Notes under the pieces: generated by a model
What the model was told of the DNA's origin: nothing
Seen by the model: only the letters and a program-made list of their open reading frames with translations
Databases searched by the model: none
Position numbers and translations under genes: made by a program
Shown: positions 1 to 64,000 of the stretch, piece after piece
Position numbering within the stretch: the stretch's first letter is position 1
Layout of the letters: the number at the start of each line of letters is the position of its first letter
Assembly: GCF_000092425.1 (NCBI RefSeq)
Contig: NC_014221.1
Span: 2,175,001 to 2,239,000 of the forward strand
Direction of reading: 5' to 3'
DNA: 64,000 nt
Source: Truepera radiovictrix DSM 17093
GTDB lineage: Bacteria; Deinococcota; Deinococci; Deinococcales; Trueperaceae

Positions 1-564
1 CCCGTCGTCGTAAGCGGCGACGAGCTGGTCGGAGGTTTCAAAGATCACCGGCTCGTACTGGATGTCGAGCGCCGACATCACGTCGGCCAAGTTGAGCTCG
101 GTGGTGGTGCCCGACTGCACCCCGATGCGGCGGCCCTCGAGGTCCTCCAGCGACTCGATCCCCGAATCGCGCCGGACCATAAAGCCCTGGCCGTCGTAGA
201 AGATGACGGGGCCGAAGTTGAGGCCGACTTCGGTGTCGCGGCTGCTCGTCCAGGTGGTGTTGCGGATCAGCACGTCGACCTCGCCCGTCTGCACCGCCGT
301 AAAGCGCTCCTGCGCCGAGAGCGGCCGGTAGGTCACCGCGTCCGCGTCACCGAGCACGGCCGCGGCGATCGCCTTGCAGAAGTCGACGTCGAAACCCTCG
401 TGCTCACCCTCCTCGTTGACCGTCCCAAAGCCCGGCAGCACGTCGTTGACGCCACACACCAGCGAACCGCGGTTACGCACCTCGGCGAGTTTGCCCTGCG
501 CCTGCGCGACCGTAAAGGAGGCGATAAGAACACATAGCGCGCTACCGACGAACCATTTCCGCAT
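1..564 (-). CDS. Amino-acid ABC transporter substrate-binding protein (3' end outside window)
   Basis: The gene runs off the left edge, so only the N-terminal 188 codons are visible. The start is an ATG preceded by a purine-rich AAAGGGG. The protein begins with a signal peptide (MRKWFVGSALCVLIASFTVA, cleavage near AQA) and continues with the SBP_bac_3 pattern: a GSLVCGVND start of the mature domain, GFDVDFCKAIAAAVLGD, and SGTTTELNL at the hinge. These match the family that binds polar or general L-amino acids in the periplasm (AapJ/BztA-like). The ligand cannot be fixed from this fragment. Permease and ATPase genes would be expected beyond the left edge. Confidence 0.85.
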   Translation of the reverse strand, partial: MRKWFVGSALCVLIASFTVAQAQGKLAEVRNRGSLVCGVNDVLPGFGTVNEEGEHEGFDVDFCKAIAAAVLGDADAVTYRPLSAQERFTAVQTGEVDVLIRNTTWTSSRDTEVGLNFGPVIFYDGQGFMVRRDSGIESLEDLEGRRIGVQSGTTTELNLADVMSALDIQYEPVIFETSDQLVAAYDDG

Positions 565-597
565 GTTTTCCCCTTTCACGTTTGGTGCTTGCCGACT

Positions 598-627
598 ACC
601 TTACCGTTTCGCCCGCCCCCTTGTAAA
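598..627 (-). promoter_or_regulatory. Putative promoter of the amino-acid binding protein gene
   Basis: Read on the minus strand, TTTACA (622-627) and TAAGGT (598-603) are separated by 18 bp and lie 34 bp upstream of the ATG. This is a moderate match to the sigma70-type consensus and is inferred from sequence only. Confidence 0.45.
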
Positions 628-788
628 GCTGTCAGGCGCTGCTTCGCACGTTGTCCCTGCGCGAGGGGGCCCCCGGATAAAAATACACCAAAAAGGGGCG
701 CGCCGTTTGAGATGATGCGGTGCGCCGTACACGTTTCGGGTGACGCGGCGCCATGGGCATGGGCCACCCGGGTGCAGCGGCGTAGATA

Positions 789-849
789 GCGAACCCCTAC
801 CGCAGCTTAGCCCTCCTCTCGTGAGGGCTAGCTAGGGTAGGGGTTTCGC
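789..849 (-). terminator. Long nested inverted repeat after the V-ATPase operon
   Basis: An outer arm GCGAACCCCTACC (789-801) pairs with GGTAGGGGTTTCGC (836-849) with one bulge. An inner arm TAGCCCTC (808-815) pairs with GAGGGCTA (823-830). It lies 25 bp past the last V-ATPase gene and is the likely 3' hairpin of that transcript. No clear T-run follows on the minus strand, so it may act as an mRNA-stabilising end rather than a classical terminator. The rest of 565-873 shows nothing recognisable besides the promoter listed at 598-627. Confidence 0.5.
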
Positions 850-873
850 AGCGGGCGCGACGTTACGGCCGGT

Positions 874-1578
874 TCAGCCCACCTGCGCGGTCGCTTCCGG
901 CGGGCCCGAGCGCTGCGCCTTGCCCTCCGTGCGCGCGCCTTCTTGCGCCTCGGCCTCCTCACGGGCGTCGAGCTTCGCCTTGATGCGCTTTAACACCGTG
1001 ATCTCTTCGAGCGCGCGCTGATCCAAAACGCTGCGGATGTCTTTGATCTGCTGCGCTACCCCGGGGATGACGATCTGCTCGAGCGCATTGACGCGGCGCG
1101 AGGTCTTTTTGATCTCCTCGCCAACCAGGCGCAAGCGCGTCTCGGTCGCGGCGACCCGGACGAGCGCCTCGGTGAGCGCCCGAAACTGCGAGGCGGCCTC
1201 GAGCGTACGCGCCCCCGCCCCGACGGGCGAAAAGGGGAGCGAACGGTCAAAGGTCGGCGGTTGCACCTGTGGCACCTTGACCCCGAAGAGGTTTTCAACC
1301 TTGACGTCAAGATCAAGCCCCGTCCGAGCGGCGAGGCTGAGGCTCTCGACCGCCTCGGGGCCGTCCCACGCTTTGGCGAGAAACAGGCTAAAGTACGCCT
1401 CGCGGCCCGCTTGGTTGAGCGCGCGGCGCGCCTTTAAAGAGGCCTGCACGAGGCTAAAAAACTCGCCGATGAGCGCGTCACGTTTGCGCTTTAAGAGGTC
1501 GGCGCCGCGGTTGGCGAGCTTGAGCTGCTCGCGGCGCTGCAGCAGATTGGATCGGGTCGGGGCGATCGTTTCGGCCAT
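874..1578 (-). CDS. atpD: V-type ATP synthase subunit D (central rotor shaft)
   Basis: The 234-residue protein starts with MAETIAPTRSNLLQRREQL, typical of subunit D, which forms the coiled-coil central stalk turned inside the A3B3 head. Long helices at both ends flank a short middle region. The length is usual for the bacterial/archaeal family. The ATG follows an AAAAGGAGA ribosome binding site. It is the last gene of the operon, 69 bp after subunit B. The Ala/Glu/Lys-rich C-terminal tail beyond about residue 210 looks unstructured. Confidence 0.95.
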   Translation of the reverse strand: MAETIAPTRSNLLQRREQLKLANRGADLLKRKRDALIGEFFSLVQASLKARRALNQAGREAYFSLFLAKAWDGPEAVESLSLAARTGLDLDVKVENLFGVKVPQVQPPTFDRSLPFSPVGAGARTLEAASQFRALTEALVRVAATETRLRLVGEEIKKTSRRVNALEQIVIPGVAQQIKDIRSVLDQRALEEITVLKRIKAKLDAREEAEAQEGARTEGKAQRSGPPEATAQVG

Positions 1579-1647
1579 GGTTCTCCTTTTGCCGTCGTCA
1601 CGCGTCGGGGGTCAGCAGCACACCGCCCCCCGACCGGACGCTGACGA

Positions 1648-3066
<1,419 letters not shown>

Positions 3067-3078
3067 AACTCCTCTGCC

Positions 3079-4818
3079 TTAGGCGGCGACGGCGAAGCCT
3101 TGAGCGATCTCTTTGAGGGTGGCCTCTTTGTAGGCGGCGAACTCGTCTTCGGGTACGTAGCGCGCGCGGTTGACGCGCTCGATGACGGGGCTTTTAAGCA
3201 CGTCGTCGACGGTAGCGCCGGCGTCCAACGCCCGCCGCGCCTGATCGTTTAGCGCGATGATCATCTGCAGCATCCCGTAGGCTTTGCTGAGCGAGCACGA
3301 GGCGTCGACCGGGTCGAAACCGTTTTGCTGCAAAAAGTCTTGGCGCAAGATGCGGCCGATCTCGATAATAAGCCGCTCGTTGTCCTGCAGCGCGTCCGGC
3401 CCGACGAGCTGCACGACCTCCTGCAGCTCCGCTTCGCGCTGCAAGAGCGCGACCGCTTGGGCGCGCAGCTCGGGGTAGTCCTCGGCGACGTTTTCGCGGT
3501 ACCAGGGCTCTAAGATGTCGGCGAAGAGCGTGTACGAGCGGTTCCAGTTGATCGCCGGGAAGTGGCGGCGGCGCGCCAAGGAGGCGTCGAGCGCCCAGAA
3601 GCAACCGGTGATGCGCAGCGTCGACTGGGTGACGGGTTCGGAGAAGTCCCCACCGGCGGGTGACACCGCGCCGATGATCGACACCGCCCCCTGCTCGCCG
3701 GCGAGCGTCGTCACGCGCCCCCCACGCTCGTAGAAGGCGGCGAGGCGCGAGGCCAGGTAGGGCGGGTAACCCTCCTCAGCGGGCATCTCTTCGAGGCGCG
3801 AGGCGATCTCGCGGAGCGCTTCGGCCCAGCGGCTCGTCGAGTCGGCCATGACCGAGACGCGGTAGCCCTGGTCGCGGAAGTACTCGGCGAGGGTGATCCC
3901 GGTGTAGATGCTCGCCTCGCGGGCCGCTACCGGCATGTTCGAGGTGTTGGCGATCAAGACCGTGCGGTGCATCAGCGGGTTGCCGGTCTGCGGGTCCTCG
4001 AGCTCGGGGAACTCGACCAGAACGTCCGTCATCTCGTTGCCGCGCTCCCCGCAGCCGACGTAGACCACGATGTCGGCGTTGCCGTACTTGGCGATCGACT
4101 GCTGGGTGACGGTCTTACCCGAACCAAAGGGACCTGGAATGGCGGCGGTCCCCCCCATGGTGAGCGGGAAGAGCACGTCTAGGATGCGCATCCCCGTTAA
4201 AAAGGGGGTCACGGGGTCGAGCTTTTGCTGCACCGGCCGCGCCTGCCGCACGGGCCAGGCGTGGTAGAGCTTGAGCTCGGTGCCGTCTTCGAGGGTCGCG
4301 ATCACATCCTCGACGGTGTACTCGCCCTTGCCGACGATCGTCTTGATCTTGCCCGAGACGTTGGGCGGTACGAGGATCTTGTGGGTAAAGGAGAACTCGG
4401 GGACGGTGCCGATGGCCTGCCCCCCCTTGACCTCGTCGCCGACCGAGACCTGCGGGGTAAACGCCCACTTCGTCTCGCGCGAAAGCGAGTTGACGGTGAT
4501 GCCGCGGTCGATATAGGTGCCCGAAGCTTCGTTGATCTTATCCAAGGGGCGCTGAATACCGTCGAAGATCCCGTTGAGCATCCCCGGCCCGAGCTCGACC
4601 GCGAGCGGCAGACCGGTCGACACCACGGGTTCGCCGACCTTGAGACCCCCCGTCTCCTCGTACACCTGCACGAAGGCGGTGTCGCCGTCGAGACGGATAA
4701 TCTCGCCGACAAGCTTTTCGTTACCGACGCGCACGATGTCGAACATGCGCGCGCCCATCATCCCGCGGGCGATGACCGCCGGCCCGGAGATGCGCTGAAT
4801 GGTTCCCTCAATCGCCAC
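3079..4818 (-). CDS. atpA: V-type ATP synthase subunit A (catalytic head subunit)
   Basis: The 579-residue catalytic subunit carries the P-loop GPFGSGKT at residues 229-236 and the catalytic-glutamate motif GERGNE at 257-262. The insertion that distinguishes A from B subunits (non-homologous region) lies around residues 115-190. Translation starts at a GTG placed after GAGGAGG. A 132-bp untranslated gap with a hairpin separates it from subunit F, unlike the tight spacing elsewhere in the operon. In Thermus the orthologous complex mainly makes ATP; that direction is inferred here. Confidence 0.97.
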
Positions 4819-4836
4819 GTTGTCCTCCTCAGAGCG

Positions 4837-4870
4837 GCGTCACCCGGGCCCGCGCGGCGCGAGGTGACGC
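4837..4870 (-). promoter_or_regulatory. Intra-operon hairpin upstream of atpA
   Basis: GCGTCACC (4837-4844) and GGTGACGC (4863-4870) are perfect inverted arms around a GC-rich loop. They sit just upstream of the atpA ribosome binding site in the only long gap of the operon. A role in mRNA processing or in raising A/B expression is inferred. Confidence 0.4.
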
Positions 4871-4950
4871 GGTTTCAGCAAGCGGCGCCGCTTCCCCATC
4901 CCCTTAGTGTAAGGCAAACCGGTCGGGGGGGTGCGGCGCACGCGCGTGGG

Positions 4951-5268
4951 TTACTCGAGCTTGACGTCGAAGCCGATCGCGCTCCGCACAAGCTGTTTCA
5001 TGTAGTCCGTGGCGTCGGCGCCCTCGTCAAACGCGGCGCCGAGGCTCGGCATGGTAAGTAGCACGGGCAGCTCACGCCCCCGCATGGTGCGCGCCGACGA
5101 ACGGTTGGGGTCGGCGATAAGCCCCTCGTCGACCGCCACGAGCCCGTAGGCGTCGGAGAGGATCAGCTCGTCGAGCACCTCTTGCGCGTTTTCCGGGGTC
5201 GCCTCGCGCACCTCGACCCCCGCCAACCGGAAACCCGAGGCGGTGTCACTGTCGGTTAGTACGATCAT
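4951..5268 (-). CDS. atpF: V-type ATP synthase subunit F
   Basis: This is a 105-residue protein beginning MIVLTDSDTASGFRLAGVEV, the usual start of subunit F (NtpG/AtpF), a small Rossmann-like subunit attached to the D shaft. The ATG at 5266-5268 is 1 bp beyond the end of subunit C, so translation is probably coupled. The VAVDEGL motif in the middle is typical. A longer in-frame upstream extension would lie inside the subunit C gene and is rejected. Confidence 0.93.
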   Translation of the reverse strand: MIVLTDSDTASGFRLAGVEVREATPENAQEVLDELILSDAYGLVAVDEGLIADPNRSSARTMRGRELPVLLTMPSLGAAFDEGADATDYMKQLVRSAIGFDVKLE

Positions 5269-5269
5269 C

Positions 5270-6280
5270 CTAGGCACTGCCGAGCTCCTGTTCGAGCTGC
5301 GCGCGCGGCACACCGTAGAACTTGCCACGCGCCAAGAGCCTGAGCTTCGCCGCCTCCGTCTCGCGCAGGCGCAGGTAGTGCAGCACCACACCGACGCCCA
5401 GAGGGTCGCGCAGGTAGAGCTTGCGGGCAGCGCTCTCGAGCGCGCCGCGCAAGATCTCCTCGGCTTCGGTCAGACCACCCGCCTCGGCGACGGCGGCGAA
5501 GCTCGTGTTCGCGAGCGCCTGCGTGTCGCCCGCCAGGAGGCTCTCAAAGGTCGCGCGGCGCACCTCTTTGCCACCCCGCACGAAGAGCTCGTCGGCGGAG
5601 ACCTCGCCGGTACCCTGCACTTTAAGGGCGGTGCGGATGTTCGTCGCGTCGATCTCGCGCTGGACGTAGCGGACGAAGTCGGCCGGAAAGTCCCCCGACG
5701 CGGCTTCGGCGATGAGCACCTCGAAGTAGGCGCGGTCGAGCGCGAGCTCAAAGGCGTAGAGGTCACCCTCTGAGGCGTAGCGCGCCGACGCCTGCGAAAA
5801 GGCGCGGCCGAGCGGGTGCCCCGTGATGGCGAGCGCCTGCGCCGCCGCGCTCAGGTCGGGGGCGGCGGCGATGTTCTCGAGCACCGCGGGCTTTAACGCG
5901 CCGGCCGGCATGAGCGCCCCCGTGACGTCCTCCGCTTCGCGCTCGGCGTGCTTCGCGCGCGCGATCGCTTTAAGGTTGTGCAGGTCGTAGCGCAGCAGCA
6001 GGAGCTTTAACAGGCGCTCCGGCAGACCGTCGGCGACGCTAAGCAGCGTGCGGGTGGTGCTGTAAAAGCTCCGCCCGAGCGCCTCGTCGACAGCGCCCAG
6101 GCCCCCACCGTAGCGCGCCTGCGCCTCCTCGAGCTCGCGCCCGTAAGGGGTCTGCGAAAGCGCGTTTAAAAACGCCCGAAAGTCGGAGGCGCCGAGCGCG
6201 TCGGTGTAGAACTCGGGCGCTAAAAGCTGCGCTTTAAGGCCGCGCACGCGGGCGTTGATGTAGCCGAAGTCCGCGGGCAC
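5270..6280 (-). CDS. atpC: V-type ATP synthase subunit C
   Basis: The 336-residue protein starts at a GTG (MPADFGYINARVRGLKAQLL), one base after the subunit E stop. Subunit C/d caps the proteolipid ring and joins it to the central shaft. The N-terminal FGYINARVRG and the internal LLLLRYDLHNLKAI motif are typical of the family. Upstream in-frame codons read inside subunit E and are not part of the protein. Confidence 0.93.
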   Translation of the reverse strand: MPADFGYINARVRGLKAQLLAPEFYTDALGASDFRAFLNALSQTPYGRELEEAQARYGGGLGAVDEALGRSFYSTTRTLLSVADGLPERLLKLLLLRYDLHNLKAIARAKHAEREAEDVTGALMPAGALKPAVLENIAAAPDLSAAAQALAITGHPLGRAFSQASARYASEGDLYAFELALDRAYFEVLIAEAASGDFPADFVRYVQREIDATNIRTALKVQGTGEVSADELFVRGGKEVRRATFESLLAGDTQALANTSFAAVAEAGGLTEAEEILRGALESAARKLYLRDPLGVGVVLHYLRLRETEAAKLRLLARGKFYGVPRAQLEQELGSA

Positions 6281-6281
6281 C

Positions 6282-6905
6282 CTACGCCCCTTGCGCAGAC
6301 CCCTGCGCGCCCTCTCCTTCGGGCTCAGCCATGAGGAGCTTGGAGACCTCCGACGCGAGCTCCTCCCGCGCCGCCCGGAGGCGGTCGAAGAGGGTGTTTT
6401 CGACCGTGACGTTGGAGGTCGCTTGGAGCTTGACCCCCCCCTGCACGCTCTCGTCGGCCTCGACCTTGTCGGCCAGACCGCGCCCCTCGGCGAGCTTGCG
6501 CGCGCGCGCGGCGTCGTCTGGGTGCACGAAGACCTTGGCGAGGCGTTCGGGGCCGCCGAGCGCCTCGAGCGCCTCGTTAAAGAGCGCCTCGAAGACAGCG
6601 CCATAGCGGCGACCATTTTTGATGAGCGAACGGAGCTCGGCTTCGACCGCCGAGAAGACCCCCTCGACCGCCTCGTGTTGCGCCCGCAGTCGCAACGACG
6701 CGGCCTCGAGCTGCGCGGCGCTTTTCGCGCGCACCTTCGAAGCCTCCGCCTGCGTCTGCGCTAGGCGCTCCCCCTGAGCGGTCAGCGCTCTCGCCTCCTC
6801 TTCGGCTTGAGCGACAATCTCCGAGGCGCGCGCATGCGCCTCGGAGAGGATGGTGTCAATCTCCGCGCTCGCTTCCTTTTCAAGCAGCGCCGTAAGATTG
6901 GCCAT
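6282..6905 (-). CDS. atpE: V-type ATP synthase subunit E (peripheral stalk)
   Basis: This 207-residue protein has a long N-terminal helix rich in Ala, Glu and Gln (about residues 1-90) and a C-terminal globular part with VHPDDAARARKL. That is the layout of subunit E, which forms the peripheral stator stalk with subunit G. Its ATG lies 2 bp after the proteolipid subunit K stop. The C-terminal tail is rich in Gly, Gln and Ala. Confidence 0.92.
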   Translation of the reverse strand: MANLTALLEKEASAEIDTILSEAHARASEIVAQAEEEARALTAQGERLAQTQAEASKVRAKSAAQLEAASLRLRAQHEAVEGVFSAVEAELRSLIKNGRRYGAVFEALFNEALEALGGPERLAKVFVHPDDAARARKLAEGRGLADKVEADESVQGGVKLQATSNVTVENTLFDRLRAAREELASEVSKLLMAEPEGEGAQGSAQGA

Positions 6906-6907
6906 CG

Positions 6908-7219
6908 TTAGCCGATCTGGCCGTTGAGGAAGAAGGCGATGACGAAAGCGAAGATGATGATGGTCTCGGGGATCACCAGGTAGATCAGGATCTGACCGAA
7001 AGCCTGAGGGCGCTCGGCCAGGGTCCCCGCGCCCGCGCTACCGATCGAGGCCTGCGCGATACCGACGCCGATCGCACCGATACCGATAGCGAGCGCCGCG
7101 CCGAGGGCGATGAGACCGTCGCCGATCGAGGCGCCCGTAGCGGCGGCCGCCTGAGCCTCTTGCGCAAAACCGAAGCCAGCGAGGAGCGCCAAGACAAGAA
7201 GACCGAGAACCTTTTTCAT
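6908..7219 (-). CDS. atpK: V-type ATP synthase subunit K (proteolipid ring)
   Basis: The 103-residue proteolipid has a probable cleavable signal peptide (cleavage near FAQEAQA) followed by a two-helix hairpin. The second helix holds the ion-binding glutamate in VIPETIIIF. The single-hairpin form with a signal peptide resembles the Thermus ring subunit. The start codon overlaps the stop of subunit I (ATGA), so translation is coupled. The binding-site surroundings do not by themselves prove protons rather than sodium. Confidence 0.95.
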   Translation of the reverse strand: MKKVLGLLVLALLAGFGFAQEAQAAAATGASIGDGLIALGAALAIGIGAIGVGIAQASIGSAGAGTLAERPQAFGQILIYLVIPETIIIFAFVIAFFLNGQIG

Positions 7220-9210
7220 GCTTTTCCTCCTAGGATGCGGAACGGCCGATACGGACGCCCCGTTTCTTCGTAAAAGCCGAATTTCGTGAAAAATTCGACG
7301 TAGTGAAGACGAAGCGGTTGCAGGGTATACGAAATGGCTTTGAGCGTCAAGGCGATGAGGTGCACCGCAAACGCTACCAGAATACCGAGCGCGGGTCCGA
7401 CGATCGGCAGGGTACCGCCGAGCGCGTAGCCGAGGTCGGTCGCCAGGGTTGCAATGAGCGCCGCCGAGAGACCGACGGCGAAAAGCCGCAGGTACGAGAG
7501 GATGTTCCCCGAGTTGGAGATCAGCTCGACGAGCATCAAGGGCAGCCGCGAGAAGATGAGCCCGGCGAAAAAGATGGCGAAGCCGAGCGCCACGAAAAAG
7601 AGGACGAAGGCGTTGTCGGAAAGGTTATTCGTCAAAAACCCGTAGGCGAAGGTGACGATCGCGGCGATGCCCGCAAACATCCCGACGCCCTCCCAGAAGT
7701 GCTTCATATCGCCGTGGCGCAGCCCGTAGTAGGCGCGCAGCGCCCAGCCGAAAAGCACCTGCAGGGTGCCGAACACGAGCGCCAGCAGGAGTACGGTGTA
7801 AAAACCGGACTCGTGCACGCGAAAGATCGCGATGGGGATGACGCCGTGGTAGTGATCGCTATAGGTGGGGTAGAAGATGGGGTTGTTCGGCGGGAAGTGC
7901 TCCAAGAAGTTGCCGAAAAACTCGCCGTAGAGAAACCCCCACACCATCGTCCAGGCCGCGCACCAGTTGATCACGGTGCCGATGGGTCGCAGCGCGGTCG
8001 ACGGGATCACGATACCCAAGGGGCCCAGGTTGAGGTTGTTACCCCGCGCGCCGCGGAGGCGGAACCAGACGCCCAGGGCCAAAAACAGCAAGCCGAAGCC
8101 GATGTCGCCGACGATAAAGCCGAAAAACAGCGGGAAAAAGAGGGCGAGCGTCCAGGAGGGGTCGAAGTAGCCGTACTTGGGCGGCGCGAAGAGCGACAAG
8201 AGCCCCTCGAACGGCTTGACCCAACCGGGGTTCTCGAGCTTGACGGGGACGTCCTCGTCGTGGTGTTCGTCGGCTTTGCGCACCTCGATGACGAGGTCGC
8301 CGCCAAACTGGCGCTCGAGCGCCGCGACGACCTGGCGCCGGTCTTTGGCCGGAACCCACCCCTGCAGCGCAAACCCGTAACGCCCCCCGGCAAGCTCACT
8401 CATCACCTCGTAGCGGGCGCGGTGGTTGAGCGCGACGTCGCGCACCAAGCGCAAGCGGCCGCCGTGGACCTTGCCGAGGTGAGCGAGGTCGTCTTGCAGC
8501 GTCTTGCGGCGCTTGGGGAGCGTTTGGGCGCGCTCTTGCATCACGTGCACGGCCTTGGCGACGCCGAGGTCTTTAAAGCGCTCCGGCAGCTGCAGTTCGG
8601 CCAACCCGAGGCGCGAGAGCAGCGCCTGCAGCTCGGAGAGCTCCCCTTTGAGCACCGCCACGACCGCCAGAAACCCTTTGCCGTAACGCCGCGTCGCGAG
8701 CGCGAAGCGGTTATCAAAGGTCTCTTTAAGAGCGGCGCGCACGCGGCTCAAAAAGTCTTCGGAAGGGACCAAAAAGGCCGCCCCACGCAGGTAACGCGAC
8801 CCCTCGAGCTGCGCGAGCGTCGGGGCGAGCTCCCGAAAGGGGGGCAAGTAGGTGTTGATGAGGTCGAGTTCGTCGTCGATCTCGGCGCGTTCGGCGACGA
8901 GCGAGTCGACCTGGTTGCTAAGATCGTTGAGGTAAGCGCGCAGCTCGGAGAGGCTTAAGGGGACGCGGTCTTTGCCGGCGACCGGACCCTCGGCGGCCGA
9001 GAGCAGCTCGAGCAGCGCCTCGGTCTTGGCGACCACGCCGTCCCACGCCTCTTGCGCACGCCGGTCGCTCTCTTTAAGCTCGAAACGGGGGAGCGCGTCG
9101 CCGTGGGCGCGTACGATGTGCACTACGCCGAGGGTCTGCAGGCTCACGAGAAGGTCTTTGACGATCCCCTTGCGACCGACGACGAGCAGCTGCTCCATGG
9201 GCGCGATCAC
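7216..9210 (-). CDS. atpI: V-type ATP synthase subunit I (membrane stator)
   Basis: The 664-residue protein has a soluble N-terminal half (about 1-340) with coiled-coil regions and a C-terminal half with about eight membrane segments. The latter includes the YLRLFAVGLSAALIA motif, which carries the stator arginine of the ion half-channels. The GTG at 9210 overlaps the subunit G stop as GTGA. An internal ATG at 9196-9198 (MEQLLVVG) is an alternative start four codons in. Confidence 0.95.
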   Translation of the reverse strand: MIAPMEQLLVVGRKGIVKDLLVSLQTLGVVHIVRAHGDALPRFELKESDRRAQEAWDGVVAKTEALLELLSAAEGPVAGKDRVPLSLSELRAYLNDLSNQVDSLVAERAEIDDELDLINTYLPPFRELAPTLAQLEGSRYLRGAAFLVPSEDFLSRVRAALKETFDNRFALATRRYGKGFLAVVAVLKGELSELQALLSRLGLAELQLPERFKDLGVAKAVHVMQERAQTLPKRRKTLQDDLAHLGKVHGGRLRLVRDVALNHRARYEVMSELAGGRYGFALQGWVPAKDRRQVVAALERQFGGDLVIEVRKADEHHDEDVPVKLENPGWVKPFEGLLSLFAPPKYGYFDPSWTLALFFPLFFGFIVGDIGFGLLFLALGVWFRLRGARGNNLNLGPLGIVIPSTALRPIGTVINWCAAWTMVWGFLYGEFFGNFLEHFPPNNPIFYPTYSDHYHGVIPIAIFRVHESGFYTVLLLALVFGTLQVLFGWALRAYYGLRHGDMKHFWEGVGMFAGIAAIVTFAYGFLTNNLSDNAFVLFFVALGFAIFFAGLIFSRLPLMLVELISNSGNILSYLRLFAVGLSAALIATLATDLGYALGGTLPIVGPALGILVAFAVHLIALTLKAISYTLQPLRLHYVEFFTKFGFYEETGRPYRPFRILGGKA

Positions 9211-9527
9211 GGCAGCACCCGCTCCAACACCAGCTGCATCGCCCGCTGCTGGTTGCGCTTGGCGCGCTCCTGCACCGCCGCGACCTCTTGACGCGCTCTA
9301 TCTAGCACCGCGTCGCGCTCACGCCCACTTTCGCGCTCCGCCGCCGCCCGCCGCTCCTGGGCTTCTCTCGCGGCACGCTGGCGCGCGGCCTCGAGGGTGG
9401 CTGCCGCTTTGGCTTCGGCTTCTTCGATCACCTTGGCCGCCTCTTGCCGCGCCTCCTCGACCTTGGCCAGGAGGCTCTGCTCCTCGTCGATAAGACGTTG
9501 TAGCAGTTTTTCGCCCTGGGCTTCCAA
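9207..9527 (-). CDS. atpG: V-type ATP synthase subunit G/H (peripheral stalk coiled coil)
   Basis: The 106-residue all-helical protein has heptad-like Ala/Glu/Lys/Arg patterning, as expected for the stalk partner of subunit E. I chose the TTG at 9525-9527 because a very strong AAAGGAGG lies 5 nt upstream. The in-frame ATG at 9546-9548 would place that Shine-Dalgarno inside the gene. It is the first gene of the operon, and its stop overlaps the start of subunit I. Confidence 0.85.
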   Translation of the reverse strand: MEAQGEKLLQRLIDEEQSLLAKVEEARQEAAKVIEEAEAKAAATLEAARQRAAREAQERRAAAERESGRERDAVLDRARQEVAAVQERAKRNQQRAMQLVLERVLP

Positions 9528-9635
9528 ACGACCCTCCTTTCTGACCATAACGACGCCCACCACCGTACGTCTAGGACACCGAGCGAGACCCACCGCGTAG
9601 GCCACAGCTCGGCTCGGGTTCGCGTCATCCAGGCA

Positions 9636-9663
9636 CAAAAAAACGCGACGTTACAACTCGCGC
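9636..9663 (-). terminator. Promoter-proximal hairpin with T-run in the V-ATPase leader
   Basis: On the minus strand CGCGA and TCGCG flank a 9-nt loop, followed by seven T residues. It begins just past the predicted transcription start and lies about 110 bp before atpG. It resembles a weak intrinsic terminator, possibly an attenuator. The stem is short, so the call is tentative. Confidence 0.35.
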
Positions 9664-9675
9664 TTTGCAGACGTC

Positions 9676-9704
9676 AGCATAGCAACCCACTAGGGCGGTG
9701 TCAA
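9676..9704 (-). promoter_or_regulatory. V-ATPase operon promoter
   Basis: Read on the minus strand, a perfect TTGACA (9699-9704) and TATGCT (9676-9681) are separated by 17 bp. This is the best sigma70-type match in this part of the window and faces the V-ATPase operon. Confidence 0.8.
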
Positions 9705-9809
9705 CGAAATCGGCGGCGGCTTGGGCCCCGACCAAACTCGCCCGACGACCACCCGTCAACGGGTCGCAAAGCCGTCCTGGAGGGGGGTGAGCGAGGCGCC
9801 GGCGGACGG

Positions 9810-11846
9810 CTACGGGTTCGCGCCTTTGGCGCTAGCACCAAAGCGAAACTGCAGGATAGGGGCATATGTCTCTAGGCGCCGCACCAGCGTGCCATCGGGG
9901 GCGTGCTGTGAGATCACGCGCTGACCCCGTTCGGCGAAGAACACGTAGCCCTCTTCGTCGACCCCGAGGTCTTTAAGCGCACCGCTCGCCCCGAGGTGAG
10001 GCGGCGCGGCCGTGAGCGTCAGGTGGGGTTGTAGCGGGTAGGGGGGTTCGCGTGCACCCAACGCGGCGCCCCCCCCGAACCCGCCGGCGTAGCGCGGGGT
10101 AAGCGGGGCGTCTGGCTCGGGCGCTGCGGCAAAGGACAGCGCAACGGTCCCTAGCTCGCTCCCCGAGAGCGCCATCTGGTGCAGCCGCGCTCGCCCCGCT
10201 TCGGCCAGGTAGAGCGTCCCCGTCGGGGCGAGCGCGAACCCCCCCACGGCGAGCCGTTGGCCCTCCGCGCGGAGCTCCCAGACGCCCCGGCAACGCCCCC
10301 TGGGATCGAGGCGCTGCACCCGCTGGTTGCCGTAGTCGAGCACGTAGAGGTCACCGCGGGCGTCGACCTGCAGGTCGCGCGGATCGCTAAAGCGCCCTAG
10401 CGCCCCCCCCTGACCGCCGAGGCGGGCGAGCAGCTCACCGCGGGCGCTAAAGCGCTGCACGAGGTGCGTTTCGGCGTCGAGGACGAGCAACGTGTCGTCG
10501 GGGGAGACGGCGAGCGCCACGGGCCGCAGAAAGTTGCCCGCGTCCATCCCGTAGTGGCCGAAAGCGAGCAGCACGCCGCCCTCTGGACACAGCTTGTAGA
10601 TCATGGGGTAGTCAGCGCGCAACCCCTCCTCGTGCACCGCGACGTAGAGCGCCCCGGCGGCGTCCTTCGCGCACGCTCGAGGCAGCGCGGGGAGCACCCC
10701 GCCGGCGGCCTCGAGCGCGCCGAGCACCGTATGCGGCTCGCCGTCGCGGCTCCAGGCGCGCAGCGCCCCCTCGGGCGAGGCGAGCGCGCAGAGGAGGCGC
10801 CCCCCCTCACCCGGCGGAGGCGTCGCGGCGCGCAGCGACGCGGCCTCTAGGCGCGCTTCGACCGTGGCGAGGTCGGGGCGCCGCTGCGGGTCTTTGGCGA
10901 TCATCGCCATCACGAGCGCCTCGAGGTCGCTCGGAACGCGCGGCGCGTGCTGTCTGGGCGGGGGCGGCTGGGCGAAGATCTGTTGGTGCATCACGACCTC
11001 GTACCCGCCGCGAAAGGCGGCTTGGCCCGTCAGGAGCTCGTAGAACACCAGACCGAGGCTGTAGACGTCGCTCCGCTCGTCCGTTTTGAGACCGCGCACC
11101 CCCTCGGGCGACATGTAGCTCGGGGTACCGACACGTCCCGGCGCCACGTCGTTCGTCTCCCGCTGGCCTACCCCGTCCACCGCGTCCCACGCGCCCGCGA
11201 CCCCAAAGTCCATCAGCTTGAGCGCGTCGGGCGCGACCACGACCTCACCGCGCCGCCGCCGCAGGCCGTCGCGGCGCAGCATCACGTTGGCGGGTTTGAG
11301 GTCGCGGTGCACGATCCCCGAGGCGTGGATGTAGCGCAGTGCACGCACCGCCTGCAGCATCAGTTCGCGGCTCGTGGCGTAGTCCCCGACGTGTTCGGGG
11401 ACGTCGACGTAGCTCTCTAGGCTCACGCCGTCCACGAACTCCATCGCTAGGTAGTGTTGGCCCGCGACGCTGCCATGTTCAAAGGTCCGCACGACGTTGG
11501 GGTGATCGAGGCGCCTAGCGACCTCCGCCTCGCGGTGAAAGCGGCGCACAAACGCGGCGTCGCGCATAAACGCCTCGGCCGGCACCTTTAGCGCCACCCA
11601 CCGGCCGTCGCGCCGCCGCCGCGCCCGATAGACGTTCGCCATCCCCCCTGAACCGAGCTTTTCGTGCACCTCGAAGCCAGGGAGGTCCCACAAGTCAGCA
11701 GGGCCTCTGCGCCCCTCCACGACCCCGTTGCCCCCACCGCCACCGGGTCTTAAGCGGCGCTCCCCCCGCTGCGCACACCTACCCAAGCCGAGTAGGAGCA
11801 CACTAGCGCCCAGGATCACGAAGAGGGCGAGGACCACAGGGAGCAC
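9810..11846 (-). CDS. Membrane-anchored Ser/Thr protein kinase with NHL repeats
   Basis: With the GTG at 11846 (after TCTGGAGG, 7 nt spacing) the protein has 678 residues. One transmembrane helix spans about residues 2-22, followed by a basic stretch. A Hanks-type kinase domain occupies about 55-325, with glycine loop LGSGGMANVY, catalytic lysine in VALKV (K87), HRDLKPAN (180-187) and DFG (213-215). The C-terminal half (about 360-675) holds NHL-type repeats such as FSDPRDLQVDARGDLYVLDYGNQRVQR, presumably a beta-propeller. All catalytic residues are present, so it should be active. With one N-terminal helix, kinase and propeller should both be cytoplasmic. A longer start at 11918 is possible. 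The substrate is unknown. Confidence 0.88.
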   Translation of the reverse strand: MLPVVLALFVILGASVLLLGLGRCAQRGERRLRPGGGGGNGVVEGRRGPADLWDLPGFEVHEKLGSGGMANVYRARRRRDGRWVALKVPAEAFMRDAAFVRRFHREAEVARRLDHPNVVRTFEHGSVAGQHYLAMEFVDGVSLESYVDVPEHVGDYATSRELMLQAVRALRYIHASGIVHRDLKPANVMLRRDGLRRRRGEVVVAPDALKLMDFGVAGAWDAVDGVGQRETNDVAPGRVGTPSYMSPEGVRGLKTDERSDVYSLGLVFYELLTGQAAFRGGYEVVMHQQIFAQPPPPRQHAPRVPSDLEALVMAMIAKDPQRRPDLATVEARLEAASLRAATPPPGEGGRLLCALASPEGALRAWSRDGEPHTVLGALEAAGGVLPALPRACAKDAAGALYVAVHEEGLRADYPMIYKLCPEGGVLLAFGHYGMDAGNFLRPVALAVSPDDTLLVLDAETHLVQRFSARGELLARLGGQGGALGRFSDPRDLQVDARGDLYVLDYGNQRVQRLDPRGRCRGVWELRAEGQRLAVGGFALAPTGTLYLAEAGRARLHQMALSGSELGTVALSFAAAPEPDAPLTPRYAGGFGGGAALGAREPPYPLQPHLTLTAAPPHLGASGALKDLGVDEEGYVFFAERGQRVISQHAPDGTLVRRLETYAPILQFRFGASAKGANP

Positions 11847-12058
11847 CGCTACGCCTCCAGATGGATTTGCCCGCAGAGCGCAACTCCCGCGAGCGTCCGG
11901 CAAGGCGCCTGCAAGCATCCCTGACGACTGCGCCAGGACCCCCCCCGAACAGCTTACAGGGTACGGCAGCTACTCTTACAAAAAACCAACACGCCAGAAA
12001 ACCAGCACGCCTCTGCGGCCCACCCTACGCCGGCGTCGTTACGCGCAGGGCTCCCCCG

Positions 12059-12700
12059 TCAGTTGCCCTTGGGACGCGGCCGTTTGATGGTCTCGAGGTA
12101 AGGGAAGCGCTCTAACAGGCGCCGGTAGCTACAGAAGAGCTCGAGCGCCTCCTCCGCGCTCCCCGGCAGCGCCTTGAGGCGCAAGTAGGCGGCGTGCCCC
12201 CCCGGAAAGCGAAACGTCGGCGTGCCGAAGACGTCGAGCGAGGCGGCGCGGTAGTGCTCCTGCGCGAGCACGGTGCGGCATTCGGGGTTCGCCATGTCGC
12301 TCTGAAAGCGGCACAAATCGAGCCCCACGGCGGCAGCGACGCTGTGCAGGGTGTCGCGCGAAAAGGGCCTGTGGTCACGGTGCCGCGCGCGCATCAGCTC
12401 GAGCCGGAAGCGGTCGTGCAGCTCGCGCCCCTGCCGCCGCGCCGCGCACGAGGCGAGAAAGGGCAAAAGCCCGCGGTTGCCCCCCTCGTCCCCCTCGGTG
12501 AGGCGCTCGTTCCAGAGCTGCCACGCGCCACTGCCCGCGCGCGCGGCGCGCTGCGCTTCGTGGTTGCTCTGGTAGAGGCTAAAATGCTGCCACTCGAAGG
12601 TGAGCCCCAGAGGTTCGCGGACGAGCTCCACGAGCTCCGCCCCACGCCAAGCGTAGGGGCAGACGTAATCGAAAAAAACCGTGACCACCTCGTTCGACAT
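12059..12700 (-). CDS. DsbA/FrnE-like thioredoxin-fold protein
   Basis: The 213-residue protein begins MSNEVVTVFFDYVCPYAWRG and belongs to the DSBA-like thioredoxin-fold group (FrnE/2-hydroxychromene isomerase type), with the cis-proline region GTPTF near the end. The active-site position reads CPYA, so only one of the two redox cysteines (C14) is present. A normal disulfide-oxidoreductase cycle is therefore unlikely; a glutathione-S-transferase or isomerase-like role is possible. No signal peptide is visible, suggesting a cytoplasmic location. I chose the ATG at 12698-12700 because TTTAAT lies 6 nt upstream, a leaderless-type promoter. Confidence 0.8.
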   Translation of the reverse strand: MSNEVVTVFFDYVCPYAWRGAELVELVREPLGLTFEWQHFSLYQSNHEAQRAARAGSGAWQLWNERLTEGDEGGNRGLLPFLASCAARRQGRELHDRFRLELMRARHRDHRPFSRDTLHSVAAAVGLDLCRFQSDMANPECRTVLAQEHYRAASLDVFGTPTFRFPGGHAAYLRLKALPGSAEEALELFCSYRRLLERFPYLETIKRPRPKGN

Positions 12701-12706
12701 GAGGGT

Positions 12707-12712
12707 ATTAAA
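12707..12712 (-). promoter_or_regulatory. Leaderless -10 box of the FrnE-like gene
   Basis: TTTAAT on the minus strand ends 6 nt before the ATG, so transcription should begin at or next to the start codon. No Shine-Dalgarno is present. Confidence 0.5.
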
Positions 12713-12823
12713 GCCCGCCTTCACGGTGTCCGAGGTAAGCCGTAGCACAGCGCCCTTTGGCGGTGCCGCCAAACCCGTCTAAGATGGCGGCGCTGTCAGC
12801 ACCCGCCGGTTGCCGTGCGCGGC

Positions 12824-12855
12824 CAAAAAGCGTCCCTAGGGCGCGCCCTAGGGAC
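12824..12855 (-). terminator. Intrinsic terminator after the DUF3467 gene
   Basis: A perfect 24-bp palindrome (12832-12855, arms starting GTCCCTAGGGC) is followed on the minus strand by GCTTTTTGG. It lies about 50 bp past the DUF3467 stop and probably ends the 2-phosphoglycerate kinase/DUF3467 transcripts. Confidence 0.7.
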
Positions 12856-12902
12856 CTACCACGAGCTGGCCGTTACAAACGGCTCGCGACCCGCGCTAAA
12901 GG

Positions 12903-13175
12903 TCAGTTCTCCCCCTGCACGGGGCGGGGCGGTTCGCCGATCTCGCCGAAGCGCGCCTCGTACTTGCGGACGTTGTCCTCGAGGCTGCGTAACAGCGCCT
13001 TGGCGTGGTGGGGGCTGGTGATCACGCGCGACCCGACCGAGGGCGGGTGCCCCGGGTAGGCGAGGGCGAAGTCGAGGATGAATTCGTCGCGGGTGTGGGC
13101 GATGATCGCGACGTTGGCGTAGCGCCCGCGGGCGACCTCTTTGTCGACTTCGAGCTTGATCTCTTTCATGGCCAT
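12903..13175 (-). CDS. DUF3467 family protein
   Basis: The 90-residue protein matches the DUF3467 pattern: RYANVAIIAHTRDEFILDF, then VITSPHHAKALLRSLEDNVRKYE, ending FGEI. The molecular function of the family is not established. The ATG is preceded by GGAGG at 7 nt; a second ATG two codons later is also possible. It follows the 2-phosphoglycerate kinase gene after 74 bp on the same strand and precedes a terminator. Confidence 0.85.
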   Translation of the reverse strand: MAMKEIKLEVDKEVARGRYANVAIIAHTRDEFILDFALAYPGHPPSVGSRVITSPHHAKALLRSLEDNVRKYEARFGEIGEPPRPVQGEN

Positions 13176-13249
13176 AGCGTTACCTCCTGCCTCAGCCTAC
13201 CGCAGAACCCAGGGGGAGCGCTGTCGGGTGTCGGCAACGACCCCACGCC

Positions 13250-14710
13250 CTAGGGCAGCGCGACCTCCTGCGGCACCGCCCCCAGCTCCGCCGCAGCGGC
13301 GTCGCTCTGCTGCGCGAGCACGGCGTTGAGAACCTGCTCGATGGCGTGGTCGGTCAGTTGATCCGTGTCGGCCGCTTCGAGCACCGGTACACCGGCGAGC
13401 TTCGCTTGCCGCACGATAAAGTCTTGCAGCGTGCGGATCTCGCCAAAGTGTTCCAGATAGTACTCGCGGCGGCGACGGCTGCCGGTCTGCACCTCGCGCG
13501 CGCCGAAGTACTCGCGGTGCAGCTCGGGGTCGGAAACGCACACGACGAGCTCGACGACCGTCGCCTCCTCGAGCTCGAGCGGCAAAAACCCGGGGACCAA
13601 GTGGATGCCCTCGAGCACGAGCGAGGTCGCCTCTTGAACGCTGCGGCTAATAATCGCGCCGACGGCCGTGGTGAGCTGCTGCACCTGGCGCTGAAAGCCA
13701 CGGATCACCCGTTTGCGCTTCGGCTTGGCCGCCTCGCTCGGCAGCAGCTCGGCGCGCCACGCGGTAAAGCTCGAGGCGTGCAGCGCGGGGCTCAGCTCGG
13801 CGCTAATCAGCGAACGCAGCGCCTGCCTCACCGAATCGGTCGAGACGATGCGGGGGACCCCCAAGCGGTAGGCGAGCGCCGAAGCGAGGCTCGACTTCCC
13901 CACCCCAGGGGCACCGCCGATCAGCACGATCAGCGGTTTCGTGGGGCTGCGGACGCTGTGCAGCAGCTCGTAGCGGCGCACGAACTCCTCCCCCGCCTCC
14001 TGCAACAGCAGCTTTTTGACGGTGCGGCGCACCGTCTCCACGCTCACCTCGCGCTCGCCGAGGCGCCACAGGAGCAGCTCGGTGCGCTTGGCGAGCCCGT
14101 GCGACAGCTCCGGCGCTAGCCCTAGCGCCATCAGCGACTGCGCCAAGATGCCCCTCGAGTAAGGGAGCGCGCCGCCGTCGCGCCGCACAAGGAGCTCCGA
14201 GGGCGCGCCCGCTTTCGCCTCGAAGCGCGCGCGCGCCTCCTGCCCGTAGCGCGCGCCGATGGCGAGCGCGGTGTAGTGCACGAGTTCAGAGGTACCGATG
14301 ACGCTCTGGCCGGTGCGCCGGAGCGTCCCCTCGACCTGCCGCGCAAGCAGGTTCCCCTCCTTAAAGGAAAACCCCCGCTTTTCAAGCCACGCGGCCAACG
14401 TGCGCCGCGAAAAGGGCGCTTCGCCGCTCTCGGTGCGCACGACCAGGGGGACGAAGGGGGGCGCTTCGCGGAGCCGCGCGCTCATCTCCGGACCGTACGC
14501 CTCCTCGACGAGCGCGGCGAGCGTCTCGATCAAAGCACCCAGCTTGACGGTCTTGAGTCCCTTTTGACGGTGATGCTTTTCGAGCGTCCGCGCCAGGCGG
14601 ATCGCCTCATCGGTCCCCAGCCCGACGCCCTGCAGGGCCTCTACGACGGCACCCAAAGTAAAGGGGACCTTGTCGCCATCGCGGATGATGTAGAGCTCAG
14701 CGCGTTTCAC
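13250..14710 (-). CDS. 2-phosphoglycerate kinase with N-terminal ATP-cone domains
   Basis: The 486-residue protein has three consecutive ATP-cone-like regions (about 1-80, 85-165 and 170-250). A P-loop kinase domain follows, with GGAPGVGKSS at 265-274 and the downstream VSTDSVRQALR motif. Enzymes of this family phosphorylate 2-phosphoglycerate to 2,3-bisphosphoglycerate, the first step towards cyclic 2,3-diphosphoglycerate in some archaea. The cyclase partner is not in this window, so the end product here is unknown. ATP-cones usually sense ATP/dATP, suggesting nucleotide control. The GTG start follows GGGAGGGG, and a TATGAT -10 candidate lies about 30 bp upstream. Confidence 0.85.
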   Translation of the reverse strand: MKRAELYIIRDGDKVPFTLGAVVEALQGVGLGTDEAIRLARTLEKHHRQKGLKTVKLGALIETLAALVEEAYGPEMSARLREAPPFVPLVVRTESGEAPFSRRTLAAWLEKRGFSFKEGNLLARQVEGTLRRTGQSVIGTSELVHYTALAIGARYGQEARARFEAKAGAPSELLVRRDGGALPYSRGILAQSLMALGLAPELSHGLAKRTELLLWRLGEREVSVETVRRTVKKLLLQEAGEEFVRRYELLHSVRSPTKPLIVLIGGAPGVGKSSLASALAYRLGVPRIVSTDSVRQALRSLISAELSPALHASSFTAWRAELLPSEAAKPKRKRVIRGFQRQVQQLTTAVGAIISRSVQEATSLVLEGIHLVPGFLPLELEEATVVELVVCVSDPELHREYFGAREVQTGSRRRREYYLEHFGEIRTLQDFIVRQAKLAGVPVLEAADTDQLTDHAIEQVLNAVLAQQSDAAAAELGAVPQEVALP

Positions 14711-14782
14711 AGCCCCTCCCTTCGGTTAGGTAGTGCCGCATCATACCCCCCTCGCTGCGCTGCCCCCCATGGGCCGACGCGC

Positions 14783-15424
14783 CTACGTCGCCCCCCCGAA
14801 CGCACCAAGCTCTCGCAACGTGTCGAGCAGGTCTTTGAGGATGTTGCCGGTCATCCCCCAGATCAAACGGCGCTGCCAGGTGTAAAAGTGGATGACGCGG
14901 CTGAAGTGCTCCAGAACGCGCGTCTCGCTGCGCGGGGTGAGCGCGGCGAGCTCGGCGAGCGGCACCGCGAAAACCTCCTCGACCTCGGTGGCGTTCACCG
15001 CCAGGGGTTGCGGCCACGGGAGGACGCCGACGATCGGCGTGACGATGTACGCGGCCGGGGAGGGGTGATCGTGCAGCGTCCCGAGCAGCGCCCCCTCCGG
15101 TACGGCGACGCCGATCTCCTCGAAGGTCTCGCGGCGCGCCGCGTCGGCGGGCGTCTCGCCGGGGTCGACGCGCCCCCCCGGGAAGGCGATCTGCCCCGCG
15201 TGGTTGGCGAGCCGGCTGCTGCGCACGGTAAAGAGCACCTCGAGCCCACCGGGGGCGTCTAACAAAGGGACGAGCACCGCCGCGCGGCGAAACCCCGGCA
15301 GCACCATCGTGTCGCGTTCGCGCGCGGCGAGGGCGCGGCGCAGCTCGAGGAGCAGGGGTGGGGAGGTCACCTGGGGGGCGCGTGGCGGGGCCGCCCCCGG
15401 GTCGTTCGGCTCGTCACCCGACAC
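14783..15424 (-). CDS. Nudix hydrolase, CoA-pyrophosphatase type
   Basis: The 213-residue protein carries a full Nudix box (GX5EX7REXXEEXG, here GGRVDPGETPAD followed by RRETFEEIGV). Just before it lies the LANHAGQIAFPGGR segment that marks NudL/CoAse-type enzymes, which cleave CoA and derivatives to 3',5'-ADP and phosphopantetheine. Its start overlaps the 3' end of mazG by 11 bp, so the two form one translational unit. Substrate preference is inferred from motif similarity only. Confidence 0.85.
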   Translation of the reverse strand: MSGDEPNDPGAAPPRAPQVTSPPLLLELRRALAARERDTMVLPGFRRAAVLVPLLDAPGGLEVLFTVRSSRLANHAGQIAFPGGRVDPGETPADAARRETFEEIGVAVPEGALLGTLHDHPSPAAYIVTPIVGVLPWPQPLAVNATEVEEVFAVPLAELAALTPRSETRVLEHFSRVIHFYTWQRRLIWGMTGNILKDLLDTLRELGAFGGAT

Positions 15425-16040
15425 GAGCCTCTACCGCCGGCCTCGTCCCATGGGCGCGCGCGTCCGCCGCCTCGCGCAGCGCCAGCTCGGGGTTCACCCC
15501 CTGCGCGCGGGCGTAATCGACGACCGCCAGGAGCAGCGCGCCCACCTCGCCCGCGTCGAGGGCGCTCACGACCGCCTCTTTGGAGCCCGCCTCCCAACCG
15601 AGCTTTCGGCCGAGCTCCGCAGCGCGCATCAGGGCGCTCAGACTGCGCGGCACGCGCTCCGCGGGGCTCGTCTCCCCCGTTTCCTTTTCGGCCGCCTTGA
15701 TCGCCTGCCAGTTACGCACGACCTGCTCGGCGCCCGAGACCCGCACGTCGCCGAAGACGTGGGGGTGGCGGCGCTCGAGTTTTTCCACAATGCCCCCCTC
15801 GATGTCCTCGTAGGAGAAGCGCCCCGCCTCCTCGGCGATGACCGCGTGAAAGGCCACCTGCAAAAGGACGTCGCCGAGCTCTTCGGCCATCGCGCCCGCG
15901 TCGCCGCTTGAGAGCGCGTCGACCGCTTCGGCCGCCTCCTCGAGCAGATAGGGCCGCAGCGTCTCGTGGGTCTGCTCGCGGTCCCAGGGGCAGCCGTCCG
16001 GCGCGCGAAGACGGCGCATCGTCTCTAGCAAACGTTGCAT
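15414..16040 (-). CDS. mazG: MazG nucleoside triphosphate pyrophosphohydrolase
   Basis: The 208-residue protein begins MQRLLETMRRLRAPDGCPWDREQT, typical of MazG. It has the metal-binding acidic pairs in LLEEAAEAVDAL and EELGDVLLQVAFH. MazG hydrolyses (d)NTPs to monophosphates and pyrophosphate, removing non-canonical nucleotides and lowering ppGpp in some bacteria. It is shorter than the two-domain E. coli enzyme, so the second catalytic domain is probably reduced. It shares a transcript with the downstream Nudix gene. TACACT lies 6 nt before the ATG. Confidence 0.92.
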   Translation of the reverse strand: MQRLLETMRRLRAPDGCPWDREQTHETLRPYLLEEAAEAVDALSSGDAGAMAEELGDVLLQVAFHAVIAEEAGRFSYEDIEGGIVEKLERRHPHVFGDVRVSGAEQVVRNWQAIKAAEKETGETSPAERVPRSLSALMRAAELGRKLGWEAGSKEAVVSALDAGEVGALLLAVVDYARAQGVNPELALREAADARAHGTRPAVEARVG

Positions 16041-16046
16041 AGGGGT

Positions 16047-16052
16047 AGTGTA
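16047..16052 (-). promoter_or_regulatory. Leaderless -10 box of mazG
   Basis: TACACT on the minus strand is separated from the ATG by six bases (ACCCCT), leaving no room for a ribosome binding site. Confidence 0.6.
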
Positions 16053-16110
16053 CGAAAAATAGCCATGAGTGCTGAGTAATGAGCGCCGAGTGAGCTGTTC
16101 TACTCCGTAC

Positions 16111-16860
16111 TTATTTCTGGGGACTCGGTACTTGGATCACCCCCCACTGCCGCCCCGTCCGCCCCCGGTCGCGGCGGTGCGAGTAGAAGCGGCGGTCCTC
16201 ATAGGTGCAGAGGCCGCTGTCCCAGAGGTTCGCTTCTTGCACCCCGCTCTCTAAAAGCAGCCAGCGGTTGGCCCCCGGGACGTCCAGCAGCACGCCGGCA
16301 CCGTTTTCCTTAAAGACACCCTCCGGGAACCCCGCCGCCAAAAACGCGCGCGCCACCTCCGGCCCGACCTGGTAGTAGGGTTGCCGGATCGCCGGACCGA
16401 ACGCCACGCGCACATCTGCCGGGTCGCAACCGAAGCGCGAGCGCAGCGCCTCTACGGTGCGCTGCGCCAACCGGGCGACCGTCCCGCGCCAACCGCAGTG
16501 CGCCGCGCCGACCGCGCCGGTGCGGGGGTCGTGGAACAGTACGGGCAGGCAGTCGGCGGTGCTGACGACCAGCCACAGCCCCGGGGTGTCGCTCACGGCG
16601 GCGTCGGCCTCCTCCTCGAACCAGCTCGGGGAGGCCTCGAGCACGCGGTCGCCGTGGACTTGGTGAAAGGCGCAAACGTCGCCTTGTGCAGCGCCGAGCA
16701 CCTCCAGCACGCGCCGCCGGTTCTCCGCGACGGCCGCCGCGTCGTCGCCGCTCGAGAGCCCCAGGTTGAGGCCCGCGTAGGCGCCCCCGCTCACCCCGCC
16801 GGCGCGCGTGGTAAAGCCGTGGGGTGCGGCGATGTTGGGCGCTCGGATAAGCTCAGGCAT
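16111..16860 (-). CDS. pgeF: YfiH/PgeF laccase-domain protein (purine nucleoside phosphorylase/adenosine deaminase family)
   Basis: The 249-residue protein has the YfiH layout with predicted zinc ligands H69 (FHQVHGDRV), C104 (TADCLPVLF) and H121 (GAAHCGWRGT). Family members, once called multicopper polyphenol oxidases, act on purine nucleosides by phosphorolysis and deamination; an editing role in peptidoglycan synthesis is also reported. The start overlaps the end of the upstream DoxX-like gene by 8 bp. The 70-bp gap to mazG has a repetitive stretch (GAGTGCTGAGTAATGAG) of the spacer-repeat kind seen elsewhere in the window. Confidence 0.88.
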   Translation of the reverse strand: MPELIRAPNIAAPHGFTTRAGGVSGGAYAGLNLGLSSGDDAAAVAENRRRVLEVLGAAQGDVCAFHQVHGDRVLEASPSWFEEEADAAVSDTPGLWLVVSTADCLPVLFHDPRTGAVGAAHCGWRGTVARLAQRTVEALRSRFGCDPADVRVAFGPAIRQPYYQVGPEVARAFLAAGFPEGVFKENGAGVLLDVPGANRWLLLESGVQEANLWDSGLCTYEDRRFYSHRRDRGRTGRQWGVIQVPSPQK

Positions 16861-17239
16861 GAACCCGCTCGTCCTCGGCGAACCAGACGAGGAGCGTGAT
16901 GAGCGCGACCTGCAGCGCCAGCCGCCAGAGCAGGACGAGCGGCGGCACCCACGCCAGCCCGACCGCCGCGGGGTTCACGAGAACCGAGACGGATACGGGC
17001 AACGACACCGCCATGAGGAGCGCTAGGCCGTAGGCCGCGGCGCGGCGAACGGGGCGCAGCAGCAACCCGATCCCGCCGAGCAGCTCGAGCACCCCGCTGA
17101 GGAGCACCCAGAGCACGGGGACGGGGACCCACGGCGGCGTCAAGCGCACGTAGAGCTCCACGAGGGCGAAGTGCAGGGTGCCGACGACGATGAAAAGCAC
17201 CCCGACGAGGATGCGCAAGGGCCGTTTAACGCGCTCCAT
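16853..17239 (-). CDS. DoxX-like four-helix membrane protein
   Basis: The 128-residue protein has four predicted membrane segments (about 8-28, 40-62, 66-88 and 98-120). The pattern LRILVGVLFIVVGTLHF and LELLGGIGLLL is typical of DoxX-like small membrane proteins, whose function is unclear. It overlaps the GIY-YIG gene upstream by 14 bp and the YfiH gene downstream by 8 bp, so it is translated from a compact operon. Confidence 0.75.
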   Translation of the reverse strand: MERVKRPLRILVGVLFIVVGTLHFALVELYVRLTPPWVPVPVLWVLLSGVLELLGGIGLLLRPVRRAAAYGLALLMAVSLPVSVSVLVNPAAVGLAWVPPLVLLWRLALQVALITLLVWFAEDERVHA

Positions 17240-17516
17240 GAACCTCCCTCAATTGGTTGCTCGCCGAGGCCACCAGCTCGAGCTTGCGCGCTCTAGAGAG
17301 CCGCTTGATGGCGTGCTCACGCCGTAGCGCCGCCCCGCGGCTCTCAGCCGCCTCCAAGTAGACGAGCTCGGCAGGGCCGTGACGCTTCGTAAAGGCCGCG
17401 CCGCGACCCGCGTTGTGCTCGGTTAGGCGCCGCAGCGGGTCGGTGGTGACGCCCGTGTAGAGCGCGCCGCTGCGGCAGCGCAGCACGTAGACGTGCCAGG
17501 GCACCTCAACCCTCAC
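17226..17516 (-). CDS. GIY-YIG domain nuclease-like protein
   Basis: The 96-residue single-domain protein has the GIY-YIG core (WHVYVLRCRSGALYTGVTTD, then RLTEHNAG, and EHAIKRLSRARKLELV), matching the UPF0213/YhbQ-like stand-alone group. The catalytic arginine (LRRLTEHN) and the glutamate in ALRREHAIK are present. Cellular role is not established; stand-alone members are thought to act in DNA repair or processing. It overlaps both neighbours by about 11-14 bp. Confidence 0.85.
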   Translation of the reverse strand: MRVEVPWHVYVLRCRSGALYTGVTTDPLRRLTEHNAGRGAAFTKRHGPAELVYLEAAESRGAALRREHAIKRLSRARKLELVASASNQLREVHGAR

Positions 17517-18048
17517 GCGGCGCGTCGGGAAGGCGCTCCCCTGCGCGGATGGGCACGCCTAGGTGGTTTTCCGCCGGGGGCAGCGGGCAGCGGTAGCGGG
17601 CCGAGTAGGCGCAGAAGGGGTGATAGGCGTAGTTAAAATCGAGGGTGACGCGTCCGCCCGTGGCGGCGCCAGCCTCGAGGTAGCGCCCGGCACCGTAGGT
17701 CTCCGTCCCGCTCGTGGCGTCGCGGAAGGGGATGAAAAAGCGCTCCGGCTCCCCGCTCGCGAGGTGCGCCGGTACGAAAAGGGTGAGCTGCAACGTCCTC
17801 CCCGCCAGCGTAAAAGTCGCGCGCCCGTAACGCCGGTAGGGCTGCGCGTCGCCAGCGCTCGTCGTGAGCCATACGGTCTGGGGCGGGTCGAAGGGCTCGA
17901 GCAGCGCCTCAACCGCGTAGGCCCCGTCTTCGGGGTAGTACGTGAGCCCCGCGAAAGGGCCCTCTACCGGCGCGTCGGGGCTCGACTCGAAGTAGCGGTC
18001 CTTGTCGCGCCGCCAGCGCGCCACGGCGCTCTCCTGAGTGCGCGCCAT
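17506..18048 (-). CDS. DUF1684 family protein
   Basis: The 180-residue protein shows the DUF1684 signature: RRDKDRYFESSPDAPV at the start, then RFFIPFRDATSGTETYGAGR, LDFNYAYHPFCAYS and CPLPPAENHLGVPIRAGER near the end. Function is unknown. No signal peptide is visible. Its start shares one base with the end of the trmB gene, so the two are co-translated. Confidence 0.85.
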   Translation of the reverse strand: MARTQESAVARWRRDKDRYFESSPDAPVEGPFAGLTYYPEDGAYAVEALLEPFDPPQTVWLTTSAGDAQPYRRYGRATFTLAGRTLQLTLFVPAHLASGEPERFFIPFRDATSGTETYGAGRYLEAGAATGGRVTLDFNYAYHPFCAYSARYRCPLPPAENHLGVPIRAGERLPDAPREG

Positions 18049-19079
18049 CAGTACGCGCGCACCTCGGCGCGCACGTCACCGAGGCTTAAAAGCCACTCGG
18101 TCACGGCGTGCACGGCGCCGTGCACAGTCTCGGTCACGACGGGGTCGCCAAAGGGCTCCAAACCCACGATGAGCCCCCCCGAGCGCCGCGCGCGCACGCT
18201 CACTAAGACCTGTTGGCGCAGCTCCGGTTCGTCCACGGTCGCGCGCACGAGCCACTTCTCACCGTGCTCGGGCTCGTCAGAACCCAAACTCCGCGCGACC
18301 TCGTGCAAGATGACGTGGCCGTCCCCATAGGGGACGACTTGCTTGCGAAACGTGACCGTCGGGGGCAGCGCCCCCGTCAAAAGTGCGTGTGGCATCGTCT
18401 CCTCCCGCCGTAACCCGGGCACCTCCGGCACCACCGCGCCGGTAGCGCGAAACACCTGATAAAAGAGCCTTTTGCCCTGCCCCTTCCACTTAAGGGCGTA
18501 CTTGGTCTCGAACACGGCGGGGGGCGCTTCGGCCTCCTCGAGCGCGAACGCCCCTGACGCCTCCGCCTCGCGCTGCGCGAACGCCAGGTACTCGGGGTGG
18601 TCGGTCGCGAGCAGGATCACCCCGCGCGGTGCGAGGCGGGCGGCGGCCAAGCGGAAAAAGCTCGCGCGCAAAAGCCGCCGCCCTTCGTGCCGCTCTTTGG
18701 GCCAAGGGTCGGGGAAGTTGACCGTGATGCTTGCCAAGCTACCCGGCGGAAAAAGGTGGCGCACGGCGAACTCGGCGCCGACTTTGAGCAGCTTGACGTT
18801 GGCGACGCCCTCGCGCCGCACCCGCTTGAGGCCGCGCTGGAGGCTCGCCGAGGAGATCTCTAGACCCACGAACCGCTCCTGGGGCGCCTCGAGGGCGCGC
18901 CGCACGGTGTAGCGCCCGTCGCCGAAACCGACCTCTACGTGTAGCAGGGCGGCGGGGTCGTGGTGCGGAAACTGCGCGGCCCACTCGAGGGGGAACTGAA
19001 AGCGCCGCCACGGCAGCAGCGGCCCGCTCGGCGCGGTGAGAAAGGTCGTGGTGAGAAATCCGGGAGTGGGGCCTGGCAT
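18048..19079 (-). CDS. trmB: tRNA (guanine-N7-)-methyltransferase with C-terminal extension
   Basis: Residues 1 to about 215 form the TrmB SAM-dependent methyltransferase that makes m7G46 in tRNA: VEVGFGDGRY (SAM motif), VNFPDPWPKERH and the loop LATDHPEYL. The remaining ~125 residues are an extra alpha/beta domain not found in E. coli TrmB; a similar extension is known from Thermus/Deinococcus enzymes. The ATG has TAGGCT 5 nt upstream and no Shine-Dalgarno. It heads a tight six-gene run ending at the YfiH gene. Confidence 0.92.
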   Translation of the reverse strand: MPGPTPGFLTTTFLTAPSGPLLPWRRFQFPLEWAAQFPHHDPAALLHVEVGFGDGRYTVRRALEAPQERFVGLEISSASLQRGLKRVRREGVANVKLLKVGAEFAVRHLFPPGSLASITVNFPDPWPKERHEGRRLLRASFFRLAAARLAPRGVILLATDHPEYLAFAQREAEASGAFALEEAEAPPAVFETKYALKWKGQGKRLFYQVFRATGAVVPEVPGLRREETMPHALLTGALPPTVTFRKQVVPYGDGHVILHEVARSLGSDEPEHGEKWLVRATVDEPELRQQVLVSVRARRSGGLIVGLEPFGDPVVTETVHGAVHAVTEWLLSLGDVRAEVRAY

Positions 19080-19084
19080 GCTTC

Positions 19085-19090
19085 AGCCTA
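19085..19090 (-). promoter_or_regulatory. Leaderless -10 box of trmB
   Basis: TAGGCT on the minus strand lies 5 nt before the trmB ATG, matching the TAnnnT pattern seen before many genes here. Confidence 0.5.
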
Positions 19091-19327
19091 CCGCAGTTAC
19101 GGTACCAACAACCTTCAGGCAAAAGGCTACCGTTAAGTGTTGATGAGCAGCGGCCGAGGAACGCGCCAAGCATATAGAAGACTCGGCTCGAGCAAAAACC
19201 TTGTCTAGGGAGACAACTAAGTTTAAACCAACGTCGTTACAACCCGCATCAGCCTTCCTCACGCTTTGCACTTGTTACACTTGGCCTACGCACAAGCACC
19301 CACAGCCTCAAAAGTCAGGCGATGCTT

Positions 19328-19333
19328 TAGACT
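19328..19333 (+). promoter_or_regulatory. Leaderless -10 box of the LacI-family regulator
   Basis: TAGACT followed by six bases and then GTG. The same arrangement recurs at 31003 and 40856. The 19080-19327 gap otherwise shows no gene. Confidence 0.6.
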
Positions 19334-19339
19334 TATGAC

Positions 19340-20371
19340 GTGAGTGTCGTAGAGAACGAGCGCGAAAAAAGGGTTACACAAGCCGATGTGGCTCGCCTAG
19401 CGGGCGTTTCCCGCTCGATCGTGTCATACGTTATCAATAACGGGCCGCGTTCAGTTTCAGAGGAGAAACGACAACGGGTGCTTAGGGCTATAGAACGGCT
19501 CGACTATCGTCCCAACAAGCACGCTCAGATGCTCATCCAAGAAAAGTGGGAATCGGTAGCCGCGAATCAGCTTGGCGTCGTGATCAGCAGCGTCAACGCT
19601 TTTAAAAGGCCTTACTACGGTGAGATTTTGGCGGGTCTCCATGAAGAGGCGCATCGGCGGGGGTACCACATCCGCTTTATTCGCCTTTTCGAGGCGTTAC
19701 GTAATCCTGCGCTTTTGAACCAACTCATACACAAACACGAGGTCTCGGGGCTTGTACTGCTAGCGCTCGACCAGGTCCTCCACACGGCAGCAGACAGGGA
19801 GCTGCTTGAGAAGATCGTCGGACGTGTTAAACGGGTGGTGTGCCTCGAGTGGCACCATAAGGGCTTACTCTCGGTGACCTTCGACCGGTACCGCGCCGCC
19901 TTCGATGCTGCCGCACACTTACTAGGTCTCGGCCACCGCACCCTCGCCTACATCGGTCCTGCTGACGAGCGCGTCGGTGGCGTGCGCGCGGCCCTCTCAG
20001 AGGCAGGCCTCGCCCTAACGCGCGAGGCCAACGACGCTCACTCGGGCTTTGAACAGGCGGTGGCCCTCAAGGAGACAGCTAGCCTTACGGCACTCGTTGC
20101 CGGTAGCGACGAGGTAGCCTTTGGCGTGCTCAAGGCTTGCCACCGTCAAGGCGTGCGGGTGCCCGACGATCTCGCGGTCGTCAGCATCGACAATATCGAC
20201 CTCGCAGAGTTCGCTCTTCCCGCCCTCACAACCGTCAATGTACCGAAGCGCGAGCTGGGGCAACAAGCAGTGCGGACGTTACTCGAGCAAGGTGAGGGGT
20301 TACCTGTAACGGTCACGCTACCTACCAACCTAGTGGTACGTGAGTCATGTGGGGCACGCAAGACCTACTAG
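19340..20371 (+). CDS. LacI-family transcriptional regulator of the galactan locus
   Basis: The 343-residue protein starts with a LacI-type helix-turn-helix (VTQADVARLAGVSRSIVSYVIN, about residues 11-32) and hinge helix, followed by a periplasmic-binding-like effector domain (about 65-340) ending with the usual dimerisation region. It lies immediately upstream of GH42 and GH53 genes. Its operator is probably the palindrome ACACGTGT found in both of their promoters, with galactan-derived oligosaccharides as likely inducers. The GTG start has no Shine-Dalgarno but a TAGACT box 6 nt upstream. The gene is visibly less GC-rich than the flanking housekeeping genes. Confidence 0.9.
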   Translation: MSVVENEREKRVTQADVARLAGVSRSIVSYVINNGPRSVSEEKRQRVLRAIERLDYRPNKHAQMLIQEKWESVAANQLGVVISSVNAFKRPYYGEILAGLHEEAHRRGYHIRFIRLFEALRNPALLNQLIHKHEVSGLVLLALDQVLHTAADRELLEKIVGRVKRVVCLEWHHKGLLSVTFDRYRAAFDAAAHLLGLGHRTLAYIGPADERVGGVRAALSEAGLALTREANDAHSGFEQAVALKETASLTALVAGSDEVAFGVLKACHRQGVRVPDDLAVVSIDNIDLAEFALPALTTVNVPKRELGQQAVRTLLEQGEGLPVTVTLPTNLVVRESCGARKTY

Positions 20372-20379
20372 AGAATGAT

Positions 20380-20407
20380 TTGACACGTGTTGACAGCACG
20401 ATAATAC
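20380..20407 (+). promoter_or_regulatory. Promoter and LacI-type operator of the beta-galactosidase gene
   Basis: TTGACA (20380-20385) and TAATAC (20402-20407) are 16 bp apart. The palindromic core ACACGTGT (20383-20390) overlaps the -35 box, in the context TTGACACGTGTTGACA. The same core is repeated at 22515, so it is the likely repressor site. Confidence 0.7.
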
Positions 20408-20467
20408 ATCCATATGCTCAAAAGCGTTAGACGGCTTGCTACTGCTCGCCTCACCCAAAGGAGCGCT

Positions 20468-22477
20468 ATGTCCCCCCGACCCCACTTCCCCGCGCTGTTA
20501 CACGGTGCTGACTACAACGCTGAACAGTGGCTCGCCTACCCAGAGGTCCTTCACGACGACCTACAGCTCATGAAGGACGCCGGGGTTAACTGCGTCAGCG
20601 TTGGTATCTTTGCGTGGTCGATGCTCGAGCCTGAGGAGGGAGTGTTCGAGTTCGGCTGGCTCGACACCCTCATGGACTCGCTCGCCAACGAGGACATCCA
20701 CGTCATCCTCGCGACACCCAGCGGGGCGCGACCAGCGTGGCTCTCCGAGCGCTACCCCGAGGTGCGCCAAGTCGACGCCACGGGGAGGCGCCTGCCACAC
20801 GCGGGACGCCACAATCACTGCCGCACCTCACCGGTCTACCGCGAAAAATGCGGGGCCATCAACCGCCTCCTCGCGTCGCGCTACGCCACGCACCCAGCGC
20901 TCTTTATGTGGCACGTCTCGAACGAGTACGGCGCGACCCCCTGCCACTGCGAGCTTTGTTACGCTGCCTTCCGAAACTGGTTACGTAAGCGCTACGGCGA
21001 CCTGGAACGTCTCAATCACGCTTGGTGGACGACCTTCTGGAGCCACCGCTATCGCTGCTGGGAGGAGATCCGGCCAGTCGATCCTTCCATTCAGGGGCTC
21101 ATGCTCGACTGGCAACGCTTCACGAGCGACCAGACGCTCGACTTTTTCCTCGCTGAGTCGGCACCGCTGCGCGAGCTGACGCCTAAGGTACCCATCACGA
21201 CGAACTTCATGCAACCGGACGTGGGACTTGACTACTGGGTGTTCGCACCCCACGTCGACGTCATCTCTTGGGACTCGTATCCGCGCTGGCACCAGCACGG
21301 CGTCAGCGATGCAGAAACAGCCGCACGCACTGCCTTTTATCACGACCTACACCGCTCTTACAAAAAGCAGCCCTTTATGCTCATGGAATCCACGCCGTCG
21401 GTGACGAACTGGCAGGGGATAAGCCGCCCCAAGCGGCCAGGGTTGCACCGACTCGCCTCGCTGCAAGCGGTGGCACACGGCTCGAACAGCGTGCAATATT
21501 TTCAGTGGCGACAGAGCCGTGGCGGTGAGGAACAGTTCCACGGGGCAGTTGTCACGCATCAGAACACTGCAGACACTCGCGTTTTCCGTGAGGTGGCTGC
21601 GCTCGGAAGCACACTCCAGAGGCTTACAGACGTGCTCGAGACAAACGTCGAGGCACAGGTAGCCGTCATCTATGATTTCCAGAACGAGTGGGCACTAAGG
21701 TGGTCTCAACTCCCCCAAAACGAAGCCAAGGATTACCAGGCCTGCTGTCTAGAGCACTACGGGGCGCTGTGGCGGCAGGGAGTAGCGACCGATATCCTCT
21801 GCGCCGACGGCGAGCTGTTACGCTACCGGCTCGTCGTAGCGCCCATGCTCTATATGCTGCGCGAGGGGGTCGCAGAGCGGCTTGAGGCCTTTGTACAGGG
21901 GGGTGGCACACTAGTCATGACCCACACCACAGGGCTCGTGGATGCAGGTAATCTTGCCTTTCTTGGTGGCTTCCCAAAACCACTACGCCGGACACTCGGG
22001 CTCTGGGTCGAGGAGAGTGATGCCCTCTATCCAGGCCAGGAAGGGCGTATCGAGATGTTGTCCACCTCCAGTATGAGCGGGTGTTATATCTCGCGCTATG
22101 TCGCTGACCTCCTTCGCCTCGAGACTGCTCAGCCGCTCGCACACTACACCTGCGAATTCTACGCGGCCACCCCAGCAGTGACCTGCAACGCGCACGGCGC
22201 GGGGCGCGCTTACTATCTCGCCACGAGACTCGATGGGAGGTTTTTAAATAAGTTTTATAAACTACTCCTTAGTGACTGTGGCATAAGGACGTTCGAGCTG
22301 CCCGAAGGGGTGTCGGTGTCAGTACGCCAAGGAAAGGATAAGTGCACCGTATTCGTCATGAATTTCAACAACGCGCCGCAGAGTGTAGCGCTCGAATCGC
22401 TCGGCTTGGAACCTGTGGAGGTAGGCCCCTACGGCGTAGAGGTGGCGACGGCTGCGCGCCAAACTACCTCCTCGTGA
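20468..22477 (+). CDS. Beta-galactosidase, GH42
   Basis: The 669-residue protein begins MSPRPHFPALLHGADYNAEQW. The ATG is chosen because AAAGGAG lies 5 nt upstream; an ATG 54 bp earlier has no such site. GH42 hallmarks are the acid/base glutamate in SNEYG (E153), the nucleophile in LMEST (E307), and the zinc cysteines C118, C159, C161 and C164. The three domains (barrel, trimerisation, small beta) fit the length. No signal peptide is visible, so it probably acts in the cytoplasm, cutting galactose from imported galacto-oligosaccharides. It lies between the LacI gene and the endo-galactanase. Confidence 0.95.
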   Translation: MSPRPHFPALLHGADYNAEQWLAYPEVLHDDLQLMKDAGVNCVSVGIFAWSMLEPEEGVFEFGWLDTLMDSLANEDIHVILATPSGARPAWLSERYPEVRQVDATGRRLPHAGRHNHCRTSPVYREKCGAINRLLASRYATHPALFMWHVSNEYGATPCHCELCYAAFRNWLRKRYGDLERLNHAWWTTFWSHRYRCWEEIRPVDPSIQGLMLDWQRFTSDQTLDFFLAESAPLRELTPKVPITTNFMQPDVGLDYWVFAPHVDVISWDSYPRWHQHGVSDAETAARTAFYHDLHRSYKKQPFMLMESTPSVTNWQGISRPKRPGLHRLASLQAVAHGSNSVQYFQWRQSRGGEEQFHGAVVTHQNTADTRVFREVAALGSTLQRLTDVLETNVEAQVAVIYDFQNEWALRWSQLPQNEAKDYQACCLEHYGALWRQGVATDILCADGELLRYRLVVAPMLYMLREGVAERLEAFVQGGGTLVMTHTTGLVDAGNLAFLGGFPKPLRRTLGLWVEESDALYPGQEGRIEMLSTSSMSGCYISRYVADLLRLETAQPLAHYTCEFYAATPAVTCNAHGAGRAYYLATRLDGRFLNKFYKLLLSDCGIRTFELPEGVSVSVRQGKDKCTVFVMNFNNAPQSVALESLGLEPVEVGPYGVEVATAARQTTSS

Positions 22478-22514
22478 GGGCAATCAGCAGGTGATTATAA
22501 GGTGCCCCAGTATT

Positions 22515-22553
22515 TCAACACGTGTTGACAACGCGAACCAAAAACCCTATGCT
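22515..22553 (+). promoter_or_regulatory. Promoter and operator of the galactanase/transporter transcript
   Basis: A perfect 14-bp palindrome TCAACACGTGTTGA (22515-22528) overlaps TTGACA (22525-22530), which stands 17 bp from TATGCT (22548-22553). This strong promoter shares its operator core with the beta-galactosidase promoter. Confidence 0.8.
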
Positions 22554-22597
22554 ACCCCAAAACAACCTGGCCGCGTCGGCTCACGAAAGGAGAGGCT

Positions 22598-22657
22598 ATG
22601 TCACCTAACTGCTCTTCTTCCACACAAATGGGGAAGATAGCGCTGTGCGCTCTTTGA
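22598..22657 (+). CDS. 19-codon upstream reading frame before the galactanase
   Basis: This ATG has the best ribosome binding site of the region (GAAAGGAGAGGCT before the ATG) but runs only 19 codons to TGA. It overlaps the galactanase start by 13 bp in another frame. Either it is a translated leader coupled to the downstream gene, or one base has been lost and the galactanase N-terminus originally began here. Inserting one base near 22655 would join MSPNCSSSTQMGKIALCAL to the signal peptide. Confidence 0.4.
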   Translation: MSPNCSSSTQMGKIALCAL

Positions 22658-23838
22658 AGTTAGCCGCCTCGCTTGCGGCGTTCCTTACACTTACCGCCTG
22701 TACGAGCCTGGAGATGCCTCAGACGCTCGCGGCACAAGACGGCGTCGCCTACGGGCAGAGCGTGCGCGGCGCGGACGTCTCCACGCTGCAAAAAGTCGAA
22801 GACCATGGCGGCCGTTTCTACGGCCGAGGTGCACAAAAAACCCCTCAAGACCCCCTTGTCATCCTGCGTAGTCACGGCGTCAACTACGTGCGACTTAAGC
22901 TATGGAAAGATCCTGTAGGCGTTGACGGCTACAATGACCTTGAGAAAACCGTGGCGATGGCCAAGCGGGCTAAACGGACGGGTCTAAGGCTGCTACTGAA
23001 CTTTCACTATTCGGACTTCTGGGCTGACCCAGGCCGCCAGGACAAACCCGCCGCGTGGCGTGACCTGAGCTTTGAAGCGCTGACTCGGGCTGTCTACGAC
23101 CACACCGTCGAGACGATGACGGCGCTTAAGGCAGCACGCGCGCTGCCCGACATTGTACAGATCGGCAACGAGATCCAAAGCGGCATCCTCTGGCCCGATG
23201 GCAAGACTTGGGGCGAGGGCTCGGGCGGCTTCGACAACCTGGCAATACTTCTGCGCGCCGGTATAGACGGCGTGCGCGACGTTGTGGGCAAGGACGTCAA
23301 AATTATGCTGCACCTCGCTGACGGCGCGGACAACGGTCTCTACCGCTGGTGGTTCGACGAGATTACCCGACGCGGCATCACCGACTTCGATATCATCGGC
23401 CTCTCCTTCTACCCTTACTGGCACGGCACGCTGCAGGGGCTCAGTCACAACTTGGCCGACATCAGCGCGCGCTATGACAAAGACGTCATCGTCGTTGAGA
23501 CCGCCTACGCCTTTACGCTCGCCGACGGCGACGGTCACCCCAACATCTTCGGGGCAGCGCAGGCGCAAGCGGGCGGCTACCCAGCCACAGTCGCGGGGCA
23601 GGCAGCTTTTATTGAAGACATTCGCCGCGTCGTTCAGGCAGTTCCTGGCGGGCGCGGGCTCGGCGTTTTCTATTGGGAGCCCACCTGGCTGCCAGTGCCG
23701 GGCGCAGGCTGGCGCTCGGGCGAAGGCAACGCCTGGGAAAACCAAGCTCTCTTCGATTTCGATGGACGCGCGCTTACACCCTCGCTAGAGGCGCTCGGTC
23801 GTCCTCTCCCCACCCTCAAGCGCGCAAGAGCACGCTAA
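22645..23838 (+). CDS. Arabinogalactan endo-beta-1,4-galactanase lipoprotein, GH53
   Basis: The 397-residue protein starts at GTG (GGGGAAG 8 nt upstream) with a lipoprotein signal ending in the lipobox LTAC (C19). The GH53 catalytic domain spans about 35-390, with acid/base glutamate in VQIGNE (E176) and nucleophile in VVETAY (E285). GH53 enzymes cut beta-1,4-galactan, the side chain of pectin type I, into oligosaccharides. Surface anchoring by lipid fits degradation outside, followed by uptake through the ABC transporter encoded next. The start region is ambiguous because of the overlapping upstream frame. Confidence 0.92.
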   Translation: MRSLKLAASLAAFLTLTACTSLEMPQTLAAQDGVAYGQSVRGADVSTLQKVEDHGGRFYGRGAQKTPQDPLVILRSHGVNYVRLKLWKDPVGVDGYNDLEKTVAMAKRAKRTGLRLLLNFHYSDFWADPGRQDKPAAWRDLSFEALTRAVYDHTVETMTALKAARALPDIVQIGNEIQSGILWPDGKTWGEGSGGFDNLAILLRAGIDGVRDVVGKDVKIMLHLADGADNGLYRWWFDEITRRGITDFDIIGLSFYPYWHGTLQGLSHNLADISARYDKDVIVVETAYAFTLADGDGHPNIFGAAQAQAGGYPATVAGQAAFIEDIRRVVQAVPGGRGLGVFYWEPTWLPVPGAGWRSGEGNAWENQALFDFDGRALTPSLEALGRPLPTLKRARAR

Positions 23839-23857
23839 ACCGCAAAGGAGTTTAACA

Positions 23858-25051
23858 ATGCAACGCACCCTCACCCTTTTAGCCGCGCTTCTCGCGTTCA
23901 GCTTAGGCCACGCCCAACCCCTGACAGTCTGGACGCACTTCCAAGATGAGAGTTTGGGTTGGCTCGAGGCAGAGGTCGCTGCCTTTAGCGCGGCCTTCGG
24001 CACCGAGGTCGAACTCGTCTATGTGCCGGTCAATGAAATCGTGCAAAACATGCTTTTAAACGCCCCCGAGGGTCAGGGACCCGACCTCGTTGCCACCATC
24101 CCTCACGACCAACTCGGTCAACTCGCCGAGGGGGGCGTGCTCGCCAACATGGCACAGTACGCTACTGAAGACTACGTGGCCGACCTCACCGAGCAGTCGC
24201 GCCTCGCGTTCACCTTAAACGGACAACTATTTGGCCTACCCATGTACGTCGATGGCCTCGCCTTGATCGTCAACCGTGCGCTCGTATCCGAGGGCCCGGA
24301 AACGCTCGAGGAGCTGCTCAACACAGCCCAAGAGCTGACCACTGCCGACACGTACGGCTTTTTGCAGGTGCAAGAAGCCGATACTTTCTACCACAATTAC
24401 GTCTGGATCCGGAGCATGGGTGGCTACGTCTTTGGCCGCGACGAGGCAGGCAACCTCAATCCTAGTGACATCGGCCTGGCAAACGAGGGGACGGTGCAGG
24501 CAGCCGAGTTTATCCGCAGCCTCCGCTACGACTACGAACTGATTCCGCCCGGGGTCAACTATGACATCATGCACGGTCAGTTTTTGGAGGAGGGTGCGGC
24601 AATGGTTGTTAACGGCCCTTGGGCTATTCCCGACTACTTAGCGGCTGGGATCAATGTAGACGTCATGCCTCTACCGCCGAACGAGGACGGCACCACCTAC
24701 GCGGGCTTTATGGGGGTACAAGGAGTTGTGATGAACGAGTTCTCAGCGAACAAGCTCGAGGCTGCTAACCTTGCCAAGTGGCTTATTCGTGCCGACGCCC
24801 AGGTTGGGCTCGCCGAGGCAGGCGGGCGCATCCCCGCCTCGCAGGGAGCAGCCAAGCAAGTAGCGGATGACCCCATCATCTCCGGCTTTGCCGCGGCGCT
24901 CGCAGACGCCGAGCCCATGCCCAATATTCCAGAGATGGGTGCTGTCTGGACCCCCATGCAGACCGCTTTGGCCCTTATTTTAGAGAACCCGGACTCGGAC
25001 ATCGCGGGCATCCTAGAACGCGCCGTCAGTGAGATACGTGGCAGCGAGTAG
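23858..25051 (+). CDS. Sugar ABC transporter substrate-binding protein
   Basis: The 397-residue protein has a signal peptide (cleavage near GHA/QP) and the MalE-type fold of family 1 sugar binders: LTVWTHFQDE, GPDLVATIPHDQLGQLAEGG, MVVNGPWAIPDYL, and NLAKWLIRADAQ. In this setting the ligand is probably galacto-oligosaccharide released by GH53, as for GanS in Bacillus. AAAGGAG precedes the ATG, 19 bp after the galactanase stop. A terminator follows the gene, so the binding protein should be made in excess over the permeases. Confidence 0.92.
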   Translation: MQRTLTLLAALLAFSLGHAQPLTVWTHFQDESLGWLEAEVAAFSAAFGTEVELVYVPVNEIVQNMLLNAPEGQGPDLVATIPHDQLGQLAEGGVLANMAQYATEDYVADLTEQSRLAFTLNGQLFGLPMYVDGLALIVNRALVSEGPETLEELLNTAQELTTADTYGFLQVQEADTFYHNYVWIRSMGGYVFGRDEAGNLNPSDIGLANEGTVQAAEFIRSLRYDYELIPPGVNYDIMHGQFLEEGAAMVVNGPWAIPDYLAAGINVDVMPLPPNEDGTTYAGFMGVQGVVMNEFSANKLEAANLAKWLIRADAQVGLAEAGGRIPASQGAAKQVADDPIISGFAAALADAEPMPNIPEMGAVWTPMQTALALILENPDSDIAGILERAVSEIRGSE

Positions 25052-25087
25052 GCAGCGCAGGAGCACATAGGCGTTAGGTAGTTGTTA

Positions 25088-25116
25088 GGGCTACGGGTCC
25101 GCCCGTAGCCCTTGTT
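25088..25116 (+). terminator. Intrinsic terminator between binding protein and permease genes
   Basis: GGGCTACGGG (25088-25097) pairs perfectly with CCCGTAGCCC (25102-25111) across a 4-nt loop, followed by TTGTTG. The short T-tail suggests partial read-through into the permease genes. Confidence 0.75.
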
Positions 25117-25127
25117 GCCGGTGGACT

Positions 25128-26762
25128 TTGTGCCACCATACTAGGAAGGAGCTGGCCATCGACCTTTCACGTTCGGCGACCGAGTATCTGCCGCAACGGA
25201 TACGCAGCAAAGGAGCACGCCTGTGGGCGTCCATCGGGCTGCTGCTGGGGGCACTTACGGTTTCGAGCACCGCCGCCGCGCTATTGACTTGGATGGTGCA
25301 GCGCGCTTTTCCAGCCGCACCCCCCTACCTCGCGCTCGTATTTGGCGTTCCCATCCTTGTCGGGGTGCTCGCGTGGATCGCGCATCACTTCCATTGGATC
25401 ATGCCGTGGTATTACCTGCTACCGTCACTGCTCTTTCTGCTGACCTTTACGGTAATGCCGATTGGCCTGACCATCTTCTTAGCGTTTACCGACTACGCAG
25501 GAAACCGTAACACGCAGCTCAACCCAACGACGGAGACAACCATCGTGCAGGCTGCTGGAACCCAAGTCGAAACGGCTGACCTCACGTCGCTGCGCTGCGA
25601 GGTGCTCTTTGAGGGCTGTCTAGGGGTGCGCGTGCGGCTCTACACAGCGGGCACCTTGGAGGTACAGGGGGTAAACCTCGAGAACAACGTCCTCACCGTG
25701 TCACCCGCCCCCCCCGAGGGGCGCACCGTATCTGCAGCTGAACTCGAGCTGACCGAGTTCGGGATCCGCGCGCAGTTCCCCGTAGTAGCCATAGATGGTG
25801 ACCACCTCACCTTAGGCCGCACGCCACCAGGTGAGGTGAACCTCGAGCGCGTGGCGCTCGAGGTAGCAGGGGAGGTGCTCGAGCGCCGTATCGTCGCCAT
25901 TCAAGGTACCACCCTAACGCTCGACGCCCCCTTGCCCGAAGGTTTCACCTATACTTCGCTTGCCCGCTACAACGACTTTCGTGTAGTGGGCTGGGCAAAC
26001 TTTCGCACCATCTTGGGGCAAGCCAACCGCGCTTTGTTGCCGGTGTTTGCCTGGAACCTCACCTTTGCGACGCTCACGGTCCTTATCAACATCGCTGTTG
26101 GAGTCTTTCTGGCCGTAATGCTCAACGACCCCGAGCTTAGATTTCGTAATCTCTACCGAACACTCCTTATCGTCCCTTGGGCGCTACCGGCCATTATTAC
26201 CATTCAGATTTGGCGCGGCCTTTTGAACTACAACTTTGGCGCCATCAACCGCCTCCTGGCACTTTTCGATCTGCCCATCGTCGATTGGCTGGGTGACCCG
26301 AACGCCGCTAAGGCAGCCGTGCTGCTTGTCAACCTCTGGCTAAGCTTCCCTTTTATGATGACGGCGACCCTCAGCGCCCTTTCGGCCATTCCTGACGAAC
26401 TCTATGAAGCGGCTAGGATCGACGGTGCCTCGGCATGGGGCAGTTTTTGGCATGTGAGCGCGCCCCTCCTGCGCAGCGCCCTCGTGCCGATCGCGCTGAC
26501 AAGCTTTGCACTTTCCTTTAACAACTTTAACGTCATCTTTCTTTTAACCGACGGCGGGCCGGCGACCACGGGTGGCACTTCGACGGCGCGCGCAACTGAC
26601 ATCCTCATCTCCTGGGCCTACAACGAGGCCTTTCGCTCGCAGGGCGGCTTCGCTTATGGGCTGGGTTCGGCTATCTCGATTTTGATCTTTGTCATCACGC
26701 TGGCCGTGAGTCTTATCAACTTCCGTGTCACGGGAGCACTGAAAGAGGAGCGAGCGGTATGA
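25128..26762 (+). CDS. Sugar ABC transporter permease, MalF type
   Basis: The 544-residue permease has several N-terminal membrane segments (about 33-57, 67-87 and 92-120), an extracytoplasmic insert of about 150 residues (128-280) comparable to the MalF P2 loop, and a C-terminal membrane core with the ATPase-contact loop EAARIDGASAWGSFWHVSAP. The start is uncertain. The coordinates use a TTG at 25128, but a strong GGAAGGAG (25144-25151) lies six bases before an in-frame ATC at 25158, which may be a rare start or a mutated ATG. Paired with the next gene by a 4-bp overlap. Confidence 0.88.
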   Translation: MCHHTRKELAIDLSRSATEYLPQRIRSKGARLWASIGLLLGALTVSSTAAALLTWMVQRAFPAAPPYLALVFGVPILVGVLAWIAHHFHWIMPWYYLLPSLLFLLTFTVMPIGLTIFLAFTDYAGNRNTQLNPTTETTIVQAAGTQVETADLTSLRCEVLFEGCLGVRVRLYTAGTLEVQGVNLENNVLTVSPAPPEGRTVSAAELELTEFGIRAQFPVVAIDGDHLTLGRTPPGEVNLERVALEVAGEVLERRIVAIQGTTLTLDAPLPEGFTYTSLARYNDFRVVGWANFRTILGQANRALLPVFAWNLTFATLTVLINIAVGVFLAVMLNDPELRFRNLYRTLLIVPWALPAIITIQIWRGLLNYNFGAINRLLALFDLPIVDWLGDPNAAKAAVLLVNLWLSFPFMMTATLSALSAIPDELYEAARIDGASAWGSFWHVSAPLLRSALVPIALTSFALSFNNFNVIFLLTDGGPATTGGTSTARATDILISWAYNEAFRSQGGFAYGLGSAISILIFVITLAVSLINFRVTGALKEERAV

Positions 26763-28051
26763 GGGCTTGGACCTTCGGTTTCACTGTGACTGCGCTGCTA
26801 AGTGCGTGGCCGACAGCAGCGGCGCAGAGCGGTACGGGACGCTTTGTCGTTGTTCCTTACGGGTGGGCCTGGTTTTTATTCTTATTCACGCTCTCGGTGC
26901 TCATGGTAGGGCTTTGTGGCTACCTCTACGGGCGCGCCACCAAGCCGATGAAAGCCTTTCGGACCGCAATCACGTGGAGCAAGCACCTCTTTTTATGGGT
27001 AGCGGTGCTTTTGACGCTCTACCCCGTTATCTACCTCGTCGGGGTGTCGTTCGGGCGCAGCAACGCGCTCGCCTCTATACCCCCACGCGAAGGCAACCTG
27101 CTCGTCCGGGCCGGCGTCTTACCCAACCCCGCCGACTTCTCGCTCGTACAGTATAGGAGGGTTCTCGCTGACACGCACCTTTACCCTTACCAGTGGGGAC
27201 TGCTCGCACTCTTTACAGCCGCAGCGCTCCTGTTTGTACTGCTTTCACTTGCTCGACGAAGCGGCAAAGAGGGGTGGGTGGCACGCCTACAACGCCTAAG
27301 CGGCTGGATCATGCTGGCGGCGGTGGCGCTACTCGTCGTGACCTTGAGCGCCGAGCAGTTTTACACTTTAGACGCCAGCGGCCAACGGCGACGGGCATCT
27401 AGCGGCGGCATGATGGTGCTCTATATCCGCAACACGCTGTTGGTCTCCGGCATGACGGGACTCTTTGCCGTCTTGATCTCCACTACGGCAGGTTACGCGT
27501 TTGCCCGGATGCGTTTCGAGGGGCGCTACGGCACGCTCCTCGCCTTCGTCTTCGTGCAGATGTTCCCAAGCTTTATGGCGCTCGTGGCAATCTTTTACCT
27601 GATGAATTACCTCGGGCTCCTCAACACCTTTACCGGCCTCATCTTGGCCTACTCAGGAGGCGCTATCGCCTTTTCATCGTGGATCTTTAAGGGTTACCTA
27701 GAATCGATCAGCCCAAACCTCGAGGAGGCAGCCATGGTCGACGGGGCGACGCGCTGGGGGGCGTTCTGGCGTATCATCCTCCCTATCAGCGTGCCCATGC
27801 TGCTCTTTATCTTCCTTTTGCAGTTTATCGGCACCTATAGCGAATTCCTGCTGGCCAACGTACTGCTCACCAGTAACGATAGGTGGACTGTAGGCCTTGG
27901 CCTAAGGGCGCTCGCCTCGAATGCGCTAGCGACGCAGTGGGGGACGCTCGCCGCTAGCGCCGTCCTGGGCAGTCTGCCGATCCTTGTCATCTTCTACGCC
28001 TTTCAAAACGCGCTGAGCGCCCAGTACATTGCCGGGGGGGTCAAGGGATAA
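26759..28051 (+). CDS. Sugar ABC transporter permease, MalG type
   Basis: The 430-residue permease starts at an ATG overlapping the previous stop (ATGA). It has membrane segments from about residue 36 onward, an extra region of about 100 residues between the second segment and the core, and the EAA loop EEAAMVDGATRWGAFWRIILP. The first 23 residues look like a signal sequence. With the MalF-type partner it forms the importer channel. No ATPase gene follows, so the pump probably uses a shared MsmK/MalK-type ATPase encoded elsewhere. Confidence 0.9.
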   Translation: MRAWTFGFTVTALLSAWPTAAAQSGTGRFVVVPYGWAWFLFLFTLSVLMVGLCGYLYGRATKPMKAFRTAITWSKHLFLWVAVLLTLYPVIYLVGVSFGRSNALASIPPREGNLLVRAGVLPNPADFSLVQYRRVLADTHLYPYQWGLLALFTAAALLFVLLSLARRSGKEGWVARLQRLSGWIMLAAVALLVVTLSAEQFYTLDASGQRRRASSGGMMVLYIRNTLLVSGMTGLFAVLISTTAGYAFARMRFEGRYGTLLAFVFVQMFPSFMALVAIFYLMNYLGLLNTFTGLILAYSGGAIAFSSWIFKGYLESISPNLEEAAMVDGATRWGAFWRIILPISVPMLLFIFLLQFIGTYSEFLLANVLLTSNDRWTVGLGLRALASNALATQWGTLAASAVLGSLPILVIFYAFQNALSAQYIAGGVKG

Positions 28052-28078
28052 GGATCAAGATCAGAGCGTAAAGACAGC

Positions 28079-29095
28079 TCACGCGCGACAACGAGGCTTG
28101 AGAGGTACAATCACCCGCACGATCTCCTCCTGATCGTCCGTCTCGGCGAGCTTTAAGACGCCCCGGTACCCCTCGGTCTCGGCGTCGTGGAGGCGGGCGT
28201 TGCACACGATGCTCGTCCGCCCCCGCGCCTGCAGGTCGAACAGGCCCCCTACTAGCATCGGGTTGATGCCGTAGCGAAGGTGCAGCCGCCCCTGAAGGTG
28301 CGCGCGCAGCCCCCACGCGAGCCACGCCTCGCCCTCGGTGACGCTAGGGTCGGGGGGCCACGGGCGCGTCCACGGGGCGAAGTTGGCGCTCGGCTGCACG
28401 ACGATCTGCGCGCCTAGCGCGTCGAAGCGGTCCACGACCGAGCTGTAAAAGCCGTCCAAGCACACCGCCACCCCGACCCGGCCCACGGGCGTCTCGAAGG
28501 TGTGCTGCGCCTCGGGGAGGGCTCGAGAGAGGCCGAGGTGGGACTCGAGCCCCGGCGTCAGATAGCGTTTGGCGGTGCGGTCCAAAAGGGTGCCGGTCGG
28601 GGCGAAGGTGTAGGCGACGTTATAGACGCGAGGATCGGCGATATGGGTGCCGCGCACCGCCTCGAGCTCGATGTGCGGCAAGAAGCTGCTACCCGCCACC
28701 ACGGTCGCCCCCGTACGCCGCGCTGCGGCGGCGAAAGCGGCCGTGTAGGCGCGGTAGGCGGGGAGCGCGCGGGCCAGAAACAAGGCTTCGGGACCTAACG
28801 CGCGAAAGCGCCAGGCGGTTCCGAGCACCGCGCGCCAGTACGTCTGTAGCAGCCGCTGAGCGGCTTCGGTCACGCGGCCCGACCCGGCGACGCGGCCGTA
28901 GTCGCTCCCCGAAGGCCCCAGCGTCAGCAGGAGCGGTAAGCCTATGGTCTCGGGAAAAGCGATCAGCTTGGGCGCGCCGTCCAGCCCCGCCACGGCCCGC
29001 TCGGCGAGCTCGAGGACGCGCGCAGCGAACGTCTCGGCGTCTCGGTAATCCGCGAGGCGCATGGCGGCCTGCACGGCGATGAGGTGGACGGTCAC
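28079..29095 (-). CDS. Carbon-nitrogen hydrolase (nitrilase superfamily)
   Basis: The 338-residue protein has the Glu-Lys-Cys triad of the nitrilase superfamily: FPET (E49), TAKRYLTPG (K176) and VAVCLDGFYS (C212). It resembles amidase- or ureidopropionase-type branches more than true nitrilases, but the substrate cannot be told. It is convergent with the permease gene, 27 bp apart, and is probably unrelated to galactan use. The ATG has no obvious Shine-Dalgarno. Confidence 0.8.
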   Translation of the reverse strand: MTVHLIAVQAAMRLADYRDAETFAARVLELAERAVAGLDGAPKLIAFPETIGLPLLLTLGPSGSDYGRVAGSGRVTEAAQRLLQTYWRAVLGTAWRFRALGPEALFLARALPAYRAYTAAFAAAARRTGATVVAGSSFLPHIELEAVRGTHIADPRVYNVAYTFAPTGTLLDRTAKRYLTPGLESHLGLSRALPEAQHTFETPVGRVGVAVCLDGFYSSVVDRFDALGAQIVVQPSANFAPWTRPWPPDPSVTEGEAWLAWGLRAHLQGRLHLRYGINPMLVGGLFDLQARGRTSIVCNARLHDAETEGYRGVLKLAETDDQEEIVRVIVPLKPRCRA

Positions 29096-29176
29096 GCTCT
29101 AGTGTAAGACCTCACGCTCCGGCGGACATCGACAAGGGATCGCTGAAAGCTAGAGCCCACCGAGCTCCCCGCCTTC

Positions 29177-29362
29177 ATGCGGGCCGCCGCGCGGCTCTTG
29201 GACCGGGAGCTAGATGACGCGGCGCTGGCCGTAGACGCCGAAGGGACGGTATCCCGCACCGCCGCCCTGCGCGCGTTGCGAACGCTCGGCGTGGACGGCG
29301 CGCACCTCAGCGACCCGCCGACGTGGGGGGAGCTCTGCGGCGCGGTGGCGCAGGTGCTCTAG
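29177..29362 (+). CDS. Small reading frame, possible gene remnant
   Basis: A 61-codon frame with strongly GC-biased third positions, like real genes here, but without a clear ribosome binding site. An in-frame TGA sits 11 codons before the ATG, and the intervening codons (KLEPTELPAF) also look coding. It may therefore be the 3' end of a decayed gene. I do not recognise the product. The following ~250 bp up to the promoter at 29540 hold nothing else I can support. Confidence 0.3.
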   Translation: MRAAARLLDRELDDAALAVDAEGTVSRTAALRALRTLGVDGAHLSDPPTWGELCGAVAQVL

Positions 29363-29539
29363 CACGGCCCAACAGGGTTGCTCATGGCCTGCTGCGGTCG
29401 CTCGAGACGCCTGCCGCAGCGCCACCAAGCTCCAACCGTCTTGTTGCGGCAAGCACCCCTGGGACACAAACGCTTGCGGCCTAGCCAAAACCCATGCTCC
29501 TTAAGGCGTGAGTAGCGGGTGGGTTTCGGCCGCCTCCTC

Positions 29540-29593
29540 TTGACAAGGCTGCCTCTACGTGCTCCTATGTAAACAGCTTTCCAACTTGGAAAG
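29540..29593 (+). promoter_or_regulatory. Promoter region and palindromic operator of the membrane protein/regulator pair
   Basis: TTGACA (29540-29545) is followed at a long 20-bp spacing by TATGTA (29566-29571). Just downstream is a perfect palindrome CTTTCCAACTTGGAAAG (29577-29593), lying between the probable start of transcription and the ribosome binding site. It is the likely binding site of the winged-helix regulator encoded by the second gene. Confidence 0.6.
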
Positions 29594-29609
29594 TACTTGA
29601 AGGAGAAAC

Positions 29610-30005
29610 ATGGATAGAGATGAAGCGCAACGTCAGTTAGAGAGCCATGCCCGTCAGGCGCAGCACCTCCAGAGGCGCTACATAAGACCGGTGATGCTCT
29701 TTCTGGCCCTTTTCGCCTTTGCCTTCCTCATCACCGGGGGATCTGGGACGGTGCTAGGCAACCTCGTATTGGTGGGCATCTTCGTGGGGTGGGCCATCTT
29801 TTCTGGACAGCTCAACAGGGTCACTTGGCGCCGCGAGCAGCACCTCAAGCTCGTCGGGGTGCTCTTTTTGGGCTGGCTTTGGATCATCGTGTGTAACGCC
29901 TACTTCGTGAACTGGAACCCTCTGGGCTTGCCCCTCAGCGGGCTCCTCGGGGGGGTGCTAGCCGCCCTGCCGTTTCTCCTGCTCGCGTACCACTACCGTC
30001 CATGA
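29610..30005 (+). CDS. Four-helix membrane protein (2TM-domain-like)
   Basis: The 131-residue protein has a basic/amphipathic N-terminal helix (MDRDEAQRQLESHARQAQHL) and four membrane segments (about 28-46, 48-66, 80-100 and 107-127). No family is recognised with confidence. GAAGGAG lies 5 nt before the ATG. The stop overlaps the start of the winged-helix regulator (ATGA), so the two are co-translated. Such membrane protein/PadR- or MarR-like pairs are often autoregulated. Confidence 0.7.
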   Translation: MDRDEAQRQLESHARQAQHLQRRYIRPVMLFLALFAFAFLITGGSGTVLGNLVLVGIFVGWAIFSGQLNRVTWRREQHLKLVGVLFLGWLWIIVCNAYFVNWNPLGLPLSGLLGGVLAALPFLLLAYHYRP

Positions 30006-30346
30006 AGCACCCGCGCGCCCAACTCGACGACCTCCTGCTCCACCCCGTGCGCTTTTCCATCCTCGCCCTTTTGCACCACGTCGCCAAGGCGGAGTTCGCC
30101 GCCGTACGCGACGCGGTCGAAGTGAGCGACTCCGTGCTTTCAAAGCAGCTCAGCGTGCTCGAGGGGGCGGGTTACGTGGCTGTCGAAAAGCGCTTCTTGG
30201 GCAAGCGGCCAAACACCAGGTTGTCGCTCACCGCACGCGGGCGTGAGGTGTTCGCCACGCACCTAGAGGCTTTGCAGGCGGTGGTGAATGTCGGGCTCCC
30301 CGCAGAGCCCCACGAGCGGGGTGCTGCGAGGCGCGGCGAGGCGTAA
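30002..30346 (+). CDS. Winged-helix transcriptional regulator (HTH_27 type)
   Basis: The 114-residue protein is almost entirely a winged-helix domain: LLLHPVRFSILALLHHV, then VSDSVLSKQLSVLEGAGYVAVEK as recognition region, and the wing RPNTRLSLTARGREVF. This matches small MarR/ArsR-like regulators that accompany membrane protein genes. Its likely target is the CTTTCCAACTTGGAAAG palindrome upstream of the operon. The C-terminal ~20 residues are low in complexity. Confidence 0.82.
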   Translation: MKHPRAQLDDLLLHPVRFSILALLHHVAKAEFAAVRDAVEVSDSVLSKQLSVLEGAGYVAVEKRFLGKRPNTRLSLTARGREVFATHLEALQAVVNVGLPAEPHERGAARRGEA

Positions 30347-30459
30347 CGCGCCCCCGTCCGTAACCCCGCCCTCAGTCGCTGCTAGCAGCTATGCGATGAT
30401 GAAGGCAGCTTGAGATCACAGCTTGAGACGCGAGGCAGCGCGACGCGGGAGGGGTAGGG

Positions 30460-30717
30460 ATGTTAGAAGCTTACGGAAACGAGACCAAGGTGCTGGTCCT
30501 TCACCTCGCTAACCTCGAGCTGAGGCTGTGCGCGCTCGAGGGGCTCTCCCGCGACGAGGCGATTGCGCAGACGACCGACGCAGTCCGGCTGTCGCTAGGG
30601 GCGATGCGCAACACCCTCCTGCCCGACGACGAGGTAGAGACCCTAAAACACCTCATCGCCGCGCAGTACGACCGGCTAGCCCCCAAAGAGGGTGCGGAGG
30701 TGCTCAAAGCCTCCTAG
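30460..30717 (+). CDS. Hypothetical small protein
   Basis: The 85-residue protein is probably helical (HLANLELRLCALEGLSRDEAIAQTTDAV), with a GGGAGGGG ribosome binding site before the ATG and GC-rich third positions, both favouring a real gene. No family is recognised and no membrane segment is present. The ~300 bp that follow (30718-31014) hold low-complexity GTGGCTCGTGG-type sequence and the promoter of the next gene. Confidence 0.6.
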   Translation: MLEAYGNETKVLVLHLANLELRLCALEGLSRDEAIAQTTDAVRLSLGAMRNTLLPDDEVETLKHLIAAQYDRLAPKEGAEVLKAS

Positions 30718-31002
30718 CTCCTCGGCTGCCGCGCGGACGTCGGGGGGTCTGTAGCCTGTGGCTCGTGGTCCGTGGATCACGAACGAGCTATGAGCACTTG
30801 CCGAACGCCTAGCTCACAGGGGCTCTGCCCTCGCGCAGCATCCTCACCGGGGGGCGCCTCTAGTGAGGCTGAGTGCGGCGTTGACCGCTCGGTTACGGCC
30901 ATGGGCCGGACGCCTCGTGGCGTTGACTGTGGGCGCTAGCACCTAGCGCGGAGCCCAAAGGGGCCTTTAGATATCTGCGCCCGTTTCTCATAGCGCCTTT
31001 GG

Positions 31003-31008
31003 TAGACT
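31003..31008 (+). promoter_or_regulatory. Leaderless -10 box of the lptF gene
   Basis: TAGACT, six bases, then GTG: identical in box and spacing to the LacI-family regulator and the pseudouridine synthase genes. Confidence 0.6.
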
Positions 31009-31014
31009 CTCTCG

Positions 31015-32076
31015 GTGTCTAGGCTTCGTTTAGCGGGCTACCTCCTGCGCGAGACCGCTGGGCTCTACCTTTTGGGGGTAGCGGCGTTTTGTCTGCTGCT
31101 GTCGATCGACACGCTCACCGTGTGGGCGGGTTACTTGATCCAGCAAAACGCGACGCTCGGCGTGATCGCGCGGCTTATGCTCTACCAACTGCCGCTATTT
31201 TTACACCTGTCGCTGCCGGTCGCAGCGGTGTTCGCCGTGCTCCTCGCGACCGGCAGGCTCGCCAAGGACTCCGAACTCAAAGCAGCCTACGCGCTCGGGG
31301 TGCCGCCTTTGTCGCTCCTCTGGCCGCTTTTGGGGTTCGGTGTGCTCATCAGCGTCGCGGCGCTCCTTAACAACGGCTACTTGGAGCCGCGCGGGCAGAT
31401 CGCCGAGGACGAACTCGTGGCGTCGTTTTTCAACGCGCGCCCGTCGGCCGAGACGCAGCGCGACGTGTCGTTTCGGCAAGAGGGCGGGCTCTACTACGCC
31501 GCGCGCATCCGGGCCGACACCTTCGACCGCACGCGCGCGGAGCTCTCCGGCGTGCTCGTCTACGGCGACGACGGTACCCTCTATAGCGCCCCCTACGGCA
31601 CCTGGGACAGCGAGGTAAACACCTGGACGCTCGAGGAGGTCGAGGTGCTGCGCGAGGGAGAGGCGCCTCGTTTAGAACCCACCCTCACCCTGCCCTTTAC
31701 GCTCCAGGCCGACGCGGGGGCGAGCTTGAGCGCCGCTGAGAACCTCACCCTGAGCGAGCTCTACGCCCGCATCGAAGCGGGGCGGCGCGCGGGGCAGTCG
31801 GTGCGGGGCGACCTCTTTAACCTACATCGGCGCCTGGCGGACGCCTCGAGCGCGGTTATCTTCGTGCTCATCGCGGGCGCTCTGGGGCTGCACCTGCGCG
31901 GGCGGAGCGCCGGTTTCGGTTGGACCATCGTCCTCTTGGTGTGCTTTTTCGCCCTCTGGACGCTCTCGGAGAGCTTCTTCGAGCAGGGCGTCCTCTCACC
32001 CGTGGTGGCCGCGTGGTTGACGACCGGGGTGGTCGGCCTCATCGGGGGCGCGCTGGCGCTCGTGAGGTTGCGGTGA
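31015..32076 (+). CDS. lptF: LptF/LptG-family permease (first of pair)
   Basis: The 353-residue protein has the LptF/G layout: two N-terminal membrane segments, LPLFLHLSLPVAAVFAVLLATGRLAKDSELKAA (the conserved loop contacting the ATPase) and a third segment, then a periplasmic beta-jellyroll region (about 130-270) and three C-terminal segments. In LPS-bearing bacteria LptF and LptG with LptB extract lipid from the inner membrane. It is followed by a second copy and an LptD-like protein. LptB is not in the window. Assignment as F rather than G is by order only. Confidence 0.87.
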   Translation: MSRLRLAGYLLRETAGLYLLGVAAFCLLLSIDTLTVWAGYLIQQNATLGVIARLMLYQLPLFLHLSLPVAAVFAVLLATGRLAKDSELKAAYALGVPPLSLLWPLLGFGVLISVAALLNNGYLEPRGQIAEDELVASFFNARPSAETQRDVSFRQEGGLYYAARIRADTFDRTRAELSGVLVYGDDGTLYSAPYGTWDSEVNTWTLEEVEVLREGEAPRLEPTLTLPFTLQADAGASLSAAENLTLSELYARIEAGRRAGQSVRGDLFNLHRRLADASSAVIFVLIAGALGLHLRGRSAGFGWTIVLLVCFFALWTLSESFFEQGVLSPVVAAWLTTGVVGLIGGALALVRLR

Positions 32077-32220
32077 GGCGTGCGGTGCGTGGCGTGTGGC
32101 GTGTGGCGCGTGGTTTGGATTCGTGTGGGACATCACGCCTTCTGACTCCTGGCTCCTGGCCACCGACCACTAACTACTGGCTACTGATTCCTGACTCCCA
32201 GCTTTTAGCTCCTCCCAAGG
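32077..32220. repeat. Low-complexity spacer repeat between lptF and lptG
   Basis: This contains GTGGCGTGTGGCGTGTGGCG near 32095 and a CTACTGGCTACTGATTCCTG stretch near 32170. The same two motif types recur in the same order at 33312-33420, and related short runs occur at 16060-16110 and 30750-30800. They look like a dispersed spacer repeat family rather than coding sequence. Confidence 0.6.
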
Positions 32221-32230
32221 TCCCCCGCCC

Positions 32231-33310
32231 ATGACCCGGCGCTTCTCCCTGTATCTGGTCCGCGAGATCCTGCCGCTCTACGCGGCGGGGCTCACGGCGC
32301 TCCTTATCCTCTTGCTCGGCGCCTTTTTGCTCCTTGAAGGCGTGCTCGCCGACGCGGTCGCGCGCGGGGTCGGTCCGGCTCTGGTGGCGCGCTTTTTGCT
32401 CTACAGCATCCCCTCGGCGGCGGCGATGGGGCTGCCCTTGGCGCTCCTTTTCGCGGCGCTCTTGGGCATCACCCGCCTGAGCCAAGACAGCGAGATCAAA
32501 GCGGGGCTCCTTCTGGGGCTCTCGCCGCGGCAGTTTCTGACGCCCATCTTGCTGCTGGGGCTGCTGGTCAGCACCGTGAGCTTTATCAACAACGAACTTC
32601 TCGCCCCCTGGAGCTATAGGCGCGCGCAGGAGGCGCTTAAAGACATCCTGGTGCAGAGCCCGGAGACCCTGATCGAAGCGGGGAGCTTTTTTACCGACGC
32701 GCTCGGGCGCAGCGTCTACTTGGGCAGCATCGCGCCGGGCGGGGTAGTGCGGGACGTGACGGTCATCCAACCGGGGGGCACGGCCGGACCGAGCGAGGTG
32801 ATCCGCGCCGAATCGGGCGTTCTCGACGAAGCGGCGGGGGTGTGGCGCTTAAACGGCATCCGGATGCTGCGCTACCGCGACGGCCGCGTCGTCTTGGACG
32901 CCCCCGCCGACGAGGCGCTGCTACCCGTGCGGGGCCTCTCAGCGAGCTCGAGCACCCCGCCGGAGCTCACGCGGCTGCCCCTGCGCGAGCTTTTCGCGCG
33001 GCTGCGCGGCACCAACCCGCAAGACGCCCCCGCCGAGTGGACCGCCCTGCACCGCAAGTTCGCCGAGCCCTCGGCGGCCTTTGCCTTCGCGCTCTTTGCG
33101 CTCTCGATCGGCCTCTACTCGTTCCGGCGCAACTTCGGGTTGGGGCTCGTGTCGGTCTTGTTCCTGACCTTTATCTACTACGCGACTTGGAGCGTCTCCA
33201 ACCTCCTGGGGGCGCAGGGCACCCTTCCGGCCGCCGTCGCGGGGTGGCTCCCCTTTGCCCTCTACCTGGTCGCCGGGCTCGTGCTGCTGGTGCTCTCGTG
33301 GCGGCGTTAG
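32231..33310 (+). CDS. lptG: LptF/LptG-family permease (second of pair)
   Basis: The 359-residue protein shares the membrane and periplasmic layout of the preceding gene, including SAAAMGLPLALLFAALLGITRLSQDSEIKAG. The two presumably form the heterodimeric LptFG channel, with LptB supplied from elsewhere. Its stop overlaps by one base (TAGTG) with the GTG that most likely starts the LptD-like gene. Confidence 0.87.
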   Translation: MTRRFSLYLVREILPLYAAGLTALLILLLGAFLLLEGVLADAVARGVGPALVARFLLYSIPSAAAMGLPLALLFAALLGITRLSQDSEIKAGLLLGLSPRQFLTPILLLGLLVSTVSFINNELLAPWSYRRAQEALKDILVQSPETLIEAGSFFTDALGRSVYLGSIAPGGVVRDVTVIQPGGTAGPSEVIRAESGVLDEAAGVWRLNGIRMLRYRDGRVVLDAPADEALLPVRGLSASSSTPPELTRLPLRELFARLRGTNPQDAPAEWTALHRKFAEPSAAFAFALFALSIGLYSFRRNFGLGLVSVLFLTFIYYATWSVSNLLGAQGTLPAAVAGWLPFALYLVAGLVLLVLSWRR

Positions 33311-36300
33311 TGCGGCGTGTGGCGTGTGGCTCGTGGCGTGTGGCGCGTGTCTTGTGGCGTCTTCTCCGGCAGCATCCTCCTCGCTTTGTGCTACTGGCTA
33401 CCGGCTACTGGCTACTGACCACCGCTGCCGCCGTCGAGATCCGCGTGCTCGAGGCCGACACCCTAGAGATCCGCCCCATCAGCGTCCCCGGCGGCGAGGC
33501 CACCGAGCTGCTCGTCATCACCGGCTCGCCGGTGCGGATGGAGGTCGGTGGCGACGCGATCACCGCCGAGTACATCGAGTTCGACCGCGAGGCGCGGCTC
33601 ATGCGCATCGTCGGCCCCGGCGACGTGGGCTTCGAGGGCGTCACGACGCAGGGGCGCGACTACCTTTTGGACGTCTCGAGCGAGGAGCTGAGCGTCCGCG
33701 ACGTGGTGATCTTCACCGAACCCATCGACATCCAAGGGGTTCAGGCGACCCGCATGCCGGGACAGATCGACATCACCGCGGGCGCCTTTAGCCCCTGCAG
33801 CCGCTGCGACCAAGAGGTGCAGGACTACCGCTTTAGCGCCGACCGGCTCATCCTCTACCCCGGCGACCGGCTCGTCGCGTACGGCGTCACGGTGTTTGTG
33901 CGCGAGCTGCCGAGCATGGTGCTCCCCGTGATGGTCGTCCCCCTCGGCCCCGAGGACCGCCGGCCGCGCTTTAGCGTGTCGCAGGGTTCCGCGACGACCC
34001 GCGCCGAGGCCGCCCTCGACTGGCCCTACGTGCTCGGCGCCGACGCGTTTGGCACCCTCTCGCTCCGCTACTACGCCGACGTGACGCCGGGCGCCTCGAG
34101 GGGCCCGACCGAGGGACTCTTGGGCGGCCGCGTCGACGAGAGCTACCTAGGGGGCGGTTTCGACGGGCGCTTCTACACGGCGACCGGGGAGGGAGAATTC
34201 GGGGTGTTCTACACGCCCGCCTTCGTCGACCCCTTCGCCCCGGGCGGGCGGACGCAAGACCAGCTCGAGCTCACCCTCGGCTACAGCACCCAAGAGGCGT
34301 TGGGCGGCACCCAGTTCGAGGTGCTTATAGAGCGCGACGACACCCTCAGTCCGCGCATCTTGACCTACACCGCGCGCGTTGGCGGCAGCTTGGGCGGCCC
34401 CCTGGCCCCTTTCGGCGTCCGCTACGTCACGCAGGGGTTTTTCGACCTCGACCCCGACGACGCGGTCTTTACCCCCAGCTACCGCGACCCCGAGGGGCCG
34501 CTGCGGACCCTTTCGCGGGTGCAAGTGACCCAAGACGACGGCGTGCGCTTCTCCGTCGGCCCCTTTACGCTCTCGGGGTTGCGCCTCGATGCGGGCGCGT
34601 TCGAGGACTTCGCCAACCCGAACAACCTCTCCGCGCAGCTCTCGCCCGTCACCTTGGGGGGGCGGGCGGTCGTCCAGCACGGGCGGCTCTTGGCGGGTCA
34701 CACCGTCGAGCTCGCCCCCGTGGTGCCCTTTGCGGGCGCCAGCCTCTCGGGCCGCACCACCTTTACGGGTCAGTACTACACCTCGCAGAATACGGGCGGC
34801 GAGTTTGAACGCCTGGTGGACTGGAACACCTCGCTCACCGCGCGTCAGGAGTTCGGGGTCGGCTCCCTCGAGCTGGCGCTGCGGCGCAACATCTTAGAGG
34901 GCGAGACGCCCTTTTCGTTCGACGCCCGCGCGACGCCGAACAACCGCACCGACCTCACCAGCACCTTCCGCTTCCGACCCGCCGCGTGGTTCGACCTGCA
35001 GCTGCGCGAGGTCTACGTCTTCGAGGACGCGCGCGCGATCGACGCCGTCGGCCCCGGCCCTTTAGAGAGCCGCCTGACGCTGTTTGGTAACGTGAACTGG
35101 CTGAACGTCAGCCTAGAGCACCTCTACGACTTCGCCGAGGGCGACCCCGGCGTGCTGAGCGGCACGCTGGACGTGCGCACGCCCGAGGGTTTTCTGGAGC
35201 TGCCGGTCGACGCCCGCGTCCGCATAGACGGCGCTTACGACCTCGACGTGACGGGCGACCGCGTCACCGGTGCCCCCCGCAACGCGTCCGAGGTCGGCGC
35301 AACACTCGAGCTGGGTTACTTAGACCTCGTGCGCCTCGACGCGAGCTCCGGTTACGACTGGGAGGCGCTGCCCGGTTTCGACGAGGGTTTCGACGAGGAC
35401 TTCGGCGCGCTCGCGCGCGCCGCGGCGAGCCCCGACCTGGCGCCCGCGCAGGCGCAACCGCAGGGCGTGCCGCGCTGGCGGCCGCTCGAGCTGGGCGTCA
35501 GCGTCGGCACCCTCCCCGCTGCGACCGGCGCGCTCGGCGCGGAGGGGGGCCTGGGCGCGCGGGTCTTCTACCAGCGCGACCTCAACGTGGGCCGCCCCGA
35601 AGCGGTCGGGTTCGAGCTCGCTGCACCCTTGGGGCCGGTGCAGCTCGCCGCGGAGCAGATCTTCGACTTCGCGAGCCGCAGCGACGACTCGCTCTTTCAG
35701 CTCACCTGGCCCGGCGTGGCGCAGCTGAGCGGCACCGGTTTCCGGCTCCTGCCCCCCACGCTGCTCGGTTTGACGCCCGACCCGCGGCGCGCGACGACCT
35801 ATCAGCTCAGCTTGCTCGACCAGACGAACCCGAACGCCGAGGTCTACGAGCTGACCTACCGGACCACCTACGGCCCCTTCTCCGACCCCGTGAGCTTCGA
35901 GGAGCGCCTGGGGTTTTTCAACACCAGCTTCGTGGCCAACATTGAGCTGCTGCACAGCTACCTGCAGACCCCCGTCGGGCCCATCGGCTTCGGCGTCGAC
36001 TTTTTGGGGCAGCTGCTGCTGGCCGACGACGCCCTCGCGGTCAGCTACCTGAGTAGCAGCGACCTGACGCTCTCGGTAGACGTGCTCTCGAGGGTGGGGT
36101 TGCAGGGGAGCCTCGCCTACGGGGCGACGTTCGACCCCAGCAGCGGCACCTTTTCACAGCGCGCGCTCGCGCTTAATGACTTCGGCTTGACCGTGCGCGT
36201 CCTCGACGACCTCTACGTCTCGGCGCTCATCACCGACCTCTGGGACTTTACGGGGACGCGCGCCGACGCGAGCAGCCCCTTTAACCTGCAACCGATCCTC

Positions 36301-36468
36301 TACGTCACCCTCAACCGCTGCTGCTGGGCGCTCTACGGCGCGCTCGACACCCGCGACGGCACGCTCTCCTTGACCGTCGGCTACCCCGGCGCCGGCGAGG
36401 GCTTTTTCGAGTCCGCCTTTGAAACCCCCTTGGCGCTGCCGCGGCGGCGTCCGGAGGGGGGCTTTTAA
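33310..36468 (+). CDS. lptD: LptD-like outer-membrane assembly protein
   Basis: From the GTG at 33310 the protein has about 1052 residues: a signal peptide ending near LLTTAAA, an OstA/LptA-like beta-taco domain (about 35-180), then a long region rich in aromatic/glycine beta-strands. LptD hallmarks are the paired cysteines in SPCSRC, the pre-barrel motif LPSMVLPVMVVPLGP, and a C-terminal RCCW segment comparable to the adjacent cysteines of LptD. In diderms LptD inserts LPS into the outer membrane; the cargo in Deinococcota is unclear. The start is uncertain because the signal peptide is encoded in spacer-repeat sequence; GTG codons at 33321 or 33390 are alternatives. Confidence 0.8.
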   Translation: MRRVACGSWRVARVLWRLLRQHPPRFVLLATGYWLLTTAAAVEIRVLEADTLEIRPISVPGGEATELLVITGSPVRMEVGGDAITAEYIEFDREARLMRIVGPGDVGFEGVTTQGRDYLLDVSSEELSVRDVVIFTEPIDIQGVQATRMPGQIDITAGAFSPCSRCDQEVQDYRFSADRLILYPGDRLVAYGVTVFVRELPSMVLPVMVVPLGPEDRRPRFSVSQGSATTRAEAALDWPYVLGADAFGTLSLRYYADVTPGASRGPTEGLLGGRVDESYLGGGFDGRFYTATGEGEFGVFYTPAFVDPFAPGGRTQDQLELTLGYSTQEALGGTQFEVLIERDDTLSPRILTYTARVGGSLGGPLAPFGVRYVTQGFFDLDPDDAVFTPSYRDPEGPLRTLSRVQVTQDDGVRFSVGPFTLSGLRLDAGAFEDFANPNNLSAQLSPVTLGGRAVVQHGRLLAGHTVELAPVVPFAGASLSGRTTFTGQYYTSQNTGGEFERLVDWNTSLTARQEFGVGSLELALRRNILEGETPFSFDARATPNNRTDLTSTFRFRPAAWFDLQLREVYVFEDARAIDAVGPGPLESRLTLFGNVNWLNVSLEHLYDFAEGDPGVLSGTLDVRTPEGFLELPVDARVRIDGAYDLDVTGDRVTGAPRNASEVGATLELGYLDLVRLDASSGYDWEALPGFDEGFDEDFGALARAAASPDLAPAQAQPQGVPRWRPLELGVSVGTLPAATGALGAEGGLGARVFYQRDLNVGRPEAVGFELAAPLGPVQLAAEQIFDFASRSDDSLFQLTWPGVAQLSGTGFRLLPPTLLGLTPDPRRATTYQLSLLDQTNPNAEVYELTYRTTYGPFSDPVSFEERLGFFNTSFVANIELLHSYLQTPVGPIGFGVDFLGQLLLADDALAVSYLSSSDLTLSVDVLSRVGLQGSLAYGATFDPSSGTFSQRALALNDFGLTVRVLDDLYVSALITDLWDFTGTRADASSPFNLQPILYVTLNRCCWALYGALDTRDGTLSLTVGYPGAGEGFFESAFETPLALPRRRPEGGF
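33312..33420. repeat. Spacer repeat encoding the LptD-like signal peptide
   Basis: GTGTGGC-type units (33318-33355) and CTACTGGCTACCGGCTACTG units (33390-33415) repeat the pattern of 32077-32220. Here they are read through in frame, giving RRVACGSWRVARVLW and LLATGYWLLT in the signal peptide. Confidence 0.6.
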
Positions 36469-36470
36469 CG

Positions 36471-36526
36471 GCAGGTAGCATCTGGTCATAGCAGGTAGCA
36501 TCTGGTCACGGCAGGTAGCATCTGGT
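36471..36526. repeat. Tandem repeat, three copies of a 20-bp unit
   Basis: The 16-bp core GCAGGTAGCATCTGGT starts at 36471, 36491 and 36511 with a strict 20-bp period. It lies just after the LptD-like stop and upstream of a lipoprotein gene. Confidence 0.85.
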
Positions 36527-36623
36527 GGACGACGCTCTCACACGGCAAAGCGCCCCCTGCACCCACCCCCCGAGAGGTGGCGGTAGCACCGTCTCGCGCC
36601 ACCGCTTACGAGAAAGGAGCACG

Positions 36624-37976
36624 ATGCTAGGCGACACGACCCAAGTAGGTATGGCCCAAGGAGCGCTGGCCCCAGCCGGTAAGCGCCGTCCCCGCGCCGC
36701 GCGCCTCGGCGCAGCCCTTGCAGCCCTGTACGCGCTCCTCGGCGCGGCGCTCCTGACTGCTTGCACCGGCACCGCCGAGCCCGGCAACCCGGTCTTGCTG
36801 ATCGTCGGCCAGGGGGACGCCGAAGCGAGCGAGGTCGTGCTGATCGAAGACACCTTCGCGGTGCGGGGGGCGACGCCGGACCGCTTCGCCTTCGTGGCGG
36901 GGAGTGCGCGGCCCCTCCCCGCCCCCGCCGTGGCCTACGACGTCGTCGACCGCACCACGACCCGCCGCGAGTTGGTGGTGCTCTCCCGGGGCGCCGCCCA
37001 AGCCGGGAGCGCCCCCGCGCAGCTCACCTTTTTCGCGCTGAGCGGCCTTAACGCCGCCAATCCCGAGGCTTTTACCCAGACGCGGCAGCTCGAGCTCGGT
37101 GAGCTCGAGATCCTGCCCAACCTCCCGACCCCGAGCTTCTGCCCGGTCGACGTGCAGGTGACCCACAACGGCCTCTACGCGGCGGTGCTGAATAACCCGC
37201 AGGTGTGCGGCGGCAACGCCATCAACGCGTCCGTCGACATCCTCGACCTCGCGGGCGGGCGGCTCGTCGAGCGCGTCGCGGGGGGGGTGCTGCCGGCGGG
37301 GCTCTTCCTCAACCAGACCCCCGCTGAAGACCTGCTGCTCTTTGCGACCGCGGCGCCCGGGCGGATCAACGTGCAGGCGCTGACCATGCCGCGCCCCGGC
37401 GCGACTTTCGGCCCCGGCGACAGCCTCGAGCAGCGCGCCCTCACGACCCTCCAGGTCCGCTTGCAGCAGGGCGCTCTGCAGGACGTAGGTGTTGCCAGCG
37501 GGGCGCCCGCCGGCGGCGCCCCCGCGCGGCTCGTCGCGCTCTTTGACGAAGCGCTCATCAGCGTCCCCGACTACCTCGGCGCCGCGCCGCAACCGGACGC
37601 GCCCATCGCCACGCCAACGGGAAACCGCCAGCTCATCCGCGACGACACCCTGCGGACACCCGCCACGCTCATCCTGGGAGCGCCGCAGAGCAACCGCTTC
37701 ACCCTCGTCCCACCCCCGCAGCAGGGCGCCGCACCGGTTCCCGTCAACGGCTTTGTACGCGCCGAAGCGGCGGTGATCCAGGAGAGCGCCGGCGCTGGCT
37801 CCGGCTTCGTCTACTTCGCCTCGAGCCTCTCGGGGGCGCAGCTCTCGGTCTTCGACCTGCGCGGGTACCGCGAGGGGAGTGCGCTGAGCGCGGTGCCCTT
37901 CGCGGTACCCGAGATCACGCAGCCGAGCTTTGTCACCTGGGTGCAGGCGGCGCCGAGCTTGCCGAGCGCGCCCTAA
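36624..37976 (+). CDS. Lipoprotein of unknown function, possibly beta-propeller
   Basis: From the ATG at 36624 (GAAAGGAG before it) the protein has 450 residues, with a long N-region, a hydrophobic segment and a lipobox LLTAC (C47). The rest alternates beta-type strands with Pro/Ala/Gly-rich loops, and phrases like VTHNGLYAAVLNNPQVCGGN suggest a YVTN/propeller-like fold. No catalytic motif is recognised. It may belong with the LptD-like gene upstream, since only the repeat and about 100 bp separate them. It overlaps the 3' end of the convergent MscS gene by 4 bp. Confidence 0.65.
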   Translation: MLGDTTQVGMAQGALAPAGKRRPRAARLGAALAALYALLGAALLTACTGTAEPGNPVLLIVGQGDAEASEVVLIEDTFAVRGATPDRFAFVAGSARPLPAPAVAYDVVDRTTTRRELVVLSRGAAQAGSAPAQLTFFALSGLNAANPEAFTQTRQLELGELEILPNLPTPSFCPVDVQVTHNGLYAAVLNNPQVCGGNAINASVDILDLAGGRLVERVAGGVLPAGLFLNQTPAEDLLLFATAAPGRINVQALTMPRPGATFGPGDSLEQRALTTLQVRLQQGALQDVGVASGAPAGGAPARLVALFDEALISVPDYLGAAPQPDAPIATPTGNRQLIRDDTLRTPATLILGAPQSNRFTLVPPPQQGAAPVPVNGFVRAEAAVIQESAGAGSGFVYFASSLSGAQLSVFDLRGYREGSALSAVPFAVPEITQPSFVTWVQAAPSLPSAP

Positions 37977-39358
37977 GAGTGCTCGCGCTCCCTAGGGGCG
38001 TGCTCGGCGCGCGCTTCCGGCCCCCCGCCCAAAGCGGGCTTCTGCCCCTCGCCCCAGTAGAGCGTGACGTGCGGGTAGGGGATCTCGATGCCCTCCCTTT
38101 CCAAACGGTTTTTGATGCGCCGCCGGAACTCGCGCGAGACCCCCCACTGCTCTTTGGGGAGCGTGCGGAAAAGCACCCGGATCACCACCCCCGACGCGCC
38201 GAGCGCCTCGACCCCGGTCACCTCGGGGAGCCCCACGACGCGCCAGCTCCAACCGAGCGCCTCGGTGAGCTTTTCCGCCTCGTCGGTGATGACCTCGAGC
38301 GCCCGGTCGAGGTCGCTGCGGTAACTCACCTCGACGTCGACCACCGCGCGCGACCAGTCTTTGCTGGCGACCGTCACCTTGTCGATCTGCCCGTTCGGGA
38401 TGACGTGCACCTGACCGTCGAGCGAACGCAGCGTGGTGATGCGCAGGTTCACGCTCTCCACCGCGCCCGAAAAGTTGCCGATGGTGACGACGTCGCCGAC
38501 GCCGAACTGGTCCTCGGCGAGGATGAAAAACCCGGTGATGACGTCTTTGACCAAGGACTGCGCGCCGAAGGAGACCGCCAGACCCAAAATCCCGACCCCG
38601 GTAAGCAGCGCCGAGACGTTCGCCCCCGCTTGCGCCAGGACGAACAGGACGAAAAAGGTAATGAGCACGATGCGCGCGCTTGACTCGACGACGTTGCGGA
38701 TCGTGGCGGCCCGCGCGACCTGACGCTCGAAGCGCTGGCCGCTAATGGGCGTGAGCGCCCGCGCCGTTTTGCGCACGAGGCGCAGGAGCACGTAGATAAG
38801 CGCCCCGACGATGATCACGCTGATGATCCGCCCGAGCCCGCCGCCGAGGAGCCAGTCGCGCACCGCCAGGGCGAGCGTCTGCAGGATCGGCACGCGGTGG
38901 CGCAGGGCGAAGAGCCCGAGCGTGAGTAGAGCGCCCAGCACCGCCGAGGCGGTGATCAAATAGCGCCGCAGCACCATCGTCCGCCCCCGCTCGGCCTCCT
39001 TCTGCGCGTCGTCCCACAGCTCGCGCTTGGCGATGACGTCGCGAGCGGCGCGCGCCCAGCGGTCGATAAAAAACCAGAGCGCGCCGAAGAGCAAAAGCCC
39101 GATACCGAGGTCGACGAAGAGGTTGCCGAAAAACTGCAGCGGTGCGGTCTGCACGTCCGTCCACAGCTCGGTGAGCCACGTCGTGTCCTGCACCTCGGCG
39201 ATGACGTTGAGTTCGAGCAGGGGGACCTCGAGCAGCTCCGCTGCCGTCCCCTCGGCCCCCCCCGTCGGGTCCGCGGTCGCGGCGCCCGTGGGGGCGTCCG
39301 GTGCAGCTTCGTCGGCAGGGGCCGTGCCCTGAAAGAGGGAGTTCAACAGGTTAGCCAA
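37973..39358 (-). CDS. MscS-family mechanosensitive channel
   Basis: The 461-residue protein has an extended N-terminal part with about five membrane segments and then the MscS core: the pore helix region ALLTGVGILGLAVSFGAQSLVKDVITGFF, the beta domain EDQFGVGDVVTIGNFSGAVESV, and the C-terminal alpha/beta domain with YPHVTLYWGEG. Such channels release solutes on hypo-osmotic shock. It starts at a TTG preceded by GAGGTG. A Pro/Ala/Gly-rich stretch (about 12-45) precedes the first membrane segment. Confidence 0.92.
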   Translation of the reverse strand: MANLLNSLFQGTAPADEAAPDAPTGAATADPTGGAEGTAAELLEVPLLELNVIAEVQDTTWLTELWTDVQTAPLQFFGNLFVDLGIGLLLFGALWFFIDRWARAARDVIAKRELWDDAQKEAERGRTMVLRRYLITASAVLGALLTLGLFALRHRVPILQTLALAVRDWLLGGGLGRIISVIIVGALIYVLLRLVRKTARALTPISGQRFERQVARAATIRNVVESSARIVLITFFVLFVLAQAGANVSALLTGVGILGLAVSFGAQSLVKDVITGFFILAEDQFGVGDVVTIGNFSGAVESVNLRITTLRSLDGQVHVIPNGQIDKVTVASKDWSRAVVDVEVSYRSDLDRALEVITDEAEKLTEALGWSWRVVGLPEVTGVEALGASGVVIRVLFRTLPKEQWGVSREFRRRIKNRLEREGIEIPYPHVTLYWGEGQKPALGGGPEARAEHAPREREHS

Positions 39359-39706
39359 AAGACACCTCGTTTCGCGCGGGAAGGAGCGCGTGAGCGTCTA
39401 CCCGGAGCTTCGGCTGAACCGAGATGAGCGTAGGGTGTTGCATGGGCCTACGCAGTAAGGGATAACAGCGCGCGTCTGTCGAGTACTGCAGGGCGCCAAA
39501 GCGCTACGGGGCGCTCCATCCACGATGATACCTGCCCTCACCTTTGTGGCGGCGACGAGGGGCACGCGCGTACCCGGGAGCTATCTCGAGCGAGGCTCCG
39601 CCCCGCGCTTTCTAGCCGTGTCCAACCGCCAGTCGAGCGCCTGTAACGCGCGGCTCACGGGCCACACGCCCTTTATCCCATGCGGGCGCCAACGCGGCAA
39701 CAGCCC
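39359..39706. other. Gap without a recognisable gene
   Basis: About 350 bp between mscS and plsX, both on the minus strand. A 61-codon plus-strand frame exists (39525-39710), but its composition and lack of a ribosome binding site give no support. No clear terminator was found. Confidence 0.5.
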
Positions 39707-40756
39707 CTAGGAAGCCCTAGCTGGCTCCAAAGCCGCCATCCCCGCTTTGATCTTCGGCAGCAGCTCGGCCTCCACGGCGCGCTTGGCGGTCAGGAGCGCG
39801 TTTTTGATCGCCCGCGCGTCCGACGAACCGTGACCGATAAACGCGTACCCGTCGACCCCTAGTAGCGGCTGCGCGCCGTACTCGGCGGGGTCGAGGCGCG
39901 CGGCGACGCGGCGGAGCGCCGACCTGACCAGGGCGGCCCCGAGCTTCGTGCCGAACCCACCCCCCGTGAGCGCCTCCCGCACCCACCCGAAGATCACCTT
40001 GGCTTCGCCCTCGGCGAGCTTGAGCATCACGTTGCCGGTAAACCCGTCGGCGACCACCACGTCGGTAGTGCCTTTGAGGAGGTCGCGCCCCTCGACGTTG
40101 CCGTAAAAGGCGATGCCGGGGGTTTTCTGCAACAGCGCGTGCGCCTCGCGGGTGAGCTCGTTGCCCTTTTCGGGCTCCTCGCCGATCGAGATCAGCCCGA
40201 CCGAAGGGTTCGGAAGCCCGTAAAAGAGGCGCGCGTACACGCTCCCCATGACCGCGAACTGCTGCAGGTGCGTCGGCCGACAGTCGGCGTTGGCGCCCGC
40301 GTCGATCAGGGCGCAAAACCCCTTGGCGGTCGGGATGTTGGCCAAAATCGCGGGGCGCTCGACCCCTTTAAGGCGGCCCAGCACAAAGAGCGCGGCGGCC
40401 ATCGTGGCACCCGAGTGACCGACCGAGACGCACGCCGAGGCGTCTCCCTCCTTGGTCAGGCGCATCGCTTGCATGATGCTCGAGTCTTTGCGCCGCCGCA
40501 CCTCGGCGGCGTGGTCCTCCATCCGCACGGTGTCGGGGGCGTGATGCACGGGCAGCTCGCCCCCTTGCGCGCGCAGCTCCTGCCGGATCGCCCCCTCGTC
40601 GCCCACGAGCACGACCGACACCCCCTCGCGGGCGGCGGCGAGCGCGCCGGCGACGGCCGCTTGGGGCATGGCGTCCCCCCCCATGGCGTCGAGCGCGACG
40701 GTGTAACGCGGGGCTCTGTCGTGAGGTGACGTCGTCGGGGAGGGTGAGGTGTTCAT
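39707..40756 (-). CDS. plsX: Phosphate acyltransferase PlsX
   Basis: The 349-residue protein has PlsX signatures: ALDAMGGDAMPQAAV at the N-terminus, SVGHSGATMAAALFVLGRLKGVERPA, and VVVADGFTGNVMLKLAEG. PlsX makes acyl-phosphate from acyl-ACP for glycerol-3-phosphate acylation by PlsY, starting phospholipid synthesis. It is usually next to fab genes, but here it stands alone and divergent from a pseudouridine synthase. TATACT lies 6 nt before the ATG. Confidence 0.95.
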   Translation of the reverse strand: MNTSPSPTTSPHDRAPRYTVALDAMGGDAMPQAAVAGALAAAREGVSVVLVGDEGAIRQELRAQGGELPVHHAPDTVRMEDHAAEVRRRKDSSIMQAMRLTKEGDASACVSVGHSGATMAAALFVLGRLKGVERPAILANIPTAKGFCALIDAGANADCRPTHLQQFAVMGSVYARLFYGLPNPSVGLISIGEEPEKGNELTREAHALLQKTPGIAFYGNVEGRDLLKGTTDVVVADGFTGNVMLKLAEGEAKVIFGWVREALTGGGFGTKLGAALVRSALRRVAARLDPAEYGAQPLLGVDGYAFIGHGSSDARAIKNALLTAKRAVEAELLPKIKAGMAALEPARAS

Positions 40757-40762
40757 GGTCGT

Positions 40763-40768
40763 AGTATA
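40763..40768 (-). promoter_or_regulatory. Leaderless -10 box of plsX
   Basis: TATACT on the minus strand, then ACGACC, then ATG. It faces away from the TAGACT box at 40856, so two leaderless promoters diverge within about 110 bp. Confidence 0.65.
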
Positions 40769-40855
40769 CGTGCCGCTGCGCGCGCGCGACCGGATAGACC
40801 GGCCCCGGTGCCCTCGAGGGTTCTCTTACAAGACGCCGCGCCCTTGTTCAGGCGG

Positions 40856-40861
40856 TAGACT
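40856..40861 (+). promoter_or_regulatory. Leaderless -10 box of the pseudouridine synthase gene
   Basis: TAGACT, six bases, GTG, identical in box and spacing to those at 19328 and 31003. Confidence 0.6.
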
Positions 40862-40867
40862 AGCGGG

Positions 40868-41806
40868 GTGGACGTACGGGTTTTTGAAGCCCCTGCCGGC
40901 GAGCGCCTCGACGTCGCCATCGCAGTGGCGCTCGAGCTCTCGCGCACGTACGCTAAAGACCTCGTGCTCGGCGGCTACGTGCAGTTAGATGGGCAACCGG
41001 TCGCCAAAGCTTCGACCAAGCTCTCGGGGCGCGAGCTCGTGTCGGTGGTGCTCCCCCCCCCGCGGCCTTTACGCGTCGAACCCGAAAACACGCCGCTCGA
41101 CATCATCTACGAGGACGACGACCTCGCGGCCATCGACAAACCCCCCGGGATGACCGCCCACCCGACCGCTACGGTCCGCGAGGGAACGGTGGTCAACGCC
41201 CTGCTAGGTCGGATGGCGCTCGCCAAGGAGAAGCTCTTCGACCCCGAGGACGAGGACTACCGCCCCGGCATCGTGCACCGGCTCGACAAGGAGACCTCGG
41301 GGGTGATGGTGGTCGCCAAAAACGACGCGGCGCACCGCGAGCTCGCGAGCGCCTTTAAAAAGCGCCTCACCGAAAAGGAGTACATCGCTATCGCCGTCGG
41401 CACCCTCGAGGACGACCTCTACATGGACGGCCCCATCGGACGCCACCCCCACCACGGGCGTAAGATGACCGTCGGCGGCAACAACCCGCGGAGCGCCTCG
41501 ACCTACTTTCGGGTGCTCGCGCGCACCCGCGAAGCGGTCCTGGTGCGCGCCAAACCCCACACCGGGCGCACGCACCAGATCCGCGTGCACCTCGCGCACC
41601 TGGGCGCTCCGATCTTGGGCGACAGCGTCTACGGCAAACCCTCGCCGCTTATAGCCCGCCACGCGCTACACGCGCAGCGCCTGAGCCTCCCCCACCCCCG
41701 CGACCACCACGCGATCACCTTCTCCGCTCAAGTCCCCTTAGACATGGTGAGCGCCTGGGTTAGCCTGGGTGGCACCTGGCCCCCCGAGGGCGAGCCGCAC
41801 CTCTAG
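40868..41806 (+). CDS. RluD-family 23S rRNA pseudouridine synthase
   Basis: The 312-residue protein has an N-terminal S4 RNA-binding domain (about 10-65) and a catalytic domain with the signature HRLDKETSG (137-145, catalytic D140), then RKMTVGGN and KPHTGRTHQIRVHLAHLG. This matches the RluA/RluD family, which isomerises uridines in 23S rRNA. The exact positions modified are inferred, with RluD-type (helix 69) the likeliest. Confidence 0.93.
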   Translation: MDVRVFEAPAGERLDVAIAVALELSRTYAKDLVLGGYVQLDGQPVAKASTKLSGRELVSVVLPPPRPLRVEPENTPLDIIYEDDDLAAIDKPPGMTAHPTATVREGTVVNALLGRMALAKEKLFDPEDEDYRPGIVHRLDKETSGVMVVAKNDAAHRELASAFKKRLTEKEYIAIAVGTLEDDLYMDGPIGRHPHHGRKMTVGGNNPRSASTYFRVLARTREAVLVRAKPHTGRTHQIRVHLAHLGAPILGDSVYGKPSPLIARHALHAQRLSLPHPRDHHAITFSAQVPLDMVSAWVSLGGTWPPEGEPHL

Positions 41807-42317
41807 GCTGGGCGCAGCCGCGGTCACCTGGGGACCGGTGGGCTCTGGGCTCGGCGCTCGCCGTGGTCCACGCACCCCAGCCCCTAGCCACGGCGGGCTC
41901 GGCGCGTTGGCTAGGGCCCCCGCAGCGCGCCTCCAGCGCGTCTTTAACGCCCCTGGGCGGAACTGAACGCTCACACCGTAACGTTGAAGTGAATTGCGGC
42001 ACATTCGGCCGTGGTAAAGTGGGAGGGTGAGGTTGCGGGCCAGCGTTTCGGCGCTGGGAGCGAGCACGCCCCGCACCCTCACACCGGCAGCGGCTCCGCT
42101 GCCCGCGCTTCAGGACGCGTTCTGGGGAGACGTGGACCGTGCGCACCCCACCTTGCTTTCGTTGCAACCCACGCCGCCCGCGCTACGCCGCGGCGGCCCA
42201 CCTTATCACCTCGTGCAGCGCCTCGAGGAGGGCGGCGACACCTTTACGTCCTGCTACTTGCGCACGCAGCACCGACGAGGCCAGTGCGAGGGGACGAGTT
42301 ACAAAGAGGGGGAACCG
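41807..42317. other. Intergenic region with a candidate promoter
   Basis: About 510 bp before the glycosyltransferase pair. A TAAAGT box at 42015-42020 stands six bases before a GTG at 42027 that is in frame with the glycosyltransferase. The first part could be leader, or a 97-residue N-terminal extension of low complexity. Nothing else is recognised. Confidence 0.45.
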
Positions 42318-44633
42318 GTGAACCGCAGTTCACTTCGCAAAATCGCTGTGATCGGCAACTACCCGCCGCGCCAGTGCGGCATCGCGACCTTTACCGCGGA
42401 CCTCGTCGGGGCGCTCGGTGAGCTTCACGGCCCCGAGGCGGTCTTCGCCGTGGCGATGAACGATACGCCCGAGGGCTACGCCTACCCGCCCGTCGTGCGC
42501 TTCGAGCTGCCGCAGGGCGACCTCAGCCACTACGCGCGCACCGCCGACTTTTTAAACCTGCAAGACGTCGACGTCGTCAACGTGCAGCACGAGTTCGGCA
42601 TCTTCGGCGGGGAGTCCGGCAGCCACCTCCTCACGCTCCTACGCGACCTCAAAGCGCCCGTTGTCACCACCTTGCACACGGTTTTGGAACACCCCACGCC
42701 GCAGCAGCGGCTCGTCATCGAGGAGCTCGCCGCGCTCTCCGAACGCCTCGTGGTGATGAGCGAAAAAGGGCGCGCCTTTTTGGGGAGCGTCTACGGGATC
42801 CCCGAAACCCACGTCGACCTCATCCCGCACGGTATCCCCGACGTCCCCTTTACCGACCCGACCTTCTACAAAGACCGTTTCGGCGTCGAGGACCGGACGG
42901 TCCTCTTGACGTTCGGCCTGCTCTCGCCCAACAAGGGGCTCGAGCACGCCATCCGCGCCCTGCCGCGCATCGTCGAACGCCACCCCGACGTGCTCTACCT
43001 CATCGTCGGCGCGACGCACCCGCACCTCAAACGCAAAAACGGCGAGTCGTACCGCCTGTCGTTGCAGCGCCTCGCGCGCACGCTCGGCGTTGAACACCAC
43101 GTCGTGTTCTACGACCGCTTCGTCGCGCTCGACGAGCTGCTCGCCTTTATCGGCGCCGCCGACGTGTACCTGACCCCTTACGTCAACCGCGAGCAGATCG
43201 TCTCGGGGACGCTCGCTTACGCGCTCGGGGCGGGCAAAGCGGTGATCTCGACGCCCTACTGGTACGCCGAGGAGCTCCTCGCTGAGGGCCGCGGGCGCCT
43301 GACGCCTTTCGCCGACCCCGACGCGCTGGCCGAGAACGTTTTGGCCGTGCTCGACAACGCCCCCGAGCGCAACGCCATGCGCAAACGCGCCTACCTCTAC
43401 GGCCGCGAGATGATCTGGCCCGCCGTCGCCGCGCGCTACACCGAGGTCTTCGGCCGCGCCCGCGAACGCTCGACGAGCGCCTCGCAAGTCGCGCTGCCCA
43501 AACCGCTCGGCGCCCGCCCCCCCGAGTTTCCGCCCCTGGACCTGCGCCACCTGGAGCGCCTAAGCGACGACACCGGCATCTTGCAGCACGCCGTCCACGC
43601 GGTGCCCAACTACAACGAGGGCTACACGACCGACGACAACGCCCGCGCGCTCATCGCCGGAGTGATGCTTGAAGCCTATGACGAGCTCTCGGAGCGGGTG
43701 CGGCGCCTCACCCCGCGCTACCTGGCCTTTTTGCACCACGCCTTCGACCCCGCCACGCGGCGCTTTCGCAACTTTATGGCGTACGACCGCACCTGGCTCG
43801 AGCCGGTCGGCTCCGAAGACGCCCACGGTCGGGCGCTGTGGGCGCTCGGCACCGTTTTGGGCAGCTCGCAAGACCGCTCGCTGCGGGGCGTCGCGGGGGC
43901 GCTTTTCGAGCGGGCGCTGCCCGGTACGCTCGAGTTTACGAGCCCGCGCGCCTGGGCCTTTACCCTCCTCGGCGTCGCCTCGTACCTCGAGCGCTTCGCC
44001 GGCGACCGCAGCGCCCAGGGGGTGCAGGAGGCGCTCGCCGGGCGGCTCGTCAAGCTCTACCGCGACAACGCGTCACCGGCGTGGCCCTGGTTCGAACCGC
44101 TGTTAAGCTACTGCAACGCCAAACTGCCGCACGCGCTCATCACCACCGGACAGCAGCTCGCTCAGCGCGAGCTGCTCGAGATCGGGCTCCAGAGCCTCGA
44201 CTGGCTCATGCAAGAACAAAAACCCAACGGCCACTTTTCCTGGATCGGCTGCAACGGTTTCTACCCGCGCGGCGGCGTGCGCGCCACCTTCGACCAACAG
44301 CCCGTCGAGGCGCACGCGATGGTCTCGGCGTGCCTCGCCGCGCACGCCGCAACGGGCGACGCGCGCTTTCTCAAAGAGGCTCGCTGCGCCTTCGAGTGGT
44401 TTTTGGGCGAAAATGACCTCGGTCTGCCCCTTTTCGATCCCACGACCGGCGGCTGCTTCGACGGCCTCCAACCCGACCGCGTCAACCAGAACCAGGGGGC
44501 GGAGTCGACGCTGGCGTTTTTGCTGTCGCTGCTCGAGCTGCGGCGGAGCTCGCTGCCGCCGACGCTGGCCGCGCCAAACCGCCTGACGCAGCTAGACGCT
44601 GACCCCGCACCGCCCGCGGTGATCGCCGACTGA
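42318..44633 (+). CDS. Glycosyltransferase (GT4) fused to an alpha-helical glycosidase-like domain
   Basis: From the GTG at 42318 (GAGGGGG before it) the protein has 771 residues. Residues 1 to about 390 are a GT4-type transferase: NYPPRQCGIATFTADLV, HGIPDVPFTD, LLSPNKGLEHAI, with the donor-site region near SGTLAYALGAGKAVISTPYWYAEELL. The C-terminal half (about 400-750) is helix-rich with NYNEGYTTDDNARALIAG and resembles alpha/alpha-barrel glycan-active domains. Acceptor and product are unknown. An in-frame GTG at 42027 with a leaderless-type box could add 97 residues. It is coupled (TGATG) to a second glycosyltransferase. Confidence 0.85.
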   Translation: MNRSSLRKIAVIGNYPPRQCGIATFTADLVGALGELHGPEAVFAVAMNDTPEGYAYPPVVRFELPQGDLSHYARTADFLNLQDVDVVNVQHEFGIFGGESGSHLLTLLRDLKAPVVTTLHTVLEHPTPQQRLVIEELAALSERLVVMSEKGRAFLGSVYGIPETHVDLIPHGIPDVPFTDPTFYKDRFGVEDRTVLLTFGLLSPNKGLEHAIRALPRIVERHPDVLYLIVGATHPHLKRKNGESYRLSLQRLARTLGVEHHVVFYDRFVALDELLAFIGAADVYLTPYVNREQIVSGTLAYALGAGKAVISTPYWYAEELLAEGRGRLTPFADPDALAENVLAVLDNAPERNAMRKRAYLYGREMIWPAVAARYTEVFGRARERSTSASQVALPKPLGARPPEFPPLDLRHLERLSDDTGILQHAVHAVPNYNEGYTTDDNARALIAGVMLEAYDELSERVRRLTPRYLAFLHHAFDPATRRFRNFMAYDRTWLEPVGSEDAHGRALWALGTVLGSSQDRSLRGVAGALFERALPGTLEFTSPRAWAFTLLGVASYLERFAGDRSAQGVQEALAGRLVKLYRDNASPAWPWFEPLLSYCNAKLPHALITTGQQLAQRELLEIGLQSLDWLMQEQKPNGHFSWIGCNGFYPRGGVRATFDQQPVEAHAMVSACLAAHAATGDARFLKEARCAFEWFLGENDLGLPLFDPTTGGCFDGLQPDRVNQNQGAESTLAFLLSLLELRRSSLPPTLAAPNRLTQLDADPAPPAVIAD

Positions 44634-45670
44634 TGGCGGTGCGCCGCGTAGGCGGCGGGGGCGTCAAGATCGCCATGCTCGCCCCCATCGCTTGGCGCGT
44701 GCCGCCGCGCCACTACGGCCCCTGGGAACGCGTGGTCTCGCTGCTTACCGAGGGGCTCGTGCGGCGGGGCGTCGACGTTACGCTCTTCGCCACCGCCGAC
44801 TCGCAGACCCAAGCGCGCCTCTCGGCCGTCGTGCCGCGCCCCTACGAGGAGGACCCCACGCTCGACGCCAAGGTGTGGGAGGGGTTGCACCTCGCCAACC
44901 TCTTCGAGCAGGCGGACGCTTTCGACCTCATCCACAACCACTACGACTTTCTGCCGCTCACCTATAGCGGCCTGGTCCGCACCCCCGTCGTCACGACCAT
45001 CCACGGGTTCTCGTCGGCGCGCATCCTGCCCGTCTACCGGCGCTACAATGGCCGCACCCACTACGTCGCCATCAGCGACGCCGACCGCCACCCCGAACTG
45101 ACCTACCTCGCCACCGTGCACCACGGCATCGACCTCGGCGCCTTTACGCTGCGCGAGACGCCCGAGGACTACCTGCTCTTTTTTGGACGCCTCCACCCCG
45201 ACAAGGGTGCCGCCGAAGCCATCCAGGTCGCCCAAAGGGCCGAGCGCCCCCTCGTCTTGGCGGGCATCATCCAAGACCAGAGGTACTTCGAGCGGGAGAT
45301 TGCGCCCCACCTCGGCGACCGCGTGCGCTACGTCGGGTCGGTCGGACCGGAGGAGCGAAACCGGCTTTTAGGCGGCGCGGCGGCGCTGTTGCACCTCATC
45401 AACTTCGACGAACCCTTCGGTCTGTCGATGGTCGAGGCGATGGCCTGTGGCACACCGGTGATCGCTACCCCGCGCGGGTCGGTGCCGGAGATCGTGCGCG
45501 ACGGGGTAAACGGTTTTGTCGTGACGGGGCTCGAGGCGGCGACAGCAGCCGTCGCGCAGCTCCCTGAACTAGATCGCCGCGCCATACGCGCGGACGCCGC
45601 GGCGCGCTTTAGCCAGGAGCGGATGGTCGACGACTACCTGCGGGTGTACGAGCGGATTTTGACGGCCTAG
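44633..45670 (+). CDS. Glycosyltransferase family 4 protein
   Basis: The 345-residue protein has the GT-B fold pattern: an N-terminal acceptor half with WRVPPRHYGPWERVVSLLTEGL and TTIHGFSS, and a C-terminal donor half with FFGRLHPDKGAAEAI and the nucleotide-sugar EX7E motif in EPFGLSMVEAMACGTPVIA. The start overlaps the preceding stop, so the two transferases probably act in one pathway, perhaps on a surface or storage glycan. The substrate is not determined. Confidence 0.9.
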   Translation: MAVRRVGGGGVKIAMLAPIAWRVPPRHYGPWERVVSLLTEGLVRRGVDVTLFATADSQTQARLSAVVPRPYEEDPTLDAKVWEGLHLANLFEQADAFDLIHNHYDFLPLTYSGLVRTPVVTTIHGFSSARILPVYRRYNGRTHYVAISDADRHPELTYLATVHHGIDLGAFTLRETPEDYLLFFGRLHPDKGAAEAIQVAQRAERPLVLAGIIQDQRYFEREIAPHLGDRVRYVGSVGPEERNRLLGGAAALLHLINFDEPFGLSMVEAMACGTPVIATPRGSVPEIVRDGVNGFVVTGLEAATAAVAQLPELDRRAIRADAAARFSQERMVDDYLRVYERILTA

Positions 45671-45709
45671 CCCCCGACCCGACGGCGCGCGGTATGCTCG
45701 GGGGTAAGG

Positions 45710-47356
45710 ATGCTAAACCCCTTTTACGAGGTCGCTTTGCTCCTCCTGATCGCCGCGCTCGTCGGCGCGGTGGCGGTGCGGCTCAGGCAGCCGCTGATCA
45801 TCGCCTTTATCGTGGTCGGCATCCTCGTGGGCCCGTCTGCTCTGGGCGTCATCGACCCGGGCGAGCTGTGGGGGCTGCTGGCGGAGCTCGGCATCGCGCT
45901 GCTGCTCTTTGTGGTGGGGCTCAAGCTCGACGTGCAGCTCGTGCGGCGGATGGGACCGACCGCGCTTGCCACGGGCCTCGGGCAGGTCGCGTTCACCTCG
46001 GGGGTGGGGTTTGTGATCGCGCGCGCGCTCGGGTTAGCGCCGGTAGCGGCGCTCTACGTCGCGGTGGCGCTGACCTTTTCAAGCACCATCATCATCGTCA
46101 AACTGCTCTCGGACAAACGCGAGATCGACGCCCTGCACGGGCGCATCGCGGTGGGGTTTCTGATCGTCCAGGACCTCGTGGTGGTGCTCGCCATGATCGT
46201 CCTGACGGCGCTCGGCGAGGGCAGCGACCGCCACCCCCTCCTCGAGGCCCTCGCCGTGGGGCTGCGGGGGCTGCTGTTTCTGGGGGGCACCTTCGCGCTG
46301 GCGCTGCTGTTGCCGCGGCTGCTACACCTGCTCGCGCGCTCGGCGGAGCTGCTGGTGCTCTTTGCGGTCGCTTGGGCCGTCGCGCTCGGCGCAGCGGGCG
46401 ACCTTTTGGGTTTTAGCGCCGAGGTCGGGGCCTTTCTCGCGGGGGTCGCGCTCGCCTCGACCCCGTACCGCGAAGCGATCGCCTCGCGGCTCGTGTCGCT
46501 GCGCGACTTTCTCCTGCTCTTTTTCTTTATCAACCTAGGCGCCGGGCTCGAGCTCGGGCTTTTGGGCGCGCAGGTCGTCCCCGCTTTGGTGCTCTCGGCG
46601 TTTGTGCTAGTCGGCAACCCGCTGATCGTCATGCTGATCATGCGCTGGCTCGGCTACCGCAAACGCACGGGGTTTTTGGCGGGGCTCACCGTCGCGCAGA
46701 TCAGCGAGTTTTCGCTGATCCTCGCCGCCCTCGGTGCCTCGCTGGGGCACATCGGGCGCGACACGGTCGGGCTCATCACCTTGGTGGGGCTCGTTACCAT
46801 CGCGCTGTCGACCTACCTCATCCTCTACTCGAACGAGCTCTACACCCGCCTCGCCCCGCTGCTGCGCCCCTTCGAGCGGCGCGTCCCCTTTCGCGAGAGC
46901 GAGGGCGACGCCAACGCGGGCGCGCGCGGCGCCGACGCGCTCGTCTTCGGCCTCGGACGCTTCGGCGGTCGGTTGCTGCGCGAGCTGCACAAGGGGGGGC
47001 TCACGGTGCACGGCGTCGACTTCGACCCCGAGACGGTGCGACGGTGGCGCGCGGCCGGGGTGACGGCGCACTACGGCGACGCCGAAGACCCAGAGTACCC
47101 GGGTACGCTGGAACTCAGCGGCGTGCGCTGGGTGGTCTCGAGCATCCCCCACCTGGAGGTCAACGTGGCGCTGCTGCACGGGCTGCGCCACTACGGCTAC
47201 GGCGGCCGCGTGGCGGTCACCGCCCACAGCCGCGCCGTCGGCGACGCGCTCAGGGCGGCGGGCGCGGACCTCGTGCTCTTCCCCTTTAAAGACGCCGCCG
47301 AGCGCGCGGCGCAGGAGGTGCTCGCGCGCCTCGAGGCCGAGCCCCTCCCACGCTAG
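45710..47356 (+). CDS. CPA2-family cation/proton antiporter with RCK domain (KefB-like)
   Basis: The 548-residue protein has about 12-13 membrane segments with the monovalent cation:proton antiporter-2 pattern, including SSTIIIVKLLSDKREID and GFSAEVGAFLAGVALA. A cytoplasmic TrkA-N/RCK domain follows from about residue 400, with the GXGXXG motif VFGLGRFGG. Such proteins exchange K+ or Na+ for protons under nucleotide control. A GGGGGTAAGG site precedes the ATG. Ion specificity cannot be deduced. Confidence 0.9.
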   Translation: MLNPFYEVALLLLIAALVGAVAVRLRQPLIIAFIVVGILVGPSALGVIDPGELWGLLAELGIALLLFVVGLKLDVQLVRRMGPTALATGLGQVAFTSGVGFVIARALGLAPVAALYVAVALTFSSTIIIVKLLSDKREIDALHGRIAVGFLIVQDLVVVLAMIVLTALGEGSDRHPLLEALAVGLRGLLFLGGTFALALLLPRLLHLLARSAELLVLFAVAWAVALGAAGDLLGFSAEVGAFLAGVALASTPYREAIASRLVSLRDFLLLFFFINLGAGLELGLLGAQVVPALVLSAFVLVGNPLIVMLIMRWLGYRKRTGFLAGLTVAQISEFSLILAALGASLGHIGRDTVGLITLVGLVTIALSTYLILYSNELYTRLAPLLRPFERRVPFRESEGDANAGARGADALVFGLGRFGGRLLRELHKGGLTVHGVDFDPETVRRWRAAGVTAHYGDAEDPEYPGTLELSGVRWVVSSIPHLEVNVALLHGLRHYGYGGRVAVTAHSRAVGDALRAAGADLVLFPFKDAAERAAQEVLARLEAEPLPR

Positions 47357-47406
47357 GGCCCGCGAAGATCGCGGCGCCTTTTAACAAAGCTTTACGACAA
47401 ACGGGT

Positions 47407-47412
47407 TAAAGT
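47407..47412 (+). promoter_or_regulatory. Leaderless -10 box of the oligopeptidase gene
   Basis: TAAAGT, five bases, ATG; no ribosome binding site. Confidence 0.5.
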
Positions 47413-47417
47413 CAGCC

Positions 47418-49247
47418 ATGAGCCAAACCGCCTCCTTACCGCACTGGCAACTCACCTCGATCTTCCCGGGGCTCGACGCGCCCGCGTACGCGCAGGCCAA
47501 AGCCGAGCTGCGTGAGCGCGTCGAGGCGCTCCGGTCGGCCATGGACGCGCGCGGCGTGGGCGCCGCGCGCGAACCCCTGCCCACCCACAGCGAACAGGTC
47601 GCCACCTTCGACGCGCTTCTCGATCAGCTCAACGACCTCTACGTCCGCTTCGCCACGCTGCGCGCCTTTTTGGTAGGCTTTATCGCCACGGACGCCTTTA
47701 ACGACCGCGCGCAGGCGGAAGCCTCCTCGCTCCAGCCGCTGGGGAGCGAACTCAGCTTTTTGAGCACCCGCTTTACCGCCTGGGTCGGCGCGTTGGACGC
47801 CGAAAGGCTCCTTAAGGGTTCAGAGCGCGCGCGGGCGCACGCCTACTTCGTACGCCGCAGCAAGGAGGAGGCCGCGCACCTCATGGGGAGCGAGGCCGAA
47901 GAGCTCGCCGCCGCCCTGCACCCCAGCAGCGGGGGGGCGTGGGCGAAGCTGCACGGCGACCTGATCAGCCGCGAAACCCTCCGCGTGACGCTCCCCGGCA
48001 GGGGCGAAGCCGAGCTTCCGCTCACCGAGCTGCGCAACTTGCAGAGCGACCCCGACCCCGAGGTGCGCCGCAGCGCTTTTGAGGCCGAGCTCGAGCTTTT
48101 GGAGCGCAACGCCGTGCCCTTTGCCGCCGCGCTCAATTCGATCAAGGGCCAGGTCAACGAACTCACCCGGCGGCGCGGTTGGGCGAGCGCGTTAGACGAG
48201 GCGATCTTCGAAAACCGCATCAGCGCCCGCAGCCTCGCGGCGATGCAAGGGGCGTGCGAGGCGCACTTCCCGCTCTTTCGGCGCTACCTAGCGGCCAAGG
48301 CCAAGTTTTTGGGCCAAGAGACGCTCGCCTGGTACGACCTGCTGGCCCCGGTCGGGGTCGGCGCGCCGCGCCGCTTTAGCTGGGACGAGGCCCAGGCGTT
48401 CGTGGTCGAGGCTTTTGGCAGCTACTCGGCGGCGCTCGCCGCGTTCGCGCAGCGCTCCTTTGACGAACATTGGCACGACGTCCCGCCGCGCAAGGGCAAA
48501 CGCAACGGCGCCTTCTGCATGGGCGTCCCCGGGGTGCAGGAGTCGCGGCTGCTGCACAACTTCGGCGGTAACCTCGACGACGTCTTTACCCTGGCGCACG
48601 AGCTCGGGCACGCGTATCACAACGCCTGCGCCTACGCTTACGGCCGCACCGAGCTGCAGAGCGACACGCCGATGACGCTCGCCGAAACCGCCAGCATCTT
48701 CTGCGAGACGATCGTGGTCAACGCGCTGCTAACGCGCGCCGACGATCGGGAACGCTTGGCGATCCTGGAGCAGGACCTGCTGGGCAGCACGCAGCTCGTC
48801 CTCGACATCCACTCGAGGTTTCTGTTCGAGCGCGCCGTGTTCGAGCGCCGCCGCGAACGTGAGCTCTCGGTCGCCGAACTCAACGAGCTGATGCTCGAGG
48901 CGCAGGCGGCCACCTACGGCGACGCGCTCGATGAGAGCGCGCGCCACCCGCTCATGTGGGCGCACAAAGGCCACTACTACAGCGTGGGACGGAGCTTTTA
49001 TAACTTCCCCTACACCTTCGGCTACCTCTTCGGTTTGGGGCTCTACGCCCAGTACCAGGACCAGCCGGAAGGGTGGCACGAACGCTACGACGCGCTGCTC
49101 GCCGCGACGGGGATGGAGGACGCGAACACCTTGGCGGCCCGTTTCGGTATCGACTTAGAGAGCGGGGCGTTCTGGGAGGCGAGCCTCAAGGTCGCCGAGG
49201 CGCGCGTCCGCGAGTACGAAGCGCTCGTGGCGCGGTTTTCGCCGTAG
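47418..49247 (+). CDS. M3-family oligoendopeptidase F
   Basis: The 609-residue metallopeptidase carries the zinc motif HELGH (394-398), with the third ligand expected in the downstream LAETASIFCET segment. The N-terminal ~190 residues match the PepF/M3B helical domain. PepF enzymes degrade short peptides in the cytoplasm. Length is normal for the family, and there is no signal peptide. It is convergent with the next gene, 17 bp apart. Confidence 0.94.
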   Translation: MSQTASLPHWQLTSIFPGLDAPAYAQAKAELRERVEALRSAMDARGVGAAREPLPTHSEQVATFDALLDQLNDLYVRFATLRAFLVGFIATDAFNDRAQAEASSLQPLGSELSFLSTRFTAWVGALDAERLLKGSERARAHAYFVRRSKEEAAHLMGSEAEELAAALHPSSGGAWAKLHGDLISRETLRVTLPGRGEAELPLTELRNLQSDPDPEVRRSAFEAELELLERNAVPFAAALNSIKGQVNELTRRRGWASALDEAIFENRISARSLAAMQGACEAHFPLFRRYLAAKAKFLGQETLAWYDLLAPVGVGAPRRFSWDEAQAFVVEAFGSYSAALAAFAQRSFDEHWHDVPPRKGKRNGAFCMGVPGVQESRLLHNFGGNLDDVFTLAHELGHAYHNACAYAYGRTELQSDTPMTLAETASIFCETIVVNALLTRADDRERLAILEQDLLGSTQLVLDIHSRFLFERAVFERRRERELSVAELNELMLEAQAATYGDALDESARHPLMWAHKGHYYSVGRSFYNFPYTFGYLFGLGLYAQYQDQPEGWHERYDALLAATGMEDANTLAARFGIDLESGAFWEASLKVAEARVREYEALVARFSP

Positions 49248-49264
49248 ACCGGTGCGAACGGGCG

Positions 49265-49876
49265 CTACGGTTGCCGCACCAACCTCCCGCCCACGATCCT
49301 AAAACGCACCGTGCCGCCCCCGCGCGGGGTCATCGCTGGCGGGCGCCCCAAGCGGGCGTCGACGGTTTGCACCGTGATGAGCCCGTCGCTGGCCGTTAGG
49401 CTGAGCAGCCGGAGGCCGCGGCCGAGCGCCTGGCTGCCCCGCTGCGCCACCCTTTCGGGGCCGACCTCGACGAGCGTCACGTAGAGCCCACCCGCGCCGG
49501 AGACGCGGCGCACCTCGAGGGGGAGCACGAGAAAGTCGCGTCCCTGCGCGCGCACCTCGAGGCCGGGGGCGAGCAGCTGCAACGTGCCGCGGTCCCCGGG
49601 GAGCTCGAAAGCGATCCGCTCCCCCCGCAACAACGCCTCCCCGACCTGGAGGGTCACCCCCGTGTCGGGGACCGTGAGGCCGCTGCCGACGAGCGCGGTC
49701 GCGCCGGCGTCGACAGGGTGCGCCACAGGGTGCGCCGCCGTCTCCGGGGGTGTGGTGGACGTTGCACCCCTCGCCGGCTGAGCGACGGGGGTGCAAGCGC
49801 TTAGGAGCAGGAGGCAGGAGAGTACGACCCCGCCGAGGGTCGCGTCGTCGGCCCGCACCACCAAGCCCCTTACCAT
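49265..49876 (-). CDS. Putative lipoprotein, unknown function
   Basis: From the ATG at 49876 the protein has 203 residues, with a lipoprotein signal ending LLLLSAC. The mature part begins with a Thr/Pro/Ala-rich linker and continues with beta-type strands (VTLQVGEALLRGERIAFELPG). No family is recognised. It follows the TAP-like hydrolase gene on the same strand, with an inverted repeat in between. Further upstream in-frame codons exist but read across that repeat. Confidence 0.6.
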   Translation of the reverse strand: MVRGLVVRADDATLGGVVLSCLLLLSACTPVAQPARGATSTTPPETAAHPVAHPVDAGATALVGSGLTVPDTGVTLQVGEALLRGERIAFELPGDRGTLQLLAPGLEVRAQGRDFLVLPLEVRRVSGAGGLYVTLVEVGPERVAQRGSQALGRGLRLLSLTASDGLITVQTVDARLGRPPAMTPRGGGTVRFRIVGGRLVRQP

Positions 49877-49900
49877 CCAGGCGCACACCCGACCGAACGC

Positions 49901-49929
49901 TGCGGGGTAGGGAGACCCCCTACCCCGCA
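49901..49929 (-). terminator. Inverted repeat after the TAP-like hydrolase gene
   Basis: TGCGGGGTAGGG (49901-49912) pairs perfectly with CCCTACCCCGCA (49918-49929) around a 5-nt loop, immediately after the hydrolase stop. No T-run follows on the minus strand, so it may not be a strong terminator. Confidence 0.5.
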
Positions 49930-49931
49930 CC

Positions 49932-51806
49932 CTAGCGGCTCCAGGGCGAGCTTTGGCCGCGCCCAAAAAAGTCGGCGGCGTTTTGACGCACGGTATCGTG
50001 CAGCAGCCCGTACAGCGGGTGGTGCGCGGCGGGCCTCAAGAGCGCCTGCGCGGAGACGCGCGCCGCCGCGGGGCGCGGCACCCCGCCCGGCGGGTAGACC
50101 TGCGTCTCCCCAGGGAGGGGGCGGGCGTCGCAATGCTGCACCCGCGTCTGTGGCACCGTGCCGTCTAAAAGGTAAGCGGCTACCGCCGCATCGACGCACG
50201 CGGTGTTGTAGGGGAAAGCCCCGTGCGACAGCTCGTTTTCGATGTAGATAAGCGCCGCGTTCGGCAGCGAGTCAAAGGCGCGCAGCGCCCCCTCGCTCGG
50301 GGTCGCGGCGTCAAAACCGGTCTGCACCATCAGGATGGGGGCCATCTCGCTCGGCGTCTCGGGCATCGCGGCGGTCGGCGCGCCCCAGAAGCCGCACGGC
50401 TCGGCCGTCAGGGCCCCGCCCAGTAAGGGATAGCTCTCGTGCGCCTCGTTGCCGCGCCTGATGTAGTGCTCCGCGCCCTGAGGCCAGGGGGCGTCGTTGC
50501 AGGTCACGGCAGTACCAACAGCCCCCTCCGGCGGCAGCTCGACCGGGTAGGGGCCGTTCTCCAAAAAGTCGCGGTAGAGGAGGTAGTCCTGCGCGAGGGT
50601 GAGCGCGTAGGTGCGGGCGAGTTCGTCGACGAACGCGTCTTCGGCGTACGTCTGCTCGCCCACGAGCGCCGCGAACGCGTCGAAGTTGTCGAGGGTGAGC
50701 GTGTCACCAAACGCCTCTAGCGCCTCGTCGACCCCCCGCGCCGCGACGAGCGTCAGGGCGATATCGGGCACCGCTTCGGAGCTGTAGAGCGCGGCGAAGA
50801 TCGACAGCGAACCCTGCACGAGGACCGCTTTGAGGTCTTCGGGCAGCCCGTCGTAGACCGCGTAGACCTCATCGGCGCTGCCGCCGAGGCCGAAGACCGC
50901 GTCGTTGCGCGCGGCAAAGGGCAAGGCGACCTCCCTAAAGGCGCGCTCGAACCCCCGGACGAAGTCGTTAAAGATGGCCTCAAAGGTCGCCGTAAAGTCG
51001 ACGTTGGCGTCTAACACGATGTTGCCCGCGTGTTGCGGGAAGCGCTTGGCGTACCAAGCCCCCAACCAGGAGCCGTACGAGTACCCCAGGAAGTTGAGCT
51101 TTTCGTCGCCCATCACGGTGCGGATCAGGTCCATGTCGCGCACGGTCTGCTCGGTGTTGATGTACTGGCTTAGGGGGGTATTCAAGCAGGCGTCCGCTTG
51201 GCGCTCCCCGAGCGTGAGGAGCGCCTGAACGTTTTCGGGCGAGCGGTCGGTGTAGAAGCCCGGCGGTTCGGCGCGCCGGTTCGTCCCGCAGTAGAGGCGG
51301 AAGCTCCCCCCTACCCCGCGCGGGGAAAAGCCGACGACGTCGTAGGCGCTCGAGACCGCGCCGAGCAGCTCGGGCGCGGCGGCCTCGAAGCCGAGCTCCG
51401 CCCCCCCGTTGCTGGCGAACACCAACCCGAGCAGCGCCCCCAGGATGAGGCCGTCGCCCCCCGGCCCCCCGGGGTTGGTGAGGATCGCGCCGCGGCGGGC
51501 GGCTTCGTCCCCGGCGCGCACCCGCAACACGCCCAAGTTGATCGCCTCGCCCTCGGGCACCTCCCAGTCGAGCGGCGCGCGGAGCGTCGCGCACTCGAGG
51601 CGGTCGCCCAGAGTCGCCAGGGGCTCTAGCAGCACCTCCGGAAAGATGCTCGGATCACAAGGGGCCCAGGCGACCGCCTGCTCCCGAAAGCGCGCCAGCG
51701 CCGCCTCCCGCTCCGCGTCTACGGGGTCGGGCGCTCCCGAGCGGGAGCCGCACGCCGTCAGCAACCAAAGACACCCGAGGAGCAACGTGCGCCTACGTAA
51801 CCTCAT
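49932..51806 (-). CDS. Secreted alpha/beta hydrolase, TAP/S33 peptidase type (lipoprotein)
   Basis: From the ATG at 51806 (GGAGGTAGTT before it) the protein has 624 residues and a lipobox LLTAC (C19). The alpha/beta hydrolase core includes ILTNPGGPGGDG (oxyanion region) and the nucleophile elbow LGYSYGSWLG. A C-terminal TAP-like domain follows, with the acid in QTGFDAATP and the histidine in LSHGAF. Relatives such as Streptomyces tripeptidyl aminopeptidases cleave N-terminal tripeptides. A longer frame starting at 51875 lacks a ribosome binding site. Confidence 0.88.
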   Translation of the reverse strand: MRLRRRTLLLGCLWLLTACGSRSGAPDPVDAEREAALARFREQAVAWAPCDPSIFPEVLLEPLATLGDRLECATLRAPLDWEVPEGEAINLGVLRVRAGDEAARRGAILTNPGGPGGDGLILGALLGLVFASNGGAELGFEAAAPELLGAVSSAYDVVGFSPRGVGGSFRLYCGTNRRAEPPGFYTDRSPENVQALLTLGERQADACLNTPLSQYINTEQTVRDMDLIRTVMGDEKLNFLGYSYGSWLGAWYAKRFPQHAGNIVLDANVDFTATFEAIFNDFVRGFERAFREVALPFAARNDAVFGLGGSADEVYAVYDGLPEDLKAVLVQGSLSIFAALYSSEAVPDIALTLVAARGVDEALEAFGDTLTLDNFDAFAALVGEQTYAEDAFVDELARTYALTLAQDYLLYRDFLENGPYPVELPPEGAVGTAVTCNDAPWPQGAEHYIRRGNEAHESYPLLGGALTAEPCGFWGAPTAAMPETPSEMAPILMVQTGFDAATPSEGALRAFDSLPNAALIYIENELSHGAFPYNTACVDAAVAAYLLDGTVPQTRVQHCDARPLPGETQVYPPGGVPRPAAARVSAQALLRPAAHHPLYGLLHDTVRQNAADFFGRGQSSPWSR

Positions 51807-51915
51807 AACTACCTCCAGGGAACTGCCGAAGCTATGGGGGCCAACCCGGCCATTATGCGGAGCTCGCCCGAGCAAGTATGTAGTGCCGAGAGGTTGCGTA
51901 CAACGTTGCGCGTGC

Positions 51916-54036
51916 TTACCTCGGCTCTACCCCGCGCAGCACCGAGATCTGCCCCGTCGGCAGGATCAGGCTGCTGCCGGCGTGCAGCGGCCGCAACCGC
52001 CGCGCCCGACCCGGCTCGGTCGCCCAGAGCCGCTCCCAGAGCCATCCGGGGTGCCCCGGTACGTCGGGGAGCACGAAGCGCGCGGGGCGCTTGCCGTGAA
52101 AGAGCACCAAGTAGCTCTCATCCGGGGCCCCCTGACCCGTTTGCGGCAGCTCCGAAGACGCTTCGCCGCATAGAAGCATCCCCAACGCGCGCAGCTTCGG
52201 GTTGTGCCAGTCGCCCTCATGCATCTCACGCCCCTCGGGGTGGATCCAGGTCACGTCGCGGCAACCATTCACCTCGCGCCCGGTTAAAAAGTGCCGCCGC
52301 TGAAAGATGGGGTGCGCCTTGCGGAAAGCGATCAGGTCCTTGACGAAGTTTAAAAAGCCCTCCTCGCGCTCGTCGAGCTCCCAGTCGAACCAGCTGATGG
52401 GGTTGTCTTGGCAGTAGGCGTTGTTGTTCCCCCCCTGGGTACGGGAGAGCTCGTCGCCGCCCAGGATCATCGGCACCCCCTGCGAGAGCAGCAGGGTCGC
52501 CAAAAAGGTGCGTTTGCGCGTCTCGCGATTTTTTAGCACCGCCGGGTCGTCGGTCGGCCCCTCGGCGCCGCCGTTATACGAGCTGTTGTGGTCTTCACCG
52601 TCGCGGTTGTTCTCGCCGTTGGCCTCGTTGTGCTTGTGGTTGTACGAAACGAGGTCTTGCAAGGTAAAACCGTCGTGGGCAGTGATAAAGTTCACCGAAG
52701 CGAACGGGCGGCGCCCACGGTGCGCGTAGAGGTCGCTGCTACCGGTGACGCGCGTCGCAAGCTCGGCCGTGAGCCCCTCCCCGCCGTGCCAGAACGCGCG
52801 GACGGTGTCGCGGTAGCGGCCGTTCCACTCCGACCAGTTCCAGGGAAACCCGCCGACCTGATACCCGTTGGGGCCCACATCCCACGGTTCGGCGATGAGT
52901 TTGACCTTCGAGAGCACGGGGTCTTGCTCGATAGCCTGCATCATCGTCGCGTGCATGTTGACGTCGTCGAAACCGCGCGCGAGCGAGGTCGCGAGGTCGA
53001 AGCGGAAACCGTCGACGTGCATCTCCTGAACCCAGTAGCGCAGCGAGTCGGTAATGAGGCGCACCACGGCCGGTTGGGTGGCGTCTAGCGTGTTGCCGGT
53101 ACCCGTGTAGTCCATGTAGTAGCGGCGCTCGTCGGGTTTGGTCTTGTAGTAAGAGACGTTGTCGATCCCCTTAAAAGAGAGCGTCGGCCCCATCCGGTTG
53201 CCCTCGCCGGTGTGGTTGTAGACCACGTCGATGAGCACCTCTAAGCCCGCTTTGTGAAGCGCCCGCACCATCATCTTGAATTCCTGCACCGCCGCTTCGG
53301 GGCGCGTCGCGTAGCCCGGGTGCGGCGCGAAGTAGGCGAGCGGGTTGTACCCCCAGTAGTTCGACAACCCCTTGTCGACGAGGTACTGGTCGTTGGTAAA
53401 AGCCTGCACCGGCAAAAGCTCGATGGTGGTGACGCCGAGCGAGGTCAGGTGCTCTAAGATGGGCGCCGAGGCGAGCCCCAGGTAGGTCCCGCGCAGGTGC
53501 TCGTCGACCTCGGGGTGCAGCTTGCTGATGCCCTTGACGTGCGTTTCGTAGATGATCGTCTCTTCCCACGGGATGTTGGGGTGCCGGTCATCCCCCCACT
53601 CAAAAGCGTCTTCGACGACTCTCCCGAGGGGGGCGTAGGGGGCGCTGTCCTCGTCATTAAAGCTGAGGTCCGCTTGCGGGTCGCCCAGGCGGTAGGCGAA
53701 CAGCGCGCTGTGCCACCGCGGCTCGCGGCCGAGCGCCTTGGCGTAGGGGTCTAAAAGCACTTTGTGGGGGTTGAAGCGGTGCCCGTGGTGCGGTTCAAAG
53801 GGGCCGTGCACCCGGTAGGCGTAGAGCTGTCCCGGATAGATCCCGATAAAGTAGCCGTGCCACACCGGTCCCGTGCGTTCGGGGAGGGCGATGGTCTGAG
53901 ACGGCGCCTCCGCTTCGGGGCTATCGAAAAGTAGGAGTTCAACGTGCGTCGCGTGCTGGCTGTAAAGGGCAAAGTTGACCCCCAGACCATCCCACGACGC
54001 GCCCAACGGAAAGGGGTGTCCAGGTCGCAGTTCCAC
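51916..54036 (-). CDS. glgX: Glycogen debranching enzyme GlgX (GH13)
   Basis: The 706-residue protein has the isoamylase/GlgX layout. An N-terminal CBM48-like domain (about 8-120) opens with [20 protein letters not shown]. The GH13 barrel holds the nucleophile in [10 protein letters not shown], acid/base in IAEPWD and stabiliser in ITAHDG. A C-terminal beta domain closes the protein. It removes alpha-1,6 branches from phosphorylase-limit glycogen. The GTG start has TAGAGT 6 nt upstream and no Shine-Dalgarno. It is divergent from a MarR-type regulator that could control it. Confidence 0.94.
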
Positions 54037-54042
54037 GTCGTT

Positions 54043-54048
54043 ACTCTA
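54043..54048 (-). promoter_or_regulatory. Leaderless -10 box of glgX
   Basis: TAGAGT on the minus strand, six bases, GTG. A short palindrome CAACATGTTG lies nearby at 54115-54124, between this and the divergent MarR promoter. Confidence 0.55.
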
Positions 54049-54172
54049 CGTGAGGGGGCCACACCAAAGAGCGCACAGGCGTACAAACGCCACGTCACAC
54101 AACCTCTGCGCACCCAACATGTTGTGTATAGGTGAGCGACAACGTTTCAATCAGCCCGAAGCTATAAAAATC

Positions 54173-54202
54173 TTCACATTTCGCGCAGCACAGTGTCATA
54201 AT
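54173..54202 (+). promoter_or_regulatory. Leaderless promoter of the MarR-family regulator
   Basis: TTCACA (54173-54178), 18 bp, CATAAT (54197-54202), then 7 bp to the ATG at 54210. This supports the second of two ATGs as the true start, since the first overlaps the -10 box. Confidence 0.65.
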
Positions 54203-54209
54203 GGCCCTC

Positions 54210-54689
54210 ATGCCCGACCCTACCGACATCTCGTCCTCCGCCGACAGCCCCCTTTCCAAAGAGGCCATGATCGAGGAGCTCAGCGCGCACGCGCTGCCGC
54301 TCATGTGGGCGCTGCGGCAGAGCGCCGCGCGCACCTTTGAACCGCTCGGGTTCCGCACGGTCAGGGCCCTTCTGTTGGAGCTCGTCGGGCGCGGCCTCGC
54401 GCAACCCAAAGAGCTCTCGGAGGCGCTGCAGCTCGTACCGCCGGCGGTGTCGACGATGATCAGCGAGCTCGAGGCGCGCGGCCTCATCGTGCGGCAGAGC
54501 GACCCGAGCGACGGTCGGCGCGTTCACCTCGAACTCACAGAGGCGGGCGAACGGGAGCGCGCGCGCCTGCGCGAGGCGTGGCAGCGCACCTTACACGCCC
54601 CCCTCTCGGCTCTCGGCGACGACGAGCTCGAGCTCGGGCTGCGCCTGGTGCACAAGTTGCGGGCGTCGGCCTCGGGCGGCACCCTCTAG
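54210..54689 (+). CDS. MarR-family transcriptional regulator
   Basis: The 159-residue protein has the MarR winged-helix pattern: LLLELVGRGLAQPKELSEAL, then LVPPAVSTMISELEARGLIVRQSDPSDGRR with the wing basic residues, followed by LTEAGERERARLREAW for dimerisation. The ATG at 54210 is preferred because a -10 box overlaps the earlier ATG at 54201. Its position back-to-back with glgX and the CAACATGTTG palindrome in between suggest it may regulate glgX or itself. The ligand is unknown. Confidence 0.87.
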   Translation: MPDPTDISSSADSPLSKEAMIEELSAHALPLMWALRQSAARTFEPLGFRTVRALLLELVGRGLAQPKELSEALQLVPPAVSTMISELEARGLIVRQSDPSDGRRVHLELTEAGERERARLREAWQRTLHAPLSALGDDELELGLRLVHKLRASASGGTL

Positions 54690-54892
54690 CGCACCACGAA
54701 GCTACATCACCAACCGGACGCGTGGAGTCCCGGGGTAGCTTTTAGGCGTCAAGTCAGGGGAAACACGCGTCGCGCATCCGGCTACACGACTTGCGCCACC
54801 TGCACGCTTTTATGGCGATTCGTAGCGGCATGGACGCGAAAGTGCTAGGGTCTGTCTGACAGAAGGGCTGACTGATGTTTTAGGGTAAAGGC

Positions 54893-55267
54893 ATGGCACG
54901 GACGGACTTAAGCGAGAAACAGTGGCGAGCGTTAAAAGCGCATTTACCTGCGAATCCCCAACGCGGCCACGCCTACGTTGACCATCGCCGAGTTATCAAC
55001 GGCATTTTGTGGCGGCTCAAGACTGGAGCACCTTGGCGAGATGTTCCTGAGCGCTACGGAGCCTGGCAAACCTGCTGGGACCGGTTCACGAGGTGGGAAC
55101 GTAGCGGTGACTGGCAGCGCATCCTACAAGCCCTTCAAGCGCATGCCGACGCCACAGGCGATATTGACTGGGACGGAGCGGCCTTGGACAGCAGTCACAT
55201 CAAAGCCCACCGGAGCGCTGCAGGTGCGAGAAAGCGGCCCGCCGAGGGCGAAAAAAGGGGGGCTTGA
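54893..55267 (+). CDS. IS5-family transposase, first frame (OrfA)
   Basis: The 124-residue product contains the DUF4096-type N-terminal domain ([39 protein letters not shown]) and the first catalytic aspartate region [20 protein letters not shown]. It ends at TGA just after an A6G6 run (55250-55261). A -1 slip there would fuse it to the second frame, giving a full DDE transposase of about 286 residues. Confidence 0.88.
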
Positions 55268-55752
55268 CAGATGAGTGGTTAGGCCACTCGCGTGGCGGGC
55301 ATACCAGCAAAGTTCATGTCTGTGCTGATGGGAAGGTTCGCCCCCTGTCCCTTGTCGTGACCGCCGGGCAACGCAACGATGCCGCTTGGTTGGAGCGGGT
55401 GCTCGACGAGATACACGTACCACGTTTAGGTAGAGGGCGACCCCGAAAGCGCCCCTCACAGCTCCGCTTGGACCGGGCTTACAGCTTTAAGAAGCAGCGC
55501 CAAGGGTTGAGGCGACGGAACATTCGCTGTATCAGCCCTGAGCGAGAAGACGCCAAAAAGCACCGGCTCGCCAAGGGCTCCAAAGGTGGGCGTCCACCTG
55601 CTTTTGATACCAAGGCGTACAAGGGGCGCAACGTCATTGAGCGCTGCATCAACCGACTTAAAGACTTTCGTGCTGTAGCAACCCGCTATGACAAGCGGGG
55701 TCGGAACTACCTCGCGGGCGTGCTTGTCGCCTCCATTATCCTCTGGCTCTAA
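55264..55752 (+). CDS. IS5-family transposase, second frame (OrfB)
   Basis: The 162-codon frame carries the rest of the DDE domain: [20 protein letters not shown], the second aspartate in [12 protein letters not shown], and the final glutamate in [22 protein letters not shown]. It is in the -1 frame relative to OrfA and overlaps it. The TTG at 55264 is unlikely to be used as a start; production by frameshift at the A6G6 run is more likely. Confidence 0.88.
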
Positions 55753-55941
55753 TCAGTCAGACAGACCCTAGCTGACCGATTAGGGTATAGCCGCGCGTCT
55801 TTCACCCTCGACCGCTACACCCACCTGGTTGCATCGCAGCGGGCGCAAGCCGCCGTGAGCCTGCTCAACTTCCTGCCCAAGCGTGACCCGAGCACTGCGA
55901 ACTAGCCCGTCCCGTAGGTGCAAATAAGGTGCGAACGCACC

Positions 55942-55974
55942 CAAAAAGAGAACCCGCCACTTCCGGCGGGTTCT
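55942..55974 (-). terminator. Intrinsic terminator of the tRNA-Cys/tRNA-Val transcript
   Basis: GAACCCGCC (55950-55958) pairs with GGCGGGTTC (55965-55973) around a 6-nt loop. On the minus strand it is followed by CTTTTTGG. It lies about 30 bp past the 3' end of tRNA-Val. Confidence 0.8.
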
Positions 55975-56002
55975 ACGTCTTGCGTCTCTGACGCTTCTTT
56001 TT

Positions 56003-56077
56003 TGGTAGGCGCGGGCGGGATTGAACCGCCGACCTCTACCGTGTCAAGGTAGCGCTCTCCCACTGAGCTACGCGCCT
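56003..56077 (-). tRNA. tRNA-Val (anticodon GAC)
   Basis: The minus-strand cloverleaf has acceptor AGGCGCG/CGCGCCT, D-arm AGCTCAGTGGGAGAGC, anticodon stem CTACC/GGTAG with loop TTGACAC (anticodon GAC) and T-arm GGCGGTTCAATCCCGCC. The CCA end is encoded. It is the second tRNA of a two-gene unit and lies next to the integrase remnant. Confidence 0.95.
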
Positions 56078-56106
56078 GTGCACTGGCCACCTGCGCCCGT
56101 GGTAGG

Positions 56107-56180
<74 letters not shown>

Positions 56181-56214
56181 AAGGACCCAAGCCTATCATG
56201 AGGCGAGGGTGCTG

Positions 56215-56781
56215 TCAATCGGGAAAACGCCAGCGGCTGCGCCCGTACTCCTCGAGCCACTTGGCGTGGGCTGCCGGGGCGTAGCCGTGGTTGAGCCTGA
56301 GTTCGCCGACGATGCGACCCGCGTAGACGAGCAGCAGCTTGACGCCGTCGCGCTCGGGCACCACCACCGCCGAGAGCGAGAGCGCCTGCAGCGCTCTTTC
56401 GGCCGCCCGAAAGAGCACCTCGGGCTCCGCCGCTGCAGGACGGGGCGGGGCGACCCCCTCGAGCCCGATGGGGACCGGCTCGAGCGACAGGGGGTCGAGG
56501 TTGAAGCGGCCATACGCCCCCGCAGCGTCCCCCAAAAGCACCCGCAGCTCGCGCTTTTCATCGCGCCGACCGTGAACGTGCTCGAACACCGCCAGCACCT
56601 CGAGGCGCGTCAGTAGCGCCTCCCCCGCCTGCAACGCCGTGGCCGGATCGAAGGCTGCGGCACTTGGGGCGCGGCGGCTCGGCCCACGCCCGTCGGGGGG
56701 GCCGGGCTGCGCCGTCGCCCACACCAAAGTGAACAGAAGGAGCGCCACGAGGGGCGCCCCTAGGTGGGGTCTTCGCATCAC
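56215..56781 (-). CDS. Secreted protein of unknown function
   Basis: The 188-residue protein begins with a signal peptide (APLVALLLFTLVWATAQ) followed by a Pro/Gly/Arg-rich segment. The C-terminal half has alternating strands and helices (LSAVVVPERDGVKLLLVYAGRIVGELRLN). No family is recognised. It lies 14 bp after another secreted protein and downstream of a two-component system on the same strand, suggesting a common operon. Confidence 0.65.
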   Translation of the reverse strand: MMRRPHLGAPLVALLLFTLVWATAQPGPPDGRGPSRRAPSAAAFDPATALQAGEALLTRLEVLAVFEHVHGRRDEKRELRVLLGDAAGAYGRFNLDPLSLEPVPIGLEGVAPPRPAAAEPEVLFRAAERALQALSLSAVVVPERDGVKLLLVYAGRIVGELRLNHGYAPAAHAKWLEEYGRSRWRFPD

Positions 56782-56795
56782 GAGGCAGCTTACCC

Positions 56796-57611
56796 CTAAA
56801 AGCCGCGCAACCCCTCTAGAAGATGACGTCCGGCCTTCGCGACCTCCCGCGCAGCCTCCGCGTACGATGGCAAGGGGCTGTAGGGGGAGGCGAAGGCGGG
56901 GGGCAGGGGCGCTCCCTCGGTGCTGGCGACGGGCGACACAGCGCGGCTTAGGAGGTCATGGGCCGCCGCGCGCAGCCGCGACGGACGCTCGTCTTCGGGG
57001 GTGTAGAAGGCGAGCTCGCGGTCGAGCCGGACGAGCTCGTCTTGCGCGCGGTAGGGCGCTTCGAGCGCGCGGCGTTCGGCCCTGCGGCTCCGGCCGCGCC
57101 CCGGCCCATCCCCCAGGAGCGCGCCGTACCCCTGTTGCAGGTGTTCGGCCGCTTTGTAGAGGTCCTCGGCCGCTTTGGCTTTGCGCTCGCTCAGAAAGAA
57201 CGCGCCGCTCGCGTAGTCGGCGTTCGCCTCCTGCAGGAGTTCTTGGGCGAGCTCCAGCAGGTTTAGGGGCAGCGCCTCCGTCGGCGCTTCCGCTTGGCCT
57301 TGGGGGCTGGCGCTCTGGAGGTTCGCGAGCGCCACCGAACGGGCGTAGTCGAAGCGGTAGGCGCGGCGGGTCGCCTTTTGCAGGGCGCTCGCCGCCCGTT
57401 CGGCTTCGCGCCAAGAGGCTTGGGGAGCGAGCGGGGGGAGCGGCAGCTCCGCTTCGGGCGCGCTCGGTGCGACGTTCTGGGTCGTGGTCTGCGGGGGCGC
57501 GCTCGGCGTCTGCGCCACCCCCAAACCGAACAGGGTGACGGCCGACAGGGGGGCCATCATGAGCGCATAGGCTCTCGGGGACCGACGTGACAAACGCAGC
57601 AAGTGACGCAT
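56796..57611 (-). CDS. Secreted helical protein of unknown function
   Basis: The 271-residue protein has an N-terminal signal (AYALMMAPLSAVTLFGLGVAQT) followed by a Pro/Ala-rich linker. Helices rich in Ala, Arg and Leu follow from about residue 65 (WREAERAASALQKATRRAYRFDY). The ATG is preceded by AGGAGGAG. No domain is recognised. It starts 29 bp after the histidine kinase stop, so it is probably made from the same transcript and may be a target or sensor partner of that system. Confidence 0.65.
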   Translation of the reverse strand: MRHLLRLSRRSPRAYALMMAPLSAVTLFGLGVAQTPSAPPQTTTQNVAPSAPEAELPLPPLAPQASWREAERAASALQKATRRAYRFDYARSVALANLQSASPQGQAEAPTEALPLNLLELAQELLQEANADYASGAFFLSERKAKAAEDLYKAAEHLQQGYGALLGDGPGRGRSRRAERRALEAPYRAQDELVRLDRELAFYTPEDERPSRLRAAAHDLLSRAVSPVASTEGAPLPPAFASPYSPLPSYAEAAREVAKAGRHLLEGLRGF

Positions 57612-57640
57612 AGGCTCCTCCTAAGATTTCCAGCTCGAGC

Positions 57641-59047
57641 CTAGCCGCCTTGGCTGAAGCGTTCACCACCCCAACCTGAAGGGAAGCTGAAGCGGAGGGT
57701 GACGCGCGCCCCCCCGTGTGGCGCGTTCTCGGCCACGACGTCGCCGCCGTGAACCGCCATCACCGCGCGCACGATGGCGAGGCCCAGACCGGTGCCACGC
57801 GCGCCCTCCCCCCCCGCTGCACCCTCGCCGGCGGCGCCGTAGACGAAGGGCTCGAGCACCCGCGCCAAAAGCGCCTCCGGAAACCCGGGGCCCGCATCCT
57901 CGACGACGAGCTGCGCGCGCCCCTCGCGCGACAGGACGCTCAGCGTCACGGGTGGCGCGCCGTAGCGCTCGGCGTTACGCAGCAGGTTGCGCAAGGCGAC
58001 CTCAAGGAGCTCGGGGTCGGCGCGCGTGTAGACCGGCTCTGCAGCCCCGGCGAGCGCCAGGTGCGGAAAGCGCTCCCGCACGAAGGCGCGCAGCTCCAAG
58101 GGGGGGGCGCTGATACGCGCGCGCCCCTCGAGCCGCGCCAGGGTCAAGAGCGCGTCGAGTAGCCCGCGCATCCGCGCCATCTCGCGCAGCGCCCCCGCGA
58201 GCGCCCGCGGCTCGTCGGGGCGCCGCTGCAACACCTCGAGGTAGCCGCTTAGGGCCGCTAGGGGCGTGCGCAATTCGTGCGACGCCTGCGCGGCGAAGCG
58301 CCGCGCCGAGCGCTCCTGCGCCGCCGAACGCTCGAGCGCGCGCGACAGCTCGCGCAGCAGCTGGTTGAGCCGCTCGGCGATGGGGCGCACCTCGGGGAGG
58401 TCGGGTACGGCGAGCGGGGCGAGGTTATCGGGCGAGCGCCGGGCGATCGCTGCGGCCATCCGGTTGAGGGGGGCGAGTACAAGCCGCAGCAGCTGGGCCC
58501 CCAAAAGCCCGACGAGCGCGAAGAGGCCGAGCGCCGCGAGCGCGTAAGCGCTCAGCAGCCGCTGGGTAAGCGTCCCTATCGCCCCGGCCTGTACGCTGAG
58601 ACCGACCGCACCGCCTTCAAGCGGTACGACGGCGAAGAGGGCGTCGCCGTGGAGCCCCGTGTAGGTCGCGCCCGCCTCGAGCGCCCGGCGCACGCTCTCG
58701 GGGAGCGTGTGGGCGGCCGTGTCGGTAAAGCGGAGCGCGCCGCTACCGGCCCCCGCATCGGCCCCCTCCTCGGTGTGGTAGACAAAGCCGTAACCGCCGA
58801 ACTCGTTGGCGAGCGCCGCGAGCGGCACGAGGTCGCCGGGGGTAACAGCGCTATAGAAGCCCAGGCGCACGAGCAGCGCGTCACTTAAGGTCGCCAGCGA
58901 GGCCCGCCGCGCCTCCTGGAGGGTAAACGCTCCGAGCGGCACCAGAACGAGCAGCAGCGCGCTCAAAAGCAGCAGCGTCAGCCGCGCCTGCAGACTTAAG
59001 CGGCGCGGCACCCCGAAGCCGCGGCGCGCTCTACGCAACCTCACCAC
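57641..59047 (-). CDS. Sensor histidine kinase
   Basis: The 468-residue protein has membrane segments at about 22-42 and 168-192, enclosing an extracytoplasmic sensor region of roughly 125 residues. A HAMP domain (about 193-245) is followed by the H-box ASHELRTPLA (H257), the N-box LRNLLRNAERYG (N358), G1 DAGPG (384-388) and G2 GTGLGLA (418-424). This is an EnvZ/PhoR-type orthodox kinase with all catalytic motifs. The GTG start follows CGGAGG. Its partner regulator is encoded 111 bp upstream. Confidence 0.93.
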   Translation of the reverse strand: MVRLRRARRGFGVPRRLSLQARLTLLLLSALLLVLVPLGAFTLQEARRASLATLSDALLVRLGFYSAVTPGDLVPLAALANEFGGYGFVYHTEEGADAGAGSGALRFTDTAAHTLPESVRRALEAGATYTGLHGDALFAVVPLEGGAVGLSVQAGAIGTLTQRLLSAYALAALGLFALVGLLGAQLLRLVLAPLNRMAAAIARRSPDNLAPLAVPDLPEVRPIAERLNQLLRELSRALERSAAQERSARRFAAQASHELRTPLAALSGYLEVLQRRPDEPRALAGALREMARMRGLLDALLTLARLEGRARISAPPLELRAFVRERFPHLALAGAAEPVYTRADPELLEVALRNLLRNAERYGAPPVTLSVLSREGRAQLVVEDAGPGFPEALLARVLEPFVYGAAGEGAAGGEGARGTGLGLAIVRAVMAVHGGDVVAENAPHGGARVTLRFSFPSGWGGERFSQGG

Positions 59048-59158
59048 GCCTCCGGGCGGTAGCGCCCCCCCGGTAGAGGCGCCCGCAACAACCGCGGACG
59101 GCGCAGGTCGACGCGTTGAGGCAGCGCCTTCACGCGGGCGTCTTCAGGTGAGGCGCTT

Positions 59159-59869
59159 TCACGAAAGGTCGGCCTCATCGAGCAGGTAGCCGTAGCCGCG
59201 CACGGTGCGAATCATCGGCGGGTCACCCAGGGCGCGGCGGAGGCTTGAAACGTGCACCTCGAGCGTGTTGGGGTCGACCCGCTCCCCCCAGAGGCGCTGC
59301 ATCAGCGCCTCACGCGAGACCACCCGCGCCCGGTGCTCGAGCAGCACCTGCAAGAGCGCGAACTCCTTGGGCGCGAGCTCGAGCGGCACGCCACCACGCC
59401 ACGCTTCTCGCTTGTCGGGGTAGAGCCGCACGTCGGCGGCGCATAGCGCCGTGACGGGGCGCTGCAACCGCCGCCAGAGCGCCTCGATGCGGGCGACGAG
59501 CTCAGCTAAGGAAAAGGGTTTGACGAGGTAGTCGTCGGCGCCGAGGCGCAACCCCCGCACGCGGTCCTCAATGGTGTCAAGAGCGGTCAAAAACAGCACC
59601 GCCACCTCGCGCTTGGGGTTGTGTGGGGTGCGGATCGCTTCAAGGACGCGGTAGCCGTCGGAACCGGGGAGCAAGATATCTAAAATCACCACGTCGATGG
59701 CCTCTTGCGCGAAAAGCCGCAACCCTTCGCTCGCCGAAGCGGCCGTCACGACCTCGAACCCTTCAAAACCGAGCCCGAGCTCGAGCGACTCGCGAATCCC
59801 AGGGTCGTCTTCGACGAGGAGCAACCGGGGGCGCGGGGGCGTGAGGGGCGAGGTCTCGGGTAAAGGCAT
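59159..59869 (-). CDS. OmpR-family response regulator
   Basis: From the ATG at 59869 the protein has 236 residues. The receiver domain (about 15-130) has acidic pocket D21/D22, phosphoacceptor D64 (VILDILLPG), T95 and K117. The winged-helix domain (about 140-230) includes LAPKEFALLQVLLEH and VDPNTLEVHVSSLRRALG. TACCAT lies 5 nt before the ATG, so the transcript is probably leaderless; the longer frame from 60019 is rejected. It heads the kinase and two secreted protein genes. Confidence 0.93.
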   Translation of the reverse strand: MPLPETSPLTPPRPRLLLVEDDPGIRESLELGLGFEGFEVVTAASASEGLRLFAQEAIDVVILDILLPGSDGYRVLEAIRTPHNPKREVAVLFLTALDTIEDRVRGLRLGADDYLVKPFSLAELVARIEALWRRLQRPVTALCAADVRLYPDKREAWRGGVPLELAPKEFALLQVLLEHRARVVSREALMQRLWGERVDPNTLEVHVSSLRRALGDPPMIRTVRGYGYLLDEADLS

Positions 59870-59874
59870 GCCGT

Positions 59875-59880
59875 ATGGTA
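59875..59880 (-). promoter_or_regulatory. Leaderless -10 box of the response regulator gene
   Basis: TACCAT on the minus strand, five bases, ATG. Confidence 0.45.
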
Positions 59881-59982
59881 ACGCGCCCCTCGGCGCTGCA
59901 CCTGGCGCGGCACAACGGCCGTGGGGGCGCAGCACCTGCGGTGAGGCGACGGCGCGTAGCGCGAGGCGTGGTGTAATGTGGT

Positions 59983-60687
59983 GTGCGGCTCCACACCGAG
60001 CTCCTTTCGCCGACCCCACCCCGCGACGTCGCGGTGGTGATCGATGTGCTGCGGATGACGACGACCGCGAGCAACCTCTTTGCGCGCGGCCTCAGCGAAC
60101 TCTTCGTGGTCGCCGAGCTCGACGACGCGCGGGCGCAGGCCGCGCGTACCGGCGCGCTCCTTTTGGGGGAGCGCGGCGGTCACCCCGTCCCCGGCTTCGA
60201 CGGCGGCAACTCGCCCCTAGAGCGCCTCGAGGTCGCCGGGCGCAGCGCGGTGCTCTGCACCACCAACGGCTCCAGGGCGGTCGCTGCCGTGGCACCGGCG
60301 CGGCACGTGCTCTTGGGGAGCGTCGTAAATGCGCGGGCGACGGCGGCGCGGGCGCTGACGCTCGCCAAAAGCGGCATCACCCTGGTGTGCGCCGGGACGC
60401 TCGGGCGGGTGTCGCTCGACGACGTCGTCGGCGCGGGGTGCGTCGCGCGCGAGCTGCTCAAGCTCGAGCCCAGCTTGCGCACGGGCGACGCGACCGCCCT
60501 CGCGCTCAGCCTCGTCGAGGGGCAGCGCGACCTTGGCGCCCTGCTGCGGCGCGCGGAGCACGCCAGGCACCTGCTGACGCTCGGCTACGCCCGCGACGTC
60601 GCCTTTGCCGCCCGCCTCAACGCGCTCGAGGCGGTGCCCGAACGCGACCCCAAAAACCCGCTGCGTTTTACCCTCCCGGAGCGCTAG
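59983..60687 (+). CDS. ComB-like 2-phosphosulfolactate phosphatase
   Basis: The 234-residue protein has the ComB pattern: AVVIDVLRMTTTASNLFARG, LLLGERGGHPVPGFDGGNSP, VLCTTNGSRAV and LVCAGTLGRVSLDDVVGAG. ComB removes phosphate from 2-phosphosulfolactate, a step in coenzyme M synthesis in methanogens and in sulfolactate metabolism in some bacteria. No other gene of that pathway is nearby, so the substrate here is uncertain. The GTG start has TGTAAT 5 nt upstream. Confidence 0.85.
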   Translation: MRLHTELLSPTPPRDVAVVIDVLRMTTTASNLFARGLSELFVVAELDDARAQAARTGALLLGERGGHPVPGFDGGNSPLERLEVAGRSAVLCTTNGSRAVAAVAPARHVLLGSVVNARATAARALTLAKSGITLVCAGTLGRVSLDDVVGAGCVARELLKLEPSLRTGDATALALSLVEGQRDLGALLRRAEHARHLLTLGYARDVAFAARLNALEAVPERDPKNPLRFTLPER

Positions 60688-60688
60688 T

Positions 60689-61099
60689 TTGGACGCCCCC
60701 CCGCCCCTTTTCGTCGCCGCGGTCGCCGTCGTGATTCGCCGCGAGGGCACGGTGCTCGCCATGCGCCGCGCGCGCACCAAAGACGCCGGGGCGGGGCTCT
60801 GGGAGACGCTTTCGGGGCGCGTTGAAGCGGGTGAAGACCCCCTCGAGACAGCCCGACGCGAAGTCCGCGAGGAGTGCGGGCTCAGGGTCGCGTTCGAGGC
60901 GCGCCCGCTGACCGCCTACACCGCGACGCGCCTGGATCATCCGATGATCGTCCTTGTCTACGCTGCCGACTACCGCTGCGGCGAGGTCACTCTGAGCGCC
61001 GAACACGACGCGTACGCGTGGCTCACGCCGGAGGCGTTCGCCGCGCGCACCCCCCTCGCCAAACTCGCCGCGGCGGTTCGGCTCGCCCTCTCCCGCTAA
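60689..61099 (+). CDS. Nudix hydrolase
   Basis: I chose the TTG at 60689, one base after the ComB stop and with CGGAG 8 nt upstream; it gives 136 residues. The full Nudix box is present (GRVEAGEDPLETARREVREE continuing CGL). The N-terminal VAAVAVVIRREGTVLAMRRA is typical of small NTP-cleaning or housekeeping Nudix enzymes. Substrate unknown. It is probably co-translated with the ComB-like gene. Confidence 0.82.
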   Translation: MDAPPPLFVAAVAVVIRREGTVLAMRRARTKDAGAGLWETLSGRVEAGEDPLETARREVREECGLRVAFEARPLTAYTATRLDHPMIVLVYAADYRCGEVTLSAEHDAYAWLTPEAFAARTPLAKLAAAVRLALSR

Positions 61100-61146
61100 G
61101 CATCCCCACCTTCACCCTAGGCCACGCGACTCGGGTATGGTAGGTC

Positions 61147-61509
61147 ATGCTCGGGCAAGCTCTGAAAAAGCGCGAAACCATCCTTGTCACCACCACCCCG
61201 CACCTAGAGGGCCTTCGCATCGCGGCCTATCACGGGGTCGTGAGCGGCGAAGCGATCATGGGAACGAACATCTTCCGCGACATCTTCGCCGGCATCCGCG
61301 ACATCGTCGGCGGGCGCAGCGGCGCCTACGAAAAGGCGCTACGCAAAGCCAAAGCGATCGCGCTGCGGGAGATGGAGGAGGAGGCGCGGCGGCTCGGCGC
61401 CAACGCGGTGATCAGCGTGGCCATCGGCTACGAAAACATCTCCCTACGCGACGGCAGCGGGATGCTCATGGTGTGCGCGAGCGGCACCGCCGTCACGATC
61501 GCTTACTAG
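61147..61509 (+). CDS. UPF0145 (YbjQ-like) protein
   Basis: The 120-residue protein matches the YbjQ/UPF0145 family: [30 protein letters not shown], then [23 protein letters not shown]. Members form pentameric shells and have no settled function; a metal-binding role has been proposed. TATGGT lies 5 nt before the ATG, so the message is probably leaderless. Confidence 0.87.
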
Positions 61510-61542
61510 GGAAGCTCACCGGGACCGGCTGGTCACCGCTCG

Positions 61543-61571
61543 TTGACTTTCGCGCACGGCCCTGCTACGAT
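61543..61571 (+). promoter_or_regulatory. Promoter of the AspRS leader
   Basis: TTGACT (61543-61548), 17 bp, TACGAT (61566-61571). Transcription should start within a base or two of the ATG at 61580, making the leader peptide message leaderless or nearly so. Confidence 0.8.
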
Positions 61572-61579
61572 ACCCCGCA

Positions 61580-61645
61580 ATGACGCCCCCCCGCTCCCCC
61601 CAACGCGCGCGCCGCAATAACGACCGCAGGAGGCTCGGGGCTTAA
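61580..61645 (+). CDS. Leader peptide of the AspRS gene
   Basis: A 21-codon frame begins just after the promoter and ends at TAA (61643-61645). It is rich in Pro and Arg and contains consecutive Asn13 (AAT), Asn14 (AAC) and Asp15 (GAC). Starved ribosomes would stall there, leaving CTCGGGG (61634-61640) free to pair with CCCCGAG (61670-61676) and so block the terminator at 61670-61690. Ribosomes reaching the stop codon would cover 61634-61640 and let the terminator form. The peptide has no other evident function. Inferred from sequence architecture. Confidence 0.72.
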   Translation: MTPPRSPQRARRNNDRRRLGA

Positions 61646-61669
61646 GCGTCGAGAAGGCCGACGTCGCTA

Positions 61670-61696
61670 CCCCGAGGCTACCCCTCGGGGTTTTTT
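61670..61696 (+). terminator. Attenuator terminator upstream of the AspRS gene
   Basis: CCCCGAGG (61670-61677) pairs perfectly with CCTCGGGG (61683-61690) across a 5-nt loop, followed directly by six T residues (61691-61696). The 5' arm can alternatively pair with 61634-61640 at the end of the leader peptide frame. It lies 48 bp before the AspRS start. Confidence 0.85.
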
Positions 61697-61744
61697 CGTG
61701 GCGCGGCGTCACGGCACCCCGGCGAAGCCGCGACGAGGAGACCT

Positions 61745-63052
61745 ATGAGCACACCCCCTACCCCACCCGCCGAACCCCTTCAGCGCCACCTCATCAGCGA
61801 CCTGCCCGAGGCACTAGGGCAGACGGTGACGCTGCAGGGTTGGGTCTACAGCCGCCGCGACCTGGGCGGCATCCGTTTTCTGCTGCTGCGCGACCGGAGC
61901 GGCGTGGTGCAGTGCGTCTTCGGCAAAACCGAGCTGCCGCTCGCCGAGTCGTGCGTGCGGGTCACCGGTCGGGTCGCCGAGAGCCCCAAAGCCCCGGGCG
62001 GTCTGGAGGTGCACGCCGAGGCGCTCGAGCTCATCACCAACGCGGCCGAACCCCCCCCCATCGAGATCCCCAAAGAGGCGTGGCACGTCAACCCCGACAC
62101 GCTCTTGGAGTACCGCCACGTCTCCTTGCGGAGCCCCAAGGCGCGCGCGGCGCTCAAGGTGCAAGCGGAGCTCGTGCGCGCTTTTCGGGAGGTGTTGAGC
62201 GCGGAGGGCTTTACCGAGATCTTTACGCCCAAGCTCGTCGCCGCCGGCGCAGAAGGGGGCGCGGCCCTTTTCGAGGTCGACTACTACGGCAAGCGCGCCT
62301 ACTTGGCACAGTCGCCGCAGCTCTACAAACAGATCATGGTCGGCGTGTTCGAACGGGTCTTCGAGGTCGCGCCGGTCTATAGGGCCGAGCTGTCGCACAC
62401 CTCCAGGCACCTCTCGGAGTACCTGTCGCTCGACGTCGAGTTGGGGTTTATCGACTCCGACGAGGACGTCATGGCGCTCGAGGAGCGCCTGCTCAAGGCC
62501 ATGATGCGCGACGTCGCCGAGCGCTGCGCGCCGGAGTTCGCGCTGCTGGGGGCCGCGGCGCCGGACCTCAGCGCGCCCTTTCCGCGCCTGACGCTCCTTG
62601 AAGCGCGCGCGTTGGTGCGCGAGCGTTACGGCCACCAGACGGGCGGTAAAGACCTCGACCCCGAAGCCGAGCGGCTCGTCGGGCGCTGGGCCAAAGAGGA
62701 GCGGGGGTCGGACTTCGTCTTTGTCACCAACTACCCGCAGGCCGCGCGCCCCTTTTACACCTATCCGACCGACGACGGGCTCACCCGCGGCTTCGACCTC
62801 CTCTTCCGCGGCGTCGAGATCACCTCGGGGGGGCAGCGCGTCCACGAGTACGGGACGCTCATCGCGCAGCTTCGCGCGCGCAACCTCGACCCGGAGGCGT
62901 TTCGCGGCTACCTCGAGGTCTTTAAGTATGGGATGCCCCCCCACGGCGGTTTCGCCATCGGCGCCGAGCGGCTCACCGCGCTCCTTTTGGGTATCGCCAA
63001 CGTGCGCTTTGCGCGGGCTTTCCCCCGCGACGGCAGCCGCTTGCACCCCTAG
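61745..63052 (+). CDS. aspS: Aspartyl-tRNA synthetase, archaeal-type (probably non-discriminating)
   Basis: The 435-residue class II synthetase has an N-terminal OB-fold anticodon domain (about 15-115, GWVYSRRDLGGIRFLLLRDRSG) and a catalytic domain with motif 2 near FEVAPVYRAELSHTSRHLSEY and motif 3 GFAIGAERLTALLLG. It lacks the large GAD insertion of bacterial AspRS and closely follows the pattern of Thermus AspRS2, which charges both tRNA-Asp and tRNA-Asn with Asp for later amidation by GatCAB. The ATG follows GAGGAG. Expression is probably controlled by the leader attenuator. Confidence 0.92.
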   Translation: MSTPPTPPAEPLQRHLISDLPEALGQTVTLQGWVYSRRDLGGIRFLLLRDRSGVVQCVFGKTELPLAESCVRVTGRVAESPKAPGGLEVHAEALELITNAAEPPPIEIPKEAWHVNPDTLLEYRHVSLRSPKARAALKVQAELVRAFREVLSAEGFTEIFTPKLVAAGAEGGAALFEVDYYGKRAYLAQSPQLYKQIMVGVFERVFEVAPVYRAELSHTSRHLSEYLSLDVELGFIDSDEDVMALEERLLKAMMRDVAERCAPEFALLGAAAPDLSAPFPRLTLLEARALVRERYGHQTGGKDLDPEAERLVGRWAKEERGSDFVFVTNYPQAARPFYTYPTDDGLTRGFDLLFRGVEITSGGQRVHEYGTLIAQLRARNLDPEAFRGYLEVFKYGMPPHGGFAIGAERLTALLLGIANVRFARAFPRDGSRLHP

Positions 63053-63058
63053 GTCCCC

Positions 63059-63673
63059 CTAGCGGGACTCGGCGAAGAGCGGCGTCAGGCGCTCCGCGCG
63101 CGGGACGCGGTGACAGGCGCGGCAGCGCGGCTCGTACGCCTCCGCTGCGCCGACGAGGATGACGGGGTCATCGTAGTGCGCCGGATGCCCCCCGATGAGC
63201 CGCTGCGTGCGGGTCGCCGGGGCGCCGCAGCGGACACACACGGCGGTGAGCTTGGTGACCGATTCGGCGCGCGACAAAAGCTCCGGCATGGGTCCAAAGG
63301 GTTCAGCGCGAAAGTCGAGGTCGAGCCCGGCGATCATCACCCGCTTGCCGCTTTCGGCGAGGTCGCAGGCAAAACCGACGAGCGCCGCCGAGAGAAACTG
63401 CCCCTCGTCGATAGCGACAACCTGCACCGCCTCCGAGAGCGCCGCGCGCATCTCCTCCACGTCGCTAACGGCGAGCGCTTCGAGCGTGCGCCCGTTGTGC
63501 GACGCGACCGCCTGCGCGTGGTAGCGCCCGTCAAGCGCGGGTTTGAATACCTGCACCCGCTGCTTGGCGATAAAGGCGCGCGTGACGCGGCGGATGAGTT
63601 CTTCGGACTTGCCGGAGAACATGGGGCCGACGATGAGCTCGAGAAAACCTCCGCGGAAAGGGTGAAACAGCAT
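63059..63673 (-). CDS. tdk: Thymidine kinase (type II)
   Basis: The 204-residue protein begins [20 protein letters not shown] and has the P-loop GPMFSGKS, the DEGQF motif of thymidine kinases, and a zinc site from CVRC and the later CRACH. It phosphorylates thymidine to dTMP in the salvage pathway. I prefer the ATG at 63673 because TAGAGT lies 5 nt upstream, over a longer frame starting at 63733. It is convergent with the AspRS gene, 6 bp apart. Confidence 0.94.
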
Positions 63674-63678
63674 AGGGC

Positions 63679-63684
63679 ACTCTA
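63679..63684 (-). promoter_or_regulatory. Leaderless -10 box of tdk
   Basis: TAGAGT on the minus strand, five bases, ATG; same box as for glgX. Confidence 0.55.
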
Positions 63685-63720
63685 CCGCAGAAGGCCGCGC
63701 GGCCTGGAGCGGCGCGCGGA

Positions 63721-63752
63721 CCAAACAGAACACCCCGCGTTGCCGCGGGGTG
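63721..63752 (-). terminator. Intrinsic terminator of the right-edge gene
   Basis: CACCCCGCG (63731-63739) and CGCGGGGTG (63744-63752) form a perfect 9-bp stem with a TTGC loop. On the minus strand TTCTGTTTGG follows. It lies about 20 bp past the stop of the Q/D-rich protein gene. Confidence 0.75.
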
Positions 63753-63770
63753 CCTCCTTTAAAGAGAAGC

Positions 63771-64000
63771 TTAGTTGCCCTGGTTGTCCTGGTCGTCCTG
63801 CTGGTCTTGCTGACCCTGCTGATCTTGTTCGTCTTGCGCGCCAGCTTGATCCTGCTGGTCTTGTTGCTGACCCTGCTGCTGGTCTTGCTGGTCTTGGTCC
63901 TGCTGGTCGTCAGCTGGCTCTTGCTGCGCCCCTTGCAGCGTCGTCCCGACGAGCAGCACCTCGAGCGGCTCCGCTTCGAGCGGCGTCCCGATAACGAACA
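63771..64000 (-). CDS. Partial protein with a Gln/Asp-rich C-terminal tail
   Basis: The gene enters from the right edge, and only the last 75 codons are visible. The upstream part reads [28 protein letters not shown], apparently a folded domain end. The last ~47 residues are almost only Gln and Asp with a few Gly, Ala, Asn and Glu, up to the TAA at 63771. I do not recognise the family from this piece; the folded part is only vaguely like pilus-assembly or SAF-type domains. The tail is acidic and probably disordered. Confidence 0.6.

Follow-up and report, generated by a model that had tools for sequence, protein, structure and literature searches.

We conclude that the leader of aspS2 in Truepera radiovictrix DSM 17093 is very probably a leaderless, ribosome-mediated transcription attenuator that would sense charged tRNA-Asn in the first place and charged tRNA-Asp in the second. 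From sequence and its conservation we infer leaderless translation, ribosome stalling, termination and the signal that is read in vivo. Because the device recurs in nearly all of the relatives examined, the enzyme is probably switched on when charged Asn tRNA is short. The window, by which we mean the whole stretch of 64,000 nucleotides that was analyzed (NC_014221.1, positions 2,175,001 to 2,239,000), holds the following features, numbered from its first letter:

61543 to 61571, forward strand: promoter TTGACT-17-TACGAT with TG ahead of the -10 box, bases read directly
61580 to 61645, forward strand: leader open reading frame of 21 codons, MTPPRSPQRARRNNDRRRLGA, presumed leaderless, with Asn plus Asp enriched in its own frame only
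61616 to 61624, forward strand: putative sensor codons AAT AAC GAC (Asn13, Asn14, Asp15), 18, 15 and 12 nt upstream of the antiterminator arm
61634 to 61640, forward strand: predicted antiterminator 5' arm CTCGGGG, inside the final three sense codons before the leader stop
61669 to 61677, forward strand: predicted terminator 5' arm ACCCCGAGG, of which 61670-61676 doubles as the antiterminator 3' arm
61683 to 61696, forward strand: predicted terminator 3' arm CCTCGGGGT and T run
61745 to 63052, forward strand: aspS2, archaeal-type aspartate--tRNA(Asn) ligase of 435 aa, assigned by structure and equivalog matches

The region has the features of an attenuator, that is, an open reading frame between promoter and terminator, a conserved codon enrichment, a terminator ahead of the gene and an antiterminator competing for the terminator 5' arm. 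The preliminary description had seen here a promoter that opens almost directly onto a 21-codon peptide with consecutive Asn, Asn and Asp codons, and both elements match base for base: TTGACT occupies 61543-61548 and TACGAT 61566-61571 with a spacer of 17 nt between them, the ATG at 61580 lies 8 nt past the -10 box, the three codons are AAT (61616-61618), AAC (61619-61621) and GAC (61622-61624), and the TAA ends at 61645. There is no second promoter-like site in 60500-64000 (the mean in shuffled sequence is 0.2). The exact complementarity claimed between CTCGGGG (61634-61640) and CCCCGAG (61670-61676) is borne out as well, and so are the terminator hairpin and its T run, with one correction: the stem described as 8 bp is better counted as 9 bp if the closing A-U pair is included (61669-61677 with 61683-61691), which makes the first of the six T residues (61691-61696) part of the stem. 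The minimum-energy fold of the window sequence is the antiterminator for 61631-61700 and the terminator for 61646-61700. Most Trueperaceae leaders carry CGTCG beyond their stop codon (61630-61660 and its equivalents in the alignment), and in the window this motif folds as a small hairpin within the antiterminator loop.

How might such a leader work? Transcription would begin at or near the ATG, and a ribosome loading on the leaderless 5' end would trail the RNA polymerase. With ample charged tRNA-Asn (and tRNA-Asp) the ribosome would reach the stop codon and cover CTCGGGG, leaving CCCCGAG to pair with CCTCGGGG as the terminator, so that transcription would halt ahead of aspS2. If charged tRNA-Asn were scarce, the ribosome would instead stall at the Asn/Asp codons, 12-18 nt short of CTCGGGG. 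That arm would then still be free as CCCCGAG emerges, the antiterminator would form first and the polymerase would continue into aspS2. The additional AspRS2 would place Asp on tRNA-Asn, which GatCAB would amidate to Asn-tRNA-Asn by the presumed Asn route.

The layout of ribosome-mediated attenuation proposed in the preliminary description is supported by anatomy, conservation, codon enrichment and placement, and competing pairing. An alignment of aspS2 leaders, which the same description had suggested, showed that five families retain the peptide with its Asn/Asp codons as well as the terminator and the pairing that competes with it. The sample consisted of 90 aspS2 upstream regions from five families of one order, including Trueperaceae and Thermaceae, with aspS2 homologs gathered from the genomes of the order and from public contigs; Deinococcus was not identified among them, and a plasmid search for Deinococcus homologs gave none among the matches listed. 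A script called the leaders from a -35/-10 pair, a start codon 3-16 nt beyond it, for which ATG was given preference, and the first stop codon in frame, ignoring which residues were encoded. The device is present in 89 of the 90 regions, and 87 leaders are complete; those of G001 and G021 are visible though cut by contig ends. The one genome without a leader is G037 (L099, G037:C20:9500-10300), because its aspS2 overlaps the preceding gene, which by eye is peptidase-like. Two aspS2 homologs, G077:C11:81897-83177 and G085:C97:2140-3420, have one in-frame TGA each.

A promoter pair, which the search required, stands 7-11 nt ahead of the leader start in 87 of the 90 upstream regions. For all 87 complete leaders, the ATG falls 7-11 nt past the -10 box. 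We presume from this spacing that the leader transcript starts at the ATG or within a few bases of it and is translated without a leader of its own.

Could an ordinary terminator and an accidental open reading frame have produced this picture? Short open reading frames and GC-rich hairpins are common in such DNA, and shuffled versions of the whole leader fold just as well (z -0.18), for which reason fold energy is left out as evidence. Recurrence of the layout in nearly all related genomes means that it is not due to chance, and the enrichment of Asn plus Asp is far above that of the other frames: across 75 distinct peptides the two account for 23% of residues, whereas the two alternative frames give 1.3% and 3.6%. 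We consider the probability of a chance arrangement negligible.

The codon content of the leaders points to Asn as the near-invariant signal, with Asp second. Asn occurs in 86 of the 87 complete leaders, Asp in 67 and an adjacent Asn/Asp pair in 78. The peptides themselves differ between families. A typical Trueperaceae leader is MTPSTTRRQDDNRDARALGA, and leaders of this family often have two Asp codons ahead of Asn (DDN), although L018 (G025) has Asp but no Asn and L016 (G004) has a single Asn far from the arm. Family f3 typically has MRGLLNNDR and family f5 MKCFFNNSADDDN, and in Thermaceae the open reading frame may be as short as 7-10 codons. Other typical peptides are MLRADDNL (L030) and MCPRLLNNG, the latter found in L137 and likewise in the Thermus parvatiensis record L053. 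An attenuator of the same build could instead sense Asp-tRNA-Asp, or the balance of Asp and Asn, with Asn-tRNA-Asn no longer the main signal. This would account for the many Asp codons, above all for the DDN arrangement of Trueperaceae, but many Thermus-like leaders carry NN without Asp (e.g., MRPRLLNNG), only one leader has Asp without Asn, and Asp-tRNA-Asp is also within reach of the bacterial AspRS1. We therefore regard this alternative as rather unlikely.

Placement of the codons is as telling as their number. In all of the families compared the Asn/Asp codons lie about 9-24 nt from the G-rich antiterminator arm, and few occur in other parts of the peptides, whereas the position of the stop codon shifts. 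The Trueperaceae arm falls in the last peptide codons, with the stop codon beginning about 9 nt past the arm start; in Thermaceae the stop codon is about 4 nt ahead of the arm, and families f3 and f4 have the arm beginning about 4 nt past the first base of the stop codon. A constant distance from the Asn/Asp codons to the arm despite a shifting stop is what stalling needs, since a ribosome stalled at these codons would free the arm and one at the stop would cover it.

Among 20 GC-rich Trueperaceae, AAT accounts for 19 of the 26 leader Asn codons and for 2 of the 87 in the aspS2 genes (Fisher p 7e-14, a value that overstates independence given the shared descent of the leaders). Use of this rare codon could sharpen the sensing, or it may reflect sequence composition. 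A more elaborate reading, which we hold as tentative and would not call likely, is that of a dual-residue sensor in which the Asn codons report Asn-tRNA-Asn and the flanking Asp codons report the competing Asp-tRNA-Asp, so that the micro-ORF balances a synthetase of dual specificity; the rare AAT would then set the sensitivity, and the device would be an old one common to the families of the order.

Returning to the Asn-sensing attenuator, conservation of its RNA structure was assessed on both pairings. In each of the four families tested, complementarity between the arms exceeds that of shuffled arms, and an arm's own partner beats a swapped one (0/2000 swaps did as well overall, 1/2000 in Trueperaceae). 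No such difference between own and swapped partners was seen inside family f3 or inside f4, where the arms are nearly invariant. Covariation is clear for the terminator, with five pairs showing two-sided changes and a score reached by 0/500 shuffles, and modest for the antiterminator, with two such pairs and a score reached by 21/500 shuffles. Equilibrium folding predicts that the terminator, once complete, beats the antiterminator in most leaders, from which it follows that the switch has to be kinetic. A co-transcriptional calculation, chosen post hoc after equilibrium folding had failed as support, assumed that the ribosome covers 12 nt downstream from the first base of the A-site codon and took as the stalled state a ribosome at the first Asn/Asp codon. 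As long as the terminator 3' arm has not emerged, Trueperaceae leaders are predicted to hold the 5' arm upstream with a mean probability of 0.82 when the ribosome is stalled against 0.24 when it is at the stop, and the hold is greater in the stalled state in 82 of 85 leaders.

Does the leader act on transcription at all, or does its open reading frame act on translation, by reinitiation, by coupling or through a hairpin that masks the aspS2 start? Most hairpins of genus g20, which is Thermus-like, lack a T run (e.g., L123, L130, L139, L143), and leader open reading frames that boost translation of the downstream gene by reinitiation have been proposed for bacteria including the Deinococcus-Thermus group (PMC4833913). 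T residues do follow the hairpin in Trueperaceae, in families f3 and f5 and in most of f4, however, and the distance from leader stop to gene is 52-206 nt compared with a peak at 10-11 bp in that study; in addition, the Shine-Dalgarno-like GAGGAG at 61735, ahead of the aspS2 start in the window, is well outside the hairpin. An effect on translation thus seems improbable.

Still less probable, to a degree that makes it a distant prospect, is autogenous control, in which AspRS2 would bind a tRNA-like element of the leader and the peptide would be incidental. There is precedent for this in some other synthetase genes, such as E. coli thrS. The Asn/Asp codons of the aspS2 leaders nevertheless differ in number and show synonymous exchanges (GAC/GAT, AAC/AAT) yet remain in frame, and no Rfam element was found; the Rfam scan upstream of the window aspS2 gave no T-box match, and its anti-hemB match is due to chance (17.2 bits against a cut-off of 49.5). 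The leader model matched the same genome at a second place (G000:C1:935183-935302), a match that was rejected, being a terminator without an Asn/Asp leader peptide in the aspS2 layout; it adjoins what by eye is an S20-type open reading frame on the opposite strand.

What would an attenuator responding to Asn serve? The solved structure closest to the window aspS2 product is T. thermophilus AspRS-2 (1n9w, E 9.7e-175), and its KAPGG aligns with KAPGG of 1n9w and KAKLG of 3nel; the His site of 1n9w is Tyr in the window protein. Both aspartate--tRNA(Asn) ligase equivalogs score over their cut-offs (NF003483, 564.9 bits, cut-off 353; TIGR00458, 396 bits, cut-off 368.4), and the enzyme has the anticodon-binding-loop proline that we take to mark a non-discriminating archaeal-type AspRS, so that the preliminary assignment to this class stands as a prediction. 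The same genome encodes AsnRS, the bacterial AspRS1 and GatB. No asparagine synthetase was found over the cut-off in the genome, the one weak match spanning model positions 27-171 only. It had also been proposed that the sensed tRNAs depend on AspRS2 for their charging if it serves both: the Asn/Asp signal holds, but sole dependence does not, because AsnRS and AspRS1 can also provide charged tRNA-Asn and tRNA-Asp. Given this gene complement, the best reading of aspS2 and GatCAB is that together they form the route to Asn itself. According to passages of PMC4206432, a second AspRS with GatCAB makes Asn on tRNA-Asn in D. radiodurans and T. thermophilus, and attenuation by Asn codons would then amount to product control. 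The better reading of the leader may therefore be product control of tRNA-dependent Asn synthesis (AspRS2 plus GatCAB). If so, bacteria that make Asn on its tRNA control the first enzyme of the route by the charging of that very tRNA. An asparagine synthetase match over the cut-off was obtained in 30 of 111 genomes, several of which keep the leader (e.g., G020, G035, G056, G080); weak leaders occur in some asparagine-synthetase genomes of one genus and also elsewhere. Upstream of asnS and aspS1 of the same genome no such leaders were seen.

Leaderless attenuators seem to be a general tool of the order, to judge from three other leaders. Ahead of ilvB in the same genome (L163, G000:C1:231967) a TTGACA promoter precedes MTPAPTPPSARPLFGDALLPVAALVLILGRRGVV, a micro-ORF with a cluster of branched-chain codons that ends LLPVAALVLILGRRGVV and a stop codon and is followed by a GC hairpin and T run; it is likely an ilv attenuator of the same design. 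Similarly, a micro-ORF reading MTLPSVLWWPG to its stop lies with a hairpin ahead of a trpE-like gene (L160, G093:C3:16600-17900), and MRSVLALSLALVLIVGPAGGGA, also closed by a stop codon, lies with a hairpin ahead of an ilvB-like gene (L159, G088:C106:1284250-1285500), both genes being identified by eye. In D. deserti, 85 leaderless open reading frames have been reported at the start of leadered mRNAs (PMC11596967), and the aspS2 leader might be among the orthologous cases.

The search of the literature, in which most subscription papers were outside reach, found no attenuation by Asn/Asp codons, no leader-peptide control of an AspRS and no description of the regulation of tRNA-dependent Asn synthesis or of attenuation in Deinococcus or Thermus. 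The D. radiodurans and T. thermophilus systems share with ours the archaeal-type second AspRS, AsnRS and GatCAB, and the passages of PMC4206432 concerned are enzymology, with no mention there of aspS2 regulation. With the classical amino-acid and synthetase attenuators (trp, his, leu, ilv, pheST), to which candidate trpS2 and leuS attenuators in Streptomyces may be added (PMC1262725), the aspS2 leader has in common the short open reading frame with cognate codons, the intrinsic terminator and the antiterminator, all at a spacing that lets a stalled ribosome choose between structures. It differs in that it would sense both Asn and Asp, in that its target, a non-discriminating AspRS, feeds the synthesis of Asn on tRNA, in its presumed leaderless start and its brevity (7-10 codons at the shortest, in Thermaceae), and in that no general protector (1:2) hairpin is seen. 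The leaderless cysteine-rich uORFs of mycobacteria (PMC4633059) are likewise micro-ORFs with clustered relevant codons ahead of metabolic genes, but they concern another amino acid in another phylum, and the aspS2 leader adds to this a conserved terminator and a pairing competitor at fixed spacing. We conclude that the aspS2 leader is a new, widely conserved case within the known class of ribosome-mediated attenuators. The last comparison is with the T-box leaders that stand ahead of aspS-type genes in Firmicutes and Chloroflexi. They precede homologs of the same enzyme and are thought to report tRNA charging, but do so by binding tRNA directly without translation. T-box-like motifs (of the GGGTGGCACC type, by eye and without an Rfam scan) are present in the leaders of clostridial and Chloroflexi aspS2 homologs (L065-L068, L070, L074-L078), and two unrelated RNA devices thus seem to serve one gene family.
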